Source of the DNA: Planctomycetota bacterium
Lineage (GTDB): Bacteria; Planctomycetota; Planctomycetia; Pirellulales; PLA5
Assembly: GCA_003576845.1 (NCBI GenBank)
Contig: QEVJ01000001.1
Coordinates: 156,537-201,561 of the forward strand
Direction of reading: 5' to 3'
DNA: 45,025 nucleotides
Shown here: positions 1 through 45,025 of the stretch, in pieces
Position numbering within the stretch: the stretch's first letter is position 1
Layout: the number at the start of each line of letters is the position of its first letter
The notes under the pieces: model-generated
Told to the model about the DNA's origin: nothing
Seen by the model: the letters and a program-made list of their open reading frames with translations, nothing else
The model's database searches: none
Translations under genes and position numbers: made by a program

Positions 1-337
1 GAGCCGCGGCGCTTCCCGCAGCGATATCATCCACGATCACGTCGTTCACTACGTCTTGGTCGAACGTCGCGCCAAAGCCCGTGCCGACGCGCGACCCGCT
101 CGCTGCGCTGCGCAGCCCGCCGTCGTCCGTCGCCGTACGGACGGCGCGATCTTGCGACGAGCCATAAGCGCTGCCCGCGCCAAGGTTAGGCCGCGTCTCG
201 GTGCGGCTGATCGGCGATGTCGTGCTGCCGCTCGGATGGCTCGAACGAACTTGTGCCTGCGCCGCATCGTTCAGCAGGACCATCGCCAACCCGCTTGCCA
301 TCGCGAAGCGCTCGCAATCTTTGAGTGACGGTAACAT
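1..337 (-). CDS. Secreted protein of unknown function, 3' end beyond the left edge
   Basis: An open frame starts with ATG at 337-335 and has no stop before the window edge. A strong ribosome-binding site (GGGGAGGAAG on the minus strand, about 339-350) lies just upstream of the ATG, which decides the start. The first ~29 residues look like a signal peptide: charged MLPSLKDCERF, a short hydrophobic stretch, then an AQA-type cleavage site. What follows is rich in Ser, Thr, Gly and Arg, with an acidic stretch near the edge, and I recognise no family. About 112 residues are visible. It is oriented away from the propeller gene's stop at 555. Coding status is inferred from the ribosome-binding site, signal peptide and open frame. 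Confidence 0.6.
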   Translation of the reverse strand, partial: MLPSLKDCERFAMASGLAMVLLNDAAQAQVRSSHPSGSTTSPISRTETRPNLGAGSAYGSSQDRAVRTATDDGGLRSAASGSRVGTGFGATFDQDVVNDVIVDDIAAGSAAA

Positions 338-554
338 CGAACTTCCTCCCCGCATTCGCAGGAGATTCGCCGGCAGGGTCCGCATCACCCCACCGGAGCG
401 CAACCCGCCGTCATCGTTTGTCTGAATCGTGGTTCGCGTTCGGCCAAACTGGTCGACTGCGAACCCATGCCGTCCGCGCTCCGCAATGGACCGCGCCGTG
501 GCGCCGGCAGGGATCCCAGCGGGAGCAATCGCCGTGCCTCCGCGTCTCCGTGTC

Positions 555-2513
555 TCAAAAATCCGCGCCCGCGTTCTGCAAGAAATAGATCGCGCCGTCC
601 TCCGCCCCAAGAATCAGGTCGCGCCGTCCGTCGCCGTTCCAGTCGACCGTCGATGGACTCGTGTCGTGCGCAGCGAGATTGCGCTTGGCGAGCGGGCCCA
701 TGCTCTTGAGCACGGTTCGCCCATCGCCCTCGCCGACGTTTCGCAACCACTCGGCATTCGTGCCATTGAGCAGCACGTCGAGTCGCCCGTCGCCGTCCCA
801 ATCGGCGATGCACAGCTTGCGTCGGCCGCTCCGCCCCGCGCGCCCCGCGTTAAGTTGCAGCGGCTTGCCCGACTCGTCGACGAACGCGCGCACGCCCGGC
901 AAAAGTCGCAGCATGCCCTCCTCGCCCCGCCGCCGCGCAAAGAGCGCGAGAAACCCTTCGTGGTCGAGCATCACGAGGTCCGGCAGCGCATCGCCGTTGA
1001 AATCCACAACCGCCGGCGTCGTTCGCCACTGCGTAACCAGCTCCTTGCCCTGCGGGTTCCACCAATTCCACTCCGGCTTCGGCGTCGCACCGGGCCATTC
1101 GACTTCCACGGGCCGCGCCGCGAGCAATTTTGCCGCCGCGCGCGTTCCCGCGTTCTCGTACCACACCACTTTGCCCCAGATCGAGTTGACGACGAGGTCC
1201 GGCAAGCCATCCACGTTCCAATCCGCCACGCTCAGCGTCGTGTAGCCCCATTTCGCCTCGCACGGCCCTTGCACCGACCCATTCTCGCCCGCTTGAATCC
1301 GAATCGTCTCGCCATCGGCCGAGAGCTTTCGCGGCGCGGCCCATCGCGGCAGCCCGCCGTCGCCCGGCCCGAGATTCTCGAACCATTCGACGTATCCCGC
1401 CGTGTTTCCGCTCACGATGTCTTCGTCGCCGTCGCCGTCCCAATCAAAGCCGACCGGCGTCGCCAGCGCGCCGCACTTGAGCCGGTCCGCCTCTTGCCGA
1501 GAGTAAACCGGCGGCAAGAAGTTCGGCACGCCCGCAACGACGCGCCCCGTGTGCTCGACCAGCGCCACGCGGCCGTCTTCGTCGCCGACGATCAAATCCA
1601 CGTCGCCGTCACCGTCCCAGTCGATCGGCGTCGGCACGATCATCTGCAAGTCCATCGCAATCGGCTTGCCCTCGTGCACAAGCCGCCGGCCCGCCGCATA
1701 TTTCGCGCCCCGCCGCGTGCCGACGTTCTGGAAATACGTGAACTTGTCCAAAAACTCGCCGCAGACGATATCGAGATCGCCGTCGCCGTCGAAATCCGCC
1801 ACGCACGGCGACGGCCAACCGTAGACCTCCAGCGGCCCGTCTGCCGCGTCGATCCGCGTCGCTTGCTCGTACCGCGGCGCGTCGTTCGTGCCTGCGTTCC
1901 GTGCCACGTACAACTTCCCGCGCAACGGCCCGCGTTTCCACTTGCCGCGCTCGTCGTACGCGCCTTCCCAACCCGTGTCGAAGTACCCGAAGTCGGTCCA
2001 ATCGTCGAAGCCGATGAGCACGTCGAGCTTCCCGTCGCCGTCGAAGTCGACGTAATGCCACATGTTGCCGCGAATCTTCCGCCCTTCGAGCACGCCGCCG
2101 GGAACGTCAAGCGCCTTCTGCTCGGCGAAGTGCTTCGAGCGAAACTCGACGAATTCCTCCCCCGGCACGAGCACGCGCGGCACGCCCCCGACGTGCGACA
2201 CGCGAATGTTCTGATACCCCCGCCCGATCCGCACGCCCGGCTTGAATACCGGCATCTTCCCACCGCCCGGATTCTCGAAAAAGTAAGTCCCGTTCGACGG
2301 CTTGTCCGGACACGACACGACGAGATCGAGATCGCCATCCCCGTCAAAGTCCATCGGCAGCGGCCACGCCCACAACCCCATGCCCAAATCGACCACCAAA
2401 CCAGGATTGTTGTACCGAAGCGGCTCCAAGTCCGCGTCAGCGGCGCGTACGCATGTGCCTAGCATCGCCACGCAAGCACTCGCCACACTAGCCATTGCCA
2501 TGAGACGACTCAT
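555..2513 (-). CDS. Secreted FG-GAP/VCBS repeat propeller protein
   Basis: A 652-residue exported protein that probably folds as a calcium-binding beta-propeller. Residues 1-25 are a signal peptide ending near CVRA-AD. About nine repeats follow, each with a D-x-D/N-x-D-G-x-x-D-calcium loop such as DFDGDGDLD (near residue 55), DFDGDGKLD, DWDGDGDVD, DWNVDGLPD and DWNGDGRRD close to the C-terminus. Such repeats mediate extracellular binding and are very abundant in planctomycetes; the ligand is unknown. The start at 2513 is chosen because a GGGGAG site lies just upstream and the signal peptide begins there. The same frame stays open upstream to 4034, but that part is antisense-frame shadow of the MFS gene and is Arg/Gly-rich. 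The gene lies 47 nt behind the MFS gene on the same strand, so the two may be co-transcribed. Confidence 0.9.
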   Translation of the reverse strand: MSRLMAMASVASACVAMLGTCVRAADADLEPLRYNNPGLVVDLGMGLWAWPLPMDFDGDGDLDLVVSCPDKPSNGTYFFENPGGGKMPVFKPGVRIGRGYQNIRVSHVGGVPRVLVPGEEFVEFRSKHFAEQKALDVPGGVLEGRKIRGNMWHYVDFDGDGKLDVLIGFDDWTDFGYFDTGWEGAYDERGKWKRGPLRGKLYVARNAGTNDAPRYEQATRIDAADGPLEVYGWPSPCVADFDGDGDLDIVCGEFLDKFTYFQNVGTRRGAKYAAGRRLVHEGKPIAMDLQMIVPTPIDWDGDGDVDLIVGDEDGRVALVEHTGRVVAGVPNFLPPVYSRQEADRLKCGALATPVGFDWDGDGDEDIVSGNTAGYVEWFENLGPGDGGLPRWAAPRKLSADGETIRIQAGENGSVQGPCEAKWGYTTLSVADWNVDGLPDLVVNSIWGKVVWYENAGTRAAAKLLAARPVEVEWPGATPKPEWNWWNPQGKELVTQWRTTPAVVDFNGDALPDLVMLDHEGFLALFARRRGEEGMLRLLPGVRAFVDESGKPLQLNAGRAGRSGRRKLCIADWDGDGRLDVLLNGTNAEWLRNVGEGDGRTVLKSMGPLAKRNLAAHDTSPSTVDWNGDGRRDLILGAEDGAIYFLQNAGADF

Positions 2514-2523
2514 TCCGCATCTC

Positions 2524-2558
2524 CCCGAATCCCGACCCCCGAATCCCGACCCCCGCGC
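2524..2558. repeat. Heptanucleotide repeat patch A
   Basis: Five units of 7 nt follow each other: CCCGAAT, CCCGACC, CCCGAAT, CCCGACC, CCCGCGC. The patch fills the short gap between the MFS stop and the propeller-gene start. It belongs to a set of four heptad patches in the window. Confidence 0.7.
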
Positions 2559-2560
2559 CC

Positions 2561-3943
2561 TTATTCCTCCCCGCCCAGCTTCCCATACCGCCGCAACTCC
2601 GGCCAAATCACCGCCGCAATCACCGCCACGACGATCGTCCCGATCCCGCCGCTCACCACCGAAAACACCGGTCCCAATAGCTTCGCCACCACGCCCGCCT
2701 CGACGTCGCCCAGTTCGTTCGACATCGCAATGAACATGCCGTTGATTGCCGACACCCGCCCCCGCATCGCGTCCGGCGTCAGCACCTGCACCAGCGTATG
2801 CCGCACGATCACGCTCACGTTGTCGGTCACGCCCATCAAGAACATCATGGCCAGCGACAAAGCAAACGACGTCGAAAAGCCAAACGCAATCGTCGCCGCT
2901 CCGAAGATGATCACCGAGACGAGCATCGCCCGCCCCGCGTTCTCCATCGGCGGCCGATGGGCAACGACGATCGCCGTCGCCAGCGCCCCGATCGCCGGCG
3001 CCGCCCGCAACCAACCTAATCCCTGCGGTCCGACCTCCAGAATATCCTTCGCATAGATCGGCAACAGCGCGTTCGCTCCGCCCAACAGCACCGCGAACAT
3101 GTCGAGCAGGATCGCCCCATACATCACGCGCTTCCGCCGCAAGAATCCATAGCCCGCCACGAGCGAACCCCACGAGAACGGCTCGATCTGCCGCGGCGCG
3201 TCCGTCCGCGGAATCGTGAGCAGCAGCGCGACGAACGTAATGCCCGCCGCCGCGTTGAGCGCGTAGATCAAGAACGCGCCGCCCGCCGCCGCGATCAACA
3301 ACCCCGCCACGGCCGGCCCGATCACCGTCGCGAATTGAAACCCGCTCGTCATCCACGTCACGGCGTTGGGAAACATCAGCCTCGGCACGAGCGTCGGCAT
3401 GTACGACGCTTTCGACGGCTGTTGAAACGCCCGTCCCGCGCCGTTGAGCACCAACAGCCCATACAACAACCCGATGTCGCGCCACAACAGCGAATTGACC
3501 GCCATCAGCGCCGAAGCCAGCGTTACCGTCGACACGGCAACGCATATCACCCGCCGCCGACTGAACCGGTCCGCTACCTGGCCCGCCACCAGCGTCAGGC
3601 ACAACACGGGCACGATCTGAGCCAGCGCCACCATCGCCAGCGACAGCGCATCGCCCGTCACCTCGTAAACTTCCCAACCCACCGCCGTCGCCTGCATCTG
3701 CATGCCGACCAGCGACAGAATGTTGCCGAAGAAGTATTTGCGAAACGCCGCAATCCGCAGCGGCCCATACGCATCGTGCTTGAGCGCCGCCCCCAACGCG
3801 GTCACTTCGCCGGCCGAAGCCCCCGCAGAACCCGCAGTCTCTCCCGCCGAAACCGGGCCCGACGGCGGTGCATACGGCGGAAAAACCGAGGAATCGAGCG
3901 GCGCCTCCGGCGATTGATAGGGGTTTTCGGGCTCGGCATCCAT
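2561..3943 (-). CDS. Major facilitator superfamily transporter with NPYQSP N-terminus
   Basis: A 460-residue inner-membrane protein with about 12 hydrophobic segments, resembling the MFS_3/EntS-like exporter group. After a Pro/Gly/Ser-rich cytoplasmic N-tail of ~65 residues comes FRKYFFGNILSLVG, then the MFS loop signature AGQVADRFSRRR between segments 2 and 3, and a central loop with IPRTDAPRQ. The substrate cannot be told. The start MDAEPENPYQSP is preferred over an upstream alternative at 3979 because NPYQSP is a recurrent extreme N-terminal motif of planctomycete membrane proteins and occurs again at 4555. The divergent neighbour is the MazG-like gene. Confidence 0.88.
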   Translation of the reverse strand: MDAEPENPYQSPEAPLDSSVFPPYAPPSGPVSAGETAGSAGASAGEVTALGAALKHDAYGPLRIAAFRKYFFGNILSLVGMQMQATAVGWEVYEVTGDALSLAMVALAQIVPVLCLTLVAGQVADRFSRRRVICVAVSTVTLASALMAVNSLLWRDIGLLYGLLVLNGAGRAFQQPSKASYMPTLVPRLMFPNAVTWMTSGFQFATVIGPAVAGLLIAAAGGAFLIYALNAAAGITFVALLLTIPRTDAPRQIEPFSWGSLVAGYGFLRRKRVMYGAILLDMFAVLLGGANALLPIYAKDILEVGPQGLGWLRAAPAIGALATAIVVAHRPPMENAGRAMLVSVIIFGAATIAFGFSTSFALSLAMMFLMGVTDNVSVIVRHTLVQVLTPDAMRGRVSAINGMFIAMSNELGDVEAGVVAKLLGPVFSVVSGGIGTIVVAVIAAVIWPELRRYGKLGGEE

Positions 3944-4011
3944 GCCGCGATAGTAGTCTCCGCGCGCCGCCCTTGCCAAGGCCCGCCGCTTGGCCCCGCC
4001 CCGTCCTGACG

Positions 4012-4074
4012 AACCCCCGACCCACGTTCACCATTCACAACCCGCCATTTACCATTCACAATTCGCATTGTCCC
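4012..4074. repeat. Heptanucleotide repeat patch B
   Basis: Degenerate 7-nt units run in phase from 4012: AACCCCC, GACCCAC, GTTCACC, ATTCACA, ACCCGCC, ATTTACC, ATTCACA, ATTCGCA, TTGTCCC. The unit ATTCACA recurs exactly 21 nt apart. It lies in the divergent region between the MFS gene and the MazG-like gene. Confidence 0.65.
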
Positions 4075-4100
4075 CAACGCTACCCGCTCTCGTTTGCCGC

Positions 4101-4496
4101 ATGACCGCGCCCGAAGCACAGAACACCGACCGCGAAACGACCGTCGCCGCGCTCCGCGACCTCGTCGAGCAATTCGTCGCCGAGCGCGACTGGCATCAGT
4201 TCCACGCGCCGAAGAACCTCGCGATGGCCCTGGCGATCGAAGCCGCCGAGCTGATGGAACATTTCCAGTGGATCGACGTCCCTGCGTCGCGCGCCCTCCG
4301 CGACGACCCGGCCAAGCTCGCCGCCGTCGCCGAAGAACTCGCCGACGTCCTCTGCTACGCCTTCGCCCTCGCCAACGAGCTCGACCTCGACGTCGCCACC
4401 GCGATGCGCTCGAAAATGATCAAGAACGCCCAAAAATACCCCGCCCAAAAATTCCGCGGCCGCTACGGCCCGGAAGATTCGCGTCCGACCAAGTAG
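4101..4496 (+). CDS. MazG-like nucleotide pyrophosphohydrolase
   Basis: A 131-residue all-alpha NTP pyrophosphohydrolase of the MazG/dCTPP1 (RS21-C6) type, which hydrolyses non-canonical or excess (d)NTPs to monophosphates. Visible motifs are ERDWHQFHAPKNLAMAL, the metal-binding EAAELMEHFQW helix and the second acidic helix EELADVLCYAFAL with conserved E-E-x-x-D, then KMIKNAQKYP near the end. The length matches single-domain members. The start at 4101 (MTAPEAQ) is chosen because upstream residues are low-complexity translation of repeat patch B. It is probably cytoplasmic and stands alone. Confidence 0.85.
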   Translation: MTAPEAQNTDRETTVAALRDLVEQFVAERDWHQFHAPKNLAMALAIEAAELMEHFQWIDVPASRALRDDPAKLAAVAEELADVLCYAFALANELDLDVATAMRSKMIKNAQKYPAQKFRGRYGPEDSRPTK

Positions 4497-4554
4497 CCTT
4501 TGACGTATTCGAACACAGCGATCGTTACACAAAACGCTTTGCGAACACATTCCA

Positions 4555-5022
4555 ATGCACGACGATCCGTTCACGACCATCGGCCAGCTCCCGACCCAAA
4601 ACGAAAACCCCTACGCGAGCCCGGCGGGTCCCGTTCCCGAGAATCGAGAAAAAACGAAGCGACTAACCGATGCGCGATTCGGCGTTGTGCTTGCGGCAGT
4701 TTTTTCGAGCGGTATGGCATTGCTCTTCGTTTACCGCTTCGCCGTGAATCTCGTGTTCAGATATCCATTCGTCATCGATGAGGCGCCGTTCTGGATGGTG
4801 GGTCACTTGATCCACGGAGCCGGATGCACTCTCGTCGCGTGGCGCCTCGTGCAGTATCAAGCGATGCTCGAACGCATGAACGTCGCCGACGACGCGCAAG
4901 ACGATTCTTTCGTCGCAGCGCATGCGGCGCTTTGGCGAACGGTAATGTTCGTGCTCCTCGTCTTTATCGCCAATCGTGTCGCCTTCACGAACTTCACGAC
5001 TTGGGGATTTCTGGATTGGTAA
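4555..5022 (+). CDS. Small membrane protein with NPYASP motif
   Basis: A 155-residue protein of unknown function. Its N-tail of ~38 residues contains NENPYASPAGP, followed by about four hydrophobic segments (FGVVLAAVFSSGMALLFVYRF; FWMVGHLIHGAGCTLVAWRLV; VMFVLLVFIANRVAF; a short final one). A soluble acidic loop (ADDAQDDSF) lies between segments 2 and 3. The NPYxSP motif links it in style to the MFS protein next door. The ribosome-binding site is weak and G+C is lower than in the flanking genes, so it may be a recent or poorly expressed gene. Confidence 0.6.
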   Translation: MHDDPFTTIGQLPTQNENPYASPAGPVPENREKTKRLTDARFGVVLAAVFSSGMALLFVYRFAVNLVFRYPFVIDEAPFWMVGHLIHGAGCTLVAWRLVQYQAMLERMNVADDAQDDSFVAAHAALWRTVMFVLLVFIANRVAFTNFTTWGFLDW

Positions 5023-5053
5023 ACGAAACATGTCCCTGGCGCCGCCCAATGCC

Positions 5054-5118
5054 GTAGGTCAGGCCAAGCGGCCACCGACTTCGCCATTGTCACACGACGC
5101 AATCCGCGCCGGCCTGAC
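5054..5118. repeat. GTCAGGCC/GGCCTGAC element 1
   Basis: GTAGGTCAGGCCAAGCGG (5054-5071) pairs at its core with GGCCTGAC (5111-5118), giving an 8-bp perfect inverted repeat around 44 nt. It sits between convergent genes (ends at 5022 and 5150). The same left end recurs at 43760 and the right end CGCGCCGGCCTGAC recurs at 16207. Confidence 0.7.
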
Positions 5119-5149
5119 ACGCTGCGTCTACTAAACGACGACTCAACGC

Positions 5150-6169
5150 CTATTCCCGCTTCTCCTCCGCCTCCCCCGCCGCCTTGATCCTCGGCGAATT
5201 CTCGAACGAAAACCGCGGCATCTTGTCCCGATCCAATCCCGCCAGATGCCCTCGTTCCTCCGCCGGCCGGTCCGTCGTCTTCGAATACCGCCACGGCCGG
5301 TCGCCGAACGTCTCGGCCAGAAACTTCGCCAGCCGCGGATCGTGCCGCGCGAGCTTCTCCCGATTCCACACGCCGTTGTGTACGCGGCCGTCGTCCCGCG
5401 GCGTGTTGCAGTCGAACCACGACTGCGTCCCCTCCGCCCAATACTCCTGCACGTTCGTCGCCGCGTAGGTGTTCTTCCACAAGCCCTCGTCCATCGCCTG
5501 CTTGTAAAGCTCTTCGAGCTGGTCCCACCACGCCCGATCCGCCCGCCGCAAATTGCTCGCGATCGTGTGCGAGAACTCGTGAATCGTAATGTTCTCCGGT
5601 GCGTACGGATCGCCGTGCAGACTCAACAAGTTCTCTTCGCCGCACGTCGCCAGCGTCATCCCGCCTAGCCCCCGCGAACGCCGATCGTGAAACGCCGCCC
5701 GCGCCATCATCCGCGGATGCTTGTTCTCGGGTATGTCCATCGTGTACTCGGTCGCAGCGATGATCCCGATCCGCACTTTGTTGCCGACCAGCGCCCGCTT
5801 GATCTTCTCCTGCCCCGCGAGCATGTGATCGACGATCCACGCGCATTCCAAAAACGCATAGTCCGATACGTTCTCCGACCCGACGATCGGCAGCCCGTCG
5901 ATCACCACCGCCTTCTTATAAAACGCATCGAGCCGATATTCCTTCCGCAATTCCTCCGAAATCGGCTGCACGCGCAACGCGTCCGCCGCCGCCTCGCGCT
6001 CGGGCGACGCGACCCGCTTGTAAACCGGCGGCTCCGAAGGTTCGTCCCCAACCGCGACCGCAGTCACGATCATGCCGCCAAGCGCAAATATCCACAAATA
6101 ATTAAAAGAACATCCGCGAAAAACACGGGGTTGTGTCAAATAATTCCCTCCACCGGACGGTACAAACAT
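5150..6169 (-). CDS. Secreted zinc metallopeptidase-like protein (HEFSH)
   Basis: A 339-residue exported protein with a probable zinc site. HEFSH (197-201) fits HExxH, and E242 or E246 in NVQEYWAEGTQSWF is a good third ligand, as in gluzincins with an anthrax-lethal-factor-like domain; that family assignment is inference. Residues ~20-43 are hydrophobic (YLWIFALGGMIVTAVAVG), consistent with a signal peptide or anchor with an unusually long n-region. The start at 6169 is a judgement: the frame is open to 6475 and other starts at 6211 or 6073 are possible. No ribosome-binding site settles it. The substrate is unknown. Confidence 0.72.
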   Translation of the reverse strand: MFVPSGGGNYLTQPRVFRGCSFNYLWIFALGGMIVTAVAVGDEPSEPPVYKRVASPEREAAADALRVQPISEELRKEYRLDAFYKKAVVIDGLPIVGSENVSDYAFLECAWIVDHMLAGQEKIKRALVGNKVRIGIIAATEYTMDIPENKHPRMMARAAFHDRRSRGLGGMTLATCGEENLLSLHGDPYAPENITIHEFSHTIASNLRRADRAWWDQLEELYKQAMDEGLWKNTYAATNVQEYWAEGTQSWFDCNTPRDDGRVHNGVWNREKLARHDPRLAKFLAETFGDRPWRYSKTTDRPAEERGHLAGLDRDKMPRFSFENSPRIKAAGEAEEKRE

Positions 6170-6520
6170 GCCCCGGGGCGCTTTAAGTCTAGCAAGAAAA
6201 ATCTCTACCATAGTCAAACACCACAACCCGCGCCCTGAATCAAGTCTGTCCACTGTCCACCGCCCACTCCACCTGCGCCCGGTCGCGGCCGCAACGCGCG
6301 CCGCGGCCCTCCCCTCGCGCTTAGGGCCGCCATTATACCCGCTCGGCGAACCGACATAAACAAAGAATTTTACACTCACCGCAAAAAACTCGCCCGCTCC
6401 CGCCCGCGGTGTTTCACCCGGTCTGCTTTGACATCCACGGCGCCACCGAACTACCATCGAGCCAGCACATTTCACAACGCCGCCACGGCGCGACTGCCGC
6501 GACCTCCTGGGAACACTCGC
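6170..6520. other. Divergent intergenic region
   Basis: This stretch separates the metallopeptidase-like gene and the PEP-CTERM gene. It is more AT-rich than its surroundings, contains heptad patch C, and should hold both promoters, but I see no convincing -35/-10 pair. Open frames running through it look non-coding. Confidence 0.5.
6245..6279. repeat. Heptanucleotide repeat patch C
   Basis: Units in 7-nt phase read TCTGTCC, ACTGTCC, ACCGCCC, ACTCCAC, CTGCGCC. It is upstream of the metallopeptidase-like gene in a divergent intergenic region. Confidence 0.55.
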
Positions 6521-7138
6521 ATGCCCGCCTCATTCAGAATCCCCGCCCTCTGCCTCGCCGCGTGGCTGTGGGCCGCCGGCGCGAACGACGCCCACGCGCT
6601 CGACTACGTCGAATCGCTCCACGGCGACCTTTCGGACGATCCCATCGCACCGACCGCGCTCGGAACGCTCCCCGTTGGCTCGCACACGCTCGAAGCCACC
6701 TTCGTGCGCAACGATTACGACCTTGCCACGTTCACCATCGCCCCCGGCACGCACCTCGATTCCATCGTCTTGAACGCCTACGGCGGCTCAACATTCTCCT
6801 TCTCGGGCATTCAGGCCGGTCCAATCTGGACCGCCGATCTCGGCTTCGACGTCGACCCCGCGCCGCTCCTCGGTTGGGTCCTCTTCGGCGAAACCATGAT
6901 CGGAACCGACATCCTCGACGACTACGCCCTCGGCGCCGACACCATCGGCTTCACTCCGCCACTGCCCGCCGGAACGTACACCCTCGAACTCCAAGAAACC
7001 GGCTCCTTCCCCGCCACCGCCCAATTCACGCTTAACGTAGTCCCGGAACCGTCGACGCTCACCCTCGCGTCCGTCGCCATGGCATCCATCGTCATCGCGG
7101 CCCGAATCGCACGTCGCCGGCGCACGCCGGATGTCTAA
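6521..7138 (+). CDS. PEP-CTERM sorting domain protein
   Basis: A 205-residue exported protein, probably an exosortase substrate. The signal peptide (MPASFRIPALCLAAWLWAAGANDAHA) is followed by a beta-rich domain of ~150 residues without a known family. The C-terminus is a classic PEP-CTERM tail: VVPEPSTLTLASVAMAS, a hydrophobic segment, then ARRRR. Such tails are cleaved by exosortase at the PEP motif during export; no exosortase gene is in this window. The start at 6521 is chosen because the signal peptide begins there, though the frame is open from 6428. It appears monocistronic. Confidence 0.85.
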   Translation: MPASFRIPALCLAAWLWAAGANDAHALDYVESLHGDLSDDPIAPTALGTLPVGSHTLEATFVRNDYDLATFTIAPGTHLDSIVLNAYGGSTFSFSGIQAGPIWTADLGFDVDPAPLLGWVLFGETMIGTDILDDYALGADTIGFTPPLPAGTYTLELQETGSFPATAQFTLNVVPEPSTLTLASVAMASIVIAARIARRRRTPDV

Positions 7139-7363
7139 TTAGTCCGCCGCTGTCGGCCCGCGCCTACGATCCCGGCGTACCCAACGAGCCGCCCGTCGTT
7201 TCCAGCGCCGCTCCAGCGCCGCCTGCCTCCATTCCTAGGCGCGCGAGATCGACCTCCCGCCGCAAAACGACTTGCGCCCGACAAGTCCGCGGCCCCAGGC
7301 GCGTGCTAAAGTTCCTAGGACGGACTTTTCGTCGGTCCCCTGCCAACCAGCGGAGGCCACGCC

Positions 7364-8299
7364 GTGAGTTTCCACGTGCTCCTGTACGACATTCTGGCCT
7401 ATCACCACGGTGTCAGGGCGTCGCGCTTCATCTGCCAGTTCGAGGCCGAGAATGCGGCGCCCTTCGGATGGCGGCAGCTTGCCCCGTTCGATCGCCGATA
7501 CTTCCAAACCGCCGCCGGCAACTGGGAATTGATCACCGATTCGCGCTATCCGCTCATCACCTTCAAAGGCGGCACGCAATCTCGCAACACCGCCCATCAC
7601 GCCCTCACGTTCAACACCTGCCGCAATGGTCGCATGAACGATTTTCCGCGCCCGGCACAATACGGTGAGGGCGTGTTGCTCGAAGCAAACGATAATATCC
7701 TCTTTCCGATGACCAACGTCCTGTGGTACGTGCTCGGCGAGCGAGCCAACCTTCCCGATCCGCGCTACATGTGGATCGGCGGCGGCGTGAAATACGGCGG
7801 TCATGCGGCCGTCTACCGCCGCGAAGCGCTCCACGGCTGGATGTTCAACGTCGCCGACTTCAGCCGCAAATGCTACGTGCAGATCGAAACCAACGGCGCC
7901 GGACCGGGACTCGGCGGCTCCGGCGGCGGCGTCTTCCTCGTCGCCACCGGCGAGAATCCCAGCGCCCTCGTGAACCAGGTCAACGAAGGTTGGGATTTCA
8001 ACCTCTCCTTCGCCGCCAAGATCGACGACGCCCTCAAGGCCGTCGCGGCCGGAAAGAAATACTGGGGCGTTTGCACCCAACTCGGCAAATTCGCCACCGA
8101 AGTCGGCAAACGCGCCGGCGTCATCAACAAGGAACTCTTCGAAGAGGCCGCCAACGCCGCCAAGACGATCTGCACCGGCCTATCCATCGACTGGCAAAGC
8201 CCCAGCATCACCGCCCTCGACATCCCAGGCGTAGGCCGCGGAATCGAAGCCGGAATCGTCTACAATTGGTCCAAAGTCACCATGGTCTCGCCGTTCTAA
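7364..8299 (+). CDS. Unknown 311-residue protein
   Basis: I do not recognise the family. GTG at 7364 is the start: CGGAGG at 7351-7356 lies at the right distance. There is no signal peptide or clear membrane segment. The N-half is aromatic and mixed (SFHVLLYDILAYHHG), there is a glycine-rich loop GAGPGLGGSGGG near residues 180-190, then amphipathic helices (IDDALKAVAAGKK; KELFEEAANAAKTI). The composition suggests a soluble globular protein. It begins the island that continues with the kinase-like and tail-fibre-like genes, 137 nt before the next start. An operon link is possible but not shown. Confidence 0.72.
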   Translation: MSFHVLLYDILAYHHGVRASRFICQFEAENAAPFGWRQLAPFDRRYFQTAAGNWELITDSRYPLITFKGGTQSRNTAHHALTFNTCRNGRMNDFPRPAQYGEGVLLEANDNILFPMTNVLWYVLGERANLPDPRYMWIGGGVKYGGHAAVYRREALHGWMFNVADFSRKCYVQIETNGAGPGLGGSGGGVFLVATGENPSALVNQVNEGWDFNLSFAAKIDDALKAVAAGKKYWGVCTQLGKFATEVGKRAGVINKELFEEAANAAKTICTGLSIDWQSPSITALDIPGVGRGIEAGIVYNWSKVTMVSPF

Positions 8300-8436
8300 C
8301 AACGCCCCGGCGATGCACGAGCGCGAGATTCCGTGCCCCGAATTCCCCGCGCCGCGGACGAGTACGGAATTTGATTGACTTCGAGCCACCCGTCTGCTAA
8401 GTTGGCACGCATCACCAGCCAGAGGTGCAGGCGTGT

Positions 8437-8899
8437 ATGAACAATCCCCCGCGACTCCCGTCTCTCTCTCTCTCGGCATGAGCCGGGCGACGAACTGCTC
8501 GCCGCCGACACCTACGAGGCCGTCCGCGTAGTACGCCGCGGCGAGTGGGTGCTGAAATTCCTGCGACCGCACGATTCTTTTGACGGCGAAACCGCGGCCG
8601 ACCGGCTGCGGCAACTGCGGCTACGGGCGCGGGAAAGCCGCCGGCACGCGGAATTGAACCCGCTCTGGTTCGACGAACGGACGAACTGCGTCGCCTCACG
8701 GTTCGTGGACGGTCCCTGGGCCAGCACGCGGCAGGCGACCGCGCTCTTGCGGCAGACGATCGCCTCCGGCCGGGGCTATCTCTTGGACCTCGCCCCGCAA
8801 AACCTGCGGCAAACGGCGACGGGACTCGTGGCCATCGACTTCGCCATCGACGAACAGCACGCCGATTGGTTGACAGAAACTTCGTCCCGTTGTTCATAA
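8437..8899 (+). CDS. Small protein-kinase-like protein, start out of frame across a (TC)7 tract
   Basis: ATG at 8437 has a ribosome-binding site (AGAGGTG, 8421-8427), but its frame hits TGA at 8479-8481 after 14 codons. The clearly protein-like frame, shifted, is open from 8441 to a stop at 8897. It reads EPGDELLAADTYEAVRVV, then VLKFL (Lys codon at 8555, like the kinase beta-3 lysine), later DLAPQN (8786, like the catalytic loop D-x-x-x-x-N) and AIDF (8833, like the metal-binding Asp). Adding one TC unit (7 to 8), or losing two, joins the ATG to this frame and gives a ~154-residue product. Kinase-like fold is inference: the protein is only about half usual kinase length. Alternatives are an internal GTG start at 8549 or a sequencing error. 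Confidence 0.6.
8461..8474. repeat. (TC)7 dinucleotide tract
   Basis: Seven uninterrupted TC units lie between a good start codon and the frame of the kinase-like gene. The tract length decides whether the ATG at 8437 is in frame. Confidence 0.9.
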
Positions 8900-8912
8900 T
8901 GGAGAACATTCC

Positions 8913-9227
8913 ATGCCCTTGTTGTACGATACGGATACTTTCAGCGCGCTCGATCTTACGGGTGCAGGCGCCGTCGTGTTCACGCACACGATGGCGGCGA
9001 CTGGCCGCATCGGCGTTTCGCTCGTCATGACGGGATTTAACGGCCAGGCGGCCACGATCACGATGAAGATCGCGACGCTGGACGGCTCAGACAACGTCTA
9101 CGGGAGCGTCGTAGAGACGACGGCAAAGGTGACGGGCGACACACGGCTGCGATTTGAGGCCGAGCGGGCGATCTTGATTCCCAGCGGATACAAGGTGCAG
9201 GTCACGGTAGGATCGAGGATTAAATAA
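8913..9227 (+). CDS. Small beta-rich protein, possibly phage-structural
   Basis: A 104-residue protein with a GGAG ribosome-binding site before ATG 8913. There is no signal peptide. The sequence alternates short hydrophobic and polar stretches (VVFTHTMAATGRIGVSLVMTG, then ITMKIATLDGSD), as in beta-sandwich proteins, and ends VQVTVGSRIK. It starts 13 nt after the kinase-like gene and precedes the tail-fibre-like gene in the same reading frame, separated only by its TAA (9225-9227). A virion- or appendage-related role is inferred from context alone. Confidence 0.65.
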   Translation: MPLLYDTDTFSALDLTGAGAVVFTHTMAATGRIGVSLVMTGFNGQAATITMKIATLDGSDNVYGSVVETTAKVTGDTRLRFEAERAILIPSGYKVQVTVGSRIK

Positions 9228-9308
9228 CCTCCCAGATTAGGACGCCGTATTTGCTGGACATTCCGTGCTAGCATCGGCGAAGGTGGGAGGTTATTTAGTC
9301 CTCGATCC
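9210..9308. repeat. 25-bp inverted repeat around a gene junction
   Basis: Arms 9210-9234 and 9284-9308 are reverse complements over 25 bp with one mismatch (T at 9220 against C on the other side), around a 49-nt loop. The left arm covers the last codons and stop of the preceding gene. The right arm contains GGGAGG (9285-9290), the only good ribosome-binding-like motif before the tail-fibre-like gene. In RNA the stem would hide that motif. Confidence 0.85.
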
Positions 9309-9356
9309 GTACTCAGCACTGGGTCGAACAACACGTCGATCGGCGGATCGTGGTAT

Positions 9357-11135
9357 TTGTTCAATCCGAATTGCGTGATCCTCGACAATGCCGATCACGG
9401 CGGGGCCACGGCCACGCTGCAACTCGAACACATGTTGGTGAGCAACAGTTTGTCGATCAACGACTTGGGCATGGCCACGGTCTACGTCGAGCAGACCGTC
9501 GACGTCGATGGCCAAGTCACGTTCGAGGAGAGCATCACGGCCAACGGCGTGATTTCCGCGTCGGCCTTCGGCGGCAATCTCTCGGGCAGCGTCGGCTCGC
9601 TCGGCACGCAGGCCAAGGCCGACGTCAAGGCGGAGGCGGAAGCGGCCTTGCAGACGTACGGTCTCGACCACCTCATCGCCTCGGCCGTCGAAACGAACTT
9701 CGCCACCACCGTGCACCTCGACTCGGTGATCGGGCACCTGGCCGATACCGGCACGTCGGCCACGTTCGACCGCACGACCGACAGCCTCGAAGCACAGCGA
9801 AACAATCTCGGCACGGCCGGCGCGGCACTCTCGAACGTGTCGGCCAACGTCGTTCAGTTTGGCGGAACGAACGGTTCCTTCGACGGCGGCCGGCCTGCGG
9901 TGAATACGACGTACATTGCTGGCAGTGTCGTCAACACCGGGCAAGCGCAGTTGGGCGTCAATTTGGTCAACGCCGGCGGCGCGGCGATTTCCGCATCGGG
10001 CAGCGTGATGGCGGTGAATACGACGCAACTGGGCGGCTCCGCCGTACAGCAGGACAGCGGGTACATCAAAGTCAGCCAGGGTGTTACGCAGGGCCAGTTG
10101 GACCTGACAAACGGGCGGATCGGCGTCGATTGGGCCAAGGTGAGCAACCAGGGCAGCACCGTGGCGCTGTCCGGCACCACGATCAAGACGACCACCGACG
10201 TCGAAACCGATACGCAGGACATCCAGTCGAAGATCGGGACGCCGAGTGGCGCGAGCGTTTCGGCGGACATTGCGGCGATCAAGGGCGAGACGGCCGCGAT
10301 CCTCGACGACACGGGCACGAGCGGCGTAAAAGTGGCCTCCAACGGCCTGACTGGCGTCACGATTCCGGCGGTAACGCTCGCCAACGGAGCGCACGGCGGT
10401 TCTGCCGCCACGTTGACCGCGGAACGAATCATCGTCGCGTCGACGACTTCGAACGAACCTGCCGTAAAGCTCACGGGCAACGGCAGCGGCGCGGGACTCG
10501 CCGCCAGTGGCGGAGCGTCCGGCAACGGAGCGACTTTGCAGGGCGGCGCCAGCGGCGGGGCGGGTCTGCGGGCGGTGGGCCAGGCCGGCGTTGGAATCAG
10601 TGCGTCCGGCGGCGGTTCGGCGAACCCCGGAATCTCCGCGAACGGCGGGACGAATGCCGCGGGAATTGCCGCGCTCGGCGGTTCCGGAACCGGGCACGGC
10701 ATTGCCGCGGCGACGATCGGAAGCGGACACGGAATCTACGCCATTGGCGGATCAGCGGGAAATGGCGCGATGTTCCAGGGTAGCACGACCGGCTCTGGCA
10801 TGGCCCTTGTCGGTGGAACGACCGGTTCGGGACTCGCCATCGCAGGCGGAAGCACGAGCGGCGACGGTGTCTCGGTCGGCGTAACCGACGGTGATGCGGT
10901 AAGTGCGAATGTCGTTGAGCAAGTGTGGACCGGCGCGGCGCTGCCGGAGGCGTATGCGGCGCAAGGAGCGGAAGGGACGCCGGCGCAACTGCTGTACATG
11001 CTCCTGTCGGCCGTGTCAGAGTTTGAAATCGTTAGCGATGAAATCCGATGCAAGGATCTCGGTGGGACGACGCAGGTAATGAAGTTTATTCTCAACTCCG
11101 CAACGAATCCCACATCGCGATCCCGAGATACATAG
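9357..11135 (+). CDS. Glycine-rich phage-tail-fibre-like protein
   Basis: A ~592-residue protein. Residues ~370-515 are low-complexity, with 10-14-residue units of the type GSGxGLxAxGG, GHGIYAIGGS and GSGLAIAGGS, as in fibrous stalks of phage tail fibres. The C-terminal ~70 residues (TPAQLLYMLLSAVSEF, then IRCKDLGGTTQVMKF and a NPTSR end) have the look of a conserved C-terminal domain of phage or prophage structural proteins; this is recognition from memory, not a search. There is no signal peptide or anchor. The start is uncertain: TTG at 9357 has no ribosome-binding site, the frame is open from 9228, and GGGAGG lies at 9285-9290 inside an inverted repeat. Translation sounds protein-like from about 9312. 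The next gene follows 43 nt later. Confidence 0.72.
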   Translation: MFNPNCVILDNADHGGATATLQLEHMLVSNSLSINDLGMATVYVEQTVDVDGQVTFEESITANGVISASAFGGNLSGSVGSLGTQAKADVKAEAEAALQTYGLDHLIASAVETNFATTVHLDSVIGHLADTGTSATFDRTTDSLEAQRNNLGTAGAALSNVSANVVQFGGTNGSFDGGRPAVNTTYIAGSVVNTGQAQLGVNLVNAGGAAISASGSVMAVNTTQLGGSAVQQDSGYIKVSQGVTQGQLDLTNGRIGVDWAKVSNQGSTVALSGTTIKTTTDVETDTQDIQSKIGTPSGASVSADIAAIKGETAAILDDTGTSGVKVASNGLTGVTIPAVTLANGAHGGSAATLTAERIIVASTTSNEPAVKLTGNGSGAGLAASGGASGNGATLQGGASGGAGLRAVGQAGVGISASGGGSANPGISANGGTNAAGIAALGGSGTGHGIAAATIGSGHGIYAIGGSAGNGAMFQGSTTGSGMALVGGTTGSGLAIAGGSTSGDGVSVGVTDGDAVSANVVEQVWTGAALPEAYAAQGAEGTPAQLLYMLLSAVSEFEIVSDEIRCKDLGGTTQVMKFILNSATNPTSRSRDT

Positions 11136-11178
11136 GCGGCAAATGGGGGCCCGCAGCGTATTCAAAAGGGTGCGTCGA

Positions 11179-11949
11179 ATGATTGCCTATCGCATCACAG
11201 TCGCGTTATTCGTCCTTCTTTGTCCCGCGATCGTGCGCGGAGCGTACGTCGTGTATGAATTTAACGGTGCGTTTGAGCACTTCTCCTTTGCCGGTCCCGT
11301 CGTCCCGGTAGGATCGTCATTTAGCGGACTCTTCAGCATTGCCGAGGGCGCCGAACGCGTCGATGAGAGCTTCAACGGTGGTATTCGTTCGTTTTATTCG
11401 CCTGCGATGGTGAGCTTGTCGGTAAATGGCCATACAATCGAGGCGACAAACGCGCGTGTTGAGATTCAGGATGCCGTGACGCTATTTGCGGACCATCTCG
11501 TTCTGCTTGCCGGAACGGAGGTCGATGCACCGTTTTCGGGACCGTTGATCGGTCATGAGCTACGAACGTTTTCATTGCATCTGGACGGGTGGCGGGAGAC
11601 GTTTTCCAGCTCTGACTTTCCACTCACGCTCGACCTGGAATCGTTTCAGGGAGGCAGTATCAACATCCTTTCGGGCCCTTTAGATCAAACGCTGCGCAGC
11701 GGCAGTCTGCGCGGTGGTCTCGAAAACCTCATGGAGTTCACGATCGCTGGCCCGCGTATTTGCAATACGCCAACGTGCGCGGTACCGGAGCCGGATGCGG
11801 CTGTCTTGGGTGTTCTCTGCTTCCTGTCCTTCGCCGCGCTATATTGGGTGAGGGCGCGTATTGCATTCCTGGCGGGGACCAGTCGAGCATCGGCAGCCGA
11901 TTCGCTCGGCGATCTCGTCCGGTGCTTCGCCGCTCATTCTCGGGAGTAA
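11179..11949 (+). CDS. PEP-CTERM-like exported protein with a C-terminal extension
   Basis: A 256-residue protein with a signal peptide (MIAYRITVALFVLLCPAIVRG). The start at 11179 has AAAGGG upstream; ATG at 11143 would add 12 basic residues. A beta-rich body resembles many exosortase substrates. Near the end come CAVPEPDAAVLGVLCFLSFAAL and WVRAR, a PEP-CTERM-like tail, but ~35 more residues follow (AFLAGTSRASAADSLGDLV and onward). True PEP-CTERM proteins end right after the basic cluster, so either the tail extended or a frame change occurred. The stop is 5 nt before the next start, so the pair is likely one transcript. Confidence 0.78.
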   Translation: MIAYRITVALFVLLCPAIVRGAYVVYEFNGAFEHFSFAGPVVPVGSSFSGLFSIAEGAERVDESFNGGIRSFYSPAMVSLSVNGHTIEATNARVEIQDAVTLFADHLVLLAGTEVDAPFSGPLIGHELRTFSLHLDGWRETFSSSDFPLTLDLESFQGGSINILSGPLDQTLRSGSLRGGLENLMEFTIAGPRICNTPTCAVPEPDAAVLGVLCFLSFAALYWVRARIAFLAGTSRASAADSLGDLVRCFAAHSRE

Positions 11950-11954
11950 CGCCA

Positions 11955-12746
11955 ATGCGCATCATCCCATTGACGCTTTTCGTGTCGTTCACGCTTTCTC
12001 AGCCCGCGGCGGCGATCACGATCTTGTCGCAGTCGGCGCACCTATGGGTGGAGTCGAGCTTCGACTATTCCGGCGATCCGGCTGATTGTCCGCCCGGCGT
12101 TGTGCCGTTTTGGCCCGAGCGGCTTGAGTTGACGGCTACGGATCTGCGGGACTTTGATCAATCGCTGAATGCCAGAGATCCACACTGGGGGTCCGTAGGG
12201 GGTGCGGGCATTCGGTCGTCGATTGGCGAACATACGATATCGATCCGCGGCGGCGCGGTCGCGAGCGGCGTAGACGATTTTTGCGTCTACGCGGATGGGG
12301 ATGCATTCGCGGAAGTGACGGTCACGTTCCGCTTGAGTTTGCCGAGATACGTGGAAGTCGAAGGTTCGGCGTCGACGGGCGGCGCGGTTAGCGTGCGCGG
12401 GCCTGAACATCCGTTTTTCGCCGATTCTCCGGGGTCGAGGTTACTGGAAACATTCTGGGCAGCATCTGCCGATGACGATGGCTATGGCCCAGGCGAGTTT
12501 TATTATTTCTGGGAATTCTCGGAGGATCGTCCGCCGTGGCCAGCGGGCGATTATACAGTCCATGGTCGAGTCGCGCAGATCAACAACGGTCCTGAGGGCG
12601 AGTCGGGCGGGTTCACGATCTCGCTTACGGAAGTCGTTCCGGAACCGCGCGCCGCCGTGACAGCGAGCATGGCGTCGATGATGGTTGCTGCGGGTGCGGC
12701 CTTTCGACGGCGCGGCCGGCGCCAACTCGTCCATTCATCCAACTGA
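11955..12746 (+). CDS. PEP-CTERM sorting domain protein
   Basis: A 263-residue exported protein. A GGGAG site (11942-11946) precedes ATG 11955. The signal peptide is MRIIPLTLFVSFTLSQPAAA. The body is acidic and aromatic-rich with no recognised family. The tail VVPEPRAAVTASMASMMVAAGAAF followed by RRRGRR is a clear PEP-CTERM signal for exosortase-dependent sorting. The gene lies 5 nt after the previous PEP-CTERM gene and 16 nt before the beta-helix-type gene, which strongly suggests co-expression of the three. Confidence 0.85.
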   Translation: MRIIPLTLFVSFTLSQPAAAITILSQSAHLWVESSFDYSGDPADCPPGVVPFWPERLELTATDLRDFDQSLNARDPHWGSVGGAGIRSSIGEHTISIRGGAVASGVDDFCVYADGDAFAEVTVTFRLSLPRYVEVEGSASTGGAVSVRGPEHPFFADSPGSRLLETFWAASADDDGYGPGEFYYFWEFSEDRPPWPAGDYTVHGRVAQINNGPEGESGGFTISLTEVVPEPRAAVTASMASMMVAAGAAFRRRGRRQLVHSSN

Positions 12747-12762
12747 CCGAGGAGCATTTGGC

Positions 12763-15700
12763 ATGCCGACACGACCGTTATTCGCCGGCGGCGTTGGTTT
12801 TTCGCCCGGAAGCGTGCGCTACATACCGACGCTCGGGCTTACTCCCGCTGGTGCCGCGACGGAACTGACGATCACTTGCCACGGGCTGCCGAACTCGATT
12901 CACGTGCAGGTGGAATTCGAGGACGAAGGCTGGACCGGCACGGCGGTGAGCGGGTTCGTCGAGGTGTACGTCAACGGCGCCTGGCACGATGGAACGGCGC
13001 TGTTTCAGAGCTACAACGTGGAGGAGCTATACGAGCAGACCGAACTTCACGCGGTGGTCTTCGGCCTCGAGCCGAACACGACGTACCCAATCCGGGTCAC
13101 GTTTCGCCGCTACGACGTGAGCGGAGCGAACTGGCCGAACACGGCGAACGGTCTCGTCGATTCGCCCTTCGATGTGGTCGAGGAGCAAGTCCACGAAGTC
13201 GAAGGCACGACAGGGGTCGATCAGCCGACGATTGCCCAGCCGCGGACTGAGATTTACGTCGATTCGGTCAACGGCAACGACACCAACGGCGGCGGCGCAC
13301 ACGACGACGCGTATCTGACGCTGGAGAAGGTTGGGGACGTGGTGAACAACCAACCGGGCTACGATATCTTCTACGTCGGCGAGTGCGACTTCAGCAGCGA
13401 GCGGCTGGAGAACATCAACGGAACGGCGAACAATTGGAACAGGTTTCGGCCCTACGACGAGAACAGCAAGCTTATTGGGTACGTGACGATCGACGACGAT
13501 TGGGAGCTTGCCGAAAGAGAGAACGAAGAACAGGCGCAGCATATATGGAAGGTCTCGCTGCCCGGCAAGACCGTCGGCCGCGTGCAGTACTACGACGAGG
13601 AACACTTGCAGTGGCGGTTACTGTACGGTTGCCGTTGCTACGACGGCGCAGATCAGCAGTTGTACGGGCCAAGTACTCCGGACCCGACACGACTTGCGCT
13701 CAAAACGGGCGCGAAGCGGTCTGGCGACATTTCGGATATCGCGTACAGCACGTCCACGGGCAGGTTCACGATCACCAGTTCGGGCCACGGTCTGTCGGCC
13801 GGCGACTGGGTGGCTCTTTGGGGAATCAAGGCGGATCCGGAAGCGCTGTGGACCAACGTGCTGGAGCGAATTCACGAGGTGCAGGACGCGGATAGCGATA
13901 CGTTCGAGATTTTTCACGATCAGTATAGTGCCGGCGAACCCGCAGACAACGGCGACTTCGCCGGAGTATATACAGGCGGCGGTCATTGGGAATCTCAGAA
14001 GATTGCCGGATTCTATTACAAGCGTTCGACCGGCGAGTTGTTCGTCCGACTACCGGATTTCAGTGAACCACAATCGGGCCAGATTCGCGCGGGATATCGC
14101 CCGAAACTATGCAGCATCGGAACGAACACGAATGGGCCACGATACGTGTTCTTCGATCTGCAATGCGGTCTGGCCGGCGCCTACGACGATGACAGCACCG
14201 ACGGGAATATGAGGTATTGCAGTGCAGTCAACATTTTCGGCGCTGTGGGCATCGCCGATGCACAACACTGTATCTTTACGGGCGTGTTCGAGGGGTCGTC
14301 GATCGTCGGCAATGCCGTGTCGAGCGGCGCGAAGTGGACGGATTGCCTGTTCGACAATGTGCGGTTCGAGAACTACGGACCGTACGACTACCTTATCGGC
14401 CGGAGCAAGGTCGGCGAGATACGGGCGTGGGAAACCCTCGACGATGTATACCATTTCGAAATCGCATTCCGCGTTTACCAGCACGACACCTGTGCTTGGC
14501 CGGCGAGCATTCACTTTCGCTACGCGGAGCGAATTGCGGTGCGCGGCATGTTCAGCCGCGGCTGCACTTCGCAGCAAAGCACGGGCACGGAGAATACGGT
14601 CGAGGACATTCGCTACTGCGATTTTTGCGGCTGCGACATTGCCGAGGGGGAAGAGGCGTTCGAGCCGGATCAGAACCTGGCGATCAGCCTAGCGTACTAC
14701 CATAACCGGATTGCGCGTGTCGGAAATCCGCTCACGGTGTCGCCAATCGTGGCCGGTCCGGTTTGGTTTGTCGCCAATTGGATTGACGAAATACGCAGTA
14801 CTACGATCAAGCAAGGCGATCCGGGAGTGATCGACGACGAAATCAATCAGGATAAGGCAAACGCGTTCGTGATTTACGCCAACAATTCGGTGTTGGACGG
14901 ACGCGAGGAGGCTCAGGAGGGACACGGCGCGGTTCGCTGGCACGGGGCGCATTGCGGCGCGGTCGAGGTAAACAACGCTTACAGCCTCACACTGGCGCAG
15001 CATCGGCCGGTCGTATGGATAAACGATCCATACGATGCGGAATTCGTGATCAAGCCGGGACGCATCAATTACCACGAGAACAACTACTACTATGTGCGCA
15101 ACTTGGGGCGGCCGCAGGCGTTGGCTGAAGATGCCGATTTGGAACATGGCACGAATGGCTCTGGCACAACATATCTGAAGACGCAGGCTCGCGGCGACGC
15201 GTATCCCGGAGACGTGCACATCGTCAATAAGGCGGATGTGGGTGGGAAGGCAACGGTCGACGTACGATACACATTCAACGTTGCCGTCGGGGAAGTCGTG
15301 GTTCCCGCGAAGCAGGTCGTATGGGTGGGCCGGGCGTCGTCGACTGCTCCGCAAAGCGGCGACGGGCGTGCGCGGTCGTTCATCCGAAATTGGGACGTCG
15401 AAGACGAAGAAGAGGATGGCGCGTGGGACGTGCTCTACGACGAGTGGAATGGCCATACACCGACGCGCGGCATCGAGAAGGGACACGCTTTGCTTCCGGC
15501 GCACACGTCGTCGACTGGCGAGGTCATTGTCCGTTTCTACGGCCAGCGTGACGACGATACGGCGTGGGGTTTCGTTACGGATTTCATCGCGGTAAACCAC
15601 GGCCTGCTGTCCTGGCAAAGCGTCTACTACGCGGACTTCGACGCGATGCACACCGCACTGCAAGCGAACACCGCGCGTTTTGTCGATCAGAACGTGAGCG

Positions 15701-15864
15701 ATGAAGAGCTGATCGACGACGAGACCGGTTTGGTCGTGTCCGCGTACGTCGAAGAGGGTGTCTACATCCGTGGCATCACGAACATCGCCAGTCTCGGCGA
15801 CGGGCAGTTGGGTTACGACGTGCTGGGTTACTTCACCGACTTCAGCTACGAGCCGCCGGAGTGA
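12763..15864 (+). CDS. Large beta-helix-type protein, possibly a tailspike or surface protein
   Basis: A 1033-residue protein. ATG 12763 has GAGGAG 8 nt upstream. It has no signal peptide and no membrane segment. Residues ~30-155 look like a fibronectin-type or beta-sandwich domain. Next comes EIYVDSVNGNDTNGGG (near residues 163-178), the usual start of pectate-lyase-like or DUF1565 right-handed beta-helix domains. The remaining ~850 residues are rich in N, D, G, Y and W, as in beta-helix and tailspike proteins. No catalytic residues can be assigned. Being last in a run with a tail-fibre-like gene and two PEP-CTERM genes, it may be a receptor-binding or glycan-binding component; that is inference. 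Confidence 0.72.
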   Translation: MPTRPLFAGGVGFSPGSVRYIPTLGLTPAGAATELTITCHGLPNSIHVQVEFEDEGWTGTAVSGFVEVYVNGAWHDGTALFQSYNVEELYEQTELHAVVFGLEPNTTYPIRVTFRRYDVSGANWPNTANGLVDSPFDVVEEQVHEVEGTTGVDQPTIAQPRTEIYVDSVNGNDTNGGGAHDDAYLTLEKVGDVVNNQPGYDIFYVGECDFSSERLENINGTANNWNRFRPYDENSKLIGYVTIDDDWELAERENEEQAQHIWKVSLPGKTVGRVQYYDEEHLQWRLLYGCRCYDGADQQLYGPSTPDPTRLALKTGAKRSGDISDIAYSTSTGRFTITSSGHGLSAGDWVALWGIKADPEALWTNVLERIHEVQDADSDTFEIFHDQYSAGEPADNGDFAGVYTGGGHWESQKIAGFYYKRSTGELFVRLPDFSEPQSGQIRAGYRPKLCSIGTNTNGPRYVFFDLQCGLAGAYDDDSTDGNMRYCSAVNIFGAVGIADAQHCIFTGVFEGSSIVGNAVSSGAKWTDCLFDNVRFENYGPYDYLIGRSKVGEIRAWETLDDVYHFEIAFRVYQHDTCAWPASIHFRYAERIAVRGMFSRGCTSQQSTGTENTVEDIRYCDFCGCDIAEGEEAFEPDQNLAISLAYYHNRIARVGNPLTVSPIVAGPVWFVANWIDEIRSTTIKQGDPGVIDDEINQDKANAFVIYANNSVLDGREEAQEGHGAVRWHGAHCGAVEVNNAYSLTLAQHRPVVWINDPYDAEFVIKPGRINYHENNYYYVRNLGRPQALAEDADLEHGTNGSGTTYLKTQARGDAYPGDVHIVNKADVGGKATVDVRYTFNVAVGEVVVPAKQVVWVGRASSTAPQSGDGRARSFIRNWDVEDEEEDGAWDVLYDEWNGHTPTRGIEKGHALLPAHTSSTGEVIVRFYGQRDDDTAWGFVTDFIAVNHGLLSWQSVYYADFDAMHTALQANTARFVDQNVSDEELIDDETGLVVSAYVEEGVYIRGITNIASLGDGQLGYDVLGYFTDFSYEPPE

Positions 15865-15933
15865 CGGCGGGCCCAATTCCGTGTGCCAGCATTAACCTTG
15901 CTAGCACAACCGGTCGATAAAATAGGTTAGCGG

Positions 15934-15960
15934 CGTCGACTTGGAAGTCGGCGTTCGCTT
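15934..15960 (+). terminator. Candidate intrinsic terminator of the island operon
   Basis: CGTCGACTT (15934-15942) pairs with AAGTCGGCG (15945-15953), with one G-U pair, giving a stem of up to 8-9 bp and a tight loop. A T-rich run TTCGCTTTT follows. It is 70 nt past the stop of the beta-helix-type gene. Confidence 0.45.
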
Positions 15961-16200
15961 TTGCGCGGGCCGGGGCAGCGCCATGGGGTGTCGTTTGCCC
16001 GCCGCTCCGCGTTCATGTCCGCGTCGGCCGCGGAACAGGGTGGTTTGCTGGCCCGGCAAGTTGGGGCGAACAGCGAGGCGTCGCTTCCCTCGCGGCTACT
16101 TGGGTGCCACGTTCTCCCCACATCGCCACAGAGATCCAGCCAATCATCCTGTTCCGGCCGGTCGCGGAATCCCAAAAATGCCTCTCCATTTTCGAGAGCC

Positions 16201-16251
16201 TCAGGCCGCGCCGGCCTGACATTGCCGGCCTGACATTGCCGCCCTGACACG
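16201..16251. repeat. GGCCTGAC element 2 with a 14-bp tandem repeat
   Basis: The unit GCCGGCCTGACATT is repeated at 16210-16223 and 16224-16237, with a degenerate third copy to about 16251. The first copy lies in CGCGCCGGCCTGAC, identical over 14 bp to the right end of element 1 (5105-5118). TCAGGCC at 16201 with GGCCTGA forms a short inverted repeat. The junction is convergent. Confidence 0.65.
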
Positions 16252-16308
16252 GTTCGCTCCTCCAATCGCGCACCGCACCGCGACCGCCAAGCCCGCGCTC
16301 AAACCCCG

Positions 16309-16680
16309 CTAGAACGGCTTCTCTTCCAGCCGCGCACGAATCTCCGGCAGCGGGTAATTGATAATCGCCGGCTCCGCGCCCGCCGCCAACTCCTTGAGCC
16401 GCCGCCAACCGCGCGTCACCAGCCGTTCCCGAGACGCCACGAACGCCGGATCGAGCGTCCGCTTGTCGAATGGCCCCTCGACGACGATCGCCGCGAATTC
16501 CTCGTCGACGATGAACTGTCCCAGCGTCGGGTTGCAGCGGATGTGGCGTTCCTTGTGCGTATGGAGCACCTCCGGGTCGAGTTCGCCGATCACGTACCGC
16601 AGGTACAGATCGCTATCGGCCAGATCGGCCACGTCCTCGCCACACACTTCGCACAAATAGCCTTCGTCGCACTTCGCCAT
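16309..16680 (-). CDS. Conserved-looking small protein with three N-terminal cysteines
   Basis: A 123-residue protein of unknown function. It starts MAKCDEGYLCEVCGEDV, with cysteines at 4, 10 and 13, a possible metal or redox site lacking a clear fourth ligand. A single LxYVIGELDPEVLHTHKERH stretch adds histidines that could complete a zinc site. The rest is a mixed alpha/beta sequence ending in EEKPF. No signal peptide. It is divergent from the HEAT-like gene with 172 nt between the starts. Coding is supported by composition and a clear ATG. Confidence 0.6.
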   Translation of the reverse strand: MAKCDEGYLCEVCGEDVADLADSDLYLRYVIGELDPEVLHTHKERHIRCNPTLGQFIVDEEFAAIVVEGPFDKRTLDPAFVASRERLVTRGWRRLKELAAGAEPAIINYPLPEIRARLEEKPF

Positions 16681-16852
16681 ACGGGAATTCTACCAGCCGG
16701 GGCCGCCCCGCGACGCCCACTTCAGCACGTTCGACCGTCCACTTTTCGGTTTCGGCCACGCCGCTCGCCTGCTACAATCCAAGACGCACGCCGGCAACTC
16801 CCGACTTCCCGCGGCGCAGGACCGGCCGCGTCGCCGACGAGGGACACCCGTC

Positions 16853-17743
16853 ATGAGCACCGCTTGCACGTCGAAAGTCAGCCTTCGCCCGTTGATCGCC
16901 GTGGCGTTCGTCGCCGCGATTACATCGGCAACGCCTGCCACAGAGCCGAAGGCGACGGAACCGGACGCCCCCGCCCAAGCAACCGTTCGTCCCGATGCCA
17001 AGCAAAACGCCGCGTGGCTTGCCGACCTCGAAAGCCCCGCCCATGCAACGCGGAGCTCTGCCCAACTCGCGCTGCAACGCGCGGGCGAAGCGGCGCTCGT
17101 TCCGGTCGTGGCCGCCGTGCGGTCGCCCAATCCGGAAGTCCGCCTGCGGTGCGTCGACATTCTCCGCCGCCATGCCGCCGGCGACGATCCCGCGCTCGCG
17201 CAAGCCGGTCAATCCGCGCTCGAAGCGCTCGCTAAGAACGCCGACATGAGCGTCGCCCGCGCCGCCGAGTCGGCCATCGCTGCCAACGCCCGCCAGCGGG
17301 CCGCCGAAGAATATGCCGAGCAGCAAGAGCAACTCCTGCTGGGGCGCCGCGGAGCCATCGTTCGCTTCCGCCCGCTGGCCGTGGCCAAGGCGGCCGGAAT
17401 CCCGGCGGCAACCGTCCGCTCGGTCAGCATCGCCGTCGTCAACGGCAAGCGGACGATCGTCGCGCAGAACGGCGACGAGCGCGTCGAAATCTCTGACGGC
17501 GGCGACGACGGCATCAAAATGTCGATCTCCAAGAAGGTCGACGGCAAGGAAAAGAAAGACACGTTCGCAGCCAAGGACGCCGCGGAACTGAAAGCCAAGC
17601 ATCCCGACGCGCACAAAGTCTACGAGCAGTACGCCAAGGACGGCGGCGTCAAGGTCGAGGCCAAGCTGGTGATCGAAGCAATCGATCGGGCTGAGAAGCG
17701 CGCACTGCCAAAAGGCGGCGCCGGTGGCGGACCGGCACGCTAA
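16853..17743 (+). CDS. Secreted HEAT-like repeat protein
   Basis: A 296-residue protein with a probable signal peptide (SLRPLIAVAFVAAITSATPA). A Pro/Ala/Glu linker follows, then two to three alpha-helical HEAT-like repeats at about residues 55-150 (WLADLESPAHATRSSAQLAL; LVPVVAAVRSPNPEVRLRCV). After ~155 the sequence becomes Lys/Asp-rich and beta-like (TIVAQNGDERVEISDGGDDG). Such proteins are frequent in planctomycetes; the function is unknown. The end is 23 nt before the CoA-transferase start, so co-transcription is possible. Confidence 0.75.
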   Translation: MSTACTSKVSLRPLIAVAFVAAITSATPATEPKATEPDAPAQATVRPDAKQNAAWLADLESPAHATRSSAQLALQRAGEAALVPVVAAVRSPNPEVRLRCVDILRRHAAGDDPALAQAGQSALEALAKNADMSVARAAESAIAANARQRAAEEYAEQQEQLLLGRRGAIVRFRPLAVAKAAGIPAATVRSVSIAVVNGKRTIVAQNGDERVEISDGGDDGIKMSISKKVDGKEKKDTFAAKDAAELKAKHPDAHKVYEQYAKDGGVKVEAKLVIEAIDRAEKRALPKGGAGGGPAR

Positions 17744-17766
17744 CATCCTAATTTGCGGCGCGATCC

Positions 17767-19026
17767 ATGCCCGACGATGCCCAGCAGCACGCCCCGCGCC
17801 CCGTCGAGCGCGGCGTTCTACCGCTCGCCGGCGTCCGCGTGCTCGATCTTTCCCGCGTCCTCGCCGGACCGGTTTGCTGCCAGGTGCTCGGCGACTTGGG
17901 AGCGGACGTCGTCAAGGTCGAGCGCCCCGTTGTCGGCGACGACACGCGGCAATGGGGCCCGCCGTTTCTCGGCGGCGACGATCCGAGCGAACGCGGCCCG
18001 AGCGCCTATTACCTCTCCTGCAACCGCAACAAGCGCGGCATCGCCCTCGATCTGGAGCAACCCGCCGCCCGCGAGGTGCTCGACGACCTGATCCGCCGGG
18101 CCGACGTGCTCGTCGAGAACTTCCTTCCCGCGGCCCTCGCAAAGTTCGGCCTGGAACCGGCCCGCTTGCGATCGCTCAATCCCCGTCTCGTGAGCGTGTC
18201 GATCTCGGGATTCGGCCGCACCGGGCCGCTCGCCGATGCCCCCGGTTACGACCTCGCGATTCAAGCCCTCGCCGGCCTCATGGCGATCACCGGCGAACCG
18301 GACGGCGCGCCCATGAAAGTTGGTGTCGCCATCTCCGACGTGCTCACCGGCCTTTACGCGGCCATTAGCGCCATCTCCGGTCTGCACGCCCGCGGCCGAG
18401 GACAAGCCGGCGCGAGCTTCGACCTGGCCCTCGCCGATTGCACGCTCGCCAGTCTCGTCAACGTCGTCCAGAGCACGCTCCTCACCGGTCGCCGCCCCCG
18501 CCGCTACGGCAACGCCCATCCGCAGATCGTGCCCTACGAAGCATTCGCCACCGCCGACGGGCATCTCGTCCTCGCCGTCGGCAACGACCGCCAATGGCAG
18601 CGCTTTTGCCGCGCCGCGGGCCGCGACGATCTCGCCGCCGACTCCCGCTACGCAACCAACCCGCTCCGCGTCGAGAACCGCGAAACGCTCATCGCCGAGT
18701 TACGGCGCGAGTTCCAGTCGCGGTCGAACGCCGCCTGGCTCGCGCTGCTCGCGCAAGCCGAAGTCCCGCACGCGCCGGTCGTCCCCATCGACGAAGGACT
18801 CGCCGCGCCGCAAACGGTCGCCCGCGGGATGGTGCAAACGGCAACCGACTCCTGCGGCCGCACGTTTCGCCTGCTCGCCAGCCCGATTCACGTAAACGGC
18901 TCAGGCCCGCTGCCCGTCGCGGCGCCGCCCGCACTGGGCGAGCACACCGACGAAGTGCTCCGCCAGTGGCTCGGGCTAACCGACGAACGAATCGCCGACT
19001 TGCGAACGTCCGGCGCGATCGCCTGA
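17767..19026 (+). CDS. Class III CoA-transferase (CaiB/BaiF family)
   Basis: A 419-residue cytoplasmic enzyme that moves CoA between carboxylic acids. The N-terminal LPLAGVRVLDLSRVLAGPVC and LGDLGADVVKVERP are typical, as are CNRNKRGIALDLEQPAARE, NPRLVSVSISGFGRTGPLAD and YDLAIQALAGLMAITGEPDG. ASFDLALADC holds the region of the catalytic aspartate in this family. Length fits the family. The substrate cannot be predicted from sequence. The final codons and TGA overlap GCCTGACCTAC, the reverse complement of the GTAGGTCAGGC end of the dispersed element. Confidence 0.92.
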   Translation: MPDDAQQHAPRPVERGVLPLAGVRVLDLSRVLAGPVCCQVLGDLGADVVKVERPVVGDDTRQWGPPFLGGDDPSERGPSAYYLSCNRNKRGIALDLEQPAAREVLDDLIRRADVLVENFLPAALAKFGLEPARLRSLNPRLVSVSISGFGRTGPLADAPGYDLAIQALAGLMAITGEPDGAPMKVGVAISDVLTGLYAAISAISGLHARGRGQAGASFDLALADCTLASLVNVVQSTLLTGRRPRRYGNAHPQIVPYEAFATADGHLVLAVGNDRQWQRFCRAAGRDDLAADSRYATNPLRVENRETLIAELRREFQSRSNAAWLALLAQAEVPHAPVVPIDEGLAAPQTVARGMVQTATDSCGRTFRLLASPIHVNGSGPLPVAAPPALGEHTDEVLRQWLGLTDERIADLRTSGAIA

Positions 19027-19057
19027 CCTACCTGCCGCGCCGAGGATCGGAATCCTC
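19021..19057. repeat. Degenerate GCCTGACCTAC element and hairpin between convergent genes
   Basis: GCCTGACCTAC (19021-19031) is the reverse complement of 11 bp of elements 1 and 3. GAGGAT (19042-19047) and ATCCTC (19052-19057) form a perfect 6-bp stem with a 4-nt loop. Both lie between convergent genes and may serve as a terminator. Confidence 0.45.
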
Positions 19058-19067
19058 AGTACGCCGC

Positions 19068-20225
19068 CTAAATCAGCATCACATCCGTCGGCGCTTCGTT
19101 CATGTTCTCGTGCGCAGAAGCCGGCTTGCCGTAGAAATAACCCTGCCCCAACTCGAAGCCCAATTCCAGGCACGTCGTGTGCTCGCCCTCGGTCTCGACA
19201 CCTTCCGCCAGCGGCACGATGCCCAACTCGCGCGTCATCTGCACGAGCGAACCGATCATCTGCTGTTGCCGCTTCGGCGCCGAGTCGATCGAGCGAATCA
19301 GCCGAAGGTCGAACTTCACGAAATCCGGATGCACGTCGATCAACTCGACCAATCGCGATTGGCCCGCGCCGAAATCGTCGAACGCCAACCGGAAATCCAG
19401 TTCGTCGAGCACGTGCCGCAGCTCCTTCATCTTCTCCACGTCCACCACCGCCGCTTCGTGGACTTCCAGCGTCACCGGTTGATCCGGGAACTTCGCCCGC
19501 AGTTCGCGAAGCGAGTCGAGCAGGCCGAATTCCGTCAATTCCGCCGGGTGCGTGTTGACGAACAGGTTCGGCGTGTGCAGCGCCTGCAATCCGCGTTCGA
19601 CGCCCGCGGTCCGCAACATCCGGCTCAGTTCCGCTTCGAGATTGAGCTGCGACGCGGCGAGGAACATGTCCTTCGGCGTCTGCAAACCCCACAGCCGGCT
19701 CCGCCCGAGCACCTCATAGCCGACCCGCTCGCCGGTCGCCAGCACGACGACCGGCTGAAAGTACGGCACGACCGCCCGCTGGCTCATCAGCTTGTCGAAC
19801 TGCATGAGCGTGAACGCCCGGTCGCAAGCCTGTTCGGTGCGAACTTCCGTGCCGTGACGCGAAGCGGACGCGGCGCGGACCGATACCGCGGCGCTCGCCA
19901 CGCGAAACGCCGCGTCGGCAAACTGAATCAAATCGCCGTCGCCCAGCCGGCACGGCTCCAGCACGGGGCACCCGTTGACGTACGTGCCGTTCGTACTCCC
20001 CAGATCGCGCACCCACATCTCGGCGCCCTGCCGCGCGAGCTCCGCGTGAAGCTGCGACACCGTCGGCCGAGGCAGCGTGAGTTGCAATCCGCCGCGCCGC
20101 CCCACGACGAACGGCGACGTGTCGATGACCCAGTCGCGCGTCGCCGTCGATTCGTCCACGCGCCCGCGGAGAGACCAGATCGTATTGCTCGCGATTGCAT
20201 TGCTGGTGGCGTTGGCGGTTTTCAT
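19068..20225 (-). CDS. FHA-EAL c-di-GMP phosphodiesterase
   Basis: A 385-residue two-domain protein. Residues ~30-110 form an FHA phosphothreonine-binding domain: VVGRRGG, LPRPTVSQLHAEL and DLGSTNGTYVNG. Residues ~145-370 form an EAL domain that hydrolyses c-di-GMP. Metal and catalytic residues can be placed: E171 (EVL replaces EAL), N224, E254, D283-D284 (DDFGAG), K304, E341 or E344 (AEGVE) and Q361 (QGYFYGKP). All are present, so it is probably active. No membrane segment, so it is likely cytoplasmic and targeted by Ser/Thr phosphorylation. Start at 20225 is the only reasonable ATG; the ribosome-binding site is weak. Confidence 0.9.
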   Translation of the reverse strand: MKTANATSNAIASNTIWSLRGRVDESTATRDWVIDTSPFVVGRRGGLQLTLPRPTVSQLHAELARQGAEMWVRDLGSTNGTYVNGCPVLEPCRLGDGDLIQFADAAFRVASAAVSVRAASASRHGTEVRTEQACDRAFTLMQFDKLMSQRAVVPYFQPVVVLATGERVGYEVLGRSRLWGLQTPKDMFLAASQLNLEAELSRMLRTAGVERGLQALHTPNLFVNTHPAELTEFGLLDSLRELRAKFPDQPVTLEVHEAAVVDVEKMKELRHVLDELDFRLAFDDFGAGQSRLVELIDVHPDFVKFDLRLIRSIDSAPKRQQQMIGSLVQMTRELGIVPLAEGVETEGEHTTCLELGFELGQGYFYGKPASAHENMNEAPTDVMLI

Positions 20226-20620
20226 TGCGTGCCGAATCGTTGGCTGGTGTGGCCCAGACCGTCGCCGCTGCCGTCAGCGGCGTCGCCCTGGTGCATTCGG
20301 GTGTTGCCCCATACGATTCAAGCGTAGCTCAGCCCATGCGAGGTAGACCGTGTGCGTCGCGCTTTGCCGCACGAATCGTCGGTTACATTCGGTACGCTCG
20401 GAATAATCGCCCCCAGTAGTCCGCCGGCGCGAGCCTGAATACTCCGGCCTTGCCCTCGAATCGCCGTCGACGTAAAAAAGTCGCCCGACCGTGCCAGGCG
20501 ACCGTGCCACGGGCTATGCGACACGCGCGGCCGCTTCGGCTGTAACCGTATTCGTGCCGCAGCCTCTGCGACGTATCGTTTGACATTCCCGTCCGCACCC
20601 CTCTCGCGTTTCCCGGTGCC
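20226..20620. other. Divergent intergenic region
   Basis: No gene is supported here. A direct repeat CGACCGTGCCA occurs at 20486 and again about 13 nt further on. Promoters for the EAL gene and the YqaA-type gene should be here, but I cannot place them. Confidence 0.5.
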
Positions 20621-21334
20621 ATGACCATCGAAGAGCAAAGCGCGACCGAATCCGTCGCTGCGAACCGGTCTCCGGCGGGCGGCCCCGCGCCGGCCGGGCT
20701 GCTGCCGAGCGGGCCTCTGCCGAACGCGCCCGCCCCGCGCCGCAATGTCTTTCGCCGCATGTACGACTGGGTTCTCTCCTGGGCCGATACGCCCTACGGA
20801 ACGCCCGCCCTGGCCGCCATCTCGTTCGCCGAAAGCTCGTTCTTCCCCATTCCGCCCGATGTCCTCCAAATCGCCCTGTCCGTCTCGAAGCCGCAGCGAT
20901 CGTTCTTCTACGCCGCGGTAAGCGCCGCCGCATCCGTCGCCGGCGGCGTCCTCGGTTGGGTCATCGGCGCCGCGCTCTGGCACGCCGTCGGCGACTTCTT
21001 CTTCGCGCACATTCCCGGATTCACTCCCGAAAATTTCGAACTCGTGCGCGAGAAGTACCGGGAGAATGCGTTCATCGCCATCTTCGCCGCCGCCTTCACG
21101 CCCATCCCCTTCAAGGTCTTCACCATCGCCGCCGGCGTGTTCGACGTGTCGCTCGGCGTGCTCCTCATCGCTTCGGCACTGGGCCGCAGCGCCCGTTTCT
21201 TCCTCGTCGCCGCGACAATTCGCATCTTCGGACCGACTGTCAGGGAACTCCTCGAACGCTACTTCGAACTCGCCACGGTCGTCTTGGGAGTCCTGCTCAT
21301 TGCCGGCTTCCTGGCGATCAAATGGCTCCTCTGA
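20621..21334 (+). CDS. YqaA-type SNARE-associated (VTT/DedA-like) membrane protein
   Basis: A 237-residue inner-membrane protein. A Pro/Ala-rich N-tail (~40 residues) precedes a VTT domain: PALAAISFAESSFFPIPPDVLQIAL holds the acidic residue and proline pair typical of the family, and AFIAIFAAAFTPIPFKVFTIAAG holds the second re-entrant motif with F-T-P-I-P and K. Members act in lipid or proton-coupled envelope processes; an exact role cannot be given. It lies 179 nt upstream of the HD-GYP gene on the same strand. Confidence 0.87.
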   Translation: MTIEEQSATESVAANRSPAGGPAPAGLLPSGPLPNAPAPRRNVFRRMYDWVLSWADTPYGTPALAAISFAESSFFPIPPDVLQIALSVSKPQRSFFYAAVSAAASVAGGVLGWVIGAALWHAVGDFFFAHIPGFTPENFELVREKYRENAFIAIFAAAFTPIPFKVFTIAAGVFDVSLGVLLIASALGRSARFFLVAATIRIFGPTVRELLERYFELATVVLGVLLIAGFLAIKWLL

Positions 21335-21513
21335 ATTCCCAGGTCCGCCGCGTAACCTTGCCGACCGTCGCAGTCCGCCCCTCTTTTGCCACGGTCCACG
21401 GGCCACCGCGTGCTAGATTTGCTCGGCGATCGCCCCTCGACCGCGCCGGACTTGCCGCGCGCCGGCCGGCCCTCTGTCGATCGCTCTGTCGTTCGCTCCC
21501 TCCAGTGCCCCGC

Positions 21514-22476
21514 ATGTCGGACAAAAAGCTCATCCCGATCTCCCTCGCGACGCTCGAACCGAGCGACGCCCTCGCTTGGGATCTGTACCTGCTGCCTCGC
21601 GATTCCAACCAGTACATCCTCTACCGCGCCTCGAACTACCCGATCACGTCGTCCGACCTCGAGAAACTGGTCGCCTCCGGCATTACCCGGCTCTACATTT
21701 CCCGCGAGCAACGCGCCAGCTACCAGCAATACCTCCGCGACAACGCCGATGCCTGGCTGAACAACAGCGCCGTCCCGCTCCCCGAGCGGATGGAAACGCT
21801 CAACCAGGTCGTCACCGGATCGCTGAGCGAATCGTTCCGCAAGAAAGAAGCCGTCGAGCGCGTCGTCGGTCAGTCGTCGACGTTCGGCCGCCAGACCGCC
21901 GCGTTTTTCGCCGCCGAGCCGATCCTGTTCGAAGACCTCGTCCGCGTCCTCCAGCACGACTACACCACCTTCGCCCATTCGGCCAACGTCTGCTTCTATT
22001 CCGTCTTGCTCGCCAAACACCTCGGCTTTTCCGGCGACGACCTGGCCCAAATCGCCACGGGCGCCCTGCTCCACGACCTCGGCAAACTTGAAATCGACCC
22101 GCGGCTCCTCGTCAAAGACAATCGCCTCACCGAAGCCGAAACCCGCGAAATGCAAAAGCATCCGACGCTCGGCTTTCGCCGGCTCTGCCGTCAAGACGAC
22201 CTCACCGCCGCCCAGTTGCTGATGGTCTATCAACACCACGAACGCCTCGACGGCGGCGGATATCCCGTCGGCCTGACGAACGACGAAATCCACCCCTGGG
22301 CGAAACTTTGCAGCGTCGTCGACGTCTTCGACGCCCTCACCAGCGACCGTCCCTATCGCACCGCGATCGCCGACGATATCGCCCTCGGCATCATGCACCG
22401 CGACGCGAACACCGCTTTCGATTCGGAGATGCTCACGTGTTGGACACGATTGATCTCGACCAGCGACGCCAATTGA
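21514..22476 (+). CDS. HD-GYP c-di-GMP phosphodiesterase
   Basis: A 320-residue cytoplasmic protein. The N-terminal ~140 residues have no known catalytic motif and may be a sensory domain. The HD-GYP domain follows: H-S-A-N-V near residue 151, HDLGK at 187-191, KHPTLG, HHERLDGGGYP at 241-251 (the diagnostic HHExxDGxGYP) and VVDVFDALTSDRPYR. All metal ligands appear present, so hydrolysis of c-di-GMP is likely. The start is the ATG of MSDKKLIP, as residues upstream are shadow. Its last 40 nt overlap the PilZ gene. Confidence 0.92.
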   Translation: MSDKKLIPISLATLEPSDALAWDLYLLPRDSNQYILYRASNYPITSSDLEKLVASGITRLYISREQRASYQQYLRDNADAWLNNSAVPLPERMETLNQVVTGSLSESFRKKEAVERVVGQSSTFGRQTAAFFAAEPILFEDLVRVLQHDYTTFAHSANVCFYSVLLAKHLGFSGDDLAQIATGALLHDLGKLEIDPRLLVKDNRLTEAETREMQKHPTLGFRRLCRQDDLTAAQLLMVYQHHERLDGGGYPVGLTNDEIHPWAKLCSVVDVFDALTSDRPYRTAIADDIALGIMHRDANTAFDSEMLTCWTRLISTSDAN

Positions 22477-22862
22477 TCGAGCGCATTCCCTGCCGAGTGC
22501 GCGTGCCCGACGACTGGCAACGCTCGCTCGAAGCGGAAGGCTGCGCCGCGTCGCAGGCCAACGAGTTCCGCGCCGGCATGCGCTACCGCGTCGTCCGCCG
22601 CGCCGTCGTCCAACTGTACGGCTCCCTCCCCGCCTTTCCCCGCCCCGAAGGCTATACCGGCGCGATCGTCCAAGACTTCTCCCGCCACGGCATGGGCGTC
22701 CTCTATCACGAGCAACTCTTCCCCGAGGAGCGCCTCCGCGTGCTTCTCCCCTCGATCTCCGTCGAAGCCACCGTGATCCGCTGCCGCCGCGTCGCCCAAA
22801 GCTGCTACCAACTCGGCCTCGTCCTCGACCGCGATTATCGCCTCCGCGAACTCCTCGCCTGA
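22437..22862 (+). CDS. PilZ domain c-di-GMP receptor
   Basis: A 141-residue protein starting at GTG 22437, with GGAG (22425-22428) at good spacing inside the HD-GYP gene. The PilZ signature is complete: R51-x3-R55 (RVVRR region) and D80-x-S82-x-x-G85 (DFSRHG), which bind c-di-GMP. The 40-nt overlap with the HD-GYP gene implies translational coupling, so the enzyme and receptor are made together. The output is not known; the N-terminal ~45 residues may be the interaction part. Confidence 0.87.
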   Translation: MLDTIDLDQRRQLIERIPCRVRVPDDWQRSLEAEGCAASQANEFRAGMRYRVVRRAVVQLYGSLPAFPRPEGYTGAIVQDFSRHGMGVLYHEQLFPEERLRVLLPSISVEATVIRCRRVAQSCYQLGLVLDRDYRLRELLA

Positions 22863-22999
22863 ACCGCAACCGCGCCGGAATTGGTCGCGCGAGTCTGGCA
22901 CCCACGACGCCGGCGGATTATACCGTGTGGAGAACCCGCCTCGATTTCCTTCCTCAGCCGCGCTGTATTCCGCGGTCGCGCCTCCCCAGCAGGTCCGCC

Positions 23000-25597
23000 A
23001 TGTCCCGCCGTCCCGGTAGCTCCCCGCGCCGCTTCCTCGCCCTGTTGTGTTCGTGTGCCGTCGTCGCCGCGAGCCTCTTCGCGCTCCGCGCGATCGCCAA
23101 AGACCGCTCGGCGCCGTTCGACCAACCGCCGCGCTCCGTCCGTTCGCTTCCCTTCGACGTCAAGCACACCCTGCTCCAACTGCGGCTCGATTTCGAGCAC
23201 GAAGCGATCGACGGCGTCGCCACGCATCAACTCGCCCCCTACGCCGCCGCCGAACGCCTCGAATTCGACATCTCCGACATGAAGATCCTCTCGGTCCTCA
23301 TGCCCGGCGACAAACCCGACGCCGAGCCGCAGAAGGTCGAGTTCGACGCGACGGACGACAAGCTCATCGTCCGCCCCGCCAAGCCGATCCCCGCCGGAAC
23401 CGACGTCCTCGTCCGCATTGCCTACCGCGTCGAAAAACCCCGCCGCGGCGCCCGCTTCGTCACGCCCGACGAACGCGAACCGACCCAACCGCGCATGATG
23501 TGGACGCAAGGCGAGCCGGAGTACGCGCGCTACTGGTATCCCTGTCTCGATTCGCCGAACGAGCGTTCGCTCTTCACGCTGCAAATCGTCGCCCCCGCCA
23601 ACTATTACGTTCTCTCCAACGGCGAGCTTCACAGCACCGCCGCCAACGAAGACGGCACGAAGACCTGGAACTGGCGGATGACCCAGCCGCACGCGCCGTA
23701 CCTCACGAGCGTCGTCGCCGGCGAGTTCGAGGCCCTCACGCAAGAATGGGACGGCATCGCCGTCACGTCGCACGTTCCGCCCGGCCGCCTCGACGAAGCC
23801 CGCCGCTGCTTCTCCCGCACGCCCGACATGCTCAAGTTCTTTAGCGAAACCACCGGCGTCCGCTACCCCTGGAACAAGTACGCCCAAATCTGCGTCGACG
23901 AGTACGAATGGGGCGGCATGGAACACACCACCGCCACCACGCTCAACCTTGACACGCTCCACGACGAACGCGCCGACCTCGACGTAGCCGACGACACCGA
24001 CAACCTCGTCGCCCACGAGCTGGCCCATCAATGGTTCGGCGATCTCGTCACATGCAAGGACTGGGGCGAAATCTGGCTCAACGAAAGTTTCGCCACCTAC
24101 TACGCCACGCTCTGGAAGGAACACGACCGCGGCGCGGACGAAGCCGCCTGGCAACGCCATCTCGAAGCCGAAAGCTACTTCGGCGAAGACGGCGGCCGCT
24201 ATCGCCGCCCCATCGTTACCTACCGCTATCCTTCGCCCGACAGCATGTTCGATCGGCATTCCTATCCCAAGGGCGGCCGCGTCCTCCACATGCTCCGCTA
24301 CGTTCTCGGCGACGAGGCCTTTCATAAGTCGATCCAGCATTATCTCAACCGCCACAAGTTCACCGCCGTCGAGACTGCCGACCTCCGCACGTCCATCGAA
24401 CGCGCCACCGGCCAGGGCCTCAATTGGTTCTTCGACCAATGGGTCTACCGCGGCGGCCATCCCGAGTTCGACGTTTCCTACGCCTACGACGAAGACGAAA
24501 AGCAACTCCGCGTCAGCGTCAAACAAACGCAAACCGTCGACGCGCTCACGCCGCTCTTCCGCATGCCGATCGAAATCGACGTCACCGCCAACTTTGGCCC
24601 CGCGACGCATCGCGTCACCGTCAGCAAGGCCGAGGAAACCTTCAACTTCCCGCTCGATCGCCGCCCGCGCCGCGTGACCTTCGATCCCCGCGATCACGTG
24701 CTGATGAAGCTCACGTTCAAGAAGCCGCAAGGCGAATGGCTCGACCAGGCGCTCAATGACCCGAACGTCATGGCCCGCGCCGAAGCCGTCGCCGAGCTGG
24801 CCAAACTCACCGGCGAAGAGGACGCCCGCAAAACGCTCGCGCAAGTGGTCCGCGTCGATCCGTTCTGGGGCGTCCGCCAGGAAGCCGCCAAAGCGCTCGC
24901 CAAGTTCAACGGCGACGCGGTTCGCAATGCCCTCATCGCCGCCGCCGGCGACAAGCACTCCAACGTCCGCACCGCCGCCGTCAAGTCGCTCGCGAGCTTC
25001 GCCCACGACGACGTCAAAACCGCCCTCCGGGGCGCGATCAAAAACGATCCGTCCTACTACGTCGTCGCCGAAGCCCTCCGCTCGCTCGCCAAGATCGACG
25101 CCGCCGGCGCAAAGCCCGATCTCGTCGCCGCCCTCGAACTGCCGAGCCATCGCGACGTGATCCTCAAGGCCGCCGCCGAAAGCCTCGCCGACAAGCCCGA
25201 CGACGCCATCCGCGACAAACTCCTCGCGATGCTCTCCACCCCCAGTACGCCGAGCCGCCGCGCCGCGGTCATGGACGCGGTCGCCAAGTTCGGCAAGGGC
25301 AATCCCGCGGTGACCAAGCAAATCGCCGCGTTCTTGGACGACAGCCGCCCCCGCGTCCGCATCGCCGCCGTCGTGGCCCTCGGCAACACGGGTGACCCGG
25401 GCGCGATCGATCTTCTCGCTAAGGCCCGCAACGCCGAAAGCCGTCCGCGTAACGTCCGGCTCTTCGACGACGCGATCGAAAAACTCAACAACGGCAAAGA
25501 CGCGGCCAGCGTCCGCACCGACCTCGACAAGCTCCGCGAAGAAAACGATTCGCTCCGCGACCGCGTCCGCAAGCTCGAAGAAGCAGTCAAGAAGTGA
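23000..25597 (+). CDS. M1-family aminopeptidase with HEAT repeats
   Basis: An 865-residue exported zinc peptidase. A signal peptide follows MSRRPGSSPRR (ALLCSCAVVAASLFALRAIA). The catalytic part has GGMEH (305-309) where GxMEN is usual, HELAHQWFGD (zinc ligands H339 and H343) and NE with E362, giving HExxH-x18-E. A beta-sandwich domain follows (~470-575). Residues ~580-830 form HEAT repeats (ALAKFNGDAVRNALIAAAGD), and the C-terminus is a short coiled coil (LREENDSLRDRVRKLEE). The Asn-to-His change in the exopeptidase motif may alter N-terminus recognition. Start at 23000 has AGG nearby; an ATG-like start at 22925 is less likely. Confidence 0.9.
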   Translation: MSRRPGSSPRRFLALLCSCAVVAASLFALRAIAKDRSAPFDQPPRSVRSLPFDVKHTLLQLRLDFEHEAIDGVATHQLAPYAAAERLEFDISDMKILSVLMPGDKPDAEPQKVEFDATDDKLIVRPAKPIPAGTDVLVRIAYRVEKPRRGARFVTPDEREPTQPRMMWTQGEPEYARYWYPCLDSPNERSLFTLQIVAPANYYVLSNGELHSTAANEDGTKTWNWRMTQPHAPYLTSVVAGEFEALTQEWDGIAVTSHVPPGRLDEARRCFSRTPDMLKFFSETTGVRYPWNKYAQICVDEYEWGGMEHTTATTLNLDTLHDERADLDVADDTDNLVAHELAHQWFGDLVTCKDWGEIWLNESFATYYATLWKEHDRGADEAAWQRHLEAESYFGEDGGRYRRPIVTYRYPSPDSMFDRHSYPKGGRVLHMLRYVLGDEAFHKSIQHYLNRHKFTAVETADLRTSIERATGQGLNWFFDQWVYRGGHPEFDVSYAYDEDEKQLRVSVKQTQTVDALTPLFRMPIEIDVTANFGPATHRVTVSKAEETFNFPLDRRPRRVTFDPRDHVLMKLTFKKPQGEWLDQALNDPNVMARAEAVAELAKLTGEEDARKTLAQVVRVDPFWGVRQEAAKALAKFNGDAVRNALIAAAGDKHSNVRTAAVKSLASFAHDDVKTALRGAIKNDPSYYVVAEALRSLAKIDAAGAKPDLVAALELPSHRDVILKAAAESLADKPDDAIRDKLLAMLSTPSTPSRRAAVMDAVAKFGKGNPAVTKQIAAFLDDSRPRVRIAAVVALGNTGDPGAIDLLAKARNAESRPRNVRLFDDAIEKLNNGKDAASVRTDLDKLREENDSLRDRVRKLEEAVKK

Positions 25598-26023
25598 CCG
25601 CCGCTGCCGCTGCCTTCTCAAAAATCCTTGGCGCGAGCGCATCCGAAAGGCCTCGACCCTGCCCATTCACCCCGATTTGGAGGCGGCTCGCCAGAGGGAG
25701 TTTTTAAACAAACGCCTGGGGCGCCCCAGGGGTAACGTTTAAAAACCTCCATCCAATCTTCCCGTCACCAAGGCGCAAGAAAAATTTCCCGCCGTTGGCG
25801 ACTCTCGAACAAAAAAATCGAATTCTCAAACGCCGATCGGCATCCAAGTCTCGCCGGCGTCGCGCCCGCGCGCTCGTTCGGTCCACGTTCCTTTCATACC
25901 AGATTGCCGGCTCGATTTCAAACAAGATTTTTACACCTGCCGCCGCCGCTGCCGGGAAACCTTCGCCCGCGGCGGCGACCGACGAACGATCGCCGCCGCA
26001 GAGCCGCCTTCTGCCGAACGTGC
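25598..26023. other. Convergent intergenic region
   Basis: No gene is supported. It holds the nested palindrome at 25700-25746 and then a stretch poorer in G+C with A-runs (about 25790-25930). Open frames crossing it look non-coding. Confidence 0.6.
25700..25746. terminator. Nested palindrome, candidate bidirectional terminator
   Basis: Outer arms GTTTTTAAAC (25700-25709) and GTTTAAAAAC (25737-25746) are perfect reverse complements. Inside lies the 16-bp palindrome CCTGGGGCGCCCCAGG (25715-25730). It sits between convergent genes. No classical U-run follows the inner stem directly, so a protein-binding site is the alternative. Confidence 0.5.
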
Positions 26024-26485
26024 CTATCCCATTCCCATCGCCGCCGCTCGCCGGCCGATTTCCTCCGGCGTCAGGTCCTCCTTGTGCGTGCCGATCGTCC
26101 ACTTGTGACCGAACGGGTCGATGATCGTTCCCGACCGATCGCCGTAAAACTGATCCGCGAGCGGCCGCTCGACCATCGCTCCGGCGGCAACCGCTCGGTT
26201 GAACACGGCGTCGCAATCCTCGACGTACAAGATCAGCCCGCTGCACACGCCGCCCACCGTCTTCGGCCCGACCGCGCCCATCTCCGGATGCTCGTCCGCC
26301 AGCATCAGCCGTGAATCGCCGATCTCAATCTCCGCGTGCCCCACCTTGCCGCCCGGCCCAGGCATGCGCATCAGTTCCTTCGCCCCGAACGCCCTCGCGT
26401 AAAAATCGAGCGCGGCCGCGCCGCCATCCACGATCAGATACGGAGTAATCGTGTGATACCCGTCGGGAATCGGTTTCACGGACAT
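26024..26485 (-). CDS. VOC (glyoxalase/PhnB-like) family protein
   Basis: A 153-residue protein of the vicinal oxygen chelate superfamily. It begins MSVKPIPDGYHTITPYLIV, the typical start of the PhnB-like group, then ALDFYARAFGAKELMRM, HAEIEIGDSRLMLAD, and ends with FYGDRSGTIIDPFGHKWTIGTH. Two beta-alpha-beta-beta-beta modules are expected. These proteins include antibiotic-resistance and lyase enzymes but most have no known substrate. The start at 26485 is chosen as upstream residues are non-homologous. It is downstream of the toxin gene on the same strand, 112 nt away. Confidence 0.88.
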   Translation of the reverse strand: MSVKPIPDGYHTITPYLIVDGGAAALDFYARAFGAKELMRMPGPGGKVGHAEIEIGDSRLMLADEHPEMGAVGPKTVGGVCSGLILYVEDCDAVFNRAVAAGAMVERPLADQFYGDRSGTIIDPFGHKWTIGTHKEDLTPEEIGRRAAAMGMG

Positions 26486-26597
26486 AGTGCACCTCGCGAT
26501 GGAATGCCAAAAGGAAGAAGTGAACACAAGTTCACATCGGCAGATTCTAACCGCCGACTTGAACGCGTCAAGCGGAATCGACGCCCAACGGCGCCGC

Positions 26598-26927
26598 TCA
26601 CTCCAAATCGTCCGCCCTGAGTTCGTCGCGGGCAAGATGCCGCACCGTGAGGATGTAAACGGCGTCATCGGGCTTCATCGCGAATACGATGCGATGCGAC
26701 GGACGACGACCGAGACCAAACGTATGCTGATAAATCGTGAATGGGACGATTCCGTCTTCGGGCGCGACGGGACAGCGGCCAGCACGCCAACGTAACGAGC
26801 GGAGGGCGCGAACGGCGGCGACGAACCACCGCTGCGATTGTTCTTCGGAGTGGTTTTCCGCCCACCAGCGAACGGCCTCGCGCATCTCGCGTCGCACGCG
26901 AGGCGACAGTTCGATGCGATGACTCAT
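26598..26927 (-). CDS. ParE/RelE-type toxin of a type II toxin-antitoxin pair
   Basis: A 109-residue basic protein. It shows SPRVRREMREAVRWWAENHSEEQSQRWF, the N-terminal helices of ParE/RelE toxins, a central PVAPEDGIVPFTIYQHTFGLGRRPSHRIVFAM beta-sheet part, and VYILTVRHLARDEL near the end, where this fold has its C-terminal strand and helix. Family members act on gyrase (ParE) or on mRNA at the ribosome (RelE); I cannot tell which. It starts 6 nt after the antitoxin stop. Confidence 0.85.
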   Translation of the reverse strand: MSHRIELSPRVRREMREAVRWWAENHSEEQSQRWFVAAVRALRSLRWRAGRCPVAPEDGIVPFTIYQHTFGLGRRPSHRIVFAMKPDDAVYILTVRHLARDELRADDLE

Positions 26928-26933
26928 GATAGG

Positions 26934-27173
26934 TCATGACCCTCGCAGAAAGTCGAACTCGTTCTTCAACTCCTCTTCCATCGCTTCTATCGAAGTGCCC
27001 CGCCCGGCTTCGATGTCGTCGTAAGCTTCTTGAAGTTCCGCGGCCAAACGCCGCCGAGCCGTAAGTGCGGCCAGAGCGTCGCGCAGCACTGCGTCGCGAG
27101 ATTGATATGCCCCCGACGCCACGAACGATTCGATCTGATTCGTCACGTCAATGGGGATCGTCTCGTAAGTCAT
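26934..27173 (-). CDS. Antitoxin of the ParE/RelE-type pair
   Basis: A 79-residue protein, [20 protein letters not shown] then [20 protein letters not shown], fits a ParD-like ribbon-helix-helix antitoxin, with an acidic C-tail ([11 protein letters not shown]) that would wrap the toxin. GGGAG lies 8 nt before ATG 27173, which decides the start over 27188. Being first in the operon and acidic are typical. Pairs of this kind usually autoregulate via the ribbon-helix-helix end. Its 5' end overlaps the run-on frame of leuS by 26 nt. Confidence 0.82.
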
Positions 27174-27326
27174 GACCATTTCTCCCAAAGCAGGAGCAGC
27201 TTAACGAACCGGTTCCCAAGCCATATTCCCATTTTATTCGAGCGTGCGTGGCGCGTCGAATATCATACTCGCGTTGTGCCCAGTCTCCTGACCGAGCCGC
27301 GCCCCGCGCCCCCAGCCCCGCGCCCC

Positions 27327-30249
27327 TCACCTCACCACAAAAAACACCAGCGGCCCCCGCACCACCTGCTCCTTCACGATCTGCTTCCCCGCCAATTGCC
27401 CCGCGATCTTCTCGTCCGCCTTCGCCGCCGCGAGCATCGTCGCCATTCACCTGCACGGGCACCTCGATCGAATCCTCCACGAGCGCCGCCTCGTCCCACG
27501 TCGGCCAAGGCTCGTAAGCGAGCGACTCGCGATGCCCGAGCGCCTCCCAAAGCTCCTCCGCAATGTGCGGCGCAAACGGCGACAAGAGCAGCACGAACGG
27601 CGCAAGCGCCGCCCGCGGCCGCCGATCCAGCTTCGTGAAGTAGTTCGTAAACTCCATCATCCGCGCGATCGCCGTGTTGAACCCCAGCCGGTCGATGTCC
27701 TCCGTCACCGCCTTGATCGTCTTGTGCAGCACGCGGTTCTGCTCCGCGGACAACGCATCGTCGCACACCGCCGCGCTCAGCCGCACGTCGTCCGCCCGGT
27801 CGTCGATAATCATCCGCCACGCGCGATCCAAAAACCCCCGCACGCCGCTCACCCCGTCCATGCTCCACGGCTTCGTCGCTTCCAGCGGCCCCATGAACAT
27901 TTCGTAGAGCCGCAGCGCGTCCGCCCCATACTCGCGCACCACCTGGTCGGGATTCACCACGTTCCCGCGGCTCTTCGACATCTTGAACGCCCGGCTTTCG
28001 AGTTGGATCGCCGCGTTCCCCTTGAGCACGAAGCCTTCGCCGTGCTTCTCGGCATTCGCTGGATCGATCTTCACGGCCTCGACCGCCTGACCGTCCGCCT
28101 TCCGCACCGGCGTATTGTCTTCCCCAAACTTCACCTCCCGTGCGCTCACCCACGCCCCCGCCGCGTCGCGATACCCCGTCATCTCCACTTCGCCCAGAAT
28201 CATCCCCTGATTCACGAGCTTCGCGAACGGCTCCGGCGTCGTCACCACGCCCCGGTCGTAGAGCACCTTGTGCCAGAACCGCGAGTACAGCAAATGCAGC
28301 ACGGCATGCTCCGCCCCGCCGATATACAAATCGACCGGCATCCACGCCCGTTCGACCTCCGGATCGACCATCCGCTCCGCATTCTCGTTGTCGAGGTAGC
28401 GCAGATAGTACCAACACGACCCGGCCCATTGCGGCATCGTGTTCGTCTCCCGCTTGTAACGCTTACCGTCGATCACCGGATACAGCCATTCCTCCGGCGA
28501 CTTGTCGAGCGGCGGCTCCGGTCGCCCGTGCGGCTTGTAGTCGTCCAGGTGCGGCAGATTAACCGGCAGATCGCGCTCCTCGACCGCCCGCACCAGTCCC
28601 GTCTTGTTCCCCGCCGCGTCGAGCTCGTGCAGAATCGGAAACGGCTCGCCCCAGAACCGCTGCCGGCTGAACAACCAATCGCGCAGCTTGTAATTCACCG
28701 CCTCTCGCCCGAGTCCCTGCGTCGCCAGGTCGGCGGTGATCTTCTTCTTGAACGCCGGCGTCACTTCCCCTTCGTAACCCGGCGAGTTGATCGCCACGCC
28801 GTTGCCGGTGAACACCTCCCTGCCCGCAAGCACCGCATTGCGATCGACGTCCGCTTCCAACCCTGGATCGACCACGGCGACGATCGGAATGTCGTACTGC
28901 ACGGCGAACTCGTAATCCCGCTCGTCGTGCCCCGGCACCGCCATGATCGCCCCGGTCCCATAACTCATCAGCACGTAGTCCGCAATCCAAATCGGCACCG
29001 GCTTCCCATTCACCGGGTTGATCGCATACGCGCCCGTGAACACGCCCGTCTTCGCCTTCGCCAACTCCGTCCGGTCGAGATCGCTTTTCGCCGCCGCCCG
29101 TTGGCGATACGCCTCGACGCTTTCCCGCCGCGCAGCAGGCGTCAGCCGATCCACCAGCGGATGCTCCGGCGCAATCACCATGTACGTCGCCCCGAACAAC
29201 GTGTCCGGCCGCGTCGTGTAAATCCGCAGCACGTCCTCGCCCGGCTTCTTCGGATAACGCGACTTCGCCCGCGCCGCCTTCCACGCCACGAAGGCCGCCT
29301 CGCTCGGCTTTCGATCGTGCGAAGCCCTGACGTCACGTGGGGTGCCACTGGTGGCTTGTCCACCAGTGCTGAGCCCCGAACCGACGTCAATCGGCAAATC
29401 TGCACTGGTGGGCGAGCCACCAGTGCCACCCTCGCCGATGTAAAAATCGACCTCCGCCCCCGTGCTCCGCCCGATCCAGTTCCGCTGCAACAGCTTCACG
29501 CTTTCCGGCCAATCGAGCGCGTCCAAATCCCGCTCGAGCCGATCCGCGTATGCCGTGATCCGCAGCATCCACTGCCTTAGCGGCCGCCGCTCGACCGGAT
29601 GCCCGCCCCGCTCGCTCTTCCCGTCGACGACTTCCTCGTTCGCCAGCACCGTGCCCAGCGCGGGACACCAGTTCACCGGTGCCTCGCTCTGATACGCCAG
29701 CCGATGCTCGTCCTGATACCGCCGCACGGCCGCGTCGCCCGCCGCTTTCACCTCGGCCGGAATCGGCAACTCCACAATCGGCCGCCCGCGCTGCAACGCC
29801 TCGTCGAACCACGTGTCGTAAATCTGCAAGAAAATCCACTGCGTCCACCGCACGTACTCGACGTCCGTCGTCGCCAACTCCCGGCTCCAGTCGTAGCTGA
29901 AGCCGAGCATCTTGAGCTGCCGCCGAAAGTTGGCGACGTTCCGCTCCGTCGATTCGCGCGGCGGCGTGTTCGTCCGGATCGCGTGTTCCTCGGCCGGCAG
30001 CCCGAACGCATCGAACCCCATCGGGTGCATCACGCTCCGACCCCGCATCCGCGCCGCCCGGCAGATGATGTCCGTCGCCGTATACCCTTCGGGATGCCCG
30101 ACGTGCAACCCGTCGCCGCTCGGATACGGAAACATGTCGAGCACGTACAGCTTCTCCCCCGAAGGCAGCCGCGGCGAACGGAACGTCTCGTGCTCCTCCC
30201 AATACGCCTGCCACTTCTTCTCAATCGTCGCCGGGTTGTATCGAGGCAT
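27327..30249 (-). CDS. leuS: Leucyl-tRNA synthetase, C-terminal domain damaged by a frame-changing deletion
   Basis: A class I synthetase charging tRNA-Leu. HVGH is at 49-52 and KMSKS at 756-760; the CP1 editing domain shows [13 protein letters not shown] and [19 protein letters not shown]. Start [10 protein letters not shown] at 30249 is preferred to TTG 30261. Residues ~273-305 are encoded by a palindromic repeat element. After VQVNG (934-936) the frame changes at about 27443-27444. The expected C-terminal end ([17 protein letters not shown], then [13 protein letters not shown] and TGA at 27327) is in another frame, and about 14 residues found in other LeuRS between VNG and this point are missing. 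The original frame runs on to 27148 as Gly/Arg-rich sequence. The C-terminal domain contacts the tRNA, so function may be impaired unless the sequence is wrong here. Confidence 0.85.
29337..29431. repeat. Palindromic element pair inside leuS
   Basis: Two 23-nt hairpins with arms CACTGGTGG and CCACCAGTG lie at 29346-29368 (loop CTTGT) and 29403-29425 (loop GCGAG). The second is the reverse complement of the form with loop CTCGC found at 35904. Both keep the leuS frame open and encode a Gly/Ser/Thr-rich insert between EVDFYIG and the editing domain. Confidence 0.88.
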
Positions 30250-30715
30250 GTGTAAACTCAAGCGGAGGAAGAAAACCTAAAAACCACCCATCGGGCGCGT
30301 CAGGGTGCGAATCGCCGCGAAAACCAAACAGCCACACCCTTCATTGGGGTGGTTCGTGCTCTGGGGCCGTCGCGGATCGCCAAAATCTGCGGCAAAGACC
30401 GCGTCTCCAGCGCCGCAAAAGGCCCTTGATTCTATCGGTCAATACAACCAACAGCAAAGGGACGAGTCTCCAACCTCCAACCTCCAACCTCCAACTCCAA
30501 CCTCCGGCCCGTCCAAAATCCCGTTCCAAGCCCCCTTTACATGTCCGCCAACACGCCTTAGGATTTGAGCTTTTCGCCCCCGACGCGAAGCTAGCAGAGG
30601 CATTGCGGCCCCTCGCATTGCTCGGGAACGATGCTGGGCGAAGATTTCCCGTGTTCTCGGCGGTTGATTCGTGCCGAGAAACCCTTGATCCAGGACTTTG
30701 TGGAGTGGTGTCGCC
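30250..30715. other. Leader region between leuS and the S10 operon
   Basis: Promoters for leuS and for the ribosomal operon should be here. It contains heptad patch D, and no small gene is convincing. A CACCCCAATGAAGG-type hairpin, CACCC (30336) against GGGTGG, is visible near 30335-30352, too short to name. I see no clear promoter. Confidence 0.45.
30467..30507. repeat. Heptanucleotide repeat patch D
   Basis: Units are TCTCCAA, then CCTCCAA three times, a 6-nt variant CTCCAA, then CCTCCGG. The patch lies in the divergent leader of the leuS and rpsJ genes. Confidence 0.8.
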
Positions 30716-31039
30716 GTGAGTCAGACCGAAATTATTCGGATCCGCATGGAGGCCTACGACCATTCGGTCCTCGATCAAAGCGCGCTGGAAATCGTCGATA
30801 CGGCGAAACGGACGAACTCGGTCGTGCACGGCCCGATTCCGCTTCCCACGCGAATCGAACGGTACACGGTCTTGTCCAGCCCGCACGTCGACAAAAAGGC
30901 CCGCCAGCAATTCGAGATTCGCACGCACAAGCGCGTCATCGACATCGTTCAGGCAACCGCCAAGACGATCGAGGCGCTCAATAAGCTCAGCCTCCCGGCT
31001 GGGGTAGACATCAAAATCAAGGCCACGACGCGACATTAG
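30716..31039 (+). CDS. rpsJ: 30S ribosomal protein S10
   Basis: A 107-residue S10, first gene of the operon. [35 protein letters not shown] and [21 protein letters not shown] are diagnostic. It sits in the 30S head and, in E. coli, also serves in antitermination (NusE). GTG at 30716 is the start, with GGAG at 30702-30705; the length is 4-5 residues above the usual ~102. No tuf, fusA or rpsL lies upstream; the divergent leuS does instead. The next gene is 184 nt away, a wide gap for this operon. Confidence 0.96.
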
Positions 31040-31223
31040 GCGGACATGTCCAAGAGCGCTCTCGCGGCGATTCGGTTCGCCGCCCAGGCTCAGCAACATG
31101 CCGATCGCTTGCGGCCTCCTCGGGTAACCGCTTCCTAAGGCAAGTATGGACCGGAGGTTCGTCGGGTAAGGCGAGACACGTTCTCGTCCTCCCGCCGAGC
31201 GACATAGACAGGAATTACCAGCC

Positions 31224-31913
31224 ATGACGATCGGAATACTCGGCCGCAAGGTCGGGATGACTCAGATATTTGACGACGCCGGCCGCGCCGTGCCGGTGAC
31301 CGTGTTGCAGGCTGGACCCTGTCGCGTGTTGCAGCTTCGCACCGTCGAAAGCGACGGTTACGAAGCCATGCAGATCGGCTTCCTCGACAAGCCTCGGCGT
31401 TTGGCCAGCCGCAGCGAGCGCGGCCACGTCGCCGCCCTCGGCGGCAAGCGTTCCAAGAAACAAGCCGCCGCCGGAAGGGTCGCCGCCCCGAAGGCAAACT
31501 GCGAGCCCCAGCAATTCGTCCGCGAAATCCGCGGCTCGGCCGAAGGCGTCTCGGTCGGCGACGAGGTGACGGTCGCCAAGCTCGAAGGCATCAAGGCCGT
31601 CGACGTTGTCGGCGTCACCAAGGGCCGGGGCTTCCAGGGTGTCATGAAACGCCACGGCTTCAAGGGCCAGCGGGCGACGCACGGCGTCAAGAAGGTCCAC
31701 CGCCACGCCGGCAGCTATGGCTGCCGCACCGATCCGGGTCGCATCTTCAAGGGCCGCAAGATGCCCGGCCACTACGGCGTCGAGCAGGTCACCGTCCGCA
31801 ACTTGAAGATCGTGCGGGTCGATCCCGAAAACAACCTCCTCCTGGTTCACGGCGCGGTCCCCGGTCCCCGCGGCGCGTTCGTCGTGATCCGCGAAACGAA
31901 TAAGAAACGCTAG
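31224..31913 (+). CDS. rplC: 50S ribosomal protein L3
   Basis: A 229-residue L3, typical in length. It begins MTIGILGRKVGMTQIFDDAG, contains VTKGRGFQGVMKRHGFKGQRATHG with the central extension that reaches the peptidyl transferase centre, and HAGSYGCRTDPGRIFKGRKMPGH. AGGAA precedes the ATG. The 184-nt gap before it contains the short hairpin GAGACACGTTCTC (near 31172), where a leader control or a second promoter could lie. Confidence 0.97.
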   Translation: MTIGILGRKVGMTQIFDDAGRAVPVTVLQAGPCRVLQLRTVESDGYEAMQIGFLDKPRRLASRSERGHVAALGGKRSKKQAAAGRVAAPKANCEPQQFVREIRGSAEGVSVGDEVTVAKLEGIKAVDVVGVTKGRGFQGVMKRHGFKGQRATHGVKKVHRHAGSYGCRTDPGRIFKGRKMPGHYGVEQVTVRNLKIVRVDPENNLLLVHGAVPGPRGAFVVIRETNKKR

Positions 31914-31978
31914 CAGCAACCGCGAGAAACATGCGGCAGAATTCGCCCCGCGTGGGCAAGCGATAAGGAACGTCGGCG

Positions 31979-32614
31979 ATGGCTTCGTTACCGATATACA
32001 ACCGTGCCGGAAAGGAAGTGGGGCGATACGAAATCGACCCCGCCGACCTCGCCCCGCGCATCAACAAGCAGTTGCTCCACGACGCCGTCGTGATGTATCG
32101 CGCCAACCTCCGTCAAGGTTCGGCCAAGACCAAGGCCCGCAACGAGGTTGCCGGCTCGACGCGGAAGCTGTTTCGCCAGAAGGGCACCGGCCGCGCCCGC
32201 ATGGGCTCGATCCGCAGCGGCATCCGTCGCGGCGGCGGTCACATCAAGCACAAGCAGCCGCGCGACTGGGGTTATCGCCTGCCGCGCAAGGCCCTCCAGT
32301 CCGCGACGCGAATGGCGGTCGCCTCGAAAATTCGCGACGACGAGATCGTGCTCCTCGACGAGCTTTCGTTCGCGTCGCCGAAAACCAAAGACATGGCCGC
32401 CGTGCTCAAGGCGCTCAAGCTCGACGCGACGAGCGTCCTCGTGGCGACCGAAAAGTACGACCTGAACACATACAAAAGCGTGCGCAACCTGGCGCAGGCG
32501 TCCGTCGCGCCGGTCAGCGAGCTGAACGCCTACATGGTCCTGCGTCCGCGCCGGCTGCTGATCACGAAAGCTGCCCTCGATTCGCTCAAGGCGTCGTCGA
32601 AGAAGGCAGAATAA
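31979..32614 (+). CDS. rplD: 50S ribosomal protein L4
   Basis: A 211-residue L4. The N-terminal MASLPIYNRAGKEVGRYEID and the exit-tunnel loop GSTRKLFRQKGTGRARMGS then GGHIKHKQPRDWGYRLPRKA are clear. In E. coli L4 represses its own operon; whether it does so here cannot be seen, as no matching leader is recognised. It lies 65 nt after rplC. Confidence 0.96.
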   Translation: MASLPIYNRAGKEVGRYEIDPADLAPRINKQLLHDAVVMYRANLRQGSAKTKARNEVAGSTRKLFRQKGTGRARMGSIRSGIRRGGGHIKHKQPRDWGYRLPRKALQSATRMAVASKIRDDEIVLLDELSFASPKTKDMAAVLKALKLDATSVLVATEKYDLNTYKSVRNLAQASVAPVSELNAYMVLRPRRLLITKAALDSLKASSKKAE

Positions 32615-32672
32615 CCGACCGATCGGCGGTCTTGTGGATTAGCGAGACTTAAGGGAAGCGAAGGGTACGACG

Positions 32673-33038
32673 ATGGTGCGACCACGAACGGAAAAGTCCT
32701 GGCGAGCCAAGATGCGCCGCGAGGCCGTCCCCTCGCAGCACGTGTCGACCAGCCTCGTGCTCGAACCGCACCAGATCATCCTCCGCCCCCTCGTGACGGA
32801 AAAGGGCATCCATCGCTCCGGCCGGCACAATCAATATGCGTTCGAGATTAACCGGCTGGCGACGAAAACCGACGTCCGCCGGGCGGTCGAGGAACTGTTC
32901 AACGTCAAGGTAACGCACGTCGCCACGCAAAACCGCAAGGGCAAGACGCGCCGCACGCGCTTCCGCGCCGGCCGCACGAAGGACTGGAAGAAGGCCGTCG
33001 TCACCCTCGACGGCGAGAGTCGGATCAACTTCTTCTAG
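32673..33038 (+). CDS. rplW: 50S ribosomal protein L23 with an N-terminal extension
   Basis: A 121-residue L23. The conserved part starts at about residue 33: LEPHQIILRPLVTEKGIHR, then NQYAFEINRLATKTDVRRAVEELFNVKV and GKTRRTRFRAGRTKDWKKAVV. L23 lines the tunnel exit and docks signal recognition particle and trigger factor. Residues 1-32 (MVRPRTEKSWRAKMRREA and onward) are a basic extension not usual for L23. A later start would need another codon; the ATG at 32673 is kept, with moderate trust. Confidence 0.93.
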   Translation: MVRPRTEKSWRAKMRREAVPSQHVSTSLVLEPHQIILRPLVTEKGIHRSGRHNQYAFEINRLATKTDVRRAVEELFNVKVTHVATQNRKGKTRRTRFRAGRTKDWKKAVVTLDGESRINFF

Positions 33039-33113
33039 ACGAGCACGGGTCGCCCGCGCCATTGTGGTGAATAAAATTGCCCCGCGATAAACTCGCGGAT
33101 CGGGAATAGAACG

Positions 33114-33974
33114 ATGGGAATCAGAAAATACAAACCGACGAGCGCCGGACGGCGGCACGCCAGCGTCAGCGACTTTGCCGAGCTGACGCCCGGCGCAAAG
33201 CCCGAAAAGTCGCTGCTGCGCCCGAAGCCCAAGAAGGGCGGCCGCAACAACCAGGGCGTCATCACGGCCAGGCATCGCGGCGGCGGCCACAAGCGGCAAT
33301 ACCGCCTGATCGACTTCCGCCGCAACAAGGACGGAATTGCGGCCAAGGTCGACTCGATCCAATACGATCCCAACCGTTCGGCCCGCATCGCCCTCCTGCA
33401 CTACGCCGACGGCGAAAAGCGTTACATCATCGCCCCGCAGGGGCTCAAGGCCGGCGACGAAGTGGTGAGCGGCCCGGAAGCCCCGCCGAACGTCGGCAAC
33501 TGCATGCCGCTCAAGAAGATCCCGCTTGGCATGCAAATCCACAACATTGAAATGCAGCCCGGCAAAGGCGGCGCGCTGTGCCGCTCCGCCGGCATGGCCG
33601 CCACGCTCGCCGCCCGCGACGCCGATTGGGCCCAGATCAACCTCCCCAGCGGCGAAATCCGCCGGATCCCCGCCTCATGTCGCGCAACGATCGGCGCGGT
33701 CTCCAATCCCGACCACAGCAGCGTCCAAATCGGCAAAGCCGGCCGCAACCGCTGGAAGGGCTGGAAGCCGTTTGTCCGCGGAACGGCAATGAACCCGATC
33801 GACCATCCGCACGGCGGCGGCGAAGGCCGCACCAAGGGCGGCCGCCATCCGGTCAGCCCCAAGGGCAAGCCCGCCAAGGGCGGATCGACCCGCAAGCGCC
33901 GCAAGGCATCGAACAAGGCCATCGTCCGCCGCCGTCGTTCGCGGCGCTACGGCGTCCTGAAACTGGTCAAATAA
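33114..33974 (+). CDS. rplB: 50S ribosomal protein L2
   Basis: A 286-residue L2. [44 protein letters not shown] and the C-terminal [22 protein letters not shown] are diagnostic, including the histidine-bearing loop near the peptidyl transferase centre. The C-tail is Lys/Arg-rich ([17 protein letters not shown]). Length is about 10 residues above the E. coli form, within family range. Confidence 0.97.
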
Positions 33975-34048
33975 CGATCCAAAACGAAACACGACCGCCG
34001 CGACCAACCATCGCCGGCCAATTCGCAGCCACAACGTAGCCGAAACCT

Positions 34049-34327
34049 ATGTCGCGCTCCCTGAAAAAAGGCCCGTTCGTCGACCCCAAGCTGTACGCCA
34101 AGGTCGACCGGCAAATGAACCAAGGCGTCAAGGAACCCATCAAGACCTGGGCCCGCGCCTGCACGATCATTCCCGAGTTCGTCGGGTTCACGTTCCTGGT
34201 TCACAACGGCAAGGTCCACAACAAGGTGTTCGTCACCGAAGACATGGTCGGCCACAAGTTGGGCGAGTTCTCGCCGACGCGAACGTTCCGCGGCCACGGC
34301 GGCAAGACCAAGAAGGAAGCCAAGTAA
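34049..34327 (+). CDS. rpsS: 30S ribosomal protein S19
   Basis: A 92-residue S19, forming a pair with S13 in the 30S head. [42 protein letters not shown] and [16 protein letters not shown] are diagnostic. It lies 74 nt after rplB and 30 nt before rplV. Confidence 0.97.
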
Positions 34328-34357
34328 CGCGCGACGAGCGGCGATACGAGGAACGCT

Positions 34358-34714
34358 ATGGCATACTACGCAGTACACCGCGGCGCGAAGATCAGCGCCC
34401 GCAAAGTCCGCCCCCTGGCGACGCTCATCCGCGGCAAACCCACGGACCAGGCGCTCAGGCTGTTGCGCTACCAGCCGCAGCGCGGCGCCCGCATGCTCGA
34501 AAAGGTCCTCAAGAGCGCGATGGCCAATGCGGAAGACCGCCGAGCCGCCGACTTGGGCGAATTGATCGTGACCGACGCCCGCATCGACGGCGCCGGCATG
34601 TTCAAACGCATCCGTCCGCGGGCGCGCGGCATGGCCTTCGGCATTTTGCGGCGATTGAGTCACATTCGCGTCGAAGTCGGCACCGTCGACGAATTGCCGA
34701 AGTTCAGGAACTAA
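34358..34714 (+). CDS. rplV: 50S ribosomal protein L22
   Basis: A 118-residue L22. AVHRGAKISARKVRPLATLI and the tunnel-lining loop DARIDGAGMFKRIRPRARGM followed by FGILRRLSHIRVEV are clear. Length is near the usual 110. The unusual starting context (MAYYAVHRG) is read from the ATG at 34358, which has a GAGGAA site upstream (34348-34353). Confidence 0.96.
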   Translation: MAYYAVHRGAKISARKVRPLATLIRGKPTDQALRLLRYQPQRGARMLEKVLKSAMANAEDRRAADLGELIVTDARIDGAGMFKRIRPRARGMAFGILRRLSHIRVEVGTVDELPKFRN

Positions 34715-34768
34715 TACCAAGGTTCGGCCGCGCGATCCGCCGGCCGCGTTTCCACCGCGAGCGATACG

Positions 34769-35464
34769 ATGGGTCAAAAAGTCAATCCAACCGGCTTTCG
34801 CACCGGCATCATGCTCGGCTGGAAGAGCCGCTGGTATGCGTCCAAAAAGGAGTTTCCGGGCCTGCTCATCGAGGATTATCAGGTCCGCAAGTTCCTCAAG
34901 GACAAGTACCGCCAGGCCGGCATCCCGAAAGTCGAAATCGAACGCACCCGCGACGAAGTCAAGGTCGTGATGCACTCGGCTCGCCCGGGCATCATCATCG
35001 GCCGCAAGGGCCAGGAAGTCGAACGGCTCCAGGAGGAGCTCCAGCAGCTCATCGGCCGCCGCGTCAACATCAAGATCGAGGAAGTCCAGCGCCCCGAGAT
35101 TCAGGCCCAACTCGTCGCCGAGGACATCGCCGACCAGTTGTCCCGTCGGGCCAGCTTCCGCCGCACGATGAAGAAATCGGCCGAAACCACGATGGAAGCC
35201 GGCGCCAAGGGCATCAAGATTCAACTCGCCGGCCGCTTGGGCGGCTCGGAAATGGCCCGCTGCGAGAAGCAGATCAACGGCGCAATGCCGCTCTCCACGC
35301 TGCGGGCCAAGATCGACTACGGATTCGCTGAAGCGATGACCGCACAGGGCCACATCGGCGTCCAGGTGTGGGTGAATCAAGGGGTTTTCGAAGGAGACAC
35401 CGATGGCGCTGATGCCCAAGAGGGTCAAGCACAGAAAAAGCCAAAGAGGACGTATAAAAGGTAA
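34769..35464 (+). CDS. rpsC: 30S ribosomal protein S3
   Basis: A 231-residue S3. MGQKVNPTGFRTGIMLGWKS, the KH-domain segment RPGIIIGRKGQEVERLQEEL and EIQAQLVAEDIADQLSRRASFRR are diagnostic. The 30S entry-tunnel protein binds mRNA and has helicase activity. Its last 62 nt overlap the start of rplP in another frame; the overlap encodes an acidic/Gln then basic tail (GDTDGADAQEGQAQKKPK). Confidence 0.97.
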   Translation: MGQKVNPTGFRTGIMLGWKSRWYASKKEFPGLLIEDYQVRKFLKDKYRQAGIPKVEIERTRDEVKVVMHSARPGIIIGRKGQEVERLQEELQQLIGRRVNIKIEEVQRPEIQAQLVAEDIADQLSRRASFRRTMKKSAETTMEAGAKGIKIQLAGRLGGSEMARCEKQINGAMPLSTLRAKIDYGFAEAMTAQGHIGVQVWVNQGVFEGDTDGADAQEGQAQKKPKRTYKR

Positions 35465-35819
35465 CGCCACCCGCGGCCAGCACGTGTCGTACGGCGACTA
35501 CGGGTTGCAAACGACGCAAGCGGGCTGGATCAGCGCGGCCGTTATCGAAGCGGGGCGGATCGCCGCCTCGCAGTACCTCCGCGGCGAGGGTCGGCTCTAT
35601 ATCCGCATTTTCCCCCACAAGCCCATCACCTCGATTCCGCTCGAAACGCGGATGGGTAAGGGCAAGGGAGAACCGGAGTATTGGGCGGCCGTCGTGCGCC
35701 CAGGGACCGTGTTGTTCGAAGTCGGCGGCGTTTCCGAAGAAGCGGCTCGGCTGTGTTTTGCCCGCCTCGCGCACAAAATGCCCGTGCGGGTCCGAATGAT
35801 CAAACGCCGCTCCGCCTAA
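35403..35819 (+). CDS. rplP: 50S ribosomal protein L16
   Basis: A 138-residue L16. MALMPKRVKHRKSQRGRIKG, RGQHVSYGDYGLQTTQAGWI and RIFPHKPITSIPLETRMGKGKGEPEYWAAVV are diagnostic. It binds near the A-site and the tRNA elbow. The start is fixed by AAGGAG (35391-35396) and the L16 N-terminus, and lies inside rpsC. The gap of 156 nt behind it holds two copies of a palindromic element. Confidence 0.97.
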   Translation: MALMPKRVKHRKSQRGRIKGNATRGQHVSYGDYGLQTTQAGWISAAVIEAGRIAASQYLRGEGRLYIRIFPHKPITSIPLETRMGKGKGEPEYWAAVVRPGTVLFEVGGVSEEAARLCFARLAHKMPVRVRMIKRRSA

Positions 35820-35827
35820 CGCGAATA

Positions 35828-35950
35828 CGCCGGGTGGCACTGGTGGCTTGTCCACCAGTGAGAGCTGCCAACGAACTTAGTTTAGTGAATAACCGCCGGG
35901 TGGCACTGGTGGCTCGCCCACCAGTGAGAGCCGCCGACGAACCTAGTTTA
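35828..35950. repeat. Two direct copies of the palindromic element between rplP and rpmC
   Basis: Units of 57 nt lie at 35828-35884 and 35894-35950 (period 66), differing at about six positions, all transitions. Each contains a hairpin with arms CACTGGTGG and CCACCAGTG: 35838-35860 with loop CTTGT and 35904-35926 with loop CTCGC. Hairpin cores match those inside leuS. Confidence 0.9.
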
Positions 35951-35975
35951 ATGTTAGATCGGGACATCAACGGCC

Positions 35976-36206
35976 ATGAAAGCCACCGAATTACGCGAAA
36001 TGAGTGACGAGCAATTGGCGCTCACGCTCGCCGACACGGCCAAGAACCTGTTCCACTTGCGCGTCCAGGCGCAAACCGAGCGGTTGGACGCCCCCAGCGA
36101 ATTGCTCAAGTCGCGGCGGCTCATCGCCCGCATCAAGACAATCCAAACCGAGCGGGCCGCGAAGACGAGTGCGTCGCCGGCGACCGCCGCGGCGGGAGGA
36201 AAGTAA
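35976..36206 (+). CDS. rpmC: 50S ribosomal protein L29
   Basis: A 76-residue L29. MKATELREMSDEQLALTLAD, then KNLFHLRVQAQTERLDAPSELLKSRRLIARIKT is the two-helix L29 fold; the C-tail is Ala/Ser/Gly-rich (ASPATAAAGGK). It lies near the tunnel exit. It is 1 nt before rpsQ. Confidence 0.94.
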   Translation: MKATELREMSDEQLALTLADTAKNLFHLRVQAQTERLDAPSELLKSRRLIARIKTIQTERAAKTSASPATAAAGGK

Positions 36207-36207
36207 C

Positions 36208-36528
36208 ATGCCCAAGCGCGTTGTAGTCGGCGTGGTCAAAAGCGATCGGATGGCGAAATCCCGCCGGGTGGAAATCCCCCGCCAGGTCCGCCATCCCAAG
36301 TTCGGCAAGATCATCCACAAGCGGACGATCTGCCACGTCCACGACGAAAACGAAGATTCGCACGAAGGCGACACCGTCGAAATCGTCGAGTCCCGCCCCC
36401 GTTCCAAGCTCAAACGCTGGGAACTCGTCCGCGTCGTCAAGAAGAGCGACGCCGTCGACATCGCCGCGATGCGGGCGGCCCAAAAGCTCGAGCAGGAAAC
36501 CGCCGGTTTAGGCAGCGAAAGCGAGTAG
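36208..36528 (+). CDS. rpsQ: 30S ribosomal protein S17
   Basis: A 106-residue S17. MPKRVVVGVVKSDRMAKSRRVEI, then KFGKIIHKRTICHVHDENEDSHEGDTVEIVESRPRSKLKRWELV show the OB-fold. A GGGAGGA site precedes ATG 36208. The C-terminus has ~20 extra residues (DIAAMRAAQKLEQETAG) compared with the usual ~85. Confidence 0.96.
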   Translation: MPKRVVVGVVKSDRMAKSRRVEIPRQVRHPKFGKIIHKRTICHVHDENEDSHEGDTVEIVESRPRSKLKRWELVRVVKKSDAVDIAAMRAAQKLEQETAGLGSESE

Positions 36529-36534
36529 CAAGCC

Positions 36535-36903
36535 ATGATCCAGATGCAAACCCGGCTCGCCGTGGCCGACAATACCGGCGCGAAGGAAGTGATGTGCGTC
36601 AAAGTCCTCGGCGGCTCCCGTCGCCGCGTGGCGGGCTTGGGCGACATCATCATCGCCAGCGTCAAGAGCGTCATCCCCGGCAGCGAAGTCAAGAAGAAGG
36701 CCGTGGTCAAGGCCGTCATCGTCCGCGTCAAGAGGCCGACGCGCCGCGAAGACGGCAGCTACGTCCGCTTCGACAGCAACGCCTGCGTGCTGATCGACAA
36801 CGACAAGAACCCTCGCGGCACGCGCATTTTCGGCGCGGTCGCCCGCGAGCTCCGCGACCGTAACTTCATGAAGATCGTCAGCCTGGCGGCCGAGGTGGTG
36901 TGA
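36535..36903 (+). CDS. rplN: 50S ribosomal protein L14
   Basis: A 122-residue L14, exactly the usual length. [28 protein letters not shown], then [23 protein letters not shown] and [24 protein letters not shown] are diagnostic. It lies 6 nt after rpsQ, and its stop overlaps the next ATG by one base (TGATG). Confidence 0.98.
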
Positions 36904-37253
36904 TGCGAATCAAGGTCGATGATATGGTCAAGGTCATCGCCGGCGTCGACAACGGCGTCGAGGCGAAAGTCCTCAAAGTCCTCGCCGACGAGAACAAGCT
37001 CATCGTCGAGGGCGTCAACCGCGTGTACAAACACATGCGCCGCAGCCAGCGCAACCCGCAGGGCGGCCGCCTCTCGAAAGAGATGCCGATCGCCGCCTCG
37101 AACGTGATGCTCGTTTGCGAGTCGTGTCGCAAGGCGACCCGCGTCGGCGTCCGCTATCGCGACGACGGCACGAAAGAGCGGTTCTGCAAGAAGTGCGGCG
37201 CGGGCAACGGCCTCGTTTCGCCGCCGAGGAAGCGATACGCAAAGTCGAAGTAA
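36903..37253 (+). CDS. rplX: 50S ribosomal protein L24
   Basis: A 116-residue L24. [18 protein letters not shown] is the KOW motif, followed by KVLADENKLIVEGVNRVYKH. The C-terminal part has C72, C75, C95 and C98 (VCESC and CKKCG), a possible zinc site common in long bacterial L24. The start at 36903 overlaps the rplN stop. Confidence 0.95.
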   Translation: MRIKVDDMVKVIAGVDNGVEAKVLKVLADENKLIVEGVNRVYKHMRRSQRNPQGGRLSKEMPIAASNVMLVCESCRKATRVGVRYRDDGTKERFCKKCGAGNGLVSPPRKRYAKSK

Positions 37254-37300
37254 ACGCCGCCGTCCTAACATAACGCGACAGTACGCGAAGCGAACGAACC

Positions 37301-37858
37301 ATGAATCCGCGACTTCAAGACCGATACGCCGCAGAAATCCGGCCCCAGTTGGCCGAGGCCCTCGGCGGAATGAACCCGATGCGCCTGCCGCGCCTCCAGA
37401 AGATCGTCGTCAACATGGGCGTCGGTCAGGCCGTGACGGACAAGAAGTTCCTCGACGAAGCGGTCGACGCGCTCACCCAGATCACCGGCCAAAAGCCGCT
37501 CATCTGCCGCTCGCGCAAGAGCGTCGCCGGCTTCAAGCTTCGCGAGGACATGCCGATCGGCGCGAAGGTCACGCTCCGCGGCCGCCGAATGTACGAGTTC
37601 TTCGATCGCCTCGTGTCGCTCGCGCTCCCCCGCGTTCGCGACTTTCGCGGCTTGAACCCCGATGGCTTCGACGGCCAGGGAAACTACAACCTCGGCCTTT
37701 CCGAACAGTTGGTCTTTCCGGAGCTCAACCCGGACAAGTTCAATCGCGTCCAAGGCATGAACATCACGATCGTCACGTCGGCCCACACCGACGACGAAGG
37801 CCGCGAGTTGCTGCGTCAGTTCGGCATGCCGTTCCGTACCGAAGCGAAAGCCAGCTAA
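37301..37858 (+). CDS. rplE: 50S ribosomal protein L5
   Basis: A 185-residue L5. [60 protein letters not shown] and [29 protein letters not shown] are diagnostic. It binds 5S rRNA and the P-site tRNA. It lies 47 nt after rplX. Confidence 0.97.
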
Positions 37859-37958
37859 CCCGAAGTGAAATCCAGCAAACCGATCGCCTCCATTTACCGC
37901 AAAGATTCGAAGTCAGATCACCCATCGATAGTCGTCGGACTAAGGACGAAACGAGCCT

Positions 37959-38144
37959 ATGGCCAGTAAGTCGAAAATCGCCAAGGCGAAAGCCAAGCCG
38001 AAGTTCTCCACCCGTCTCGTGCGGCGGTGTCAGCTCTGCGGACGTCCGCGGGCCGTGTATCGCAAGTTCGGGTTGTGCCGCATTTGCTTCCGCAAATTGT
38101 CGGACAACGGTTTGATTCCAGGCGTTCGCAAGGCCAGTTGGTAA
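37959..38144 (+). CDS. rpsN: 30S ribosomal protein S14, zinc type
   Basis: A 61-residue S14 of the short zinc-binding (C+) type. The zinc ligands are C24, C27, C40 and C43 (CQLCGRP and CRICFRKL). [20 protein letters not shown] gives the usual basic start. It is 100 nt after rplE, 19 nt before rpsH. The zinc form implies that a zinc-free replacement copy may exist elsewhere, not seen here. Confidence 0.96.
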
Positions 38145-38163
38145 CGAGAGGAACCGCACGACC

Positions 38164-38559
38164 ATGATGACCGACCCGATCAGCGATATGTTGACCCGAA
38201 TCCGCAACGCGGTCCGCGTCGAGCGGGCCTTCGTCGAGATGCCTTTGTCGAAGGTCAAGGTCGGCCTCGCCGAAGTGCTCAAGCGCGAAGGCTACATCTG
38301 GGATTGGCAGAGCGTCGAAGCCAAACCCTGCAACCGTCTCCGCATCGACCTCAAGTACGGCCCCAACGGCGAACAGGTGATTCGGCATATCAAGCGGGTC
38401 AGCAAGCCGGGCTGCCGGGTGTACAAGGCCTCGCGCGAGCTCCGCCCCGTCCTCAACGGCTTGGGGATCACCGTCGTGAGCACCAGCCGCGGCGTCGTGA
38501 GCGACCGCGAAGCCCGGCAACGCAACCTCGGCGGCGAAGTCTTGTGCGAGATTTGGTAA
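38164..38559 (+). CDS. rpsH: 30S ribosomal protein S8
   Basis: A 131-residue S8. [24 protein letters not shown], then ISRP-type C-terminal segment [33 protein letters not shown] are diagnostic. It organises the central domain of 16S rRNA; in E. coli it also represses the spc operon. A corresponding control site is not identified here. Confidence 0.97.
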
Positions 38560-38615
38560 ACGCGGGCGAAATGAATCAAGAGAAACGGGCGGTACGCCCC
38601 GACGGGTAAACAGCC

Positions 38616-39161
38616 ATGTCCAGAATTGGAAAAAAACCGGTTGCCGTTCCGGCCAACGTCAAGATCGGTCTCGAAGGTCGCAAAATCTCCGTCGAAGGCC
38701 CCTTGGGCAAGCTCGACTGGGACTTTCGCCCCGAAGTCGACGTGAAGTTCGACGCCGCCGGCAAGCAAGTCACCGTCTCCGCCGACAACGCCGTGCGCCA
38801 GAACCGCGCCTACCACGGCCTGACGCGGGCGATGATCCAGAACATGGTCGTCGGCGTCACCAAGGGCTACGAGAAAAAGCTCGAAGTCGTCGGCGTCGGC
38901 TACCTTGCCGCCGTCCAAGGCAACACGCTCCAGTTGCGCGTCGGCTACGCCAACGAAATCCAGAAGCCGATCCCGGCCGGACTCAAAGTCACCTGCCCCG
39001 ACCAAACCCACATTTCCATCAAAGGCATCGACAAGCAACTCGTCGGTCAATTTGCCGCCGAAGTGCGCGCCGTCCGCAAGCCGGAACCCTACAAGGGCAA
39101 GGGCGTCCGCTACGAAGGCGAGGCCGTCCGCCGCAAGGCCGGCAAGACCGTCACCAAGTAA
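38616..39161 (+). CDS. rplF: 50S ribosomal protein L6
   Basis: A 181-residue L6, usual length. MSRIGKKPVAVPANVKI, then QNRAYHGLTRAMIQNMVVGVTKGYEKKLEVVGVGY, and GKGVRYEGEAVRRKAGKT at the C-terminus are diagnostic. It lies near the sarcin-ricin loop. It starts 56 nt after rpsH. Confidence 0.97.
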   Translation: MSRIGKKPVAVPANVKIGLEGRKISVEGPLGKLDWDFRPEVDVKFDAAGKQVTVSADNAVRQNRAYHGLTRAMIQNMVVGVTKGYEKKLEVVGVGYLAAVQGNTLQLRVGYANEIQKPIPAGLKVTCPDQTHISIKGIDKQLVGQFAAEVRAVRKPEPYKGKGVRYEGEAVRRKAGKTVTK

Positions 39162-39203
39162 TGCCCGGTAAGCGCATACACCGGCCACAATTCACACTTC
39201 GCC

Positions 39204-39572
39204 ATGAGCCACGAACGCACCATCCTTCGCCAACGCCAGCGCCGCGGTTTCCGCGTCCGCAAGTCGACGCGCGGCACGACCGAGCGCCCCCGGCTGAGCG
39301 TCCATCGCAGCCACAAGCATATTTACGCCCAGGTGATCGACGATTCCACTGGACGAACGCTCGCCTGCGCGAGCACCCAAGACAAAGACGTCCGCGGCCA
39401 AGTTGCCTACGGAGGCAACAAGAATGCGGCCGCCGTCGTGGGCAAGGCCGTCGCCGCCAAAGCCCTCGCCGCCGGAATCACCAAGGTCGCCTTCGACCGC
39501 GGTCCCTACAAGTACCACGGCCGCGTCGCGGCCCTCGCCGACGCTGCCCGCGAAGGCGGATTGAGTTTTTAG
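39204..39572 (+). CDS. rplR: 50S ribosomal protein L18
   Basis: A 122-residue L18. [39 protein letters not shown] and [21 protein letters not shown], then [17 protein letters not shown] are diagnostic. It binds 5S rRNA with L5. It starts 42 nt after rplF. Confidence 0.96.
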
Positions 39573-39676
39573 CCGATCCTACCGGGAACATCGTGTAACT
39601 AGGTTGTGGCTGGTCTCGCGACCGAGCCACGAATTCCGAAACGCGACGCGCCGCCGCGTCGGGAGTGAGAATCAGC

Positions 39677-40171
39677 GTGGCAAGTGAATCTGCAGAACCG
39701 GCTCGTGGCGATCTGCTCGAAAAGGTGGTGAAAATCCGCCGTTGCGCCGCCGTCGTCAAAGGCGGTCGGCGGTTCAGCTTCGCGGCGCTCGTCGTCGTCG
39801 GCGATGGCAAGGGCCGCGTCGGCATCGGCTACGGCAAGGCGAACGAAGTCCCCAATGCCGTGGAAAAGGCCTTCAAGCAAGGCGCCCGCACGCTCCGCGA
39901 AATCCCGCTCGACGGCGGCACGATTCCGCACCGCCTCAAGGGAACCTACGGCGCGGCAGAAGTTGTCCTCCTCCCGGCCAATCCCGGTACCGGCGTCATC
40001 GCCGGAACCGCCGTGCGGGCCGTGTGCGAAGCCGCCGGCATCCACGACATCCTCACCAAAAGTTTCGGCACCAGCAACCCGATTACACTCGCCAAGGCAA
40101 CGCTCCAGGCGCTGCTCCAGATGCGAACCAAACAAGACGTCGAACGGCTCCGAGGGGTTTCCCTGTCATGA
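39677..40171 (+). CDS. rpsE: 30S ribosomal protein S5
   Basis: A 164-residue S5. EKVVKIRRCAAVVKGGRRFSF, VGDGKGRVGIGYGKANEVPNAV and IPHRLKGTYGAAEVVLLPANPGTGVIAG are diagnostic. The N-terminus is a judgement: GTG 39677 follows GGGAG at 39661-39665, while GTG 39665 would add four residues. The stop overlaps the rplO start (ATGA), so rpmD (L30), which usually lies between these two genes, is absent here. Confidence 0.95.
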   Translation: MASESAEPARGDLLEKVVKIRRCAAVVKGGRRFSFAALVVVGDGKGRVGIGYGKANEVPNAVEKAFKQGARTLREIPLDGGTIPHRLKGTYGAAEVVLLPANPGTGVIAGTAVRAVCEAAGIHDILTKSFGTSNPITLAKATLQALLQMRTKQDVERLRGVSLS

Positions 40172-40653
40172 TTATCGACCAGGTCAATCGCGGCATCACC
40201 AAGAACCGCAAACGCCGTCGCGTCGGGCGCGGTCCCGGCTCCGGCCGCGGCAAGACGTCCTCGCGCGGTCACAAGGGCCAGGGTTCGCGCAGCGGCACCT
40301 CGACTCAAGCCGTTTTCGAGGGCGCCATGATGCCCCTCGTCCGCCGCATCCCCAAGCGCGGGTTCAATAACCCCTTCGCCAAGGACGTAATGACCGTCAA
40401 CGTCGGCGATTTGGACGCGATTTTCGAGTCCGGCGACGAGATCACGCCCGACACGCTCCGCGCCAGCGGACTCATTCGCGGCCGGTTTGACGTGCTTAAG
40501 ATTCTCGGCGACGGCGACCTGTCCAAGAAGCTCAAAATCTCCGCCCACAAGTTCAGTAAATCCGCCCAGGAAAAGATCGAAAAGGCCGGCGGACAGATCA
40601 CGCTCCTTTCCGGCCCGAAACCGGTCGTCAAGAATCAGAAAAAACAGAAATAG
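40168..40653 (+). CDS. rplO: 50S ribosomal protein L15
   Basis: A 161-residue L15. Glycine/arginine-rich start (RRRVGRGPGSGRGKTSSRGHKGQGSRSG) then MPLVRRIPKRGFNN are diagnostic; the C-terminal half has the conserved KILGDGDLSKKLKISAHKFSKSAQEKIEKAGG. It overlaps rpsE by 4 nt, so translation is coupled. It is followed by 237 nt before secY. Confidence 0.96.
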   Translation: MIIDQVNRGITKNRKRRRVGRGPGSGRGKTSSRGHKGQGSRSGTSTQAVFEGAMMPLVRRIPKRGFNNPFAKDVMTVNVGDLDAIFESGDEITPDTLRASGLIRGRFDVLKILGDGDLSKKLKISAHKFSKSAQEKIEKAGGQITLLSGPKPVVKNQKKQK

Positions 40654-40890
40654 TCGCGCGGTCGCCGTGCGCCTCGTCGTTGATCCGGCGACCTCGCGCG
40701 TGGTCGCACGCTTCGGACGCTGCCACGCCGTCGGTTGCATCGGGCCGAAGACTCGCCTTTTCCGCCGCGTGGCGTTGGCGTAGGATGGTTGGCGTTCGCA
40801 TCCAAACCGTCGCCGCGCCGGCCGGCCGGTTTCATCGGGCGACGGGTCCCAGGCCGCCGACCGCGAATCTCCTCGAGGACGAATCGAATC

Positions 40891-42237
40891 ATGTGGGAAA
40901 AAATCCGCGTCGTCTTCACGATCCCGGAACTGAGGCAGAAGATTCTGCTCACCCTCCTTTTCCTCGCGATCTACCGCGTGGGCTGGCACATTCCGCTCCC
41001 GGTTATCGACCCGGCTGCAATGGCCCGGCAGTTCGAAGGCAGCTCGGGTTTCGGCGCCCTGCTCGAAAAGGTCTCGGTCTTCAGCGCCACCCAGCTCAAC
41101 CAGGCGACGATCTTCGGCTTGGGCATCATGCCCTATATCTCCGCGTCGATTATCTTTCAGTTGCTCGCCAGCGTCTGGAAGCCGCTCGAGGAACTCAAGA
41201 AAGAGGGCGAAGCCGGCCAGAAGAAGATCAACGAGTATACGCGCTATGCCACCGTCGCCATCTGCTTCGTGCAGAGCTGGCTGTACGTCCTGTGGCTCGT
41301 CAACTCGAACTTGATTAACCCGGCCGTCCAAAACGACGCCGGAACACTGGGCTTTGGTTGGCAATTCGTCGCCGTCCTCACGATGACCTGCGGCACCGTG
41401 TTCCTGATGTGGCTCGGCGAACAAATCGACGAATACGGCATCGGCAACGGCATCAGCCTGCTCATCATGGCCGGCATCGTCGCCCGCATGCCCGCCGCCG
41501 GACAAGACCTCCTCAACAAGACCACGATGGAATTGGGCGGCCGACCCGGCTTCTTCGGACCGGAAACCGTCATCGTCCTTGCCGTGATGCTCGTTGCCGT
41601 TGTCGCCGGCGTCGTGTTCGTTACGCTTGGCCAGCGCCGCATCCCGACCCAAAGCGCCAAGCACGTCCGCGGCCGGCGGGTATACGGCGGCACGCGCCAG
41701 TACCTGCCGATCCGCGTCAATCAGTCCGGCGTCATGCCCATCATCTTCGCCAGCAGTCTGTTGCTCATCCCCGCCACGGTCTGCCAGGTGATCGGTGACA
41801 AGTTCCACTCGGCGGCGTTCGCCTCGCTCTACACGATGTTCTCGTCCTCTACGTCTTTCGTGCACAACCTGCTCTATATCGTCCTGATCTACTTTTTCTG
41901 CTACTTCTGGACGGCCATCACGTTCAACCCGCAGGAAATGTCCGAGAACCTCAAGAACTTCGGCACCTTCATCCCCGGCTATCGCCCCGGCAAACGCACC
42001 GCCGACTACCTGGAAAAGGTCATGGTCCGGATTACCTATGTCGGCGCCGGCTTCTTGTCGCTAGTGGCGATTATCCCGACCCTGATCTATGCTTGGATGG
42101 ACGTGCCGTACGTGATCGCCGGCTTTTACGGCGGCACCGGCCTGCTCATCGCGGTGAGCGTCGCCTTCGATCTCGTGCAGAAGATCGATAGCCACCTGGT
42201 GATGCGGAACTACAAGGGCCTACTCGAAAAGAACTGA
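40891..42237 (+). CDS. secY: Preprotein translocase subunit SecY
   Basis: A 448-residue, ten-segment channel protein of the Sec machinery. VFTIPELRQKILLTLLFLAIYRVGWHIPLP, LGIMPYISASIIFQLL, IGNGISLLIMAGIVA and FIPGYRPGKRTADYLEKVMVR are diagnostic. Start MWEKIRVV at 40891 follows GAGGAC and opens the conserved sequence; upstream in-frame residues are not SecY-like. The 237-nt gap before it could hold a promoter or attenuator, but I see no clear one. Confidence 0.97.
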   Translation: MWEKIRVVFTIPELRQKILLTLLFLAIYRVGWHIPLPVIDPAAMARQFEGSSGFGALLEKVSVFSATQLNQATIFGLGIMPYISASIIFQLLASVWKPLEELKKEGEAGQKKINEYTRYATVAICFVQSWLYVLWLVNSNLINPAVQNDAGTLGFGWQFVAVLTMTCGTVFLMWLGEQIDEYGIGNGISLLIMAGIVARMPAAGQDLLNKTTMELGGRPGFFGPETVIVLAVMLVAVVAGVVFVTLGQRRIPTQSAKHVRGRRVYGGTRQYLPIRVNQSGVMPIIFASSLLLIPATVCQVIGDKFHSAAFASLYTMFSSSTSFVHNLLYIVLIYFFCYFWTAITFNPQEMSENLKNFGTFIPGYRPGKRTADYLEKVMVRITYVGAGFLSLVAIIPTLIYAWMDVPYVIAGFYGGTGLLIAVSVAFDLVQKIDSHLVMRNYKGLLEKN

Positions 42238-42304
42238 CGTCGGTGCATCGCAATCCGCGTTCGGTCGCGGGGCCGTGGCGCGCGACGCTTCTGCGGACGC
42301 CATC

Positions 42305-42856
42305 ATGCGGATCGTCTTCATCGGCCCACCGGGTGCAGGAAAGGGAACGCAGTCGGCCCTGCTGACCGAGCTGCTCGATATCCCGCACCTCTCCACCGGC
42401 GATATGCTCCGCGAAGCCGTCGCGAAGGAAACGACCGTCGGCCGACTCGCCGCCGAGTACATGAACTCCGGCCGCCTCGTCCCCGATCCGTTCGTCGTGC
42501 AGATCGTCGGCGAACGCCTCCAACAGCCCGACTGCGAACGCGGCTGCCTGTTCGACGGATTTCCGCGCACGCTCGGCCAGGCCCGCTCGCTCGACGAATA
42601 CCTCGCCGCCGCCGGCACACCGCTCGACGCCGTGATCGAGCTTCGCGTCGACGAAGACCAGTTGGTCAATCGCCTGCTCGGCCGCGGCCGCGACGACGAC
42701 TCGATCGACACCATCCGCCAGCGGTTTCGCGATTACACCACGATGACCGCCCCGCTCATCGACTACTATAGCTCGACCGGCCTGCTCCGCACCATCGACG
42801 GCAGCGGCACCACCAACGAAGTCTTCAAGGCCATCCGCAAAGCGCTCGGCAAGTAG
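42305..42856 (+). CDS. adk: Adenylate kinase, short-lid form
   Basis: A 183-residue enzyme converting ATP + AMP to two ADP. The P-loop GPPGAGKGTQ is at 7-16; HLSTGDMLREAV binds AMP and LFDGFPRTLGQARSLDEYL is the Adk signature. The LID is short (LLGRGRDDDSIDTIRQRF) and lacks the zinc-finger-like insertion of long forms. In the spc operon adk after secY is normal. It starts 67 nt after secY. Confidence 0.95.
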   Translation: MRIVFIGPPGAGKGTQSALLTELLDIPHLSTGDMLREAVAKETTVGRLAAEYMNSGRLVPDPFVVQIVGERLQQPDCERGCLFDGFPRTLGQARSLDEYLAAAGTPLDAVIELRVDEDQLVNRLLGRGRDDDSIDTIRQRFRDYTTMTAPLIDYYSSTGLLRTIDGSGTTNEVFKAIRKALGK

Positions 42857-42882
42857 CGCGCCCTGCAACTCGAAGTTCCGCC

Positions 42883-43749
42883 GTGATTCAATTCCGTTCC
42901 GATCGCGAAATCTCCGAAATGCGCAAGGCCGGCTTGCTCATTTGGCAAGCCCACCAGATCGCTGCCGAGATGGTCCGCCCCGGCGTAACCACGCGCGAGA
43001 TCGACGACCGCGTCGCCGCGTTCTTCCGCGAACACGACGTCGTCCCGCTGTTCAAGAACTACCCCAATTCGCAAAAAGGCAAGCGCCCCTTTCCCGCCGT
43101 TACCTGCATCTCGATCAACGAGGAAGTCGTCCACGGCATCGCCGGACCCCGCCAACTCCGCGAAGGCGACATCGTGAGCATCGACACGGGCTGCAAGCGC
43201 GCCGGTTGGTGCGCCGACGCCGCCGTCACCCATCCCGTCGGCGAAGTTTCTCCCGAAGTCCGCAAGCTCCTCGACGTGACGCGAAAGGTCCTCGGCCTGG
43301 CCATCGACCTGATGGGCAAGAAACAGTATTGGAGCGAAGTCGCCGAGGAAATGGCCGCCTTCGTCGCCAAGGCTGGCTTCTCGACCGTCGAAGAGTTCGT
43401 CGGCCACGGCGTCGGTCGCGAAATGCACGAAGATCCGCAAGTCCCCAACTACCCCAGTCCCCAACTCAAGAAGCGCAACGGCAACTTCCCGCTCCGCCCC
43501 GGCCTCGTCATCGCCGTCGAGCCAATGGTGAACGTCGGGACCAAGCGTGTGAAGCTGCTCGCCGACGATTGGACGATGGTCACCAAAGACGGCAAGCCGA
43601 GCGCCCATTTCGAGCACACGATCGCCGTGACCCGCAACGGTCCGCGGATCCTCACCGCGCCGCCCGCCCCCGAAGAACCCGAATGGATCGAATGGGGCCG
43701 CGAGCGCCTCAGACCTCCCGACGCTTGGCCCCGCCACGTCACGTGGTAA
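42883..43749 (+). CDS. map: Methionine aminopeptidase, type I
   Basis: A 288-residue enzyme that removes the initiator methionine. Metal ligands are visible: D and D in SIDTGCKRAGWCADAAVTH, H in VGHGVGREMHEDP, E in IAVEPMVNVG and E in AHFEHTIAVT. PGVTTREIDDRVAAFF and FKNYPNSQKGKRPFPAVTCISINEEVVHG are typical. GTG at 42883 is the start. A ~30-residue tail (PAPEEPEWIEWGRERLRP) goes beyond the usual length. Usually infA or rpmJ follows; here the next gene is convergent. Confidence 0.95.
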   Translation: MIQFRSDREISEMRKAGLLIWQAHQIAAEMVRPGVTTREIDDRVAAFFREHDVVPLFKNYPNSQKGKRPFPAVTCISINEEVVHGIAGPRQLREGDIVSIDTGCKRAGWCADAAVTHPVGEVSPEVRKLLDVTRKVLGLAIDLMGKKQYWSEVAEEMAAFVAKAGFSTVEEFVGHGVGREMHEDPQVPNYPSPQLKKRNGNFPLRPGLVIAVEPMVNVGTKRVKLLADDWTMVTKDGKPSAHFEHTIAVTRNGPRILTAPPAPEEPEWIEWGRERLRPPDAWPRHVTW

Positions 43750-43759
43750 CTGTCCCGTC

Positions 43760-43823
43760 GTAGGTCAGGCCAAGCGGCGCAGAACTCTCCAATGCCATTG
43801 GACTCAACCCGCGCTGGCCTGAC
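43760..43823. repeat. GTCAGGCC/GGCCTGAC element 3
   Basis: GTAGGTCAGGCCAAGCGG (43760-43777) matches element 1 over 18 bp, and GGCCTGAC (43816-43823) forms the inverted partner of GTCAGGCC (43765-43772). It lies between the convergent genes map and the cation-efflux gene. Confidence 0.75.
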
Positions 43824-43841
43824 GCGGAGCGGCGAGAACCG

Positions 43842-44825
43842 CTACGGCGCCGAGCGATGGCAATCGTGATGCAACTCGCCGCAACGATTGGCGCCTACGT
43901 CGAACTCAAGCTCGACCGTCGAGTGACGAATCGCGAACTCCTCGGCGAGCCGCGCTTTCACGCGCCGCTTGATTTCTTCCAGGTCCGCCGCGTGTGAATG
44001 CGGCACGACGACATGTGCCTCGAGCGCCCGATGCTGCTCGTCGAGTTCCCAAACGTGAACGTGATGCACGCCCACGACGCCGTCGAGCGCTGCGACGCGA
44101 TCGACGAGCAGGTCGAGATCGAGCCCGCTCGGCGCGCCTTCCATCAGCACGTGGATCGCCATCGGCAACATTTGTCGAACCTGCCACAAGATGTACGCGG
44201 CAATCAGCAAGGTCAAAGCCGCATCGATCCATAGCCAACCCAGCCAGTGAATCGCCCCTGCCCCGATCAGCACGGCCAGCGACCCGAGCGCGTCGACCAG
44301 GTTGTGCACGAACGCCGCCCGCACGTTCAGCGAACCGTGACTCATCGACCAGAGCAACAGCGCCGTGCCCGCATCCACGCCGAGCGCCAGCACCGACGCC
44401 CCGGCCATCAGCGAGCTTAGAATCGGCTCCGGCTCGATGAACCGCCACACCGCTTCATACACGAGGTAGCCGCCGATGACCGCCAGCAGCGTCAAATTGA
44501 TCATCGCGCCGATCATTTCCGCGCGGCGATAACCGAACGTATATCGAGCGTTCGATCGCCGCCGCGACACGCGCCGCGCGACATACGCAATCAGCAGCGC
44601 GTTCGCGTCGTTGAAATTGTGCGCCGCGTCGGACAACAGCGCCACGCTGCCCGAAAGAACGCCGGCCGCCACTTCGACCACCGTCAGCAACTGATTGAGC
44701 ACCACGGCCCACAGCAACCGCCCGTCGCTAACGGCCGCGACCTCTTCGCCGCGGGGAAGGTGACTGTGGCCGGCGCGCGCCGGGGCCGACTCGGCATCGC
44801 CGTGTGTGTGGCAATTTGCTGTCAT
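43842..44825 (-). CDS. Cation diffusion facilitator transporter
   Basis: A 327-residue inner-membrane cation/proton antiporter of the CzcD/ZitB type. Histidine-bearing N-tail ([14 protein letters not shown]) precedes segment 1; the metal-binding [10 protein letters not shown] has H69 and D73 and the partner [10 protein letters not shown] lies in segment 5. About six hydrophobic segments are followed by a cytoplasmic domain with [24 protein letters not shown]. Exported metals are likely zinc or similar divalent ions. The start ATG 44825 begins the His-rich tail. Confidence 0.92.
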
Positions 44826-44865
44826 TTAGGAATTTTAGCACCACGGCCAGGACGGGGCGACGCGA

Positions 44866-45025
44866 CTACCCGCCCGCAATCGCGCCGATTACCAACAACG
44901 GCTCCTCACCGCGTGCCACGGCGTGAGGCAACTCAACGTCCGGCGAATCGTGCGACAAATCGCGCTCGCAAGCGTAGAAGCGAATGAAGGGCCGCCGCAC
45001 GTGCGTCGTGTGGTCGCGAATCGTC
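44866..45025 (-). CDS. C-terminal part of a protein ending in Gly-Gly, possibly MoaD/ThiS-like
   Basis: The frame is open from the right edge to TAG at 44866-44868 and encodes 52 residues: [20 protein letters not shown] at first, then a stretch ending [13 protein letters not shown]-terminal Gly-Gly after a hydrophobic strand is the mark of ubiquitin-like sulfur carriers (MoaD, ThiS), but the remaining sequence does not decide it. Coding is supported by the protein-like composition. The start lies beyond the edge; the stop is 40 nt upstream of the CDF start on the same strand. Confidence 0.55.

What the first reader, a model, noticed from the sequence alone, without database searches (positions are those of the whole stretch)
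8437..8899. Kinase-like gene controlled by a (TC)7 tract: possible phase-variable switch
A start codon with a good ribosome-binding site (ATG 8437) reads into a stop after 14 codons, while the kinase-like frame begins just past seven TC units. One more TC unit, or two fewer, joins the two into a ~154-residue protein. Dinucleotide tracts in 5' coding parts are classic slipped-strand switches. The protein shows a beta-3-like Lys, a DLAPQN loop and an IDF motif, so a kinase-like protein could be switched on and off ahead of the tail-fibre and PEP-CTERM genes.
Basis: partly seen in the sequence, partly recalled or inferred. Interest (0 to 1): 0.7.

Follow-up and report, generated by a model that had tools for sequence, protein, structure and literature searches.

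The report
Phage-type mini-kinase with TC-repeat start
A planctomycete gene for an unusually small kinase-like protein of phage origin sits just behind the genome's only seven-unit TC repeat, and the present repeat length cuts the gene off from its start codons; this may be a reversible on/off switch, but no varying repeat length has been seen.

Summary
(TC)7 lies at 8461-8474; the ATG 8437 frame stops after 14 codons, and the kinase-like frame (8441-8899) has no upstream start. One unit more, or two fewer, joins ATG 8437. A paralogue in the same genome (contig C135, 89% identical) shows that the frame is a real gene (dN 0.05, dS 0.30). It carries (CT)7, lacks the ATG (AGG), and also has no in-frame start. 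These are the only two 14-nt TC/CT tracts found in the 7.05 Mb genome. The kinase idea holds: the protein is a divergent member of an apparently undescribed ~110-150-residue family, with 9 matches in this genome, 30 (many broken) in its genus mate, one in a temperate phage contig, almost none elsewhere. Canonical members match Pfam APH, keep DLxPxN and D, and fold as a minimal kinase (pLDDT 82; OspG, NleH, Ark1, Rio2). Many follow a tail-fibre-like gene. Phase switching fits the anatomy but is not shown: tract-length polymorphism could not be tested, the paralogue has a stop that slippage cannot mend, and many family copies are decaying. Phase-variable mini-kinase: 0.42; recently broken copy: 0.32.

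The parts
8375..8403 (+). candidate promoter TTGACT-17 nt-TAAGTT
   Evidence: sequence; conserved in the C135 paralogue; not listed by the consensus scan, so weak
8422..8427 (+). Shine-Dalgarno-like GAGGTG
   Evidence: sequence, identical in the paralogue
8433..8435 (+). GTG start candidate, 7 nt after GAGG; joins the kinase frame at n=6 or 9
   Evidence: followed by TAG in the paralogue
8437..8439 (+).
8461..8474 (+). (TC)7 tract, the only one in the genome
8441..8899 (+). kinase-like reading frame, 152 codons plus stop, without an upstream start at n=7
   Evidence: (dN/dS 0.18 against the paralogue)
8549..8551 (+). GTG, the only canonical in-frame start near the 5' end; use of it would remove the strands before the conserved Lys
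8555..8557 (+). candidate beta-3 Lys codon (VLKF), aligned with the family Lys
8786..8803 (+). catalytic loop DLAPQN (family DLxPxN)
8837..8839 (+). Asp codon of the IDF motif (DFG position)
8368..8906 (+). block shared with C135:17588-18130 (89%), from the promoter-like site to the SD of the next gene

Best explanation
The frame 8441-8899 encodes a divergent member of a small family of phage-derived minimal kinases, probably transcribed from its own promoter. The (TC)7 tract lies between two staggered start codons (GTG 8433, ATG 8437) and the kinase domain. Gain or loss of one TC unit by slipped-strand mispairing would join the domain to one start or the other, so two of the three tract phases would be ON and the assembled n=7 is the OFF phase. 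Shown: the frame is a selected gene, the family and its fold, the unique tract and the frame arithmetic. Inferred: that the tract length varies, that these starts are used, and that the protein phosphorylates something.
For: The only two 14-nt TC/CT tracts found in the genome sit at this gene and its paralogue (expected 0.02 and 0.01). Purifying selection on the frame: dN 0.052, dS 0.296; 26 of 42 changes in third position, p=1.4e-4. Both alternative phases of the window copy give a start behind GAGGTG. A profile of the canonical family, built without the window, ranks the window and C135 frames first among 779 ORFs and 2000 shuffles, E about 1e-5. Family members match Pfam APH (best E 4.9e-5, 7 of 15). 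AlphaFold of a family member gives pLDDT 82, and the leading PDB matches are kinases.
Against: No tract-length variation was seen: there is one assembly and no reads or sister strains at hand. The paralogue at (CT)7 also has no in-frame start, and its GTG is followed by TAG, which slippage cannot mend. Many family copies in the genus mate are truncated or hold stops, so decay is common. Codon-position bias is clear only downstream of GTG 8549 (7,3,20 against 1,5,6).
Confidence: 0.42

Rival explanations
1. A recently broken copy. The gene began at GTG 8433 (or its equivalent) and was functional until a tract-length change in the window copy and a GTG-TAG nonsense change in the C135 copy disabled them separately. 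The tract is just a microsatellite that made the lesion likely.
For: Both copies lack an in-frame start, by different lesions. The family in the genus mate has many truncated or stop-holding copies. The dN/dS value is compatible with recent loss.
Against: The domain itself has no stop in either copy over 139 codons. The tract kept seven units in both copies although flanking bases changed, and it is unique in the genome.
Confidence: 0.32
2. The protein is made constitutively from a start inside the kinase frame downstream of the tract (GTG 8549 or a non-canonical codon), so the tract is 5' untranslated sequence.
For: GTG 8549 is the only canonical start in this frame shared by both copies. Third-position bias is significant only downstream of it: 7,3,20.
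Against: GTG 8549 would remove the strands before the conserved Lys, which the other family members have. The 23 codons upstream have no stop and resemble the family motif, weakly (p=0.01 window, 0.07 paralogue). No Shine-Dalgarno-like site before it in the paralogue.
Confidence: 0.18
3. The tract length in the assembly is wrong, or is a majority call of a mixed population, and the gene is simply in frame.
For: The genome is a draft in 289 contigs; a unit miscount would give an intact gene.
Against: A 14-nt tract is well within short-read length (general knowledge), and the paralogue independently shows seven units.
Confidence: 0.06

Closest known systems
Helicobacter pylori oipA CT-repeat phase variation (PMC10564699)
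   Same: CT/TC dinucleotide tract in the 5' region; unit changes shift the frame and turn the gene on or off
   Different: No length variation observed here; here two staggered starts could serve two of three phases; the gene is a kinase-like protein of a planctomycete, not an outer-membrane protein
Minimal bacterial effector kinases OspG and NleH (PDB 4q5h, 4lrj)
   Same: Shortened kinase fold of similar extent; best VIA-align matches, Z 9.8 and 9.5
   Different: Only 12-13% identity; the present family is shorter still and phage-linked; substrate unknown
Ark1 RNA kinase (PDB 8yv4)
   Same: Best Foldseek match in the PDB, small kinase fold (E 1.3e-3)
   Different: 15% identity; no evidence for an RNA substrate
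APH phosphotransferase family, Pfam PF01636
   Same: Catalytic-loop region matched in a relative (residues 102-127); 7 of 15 members match, best E 4.9e-5
   Different: The window protein itself has no hit; most of the APH C-lobe is missing

Membership tests
Phage-linked mini-kinase family (defined here) | Profile match to canonical members built without the window | tested here: met
   E about 1e-5, first of 779 ORFs plus 2000 shuffles
Phage-linked mini-kinase family (defined here) | Conserved DLxPxN and the Asp of D-F | tested here: met
   invariant D, L, P, N and nearly invariant Asp in A4, window included
Phage-linked mini-kinase family (defined here) | Directly downstream of the ~300-residue fibre-like gene | tested here: not met
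   found at many canonical copies and in phage L123, not at the window copy; a context trait, not a sequence criterion
Protein-kinase-like fold | Predicted kinase fold | tested here: met
   for a family member, pLDDT 82, leading PDB matches are kinases; the window protein alone gave no usable model (pLDDT 37)
Protein-kinase-like fold | Phosphotransfer activity | not testable with these tools
   needs an assay
Pfam APH PF01636 | Score above the gathering threshold | tested here: not met
   0 hits for the window protein; one relative scored 13.5 bits against the cut-off 23.2
Slipped-strand phase-variable gene | Repeat tract whose unit changes shift the frame between start and gene body | tested here: met
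   phase table
Slipped-strand phase-variable gene | Tract-length variation within or between strains | not testable with these tools
   one assembly only; no reads; no orthologous copy found elsewhere
Slipped-strand phase-variable gene | ON-phase copies with an intact frame from the same start | tested here: inconclusive
   the only other copy with the tract, C135, is also without a start; a single copy is a weak test

The most novel reading that the evidence does not exclude
A phage-derived family of exceptionally small kinase-fold proteins, linked to tail-fibre genes and expanded in one planctomycete genus, of which one branch has left the phage context, gained its own promoter and come under a TC-tract switch with two staggered start codons.
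Probability: 0.3. Interest if true: 0.72.

Novelty: new variant of a known kind. Interest (0 to 1): 0.52.

Why it matters
Kinase folds of about 110-130 residues lie near the lower size limit and would show what the core of the fold can do without. A kinase-like gene tied to phage tail fibres suggests modification of the virion or of the host surface. A few literature searches turned up no dinucleotide phase switch in planctomycetes, and read data could test this one directly.

Tried and rejected
Direct searches with the window protein or its paralogue in phages, plasmids, IMG/VR, genome contigs, Pfam, PHROGs and PDB sequences found nothing; the family came only from weak hits of the paralogue in the genus mate. 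Other weak hits in that list (L046, L047, L025, L028, L044, L045, L048) lack the DLxPxN pattern and were dropped. Folding the window protein alone failed. Antisense coding of the block: rejected, since the one antisense frame open in both copies has dN above dS. A programmed +1 frameshift at CCCCC from the ATG frame would fit the window but not the paralogue, so I rejected it as a shared mechanism (inference). Window neighbours 6.4-19 kb do not match the family's phage tail genes, and three of them have no match in phage records.

Full report
Observation. The sequence shows (TC)7 at 8461-8474, ATG 8437 with a 14-codon frame, and a kinase-like frame open from 8441 to 8899. I computed which start is joined at each unit number: n=5 or 8 gives ATG 8437, n=6 or 9 gives GTG 8433, n=7 or 10 gives none. 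GAGG 8422-8425 is 7 nt from this GTG and 11 nt from the ATG.

Is it more than chance? The whole genome (G000, 7.05 Mb, 289 contigs) has the 14-mer (TC)7 once, here, on either strand, and (CT)7 once, which fits the paralogue described next. First-order Markov models of pooled own sequence expect 0.02 and 0.01; higher orders less.

The paralogue. C135:17588-18130 matches 8368-8906 at 89%, from a promoter-like TTGACT-17-TAAGTT through leader, tract and gene to the SD of the next gene; the flanks differ. The consensus promoter scan does not list this site, so it is only a proposal. Between the copies the kinase frame has dN 0.052 and dS 0.296, with 26 of 42 changes at third positions (p=1.4e-4). 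The frame has therefore been translated and selected. The signal is clear downstream of GTG 8549 (7,3,20) but not in the 23 codons before it (1,5,6), so the exact start stays open. In the paralogue the ATG is AGG, the equivalent of GTG 8433 is followed by TAG, and at (CT)7 no start is in frame either.

What the protein is. Direct searches found no relatives, but weak hits in the genus mate G001 carried the same catalytic pattern. G001 contigs match MAG OFTM264, Planctomycetota. Extending from these revealed a family with a consensus like GGESRDIWRLGPVCVKRW...NRMWYVPWLHWTVARWVVGEPATHEACNRLLARFPGLRDLHPGNVVVGRRGVVVVDFGV: nine matches in G000 and thirty in G001, many truncated or with stops, some as tandem pairs in one frame. 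Samples of class, order and phylum gave nothing convincing outside this genus, a genome-contig scan gave only the OFTM264 MAG, and IMG/VR gave one temperate phage contig with tape measure, integrase and ParB genes. A profile made without the window finds the window and C135 frames at E about 1e-5, above all decoys; the matched part runs from the helix after the Lys to the IDF motif. Canonical pairs also show purifying selection, for example dN 0.09-0.12 against dS 0.78-0.94.

Kinase character. Seven of fifteen members match Pfam APH, best E 4.9e-5; the window protein itself does not. The DLxPxN residues are invariant and the DF Asp nearly so. AlphaFold of a canonical member with a 14-row alignment reaches pLDDT 82. 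Foldseek and VIA-align lists are led by kinases such as Ark1, OspG, NleH and Rio2, and by phage and giant-virus kinases in BFVD. No Foldseek PDB E-value is below 1e-3, so the case rests on the fold lists, the motif and Pfam together.

Context. In the phage and at many canonical loci of both genomes the gene follows, in several cases with overlap, a conserved ~300-residue tail-fibre-like gene. The name fibre-like is from position after the tape measure gene and is inferred; PHROGs has no match for it. The window copy lacks this neighbour and seems to be a derived stand-alone branch with its own promoter.

Mechanism. The most likely reading is a slipped-strand switch in which two of three tract phases connect a start to the kinase; it would work like the CT-repeat control of H. 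pylori oipA (PMC10564699). Against it stand the lack of any observed length variation, the nonsense codon in the paralogue, and the frequent decay in this family. I put switching at 0.42, a recently broken copy at 0.32, tract-independent initiation at 0.18 and an assembly miscount at 0.06.

Noticed in passing
9209-9314; L020 14917-15021: A ~100-bp inverted repeat (arms with AATAACCTCCCA/TGGGAGGTTATT) just after the 104-codon gene, with an 84% identical copy on contig C135: a possible MITE-like or terminator repeat family.
   Followed up: no
29340-29431; 35823-35953; L021 13103-13193: A second dispersed ~65-92 bp palindromic repeat family with several copies in and near the window.
   Followed up: no
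5053-5121; 43759-43826; L020 7940-8018: A third ~70-bp repeat present twice in the window and once on C135.
   Followed up: no
L063 853-1833; L064; L066: Tandem fusions of two mini-kinase domains in one reading frame, the first with DLNPSN and the second with DLHPGN, in both genomes of the genus.
   Followed up: partly
window 9357-11135: A 592-residue low-complexity, phage-structural-looking protein without matches in PHROGs, Pfam or phage records.
   Followed up: partly
window 558-4034 (- strand): Long protein with FG-GAP repeats (PF13517, five stretches, E 9.5e-32).
   Followed up: no
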